Below are positions 1 through 8,725 of a stretch of 8,725 nt of DNA, in pieces (position 1 is the first letter of the stretch; every line of letters begins with the position of its first letter). A model generated the notes under the pieces. The model had not been told where the DNA came from. It did no database searches and was given only the letters and a program-made list of their open reading frames with translations. The stretch covers positions 1 through 8,725 of the forward strand of contig JAILKX010000051.1 in the NCBI GenBank assembly GCA_024693415.1, in the 5' to 3' direction. Both the position numbers and the translations under genes were made by a program. The DNA comes from Bacilli bacterium (lineage in GTDB: Bacteria; Bacillota_I; Bacilli_A; RFN20; CAG-826).

Positions 1-1176
1 TGGTGCGGCCACGTCGTCACTTCCTTCGGCTACCAGGTCTACTGGAACTGGGAGGCCGACGAGAAGCTATACACCGGACTCAAGGACTTCATCGCCGAGC
101 TCAATAAAGACGGCGTGAGGTTCCTCGGCTACATCAATACCTTCTTAAAGGTCGACTCCTCGCAGTACAACTACGCCAAGGAGAATAACCTCTTGGTCCG
201 CCACAAGAAGGGCAACCCCTACCACATCAAGTCCACCACCTTCGAGGCCGGCATCGTCGACCTCACCAACCCGACCGCCTACGAGTGGTATAAGGGCATC
301 ATCAAGAAGAACATGATCGAATACGGCCTCTCCGGCTGGATGGCGGACTTCGGCGAATACCTGCCCACCAACTCGATCACCTATGGCGGCGACCCGCGCC
401 AGCTCCACAACCGCTGGCCGACCCTGTGGGCGAAATGCTGCTACGACGCGATCCACGAATGTGGCAAGGAAAACGAGGTGTTCTTCTTCAACCGCGCGGC
501 GTACGGCCACACCCTCAAATACACCAACTCCACCTGGAATGGCGACCAGCACGTCGACTATTCCGACGAATACGGCATGGGCAGCGTGATCCCCGGATCC
601 CTCTCCCTCGCCTGCTCCGGATGCGGCGTCGTCCACTCCGACATCGGCGGATACACCACCGTCATGTTCATGAGGCGCGACCCCGAGCTCATGAGGAGAT
701 GGTCCGAGATGAACGTCTTCACCCCGGTCTACCGCACCCATGAGGGCAACCGTCCGAAAGACAACGCCCAATTCGACCATCCGGAGGTCATCGAGGAGTT
801 CGCGAAGAACTCCCAGCTGTTCGCATCGCTCAAGCCCTATCGCGACCACGTCCTCAACCAGTACTATGAGGAAGCGGTCCCGGCGATGCGCCCCCTCTTC
901 TTCCACTTCGCGGAAGAGGAAGCCTACGTGACCCAGAGGGAATACCTGTTCGGCAGGGATGTCCTTGTGAGCCCGGTGCTCCGCCCAGGCGAGACAAAGC
1001 ACCGCGTATATCTGCCTGAACCCGAAATCGAATGGGTGCAGTTCTTCACCGGGAAGGTGTTCAAAGGCGGCGTCTATGAGGTCGATTCGCCTCTAGGCAT
1101 GCCGATCGCCTTCTACAGAAAAACATCAGACTTCGCCGAACTATTCGCATCGCTGTCCATCAAGAAAGGAGAATAA
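1..1176 (+). CDS. Sulfoquinovosidase, GH31 family (5' truncated)
   Basis: The open frame runs in from the left edge; 391 C-terminal residues are present. From family knowledge, this is a GH31 retaining alpha-glycosidase of the YihQ type, which releases sulfoquinovose from sulfoquinovosyl glycerol or diacylglycerol. By comparison with E. coli YihQ (recalled, about 678 aa), the window starts near residue 290 and the end is full length. The motif GWMADFGEYLP carries the nucleophile Asp (nt 346-348, YihQ D405). WNGDQ carries the acid/base Asp (nt 544-546, D472). Tyr of HSDIGGYTT (nt 652-654) matches Y508, and Trp at nt 43-45 matches W304. The spacing of these residues agrees with YihQ to within one residue. 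Oddity: the position of R301, which contacts the sulfonate, is Gln (nt 34-36). No signal peptide can be judged because the N-terminus is missing. The next gene starts 4 nt after the stop. Confidence 0.93.
   Translation, partial: WCGHVVTSFGYQVYWNWEADEKLYTGLKDFIAELNKDGVRFLGYINTFLKVDSSQYNYAKENNLLVRHKKGNPYHIKSTTFEAGIVDLTNPTAYEWYKGIIKKNMIEYGLSGWMADFGEYLPTNSITYGGDPRQLHNRWPTLWAKCCYDAIHECGKENEVFFFNRAAYGHTLKYTNSTWNGDQHVDYSDEYGMGSVIPGSLSLACSGCGVVHSDIGGYTTVMFMRRDPELMRRWSEMNVFTPVYRTHEGNRPKDNAQFDHPEVIEEFAKNSQLFASLKPYRDHVLNQYYEEAVPAMRPLFFHFAEEEAYVTQREYLFGRDVLVSPVLRPGETKHRVYLPEPEIEWVQFFTGKVFKGGVYEVDSPLGMPIAFYRKTSDFAELFASLSIKKGE
1165..1171 (+). promoter_or_regulatory. Ribosome binding site of the transaldolase gene
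   Basis: AAAGGAG lies over the last codons of the glycosidase gene, 9 nt before the ATG at 1181. It fixes that start and gives the transaldolase its own strong initiation signal inside the operon. Confidence 0.75.
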
Positions 1177-1180
1177 TCGC

Positions 1181-1861
1181 ATGAAATACTTCTTGGATTC
1201 CGCAAAACTGAATGAAATCGACTACGCCTACAAGGCCTATGGCATTGATGGCGTCACCACCAACCCCCGCCACATCATGGCCTCGGGCAAACCCTTCCTC
1301 ACCGCGATCACCGACATCGCCAACTGGGTCAAGGAAAACCACCTCGAAGGGAAGGACGTCTTCCCGGTCTCCGTTGAGATCAACCCCCACCTCGACAATG
1401 CCGAGGACATGGTCAAAGAGGCGAGGAAGATCTCCGCGCTCTGCGAGAACTTCGTCATCAAGATCCCCTGCAACCCCGAAGGCGTGAAGGCCGCTTTGGC
1501 CCTCGAGAAGGAAGGCATCCGCACCAACGTCACCCTCGTCTTCTCCGCCTCCCAGGCCATCCAGGCCGGCCGCGTCGGCGCGATGTTCGTCTCGCCGTTC
1601 CTCGGCTGGAAGGAATCCTCGGGCGAAGACTCCTACGGCTATATGGCCCAGATCGCCAATATCTATAAAGAAAAAGGATATAAGACCGAGATCATCGCCG
1701 CCGCCGTCCGCTCTGGCAAGCAGATCGCCGAAATGGCGGAGTTAGGCGTCGACATCATCACCGCCGGCCTCGCCGTCTACGAAGACTCCTTCAAGCACCC
1801 GTTCACCGACTACGGCCTCGGCATCTTCCAGAATTCCTGGGACAACACGAAGGGCAACTAA
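1181..1861 (+). CDS. Transaldolase, probable 6-deoxy-6-sulfofructose transaldolase
   Basis: A 226-aa class I aldolase of the small transaldolase / fructose-6-phosphate aldolase family (usual length 210-230). The N-terminal strand MKYFLDSA carries Asp6. GVTTNP (24-29) holds the conserved Asn28. FVIKIP (91-96) holds the Schiff-base Lys94. TNVTLVFS (115-122) and SPFLGW (138-143) match the later barrel strands of the family. Next to a sulfoquinovosidase and a sugar isomerase, the inferred reaction is splitting of 6-deoxy-6-sulfofructose, with transfer of dihydroxyacetone to glyceraldehyde 3-phosphate (giving fructose 6-phosphate) or erythrose 4-phosphate, and release of 3-sulfolactaldehyde. This is the SftT role of Bacillota sulfoglycolysis. 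The alternative, a housekeeping transaldolase, is less likely in this operon. Family call is very sure; the substrate is inferred from context. It is cytoplasmic. Confidence 0.9.
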   Translation: MKYFLDSAKLNEIDYAYKAYGIDGVTTNPRHIMASGKPFLTAITDIANWVKENHLEGKDVFPVSVEINPHLDNAEDMVKEARKISALCENFVIKIPCNPEGVKAALALEKEGIRTNVTLVFSASQAIQAGRVGAMFVSPFLGWKESSGEDSYGYMAQIANIYKEKGYKTEIIAAAVRSGKQIAEMAELGVDIITAGLAVYEDSFKHPFTDYGLGIFQNSWDNTKGN

Positions 1862-1862
1862 G

Positions 1863-2696
1863 ATGAAAGTCGCGTTCATCGGCCTTGGCATCATGGGGAT
1901 GCCGATGGCCACCAACATCTCCAAGAAATACGACCTGATCGGCTGCGACGTCGTCGAGAAAGAGACCCCGTTCCCGTTCACCAAATCCTATAAGGAATGC
2001 GTCGAAGGCCGCGACGTGATCATCTCGATGGTCCCGAAGTCCGAGCATGCCTTAGCCCTCTACGCCGAGCTCCGCAAATACCTGAAGCCCGGCCAGATCT
2101 GCATCGATATGTCGACCATCGCCGTCGCCGCGAGCCGCGAAATCGCCGCAAGCCTCGAAGCGATGGGCGTCGAGATGCTTGACTGCCCCGTCGTCAAGAG
2201 CCAGCCGGCCGCCGTCAAAGGCGAGCTCGGCATCTACGTCGGCGGCAAAGAGGAGGTCTTTGAAAAAGTCAGAGGCATCCTCGAATGCATGGGCAAGAAC
2301 ATCATCCGCATCGGCGACCACGGCACCGGCGCGCTCATGAAGATCCTCCACAACTCGCTCGTCGGCGAGATCCAAAACGGCGTCAACGAAGTCCTAGGCC
2401 TCGCCGAAAGCTGCGGCCTCGACCTCGAGAAAGTCGTCACCGCCTTCTCCTATGGCGGCGCCCAGAACTTCTACATGGACGGCAAGGCCAAGAACATCGA
2501 AAGCAGGACCTACCCCACCGCCTTCTCGGTCGCCAACATGAACAAGGACGTCCACTTCGCGATCGAGATCGCCGAAGCCCAAGGCAAGGAAATGCCCGCC
2601 CTCCATAACGTCGTGAAAGTCTATGAAGCGGCGATGGAGAAAGGCCTCGAGAGGCAAGACTTCTCCGCCACCTACGAAATCGTCAACCCCAAATAA
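1863..2696 (+). CDS. Probable 3-sulfolactaldehyde reductase (beta-hydroxyacid dehydrogenase family, YihU-like)
   Basis: A 277-aa NAD(P)-dependent dehydrogenase of the 3-hydroxyisobutyrate / tartronate-semialdehyde reductase family (usual length 285-300). The N-terminal Rossmann motif GLGIMGMPMA (7-16) binds the dinucleotide. DCPV (107-110) begins the substrate loop, and GALMKILHN (156-164) holds the likely catalytic Lys160 and Asn164. In E. coli YihU the loop after D-x-P-V reads GRTS, with the Arg binding the sulfonate of sulfolactaldehyde; here it reads VKSQ, with Lys112 at that place instead of the SGG of ordinary family members. The C-terminal ERQDFSA resembles YihU GRQDWSA. Inferred reaction: SLA + NAD(P)H to 2,3-dihydroxypropanesulfonate, which re-oxidises cofactor in a fermenting cell. 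It starts 1 nt after the transaldolase stop, with GAAGGG 8 nt before the ATG. The exact substrate is unproven. Confidence 0.85.
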   Translation: MKVAFIGLGIMGMPMATNISKKYDLIGCDVVEKETPFPFTKSYKECVEGRDVIISMVPKSEHALALYAELRKYLKPGQICIDMSTIAVAASREIAASLEAMGVEMLDCPVVKSQPAAVKGELGIYVGGKEEVFEKVRGILECMGKNIIRIGDHGTGALMKILHNSLVGEIQNGVNEVLGLAESCGLDLEKVVTAFSYGGAQNFYMDGKAKNIESRTYPTAFSVANMNKDVHFAIEIAEAQGKEMPALHNVVKVYEAAMEKGLERQDFSATYEIVNPK

Positions 2697-2708
2697 AGAA
2701 GACCAATT

Positions 2709-4046
2709 ATGAAAAAAGCCAAAATCGGTATCGTATGCACCGTCAGGAAGACATTCGACTTCGTGACCGCATTCGAGCTCTACAAGCAGAGAACGGCCGA
2801 GCTCATGAAGGATGACTCCGTCGAATGGGCCAACTACCCTGAGATGGTCATCGAGCAGAGCGACGCCGAAAAAGCGGGCGAATTCTTCATCCGCGAAAGG
2901 GTCGATGCCCTCATCATCGTCTCGGCGACGTTCCACCTCGGCCACCTCGCCCTGATCCTCAACAGGATGGTCCGCGTGCCCCTATTGCTCTGGGGCTACG
3001 ACGAACTTCCCTACGATGGCGGCAAGATCCGCCTGAACGCCGTCTGCGGCGTGAACCTGAACGCCTCGAACCTCTACAAAGGCGGCAACGACAATTTCAT
3101 CGTCCACGTCGGCAACGAAGTGGATGAGGATTGGATCAAGGCCGTCAAGATGATGGTTGCGCTCAAGACCACCAAGATCGGCCTCGTCGGCCACCACGCC
3201 GATGGCTTCTATAACGTCGGCGTCGATGAGCTCCACGTCTATCAGGAAATGGGCGTATTGCTCAACCACTATGAGCTCTCGCAGTTCTTCGGCGGCGAAG
3301 CTACCCCCGAGGAAGTTGCGGCGGAAAAAGCCAACGTCCTCAAGCTCTTCGACGTGAAGAAACTAAACGATTCTCAGGTCGAAAAGGTTGCAAAACTCGT
3401 GGTTGTCGCCTCGAAATTCATGAAACAGGAAGGCGTTGACGTCATCGCCATCCGCTGCTGGCCCGAGTTCGCGAGGACCTATGGCGTCTCGCCCTGCGCG
3501 ATGATGTCGATCCTCCAGAGCCGCAACATGCTCCTCGCCTGCGAAGGCGATATCGAAGCCGCGCTTTCGATGGTCGCGGTCAGGGCCGCGGGCGAGCCCA
3601 CCCCCTTCATGGCCGACCTCTCGCAGGTCAACTACACCGAGAACTACGCCTTGCTTTGGCACGATGGCGTCGCCCCGTGCAACCTGTGGGATGGCATCTG
3701 CAACAGGAGCCTTGAGACCTATTTCGCCGGCGGCAAAGGCGTCACCGCGGACTTCGTCCTCCACAAAGGACCGGTCTCGATCCTAAGAATCGACACCGCC
3801 AGGGGCAAAACCCGCCTCTTCTATGAAGAAGGCGAGGCGGTCCCGATGGAGAAACAGCTCTCCGGCACCTACGCCAAAGTCATCTTCGACCACCACATCT
3901 CCAAGGTGATCGATACCGTCGTCTACACCGGCGTCGCCCACCACGTCATCATGGGCTACGTCAAATATCGCACGGCGATGCGTTACCTCGCCCGCATCAT
4001 GGGCTGGGAGGTCATCGATGTCGATAAAGATTACTTCTCCAAGTAA
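2709..4046 (+). CDS. Sugar isomerase of the L-fucose/L-arabinose isomerase family, probable sulfoquinovose isomerase
   Basis: A 445-aa protein with the layout of the FucI/AraA superfamily. An N-terminal Rossmann-like region (about 5-170) contains SATFHLGH (72-79) and WGYDELPYDGG (95-105). The second half carries the metal site: Glu279 in ACEGDIEAA, Asp303 in MADLSQ and a His at 411 or 412 in AHHVIMGY, matching the Glu-Asp-His ligand set known for FucI. These enzymes interconvert aldoses and ketoses with Mn2+ or a similar metal. In this operon the inferred reaction is sulfoquinovose to 6-deoxy-6-sulfofructose (the SftI role), which feeds the transaldolase. An isomerase for another sugar cannot be excluded by sequence alone. 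The start lies 12 nt after the previous stop behind a weak AAAGAAGA site. Its 3' end overlaps the next gene by 29 bp. Confidence 0.85.
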   Translation: MKKAKIGIVCTVRKTFDFVTAFELYKQRTAELMKDDSVEWANYPEMVIEQSDAEKAGEFFIRERVDALIIVSATFHLGHLALILNRMVRVPLLLWGYDELPYDGGKIRLNAVCGVNLNASNLYKGGNDNFIVHVGNEVDEDWIKAVKMMVALKTTKIGLVGHHADGFYNVGVDELHVYQEMGVLLNHYELSQFFGGEATPEEVAAEKANVLKLFDVKKLNDSQVEKVAKLVVVASKFMKQEGVDVIAIRCWPEFARTYGVSPCAMMSILQSRNMLLACEGDIEAALSMVAVRAAGEPTPFMADLSQVNYTENYALLWHDGVAPCNLWDGICNRSLETYFAGGKGVTADFVLHKGPVSILRIDTARGKTRLFYEEGEAVPMEKQLSGTYAKVIFDHHISKVIDTVVYTGVAHHVIMGYVKYRTAMRYLARIMGWEVIDVDKDYFSK

Positions 4047-4620
4047 GGAGTACGGCTATTTCCTCGAGGGCGATTTCTCCGCCCTCCTGGAATACCTGAA
4101 GTCCACCCCGATCCCCGAGCAGGGAAACATCTATGTCAGGGATGATATTTCGATGCACGGGGTCAACGGATTCCGCTTCATCCAGGAAAAAGTCTTCGGG
4201 CTTGGGGCCATGGAAAGCGGCTACTGCAACGGGAACAACAAGAAACTCAATTGCCTCGAGTTCCACGCTTGCCCGGAAGCCGATCTGGCCTTGAACGACC
4301 AGATCCTCCTCCTCGCCCTGCCCAAAGACATCCACGATGGGGTCATCGACTCCAAAGACGTCATCGCCATCCGCCTCAAGGCCGGGCAATGCTTCGTCTT
4401 GAACCCCTACGTCCTCCACTTCTCTCCCTGCATGGACAACAACGTCCCCTTCCGCTGCGGCATCTTCCTCTCCGAGGGCACAAACCGCGACTTAGAAGGC
4501 CCGAAGTCCGATCCGACATTATGGAAGGAGAACAAGTGGCTCTACGCCCACAAAGAAACCGTCCAGGCCGCTAATGGGGCCTACGTCGGAATCGTCGGCG
4601 AAAACACCCTCGTCCCATGA
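4018..4620 (+). CDS. DUF4867 family protein, role in sulfoglycolysis unknown
   Basis: A 200-aa soluble protein that I recognise as DUF4867. Family-like blocks are KEYGYFLEG (10-18), TPIPEQGNIYV (30-40), GYCNGNN (68-74), CLEFHACPE (79-87) and YVLHFSPC (131-138). The spacing of Glu81, His83 and His134 resembles the ligand set of cupin-fold proteins, so a metal-binding beta barrel is plausible (inference). I recall DUF4867 members in other Bacillota SFT-type clusters, but the biochemical role is not established to my knowledge. Candidates are an SQ or SF mutarotase/epimerase, or a helper of the isomerase. The start at 4018 lies inside the isomerase gene and has a good GGGAGG site (4006-4011) 6 nt before it; no later ATG would preserve the KEYGYF block. 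Its stop overlaps the next start as ATGA. Confidence 0.82.
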   Translation: MSIKITSPSKEYGYFLEGDFSALLEYLKSTPIPEQGNIYVRDDISMHGVNGFRFIQEKVFGLGAMESGYCNGNNKKLNCLEFHACPEADLALNDQILLLALPKDIHDGVIDSKDVIAIRLKAGQCFVLNPYVLHFSPCMDNNVPFRCGIFLSEGTNRDLEGPKSDPTLWKENKWLYAHKETVQAANGAYVGIVGENTLVP

Positions 4621-5339
4621 GCCTCTACGAAATCCTCTTCATCCTCGTCATCTTCCTCTCGAACATCGTCCAAACCGTGACGGGGTTCGCGGGGACCGTA
4701 TTGGCGATGCCCTTCTCCATCGAATTGGTTGGGGAAGCGGTAGCGAAGCCCGTCCTCAATGTCGTGGCGATCGGCGTATGCCTATTCATCGTCATCATGC
4801 ATTTCAAGGAAATCGACTGGAAGTTGTTCCTGAAGATGATCGTCTTCATCGGAATCGGCTTCGCGGCCGGCATCGGGCTCTCCTATCTCCCGCATGACGC
4901 GCGCCTGTTCCTTAAGATCTATGGTGCGGTCGTCGTGGCGATAGGGGTGCTGTTCCTCATCATTCCACCGGAAAGGATGAAACTCCCGGATTGGGCGCTC
5001 TACACCATCCTCGTCCTCGGAGGCGTGCTCCACGCCCTCTACATCTCGGGCGGACCGCTCGTCATCATCTTCGCCACCATCAAAATCAAGGACAAGCACG
5101 CCTTCCGCGCCACCTTGTCCGCGATATGGGTTGTGCTGAATTCCATCTTGCTTGGCCAACAGGGCATGAATGGGATGCTCACCGCCCAAGTCGGTTGGCT
5201 CATCCTGATCGGGGGAGGCGTGACGCTCGCCTCCATCATCATCGGGCACTTCCTCGCGAAATACATGCCCAAGAAAGCGTTCATGATCGCCACTTACATC
5301 CTGCTGATCGTAAGCGGCGTCACACTACTCATCAAATGA
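4617..5339 (+). CDS. TauE/SafE family sulfonate exporter
   Basis: A 240-aa integral membrane protein of the TauE/SafE (DUF81) family, usual length 240-270. About seven to eight hydrophobic segments can be seen: near 5-25, 43-62, 69-90, 98-117, 126-154, 165-180, 189-211 and 219-239. The family repeat signature appears as TGFAGTVLAMP (22-32) and again as ISGGPL (143-148). Relatives export sulfite, sulfoacetate and other C2/C3 sulfonates. Here the likely cargo is the end product DHPS (or sulfolactate), which the cell does not use further and must excrete. There is no ribosome binding site: the start ATG shares ATGA with the stop of the DUF4867 gene, so translation is probably coupled. Family is sure; cargo and direction are inferred from the operon. 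Confidence 0.88.
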   Translation: MSLYEILFILVIFLSNIVQTVTGFAGTVLAMPFSIELVGEAVAKPVLNVVAIGVCLFIVIMHFKEIDWKLFLKMIVFIGIGFAAGIGLSYLPHDARLFLKIYGAVVVAIGVLFLIIPPERMKLPDWALYTILVLGGVLHALYISGGPLVIIFATIKIKDKHAFRATLSAIWVVLNSILLGQQGMNGMLTAQVGWLILIGGGVTLASIIIGHFLAKYMPKKAFMIATYILLIVSGVTLLIK

Positions 5340-6316
5340 CAACCAATAGATCGCAGAATAAAATCGTTGCCTTGCTCTTGAAGAAGGGCGCCGCCTCCAA
5401 GAAAGAGCTGTCTTTCGAGATGGGTCTTTCGCAGGCGGCTTTGACCATTTCCGCGCGACCCCTTATCGAAAATGGGGTCATTCAGATCGAAGGGAAGAAA
5501 GGCAACGGCAAGGCCGGGAGGAAGGAAGAGATGCTCTCCCTCAACCCCAATTATGGCTACTATTTGGGCTGCGATATCAAAGAGACCTCCATCACCGTGT
5601 CCACCATGGATTTCGCGGGTCACTTGACCTTCGAGAAGAAATGCCGGACCGGGGATGAGGCGATCCTCGTCATCGAAACCCTCATCAAGGACGGCGCCCC
5701 GCTTGGGGTCGGCGCGATCCACCGCAAGAGCAAGGCAAGCGAAAAGGCATCCGAATTCATCGCGCGCCTATCCGCCTTGCCTATTCCTGCGCCGCGCAAG
5801 GTCAACAACGTCGAATCCCTCGCCGCGATCTACCGCTTCTACCACGAAGAGGCAACGAACTTCCTTCTCATCAAATATGGGCCTGGCGTTGGCAGCTGCA
5901 TCTATGCTAACGGCGCGCCAATATTAAGAAGCAACGGCGTGAAAAGCGAAATCGGCCATGCCTTCCTAAGCGATGGCAGGCGGCTCGAAGACGCGGTCTC
6001 CTTCTCCTCGCTCCTCCACGAGGACATCGAGGAAAGGGAAGGTGCCGAGCTCATCTACCGCGACGAGAAGCTCCTGAACGCCGCTTTGCAGGGCCTCGCC
6101 CTTGCGATCGTCGACGCCGATGCGCTCCTCGCCCTCGACAAGATCGTCTTCGCGGGCATATTGCTCTCGAAGGAAGACATCAAGGAAAAGATCGGCAAGA
6201 TGGTCCTCGCCTACGACCCAAGCTTCGATGTCTCGAAGATCTCGATCTACCCCGACTACGAGGAGAAGAACCGGGAAAAAGCCTGCCTCGAAGTGATGCT
6301 CGAAGATTATAATTAA
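5336..6316 (+). CDS. ROK-family transcriptional repressor, probable local regulator of the sulfoquinovose operon
   Basis: A 326-aa protein. Residues 5-52 look like a winged helix-turn-helix domain (KKELSFEMGLSQAALTISARP), followed by a ROK (NagC/Mlc-type) ligand-binding domain. Recognisable ROK blocks are YYLGCDIKETSI (75-86, normally DIGGT), VNNVESLAA (156-164), YGPGVGS (181-187) and SEIGHAF (204-210). The EIGH motif is kept, but the zinc-binding CxCGxxGC cysteines that normally follow are absent (SDGRRLED instead). The degraded DIGGT motif argues against sugar kinase activity. The protein is shorter than usual ROK repressors (about 370-400). The start overlaps the exporter stop as ATGA with no ribosome binding site, so it is probably translationally coupled. 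Inference: it senses SQ or a pathway intermediate and represses the operon from an operator upstream of this window. Confidence 0.82.
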   Translation: MTTNRSQNKIVALLLKKGAASKKELSFEMGLSQAALTISARPLIENGVIQIEGKKGNGKAGRKEEMLSLNPNYGYYLGCDIKETSITVSTMDFAGHLTFEKKCRTGDEAILVIETLIKDGAPLGVGAIHRKSKASEKASEFIARLSALPIPAPRKVNNVESLAAIYRFYHEEATNFLLIKYGPGVGSCIYANGAPILRSNGVKSEIGHAFLSDGRRLEDAVSFSSLLHEDIEEREGAELIYRDEKLLNAALQGLALAIVDADALLALDKIVFAGILLSKEDIKEKIGKMVLAYDPSFDVSKISIYPDYEEKNREKACLEVMLEDYN

Positions 6317-6371
6317 GGCCGAATTCGATGTACGTCCTCGCGTATTTCCGAAAATTCGGTCTTTTTCTTTT
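6317..6371 (+). terminator. Rho-independent-type terminator of the sulfoquinovose operon
   Basis: GGCCGAATT (6317-6325), right after the repressor stop, can pair with AATTCGGTC (6353-6361) as a 9-bp stem with one G-U pair. A smaller hairpin, CCGA-AAAT-TCGG (6348-6359), competes with it. Both run directly into TTTTTCTTTT (6362-6371). The long loop of the outer stem makes its strength uncertain. Confidence 0.65.
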
Positions 6372-6398
6372 GAGTATTGGAGCAAAAGCAAAGATAAT
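6370..6398 (+). promoter_or_regulatory. SigmaA/sigma70-type promoter of the ABC-F gene
   Basis: The -35 box TTGAGT (6370-6375), a 17-bp spacer and the -10 box GATAAT (6393-6398) form a good promoter. The -10 ends 7 nt before the ATG at 6406, so transcription should begin at or beside the start codon and give a leaderless mRNA. The -35 box starts within the T-tract of the preceding terminator. Confidence 0.68.
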
Positions 6399-6405
6399 TG
6401 TTGCC

Positions 6406-7938
6406 ATGGCGTTATTGGAACTGCAGGACATCGAATTCAATTACTCCGACAAAGAGCTCTATCGCAAAGCCTCGATGAAGATCAATCCGGGCGAGCATTG
6501 CTGCCTCGTCGGAATCAACGGGTCTGGGAAGACCACTATTTTGAACATGATCGTCGGCGAGTTCCGCCCCGACAAAGGAAAAGTGATCTGGGAGCCCCAC
6601 GTCACCTACGCCTACTTGGACCAGCAGCTAAAGGTCCAGCAGGATATGCCCGTCTCATCGTATCTATATGGCGTCTACAGCGACCTCTTCGATAAGGAGA
6701 AGGAGATGGAGAATCTCTATGCCGAAGCCGCTAGCGGCGAGGGCGATTATGAGAAATTGCTCAACAAGGCGATGCGCCTAGGCGACGAGCTGGAGCAGAA
6801 AGGCTTCTATACCCTGCAGGAGAAAGTGGGCAAGCTGACCGACGGCTTAGGGTTCGACAAAAACGATTTGGGGCGACCCCTGCATGAATTATCGTCCGGC
6901 CAGCGCGAAAAAGCCTACCTCGCGAAGATGCTTCTAGAGGAAAAGGACGTCCTCATCATGGACGAGCCGACGAACTTCCTCGATCAGTTCCAAGTCGCCT
7001 GGCTTGCCGCCTATCTCGACTCCTACCCGAAGGCATTCCTCGTCGTAAGCCACGACGAAGCTTTCCTGAGGAAAATCGCCAAGGTCGTGTTCTGCTTGGA
7101 AAACAAAACAATCACGCGCTATAAGGGCGATTTCGATAGCTATCTATCGCAGCACGAGCTCGACAAGGAGCAATACCAAAAGAACTATGATGCCCAGCAG
7201 CGCTACATCAAGAAAGAAGAGGACTTCATCGCCAAGCACATCGTCCGCGCGACGAGCGCCAAAGCGGCGAAGAGCCACAGGGCGAGGCTTGCCCACCTCG
7301 AGGTTATGGATGCGCCTGGTAAAGAAGGCGGAAACGTCCACTTCAACTTCCCCTTCACCCACGACGTCGGGCAGAAGCCCCTCATCGTCGAAGAGCTCGA
7401 AATCGGATATACGTCCCCGCTCCTTTTGCCGATCAGCTTCATTTTGAAGAAGGGTGAGAAGATCGCGATCCTCGGTCAGAACGGCGTCGGCAAAACCACC
7501 TTCCTCAAGACCATCATGGGCAAAATCCCGTCCTTAGGCGGCACCTACACCTGGATAGATGGCATCAACATCAACTATTACGATCAGGACGAGAAGATCG
7601 ACCTCAGTATGTCACCCTTCGAATACGTCCACGCGAATTACCCATCTTTGGATAACACCAAGATCCGCACCACGCTAGGCGCGGTTGGGGTCAAGAAAGA
7701 ACTTGCGCTCCGCAAGATGAGCGAGCTTTCCGGCGGCGAGGTCACCAAGGCCCGCTTCGCCGTGATGACCCTTAAGAAATCGAACTTCCTGATCCTCGAC
7801 GAGCCGACCAATCACCTCGATCAAAAGGCAAAGGACGCCCTGTTCGAGGCGATTGAGAACTATCCTGGCGGCGTCATCATCGTGAGCCACGAAAAAGACT
7901 TCTACGATGGACTCGTCGACTATGAGCTGAACTTCTAA
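6406..7938 (+). CDS. ABC-F family ATPase (YdiF-like), ribosome-associated
   Basis: A 510-aa soluble protein with two ABC ATPase domains and no membrane segment. Domain 1: Walker A GINGSGKTT (36-44), signature LSSGQ (162-166), Walker B with DEPTN (186-190), switch His216. Domain 2: GQNGVGKTT (357-365), LSGGE (441-445), DEPTN (466-470), switch His495. The charged linker between them (about 245-305) is the ABC-F interdomain arm that reaches into the ribosome. Its IVRATSAKAAKS stretch resembles the YdiF type. It probably acts on translation or stalled ribosomes; a resistance role cannot be excluded but has no special support. The frame is open from an ATG at 6328, but those 26 residues cover the terminator and promoter, so 6406 is preferred. 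No clear ribosome binding site is present, as expected for a leaderless start. Its stop overlaps the convergent gene by 4 bp. Confidence 0.92.
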   Translation: MALLELQDIEFNYSDKELYRKASMKINPGEHCCLVGINGSGKTTILNMIVGEFRPDKGKVIWEPHVTYAYLDQQLKVQQDMPVSSYLYGVYSDLFDKEKEMENLYAEAASGEGDYEKLLNKAMRLGDELEQKGFYTLQEKVGKLTDGLGFDKNDLGRPLHELSSGQREKAYLAKMLLEEKDVLIMDEPTNFLDQFQVAWLAAYLDSYPKAFLVVSHDEAFLRKIAKVVFCLENKTITRYKGDFDSYLSQHELDKEQYQKNYDAQQRYIKKEEDFIAKHIVRATSAKAAKSHRARLAHLEVMDAPGKEGGNVHFNFPFTHDVGQKPLIVEELEIGYTSPLLLPISFILKKGEKIAILGQNGVGKTTFLKTIMGKIPSLGGTYTWIDGININYYDQDEKIDLSMSPFEYVHANYPSLDNTKIRTTLGAVGVKKELALRKMSELSGGEVTKARFAVMTLKKSNFLILDEPTNHLDQKAKDALFEAIENYPGGVIIVSHEKDFYDGLVDYELNF

Positions 7939-7955
7939 TTCAGCATCTGCTTTTT
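7926..7955 (+). terminator. Possible weak terminator of the ABC-F gene over the convergent stop codons
   Basis: GCTGAA (7926-7931) and TTCAGC (7939-7944) form a perfect 6-bp stem with a 7-nt loop that contains both stop codons. TTTTT follows at 7951-7955, but only after a 6-nt gap, so termination may be inefficient. On the minus strand no T-tract follows. Confidence 0.35.
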
Positions 7956-8489
7956 CTTGAGTTGGAACAAGAAGCAAAGGAGTCTGAACAAAGGCACCGA
8001 AACCCAGTAATTGAACGCCACGCAATCGTTATCGTATAGGACGACCGTGCGGCGGTGGCTCGCCTCCAAATCGCGCAAGCGCACTATTTCCTGCTGGAGT
8101 TTTGCGCTCTTTTCTTCGTCTTTGATGCCTTGGACCGCGAACATAAGAAGCGTCTGGAATTCCTTAAGCTCGGCCTGCGCCGACGCGAAGGACTCATCAT
8201 TGGTGACTTTGATTTCCTTGGTCATGACCTCATCGTATTTCGCCTTGAGGCCATCGTCGGCGAACCCTTTGGCCTCGACGATCTGATAGATTTCCTTAAG
8301 ACAGGCTTTCTTCTCGAGGAGCAATACCGTCAGCGCGTCGAGCTTCCGCGAGAGCCTTCTCCGGAAATCGAAGGCGTGCGATATGACGAAAAACGCCGAT
8401 GAGACGTAAAGGAATATGACGACGAAAAAAGCGAGCAGGACGATTTGGTACGCCTGCATCCCCGCTGCAAAGATCGGTAGGTTCGCCAT
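7935..8489 (-). CDS. Membrane-anchored coiled-coil protein, distant LemA-like
   Basis: A 184-aa protein. Residues about 14-38 form one N-terminal membrane segment. After it comes a long charged helical region (42-160) ending in LQQEIVRLRDLEASHRRTVVLYDN and then a hydrophobic, proline-containing segment (161-176) and a KKK tail. This order (membrane helix, antiparallel helices, an R-x-x-YN-like stretch, hydrophobic end) resembles LemA, whose function is poorly defined, but the usual LIPNLV and YN motifs are not clearly kept, so the family call is tentative. The C-terminal hydrophobic stretch could be a second membrane contact. The start at 8489 has no good ribosome binding site and sits 7 nt after a -10 box. 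Met11 (8459) is a possible but not better start. Convergent with the ABC-F gene (4-bp overlap) and divergent from the HAD gene. Confidence 0.72.
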   Translation of the reverse strand: MANLPIFAAGMQAYQIVLLAFFVVIFLYVSSAFFVISHAFDFRRRLSRKLDALTVLLLEKKACLKEIYQIVEAKGFADDGLKAKYDEVMTKEIKVTNDESFASAQAELKEFQTLLMFAVQGIKDEEKSAKLQQEIVRLRDLEASHRRTVVLYDNDCVAFNYWVSVPLFRLLCFLFQLKKKQMLN

Positions 8490-8496
8490 ATGAACT

Positions 8497-8524
8497 ATTC
8501 TACTTGTCCCGCGCTAGGTTTCAA
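8497..8524 (-). promoter_or_regulatory. SigmaA/sigma70-type promoter of the LemA-like gene
   Basis: Read on the minus strand, TTGAAA (8524-8519), a 16-bp spacer and TAGAAT (8502-8497) precede the ATG at 8489 by 7 nt. Transcription should start at or next to the start codon, giving a leaderless mRNA. It stands back to back with the promoter of the HAD gene; 14 bp separate the two -35 boxes. Confidence 0.62.
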
Positions 8525-8538
8525 GGCGCGCGCAAAAA

Positions 8539-8567
8539 TTGCCATTTAATGTCGACCTTAATATAAT
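8539..8567 (+). promoter_or_regulatory. Near-consensus promoter of the HAD-family gene
   Basis: TTGCCA (8539-8544), a 17-bp spacer and a perfect TATAAT (8562-8567) are followed by an expected transcription start near 8574 and a leader of about 20 nt with a ribosome binding site. This is the strongest promoter seen in the window. Confidence 0.75.
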
Positions 8568-8572
8568 TAAGG
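8556..8572. repeat. Perfect 7-bp inverted repeat over the -10 box, possible operator
   Basis: CCTTAAT and ATTAAGG flank a 3-bp centre (ATA). The repeat covers the whole TATAAT box of the HAD promoter, a place where a dimeric repressor would block polymerase. Part of the symmetry comes from the AT-rich -10 box itself, so an operator role is only possible. Confidence 0.45.
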
Positions 8573-8581
8573 CACCTGAAT

Positions 8582-8587
8582 AGGAGG
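8582..8587 (+). promoter_or_regulatory. Consensus ribosome binding site of the HAD-family gene
   Basis: A perfect AGGAGG lies 7 nt before the ATG at 8595 and fixes that start. It contrasts with the two other promoter-proximal genes in the window, which lack such a site. Confidence 0.85.
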
Positions 8588-8594
8588 CAACGCT

Positions 8595-8725
8595 ATGAAC
8601 AAACGCCCCATATGCGCCATTCTCTACGATTTTGACTCGACCCTCGCGGTCACCGACATGCAGAATTTCGGCTTCATCCCCGCCATGGGCATGACCCCCG
8701 CCGAATTCTGGGGCAGGACCACCAA
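8595..8725 (+). CDS. HAD-family hydrolase (3' truncated)
   Basis: Only the first 43 residues are in the window. YDFDSTLA (11-18) is motif I of the haloacid dehalogenase superfamily (DxDxT; nucleophile Asp12, second Asp14), with Ser15 where Gly is most common. The following FGFIPAMGMTPAEFW resembles the N-terminal part of a group of predicted HAD phosphatases of unknown substrate. The cap domain and motifs II-IV lie beyond the edge, so the substrate cannot be guessed. It has its own strong promoter and ribosome binding site and is divergent from the LemA-like gene, so it is not part of the sulfoquinovose operon. Confidence 0.82.
   Translation, partial: MNKRPICAILYDFDSTLAVTDMQNFGFIPAMGMTPAEFWGRTT

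Follow-up and report, generated by a model that had tools for sequence, protein, structure and literature searches.

A predicted sulfoglycolytic operon from a ruminant-gut Bacilli species encodes a putative sulfoquinovosidase that appears to have an altered sulfonate pocket

Organization and conservation of the locus

We analyzed a stretch of 8,725 nucleotides (hereafter, the window) from an uncultured Bacilli species of the ruminant gut. The window carries most of one predicted operon for transaldolase-type sulfoglycolysis (SFT), which would most likely serve to ferment sulfoquinovose, a sulfur-containing sugar from plant membranes. As the original prediction had it, seven genes lie on the + strand in the order GH31 glycosidase, transaldolase, beta-HAD reductase, isomerase, DUF4867, TauE exporter, and ROK regulator. 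Neighboring genes overlap or are 1–12 bases apart. The proposed route was said to proceed without a kinase, and none was seen among the window proteins scanned against family models.

The linkage of the GH31 gene with three of its neighbors is far beyond chance: in the stretches that we fetched, transaldolase, reductase, and isomerase genes lie beside it in all 23 genomes of the host order that have this GH31. A relative of the TauE/SafE protein (4617..5339, + strand; PF01925), a likely exporter of C3-sulfonate, was found at 20 of the 23 loci and not found at three, and DUF4867 was not found at two. The original prediction advised looking upstream for an importer, and a divergent GPH-family gene is indeed present upstream of the GH31 gene in close relatives. 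At one locus (L071), kin of the transaldolase and isomerase adjoin a PTS EIIC gene. We rejected plasmid-borne relatives as named SFT references, their five records giving only fructose-6-phosphate aldolase-type matches (37–42%).

The last gene encodes a ROK-type regulator with an N-terminal winged helix (5336..6316, + strand). Its ATG start at 5336 overlaps the TauE stop, and its product matches PF00480 at 26.4 bits and HTH_24 at E 0.002, the latter below the HTH_24 cut-off. The adjoining ABC-F gene was considered as an operon member and discarded, as other genes come after the ROK gene in four related loci (L002, L004, L005, and L007). We identified a 19 bp palindrome, TAATTAA-N5-TTAATTA, that occurs in two copies between the symporter and GH31 genes of L004 and L123, the very loci from which it was derived. 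Genomes G004 and G408 contain no exact match outside these symporter–GH31 sites; with two mismatches the palindrome is no commoner than a control (44 vs 42 in G004 and 17 vs 17 in G408). A ROK operator inside the window was rejected, since its one match (8564..8582) has three mismatches and 7 of 200 shuffles also have one.

The downstream enzymes resemble those of characterized sulfoglycolysis

Consistent with the transaldolase-type route originally proposed, the best solved relative of the predicted SftT/SqvA-type transaldolase (1181..1861, + strand; PF00923) is 8bc3, the enzyme for sulfofructose from Bacillus megaterium (E 1e-86, 293 bits). Among PDB chains of other proteins the best scores 163 bits, 130 bits less. 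The window enzyme has the catalytic residues D6, E66, and K94, which are retained in the aligned rows, as well as R30, W143, and R177, corresponding to the Arg-Trp-Arg of the sulfofructose enzyme. W143 and R177 are present in 25 of 25 rows, as in that enzyme. Position 30 is Arg in 15 rows, Lys in 7, and Asn in 3, and thus not strictly basic; two FSA outgroups have Thr or Ser at 30 and Arg at 143.

The NAD-binding beta-HAD reductase (1863..2696, + strand; PF03446/PF14833) is likely a 3-sulfolactaldehyde reductase (SftR). It scores 166 bits against tartronate semialdehyde reductase and 126 bits against YihU (125.9 bits against PRK15461, cut-off 348), so its earlier description as YihU-like holds as a family statement only. 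In the loop where YihU has Arg123, the window enzyme has a lysine, Lys112. Lys occupies this place in 24 of the 24 reductase rows other than YihU, and GarR has Gly there.

The isomerase (2709..4046, + strand) is likely a sulfoquinovose isomerase with a clade of its own. The original prediction called it FucI-type; it matches the NCBIfam SftI model (NF048012) over its full length, but its PF02952 score of 26.3 bits falls under the Pfam cut-off of 29.3. The SftI match reaches 180.5 bits against a curated cut-off of 700, which an SqwD-type isomerase likewise misses (415 bits). Metal ligands are E279, D303, and H412, and an AF2 model (pLDDT 84) has arabinose isomerases as its best folds (TM 0.81 by query length). 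We identified 30 diagnostic residues that the isomerase has in common with SftI/SqwD and that are absent from other members of the FucI/AraA family, against seven showing the opposite pattern; a further 16 columns, of which 5 are gaps, set the window's clade apart from SftI/SqwD and the other isomerases, which agree with each other there. In a free tree the window's clade and SftI/SqwD stand apart, among long branches. A tree constrained to join them was 7.84 lnL better and not rejected (p-AU 0.647), and a grouping with plain-sugar isomerases was therefore discarded. Neither the isomerase nor the transaldolase was placed among plain-sugar enzymes, the outcome named beforehand as a refutation of the proposed pathway.

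The SftX-type DUF4867 cupin (4018..4620, + strand; PF16161) matches 9gyy at E 1.5e-33 and retains its 2His-2Glu metal ligands (E81, H83, E87, and H134).

A GH31 glycosidase lacking a presumed sulfonate-binding arginine

The GH31 gene (1..1176, + strand; PF01055/PF21365) is cut at its 5' end by the contig start, leaving the C-terminal 391 amino acids from the residue equivalent to YihQ Trp290. This fragment's best PDB match is YihQ (E 4e-115). Against NCBIfam PRK10426 (cut-off 553) it scores 509 bits and a full-length relative, L004, 678 bits. The predicted structure of the L004 enzyme finds sulfoquinovosidases as its best matches (8r56, 5oht, 6pnr, 7ofx, and 5ohy; E 3e-64 to 2e-57), with other GH31 structures far weaker (1e-34). 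The nucleophile and acid/base aspartates (YihQ Asp405 and Asp472) are retained in the window enzyme.

We take Arg301, Trp304, and Tyr508 to be the sulfonate contacts in YihQ structures. These contacts, the transaldolase Arg-Trp-Arg, and YihU Arg123 were reportedly described in Speciale 2016, Abayakoon 2018, Snow 2023, and Sharma 2020. In the window GH31 the place of Arg301 is taken by a Gln (codon at 34..36, + strand), as it is in all 156 rows (about 151 distinct genes) of what we term the Q-type; the Trp304 and Tyr508 equivalents are retained. The stretch at 366–369 reads [KTQA][ISA]T[TS] in the Q-type, replacing [DE]FGE; in the window, a KSTTF loop (229..243, + strand) stands at the place of [DE]FGE[FI] (YihQ 366–370). 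Residue 474, which is Asn in YihQ and Ser in the other Arg-type rows, is His in the Q-type (window codon at 550..552, + strand). In full-length Q-type relatives His153 and Lys161, in a region beyond the window, are invariant. Residues 301, 366–369, 474, 153, and 161 change jointly and completely in Q-type rows.

Every one of the 21 Arg-type rows, of which 17 are distinct and one is partial, combines Arg301 with [DE]FGE and Asn or Ser at 474, and four solved sulfoquinovosidases have Arg at 301. Gene repeats are present in both sets, 152 Q-type and 17 Arg-type rows being distinct over residues 300–600, and row L070b is an additional fragment of L130. In the GH31 tree the Q-type is a single clade (SH-aLRT 100), and a Q-type GH31 is present at 22 of the 22 readable loci among the 23 from the host order. 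The 120 GH31 homologs that we retrieved are the best 120 of 3901 for a Q-type query, and this list is thus no measure of Q-type frequency.

No Q-type enzyme was seen among the closest PDB sequences (five of six alignments inspected), and no report of an Arg301-to-Gln substitution was found in the sulfoquinovosidase literature that we searched. The Eubacterium rectale paper says that sulfonate is recognized by highly conserved residues and nothing more specific. The new element of this operon looks to be its glycosidase, a member of GH31's sulfoquinovosidase branch without Arg301, a feature that the original prediction passed over. We infer that the Q-type sulfonate pocket has been rebuilt and would still bind sulfonate. 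His293 as a substitute for Arg301 was considered and rejected, since Arg-type rows L068 and L070 also have His there. We likewise rejected a coupling of Gln301 to the unusual isomerase, as L121 combines Gln301 with an SftI-type isomerase (403.8 bits).

Q-type enzymes accompany predicted sulfoglycolysis genes in other genomes

By sequence comparison, Q-type enzymes occur together with predicted sulfoglycolysis genes. In a sample of the phylum, all four Q-type genomes are among the 6 of 392 with an SftI-model match of at least 180 bits (p 1.5e-8; p 1e-6 without the center genome), and in the order of genome G178 an SqwD match of at least 280 bits occurs in 8 of the 9 Q-type genomes, against 15 of 160 (p 6e-9), all three p-values ignoring kinship between genomes. 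In five other-Bacilli loci (L152–L154, L157, and L158) a Q-type gene sits at the edge of a sulfo-TK operon.

Eight genomes, including G318, encode both Arg-type and Q-type GH31s. In G124, G432, and G439 the two types flank one sulfo-TK locus. The Q-type gene adjoins its own GPH-like symporter gene in G432, G439, G433, and G449, and the Arg-type loci L067–L070 encode an ABC solute-binding protein and permeases (family and BLAST tests). Genomes of the 23 SFT loci have one GH31 match each at E <= 1e-100, though these are MAGs and may be incomplete.

Comparison with known systems

The closest published system is that of Eubacterium (Agathobacter) rectale, whose SFT cluster comprises SftG, SftI, SftT, SftR, SftE, and SftX, forms DHPS via a reductase, and includes DUF4867 and an exporter. 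This sulfo-TAL pathway agrees with the route predicted for the window in its steps and reductase-made DHPS, and shares DUF4867, an exporter, and an anaerobic gut host. The original prediction is supported in part: transaldolase-type sulfoglycolysis with a likely reductive end holds, but this DHPS-forming end is not novel, being already known from E. rectale and kin. The systems differ in that the E. rectale glycosidase (6PNR) is Arg-type, the window isomerase belongs to a separate clade (180 bits against the SftI model), and relatives of the window have a GPH symporter as putative importer; bacterial class and host also differ. The Bacillus/Priestia megaterium SFT system (SqvA; 8bc3, 8r56, and 9gyy) supplies the nearest solved relatives of the transaldolase and DUF4867 and one of the nearest of the glycosidase. 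Unlike the window, it ends in sulfolactate via an aldehyde dehydrogenase and uses an Arg-type glycosidase. The other-Bacilli sulfo-TK loci (L067–L070, L152–L154, L157, and L158) follow a transketolase route, unlike the window; of the five Q-type genomes among them, G124, G432, and G439 also carry an Arg-type GH31 in the same locus.

Relative to characterized GH31 sulfoquinovosidases (YihQ, A. tumefaciens SQase, SftG, and BmSQase), Q-type enzymes share the fold, Asp pair, Trp304, and Tyr508, and Q-type relatives keep Gln262/Gln288. They differ in Gln301, the changed 366–369 stretch, His474, and, in full-length relatives, His153/Lys161. GH188 sulfoquinovosidases include a subgroup with an altered sulfonate-binding residue (PMC11465081). 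This is a parallel change at a sulfonate site, but in another family and fold, and it replaces Leu with Tyr at a backbone contact in a modeled site that stays intact, in contrast to the Q-type.

Proposed function and alternative readings

We consider it reasonably probable (roughly 0.6) that the window encodes an SFT operon that ends in DHPS and includes a sulfoquinovosidase with a rebuilt pocket for the sulfonate. Families, gene order, conservation, and the Q-type clade and its company are read from sequence; from these we infer all substrates, transport directions, and repression. The GPH symporter, which relatives encode upstream of the point where the contig is cut, would import a sulfosugar glycoside, from which the GH31 would free sulfoquinovose intracellularly. 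The isomerase would convert sulfoquinovose to 6-deoxy-6-sulfofructose, and the transaldolase would transfer C1–C3 of sulfofructose to glyceraldehyde-3-phosphate; the products would be fructose-6-phosphate, which is fermented, and 3-sulfolactaldehyde. The latter would be reduced to DHPS by the reductase, recycling NADH, and TauE would export the DHPS. The ROK protein may repress the locus via the paired 19 bp palindrome.

A different division of labor has some claim, though we think it unlikely: the Q-type GH31 and symporter might serve some other sulfonated glycoside, one with a changed aglycone, linkage, or sulfosugar, that feeds the same downstream enzymes. Genomes that hold both types, both types flanking one sulfo-TK locus in three of these, and the separate transporters (GPH-like symporters beside Q-type genes, ABC proteins at Arg-type loci) would fit such a division, as would the joint and complete alteration of the pocket positions and the failure of most rumen yihQ variants to respond to free sulfoquinovose. 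Retention of the Trp304 and Tyr508 equivalents argues the other way, as does the resemblance of the transaldolase and isomerase to sulfofructose and sulfoquinovose enzymes. So does the single GH31 match per genome at the 23 SFT loci, which, allowing for incomplete MAGs, means that the Q-type enzyme would have to supply the pathway alone.

That the entire operon handles a sugar without sulfonate (a 6-deoxyhexose, for instance) and gives rise to a neutral C3 compound such as propanediol seems to us very improbable. The loss of Arg301, the FucI/AraA fold of the isomerase, the presence of DUF4867 in plain ketose clusters too, and the PTS EIIC neighbor at L071 could be read in this way. They are set against W143/R177 and the mostly basic residue 30 of the transaldolase, as in the sulfofructose enzyme; a reductase loop Lys where YihU has Arg; the presence of a TauE exporter gene at 20 of the 23 loci; isomerase residues in common with the SftI/SqwD type; and the link of Q-type GH31s to sulfo-TK genomes. 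Only slightly less improbable is an ordinary E. rectale-type operon in which residue 301 is unimportant. Its enzyme set and end product do match the published cluster, but Arg, [DE]FGE, and Asn/Ser474 go together in four solved sulfoquinovosidases and 21 Arg-type rows, Q-type rows stand apart as a set and depart from this pattern at all these positions together, and the isomerase is a separate clade.

Implications for rumen sulfoquinovose degradation

The rebuilt-pocket SFT operon is our preferred reading; a bolder and rather unlikely one is that Q-type enzymes are a second, unrecognized sulfosugar-glycosidase group, with another substrate and symporters of its own, that makes up much of the rumen ‘yihQ’ richness. 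The original prediction suggested that excreted DHPS may feed neighboring bacteria. In rumen fluid microcosms fed sulfoquinovose, isethionate was made, DHPS was not detected, and only two yihQ OTUs, which could be of either type, rose. The published rumen yihQ survey, based on an amplicon of ~340 bp, has probably included Q-type genes in its count of sulfoquinovosidases. Provided that its primer numbering follows E. coli yihQ, residue 474 (His vs Asn/Ser) would lie within the amplicon, so that the survey data could be re-sorted by type.

If Q-type enzymes are real sulfoquinovosidases, the residue signature presumed for this family is drawn too narrowly, and sulfonate can be held in a second way. 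If they are not, some of the reported richness of rumen sulfoquinovose degraders is something else, and if their substrate differs, the organisms counted in the survey consume a compound for which nobody has made measurements.

Organization of the operon and its relatives

The operon and gene order described in the original prediction are real: all seven genes lie on the plus strand, in the order GH31 glycosidase (C-terminal 391 residues), TAL/FSA transaldolase, beta-HAD reductase, FucI/AraA-type isomerase, DUF4867, TauE and ROK regulator. The set is followed in the window by an ABC-F family ATPase (6406-7938, plus strand; by eye, 6406 is a better start than 6328) and by a 184-residue protein (7938-8489, minus strand) with a hydrophobic N-terminal stretch and no Pfam or NCBIfam match. 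The genes after ROK in the relatives that we read differ from this ABC-F gene.

Seven relatives in the genome collection are MAGs labelled Bacilli, Erysipelotrichaceae or Firmicutes, with deer abomasum, omasum and rumen given as sources in the names for L003, L004 and L006. Using the GH31 of L004 (a close full-length relative locus in genome G004) as a query against 279 genomes from the order of G004, we identified 23 genomes at E <= 1e-100. Within the fetched stretches, all 23 GH31 loci encode the transaldolase, reductase and isomerase, while DUF4867 is present at 21, TauE at 20 and ROK at 10, some contigs ending too early to judge. A search for an upstream sulfoquinovose importer, proposed in the original prediction, found a GPH-family symporter, divergent and directly upstream, in relatives L001-L005 and L074. 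All three symporters scanned (L001, L004 and L005) pass the GPH family cut-off, and a similar protein occurs in the fetched stretches of 18 of the 23 loci, though at only 24% identity in two of the 18.

Several loci depart from this pattern. The GH31 at G006:C66 2381-4345 has one in-frame TAG and is split or mis-assembled there. Downstream of the operon, L116 and L118 encode a protein with a GH13 alpha-glucosidase-like start (by eye) and a second transporter, 23-24% identical to the L004 symporter. At L072 (G417:C4, 1214-6071) the symporter, upstream of GH31, is surrounded by three other genes: one for a TIM barrel resembling xylose isomerase, one for a Gfo/Idh/MocA oxidoreductase, the fold class to which GH188 belongs, and one for a carboxylesterase that could deacylate a sulfolipid.

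Pathway class and end product

The original prediction assigned the operon to the sulfofructose-transaldolase (SFT) pathway with a reductive, DHPS-forming end. The pathway class is right. Among proteins of solved structure, the nearest to the transaldolase by a wide margin is the B. megaterium sulfofructose transaldolase. The isomerase belongs to its own clade (22 rows including L071, SH-aLRT 99); a tree that groups this clade with the SqwD/SftI-type isomerases is not rejected. The enzyme keeps the residues equivalent to FucI E337, D361 and H528, which we take to be metal-binding, and its predicted fold matches arabinose isomerases. The reductase has Lys112 at the place of YihU Arg123, a Gly in GarR. 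This enzyme set fits a route in which the isomerase would convert sulfoquinovose to sulfofructose, the transaldolase would release F6P and sulfolactaldehyde, and the reductase would form DHPS. Both the pathway and this end product are known rather than new: earlier reports describe SFT pathways ending in DHPS in E. rectale and C. symbiosum, further metabolism of DHPS by E. gilvus, and the DUF4867 of SFT clusters as SftX, a metal cupin.

Two loci vary the theme. L121 (G543:C84, 752-9683) is an SFT locus that combines a GH31 of the window's type with an SftI-type isomerase (403.8 bits) and carries a GPH-like symporter at the opposite end; it thus mixes features of loci from the two isomerase clades. 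L071 (G370:C20, 1193-6165) has relatives of the transaldolase (57%, with Asn at residue 30), reductase (45%) and isomerase (46%). Their neighbours are a PTS EIIC and a DeoR regulator, and the 12 kb fetched showed no GH31; this locus may be a variant that uses a different importer or a different sugar.

A putative ROK operator

We infer that the ROK protein would repress the operon as a dedicated repressor. Two exact copies of the palindrome TAATTAA-N5-TTAATTA lie between symporter and GH31 in both L004 and L123, with imperfect pairs in L002, L005 and L074 and one imperfect copy in L001 (by eye); none was found in this interval in L003 or L122. ROK is present at the loci of G004, G408, G002, G005 and G007, and was not found at those of G001, G003 and G557. 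Exact matches in genomes G004 and G408 are confined to the symporter-GH31 sites, a count made on the very loci from which the motif was drawn, and with two mismatches allowed the counts approximate the control. The window has one three-mismatch match (8564-8582), outside the operon; the same was seen in 7 of 200 shuffles.

A glycosidase variant with Gln at position 301

Aligned to YihQ, the window GH31 has Gln in place of Arg301, as do its close relatives; the sulfo-TK (transketolase route) enzymes have Arg. Four sulfoquinovosidases of solved structure, those of E. coli, B. megaterium (8r56), E. rectale (6pnr, the SFT glycosidase) and A. tumefaciens (5ohy), are Arg-type in the alignments examined. 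A widened alignment held 156 Q-type rows (152 distinct) and 21 Arg-type rows (17 distinct, one partial). Every Q-type row has Gln301, T368, T/S369 and H474, with H153 and K161 in 155 of the 155 that cover these positions, and every Arg-type row has Arg301, [DE]FGE and N/S474. In a tree of 40 Q-type and 16 Arg-type proteins built without columns 301 and 364-371, a single branch with support 100 separates the types. We therefore regard the Q-type as one old branch rather than scattered noise. We found no report of an Arg301-to-Gln substitution in the literature searched.

The window GH31 is a new variant, and at one residue that defines its family it does not conform. For this reason we withhold the name sulfoquinovosidase, although the enzyme most likely acts in the way that sulfoquinovosidases do. 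The L004 GH31 model (pLDDT 77.8, several active-site loops poor) has its best matches among sulfoquinovosidases, with other GH31 far weaker.

Gene company of the Q-type

Each of the 23 genomes with an SFT locus shows one such GH31, and the 22 that could be read are all Q-type. Of the 160 genomes in the order of G178, 16 have GH31 matches, 23 in total: 9 are Q-type and 14, one of them partial, are Arg-type. Seven genomes have both types, as does an eighth, G318, from a phylum sample. We used Pfam and BLAST to check the sulfo-TK genes, which comprise transketolase halves, rpiB-like isomerase, aldehyde dehydrogenase and CoA-ligase. A Q-type gene borders a sulfo-TK operon in five loci (L152, L153, L154, L157 and L158; L152 and L157 show just the last three genes of the set), adjoined by its own GPH-like symporter in all of these except L152. 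L159 and L160 have the Q-type gene and symporter as a pair at another site, with no sulfo-TK genes nearby, in genomes with an SqwD match; in L155 and L156 the contig or position is too short to judge the neighbourhood. In the phylum sample, an even selection of 392 genomes, six have an isomerase that scores 180 bits or more against the SftI model, and these include all four Q-type genomes, a statistic that, like our tests in the G178 order, ignores kinship. This gene company argues that the Q-type is still a sulfosugar enzyme.

Probable Q-type genes in a rumen survey

A 2026 rumen study (PMC13219744) describes two yihQ copies in Mariniplasma MZ-QX, one of them on a long branch with 64% of 1220 rumen yihQ variants in one assay and 47.5% of 1548 in the other. 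According to the same study, rumen fluid given sulfoquinovose formed isethionate, with DHPS and sulfolactate not detected, and only two yihQ OTUs were enriched. The survey primers are named there 1201 and 1526 – codons 401-509 if E. coli numbering applies, in which case the amplicon would cover residue 474 and exclude 301 and 366-370. The authors read the long-branch variants as sulfoquinovosidases, a reading that may still be right. Gene position makes it probable that G178, which has both types, is the Mariniplasma MZ-QX genome and that the branch copy is its Q-type gene. If this identification is true, about half or more of the rumen yihQ variants are Q-type.
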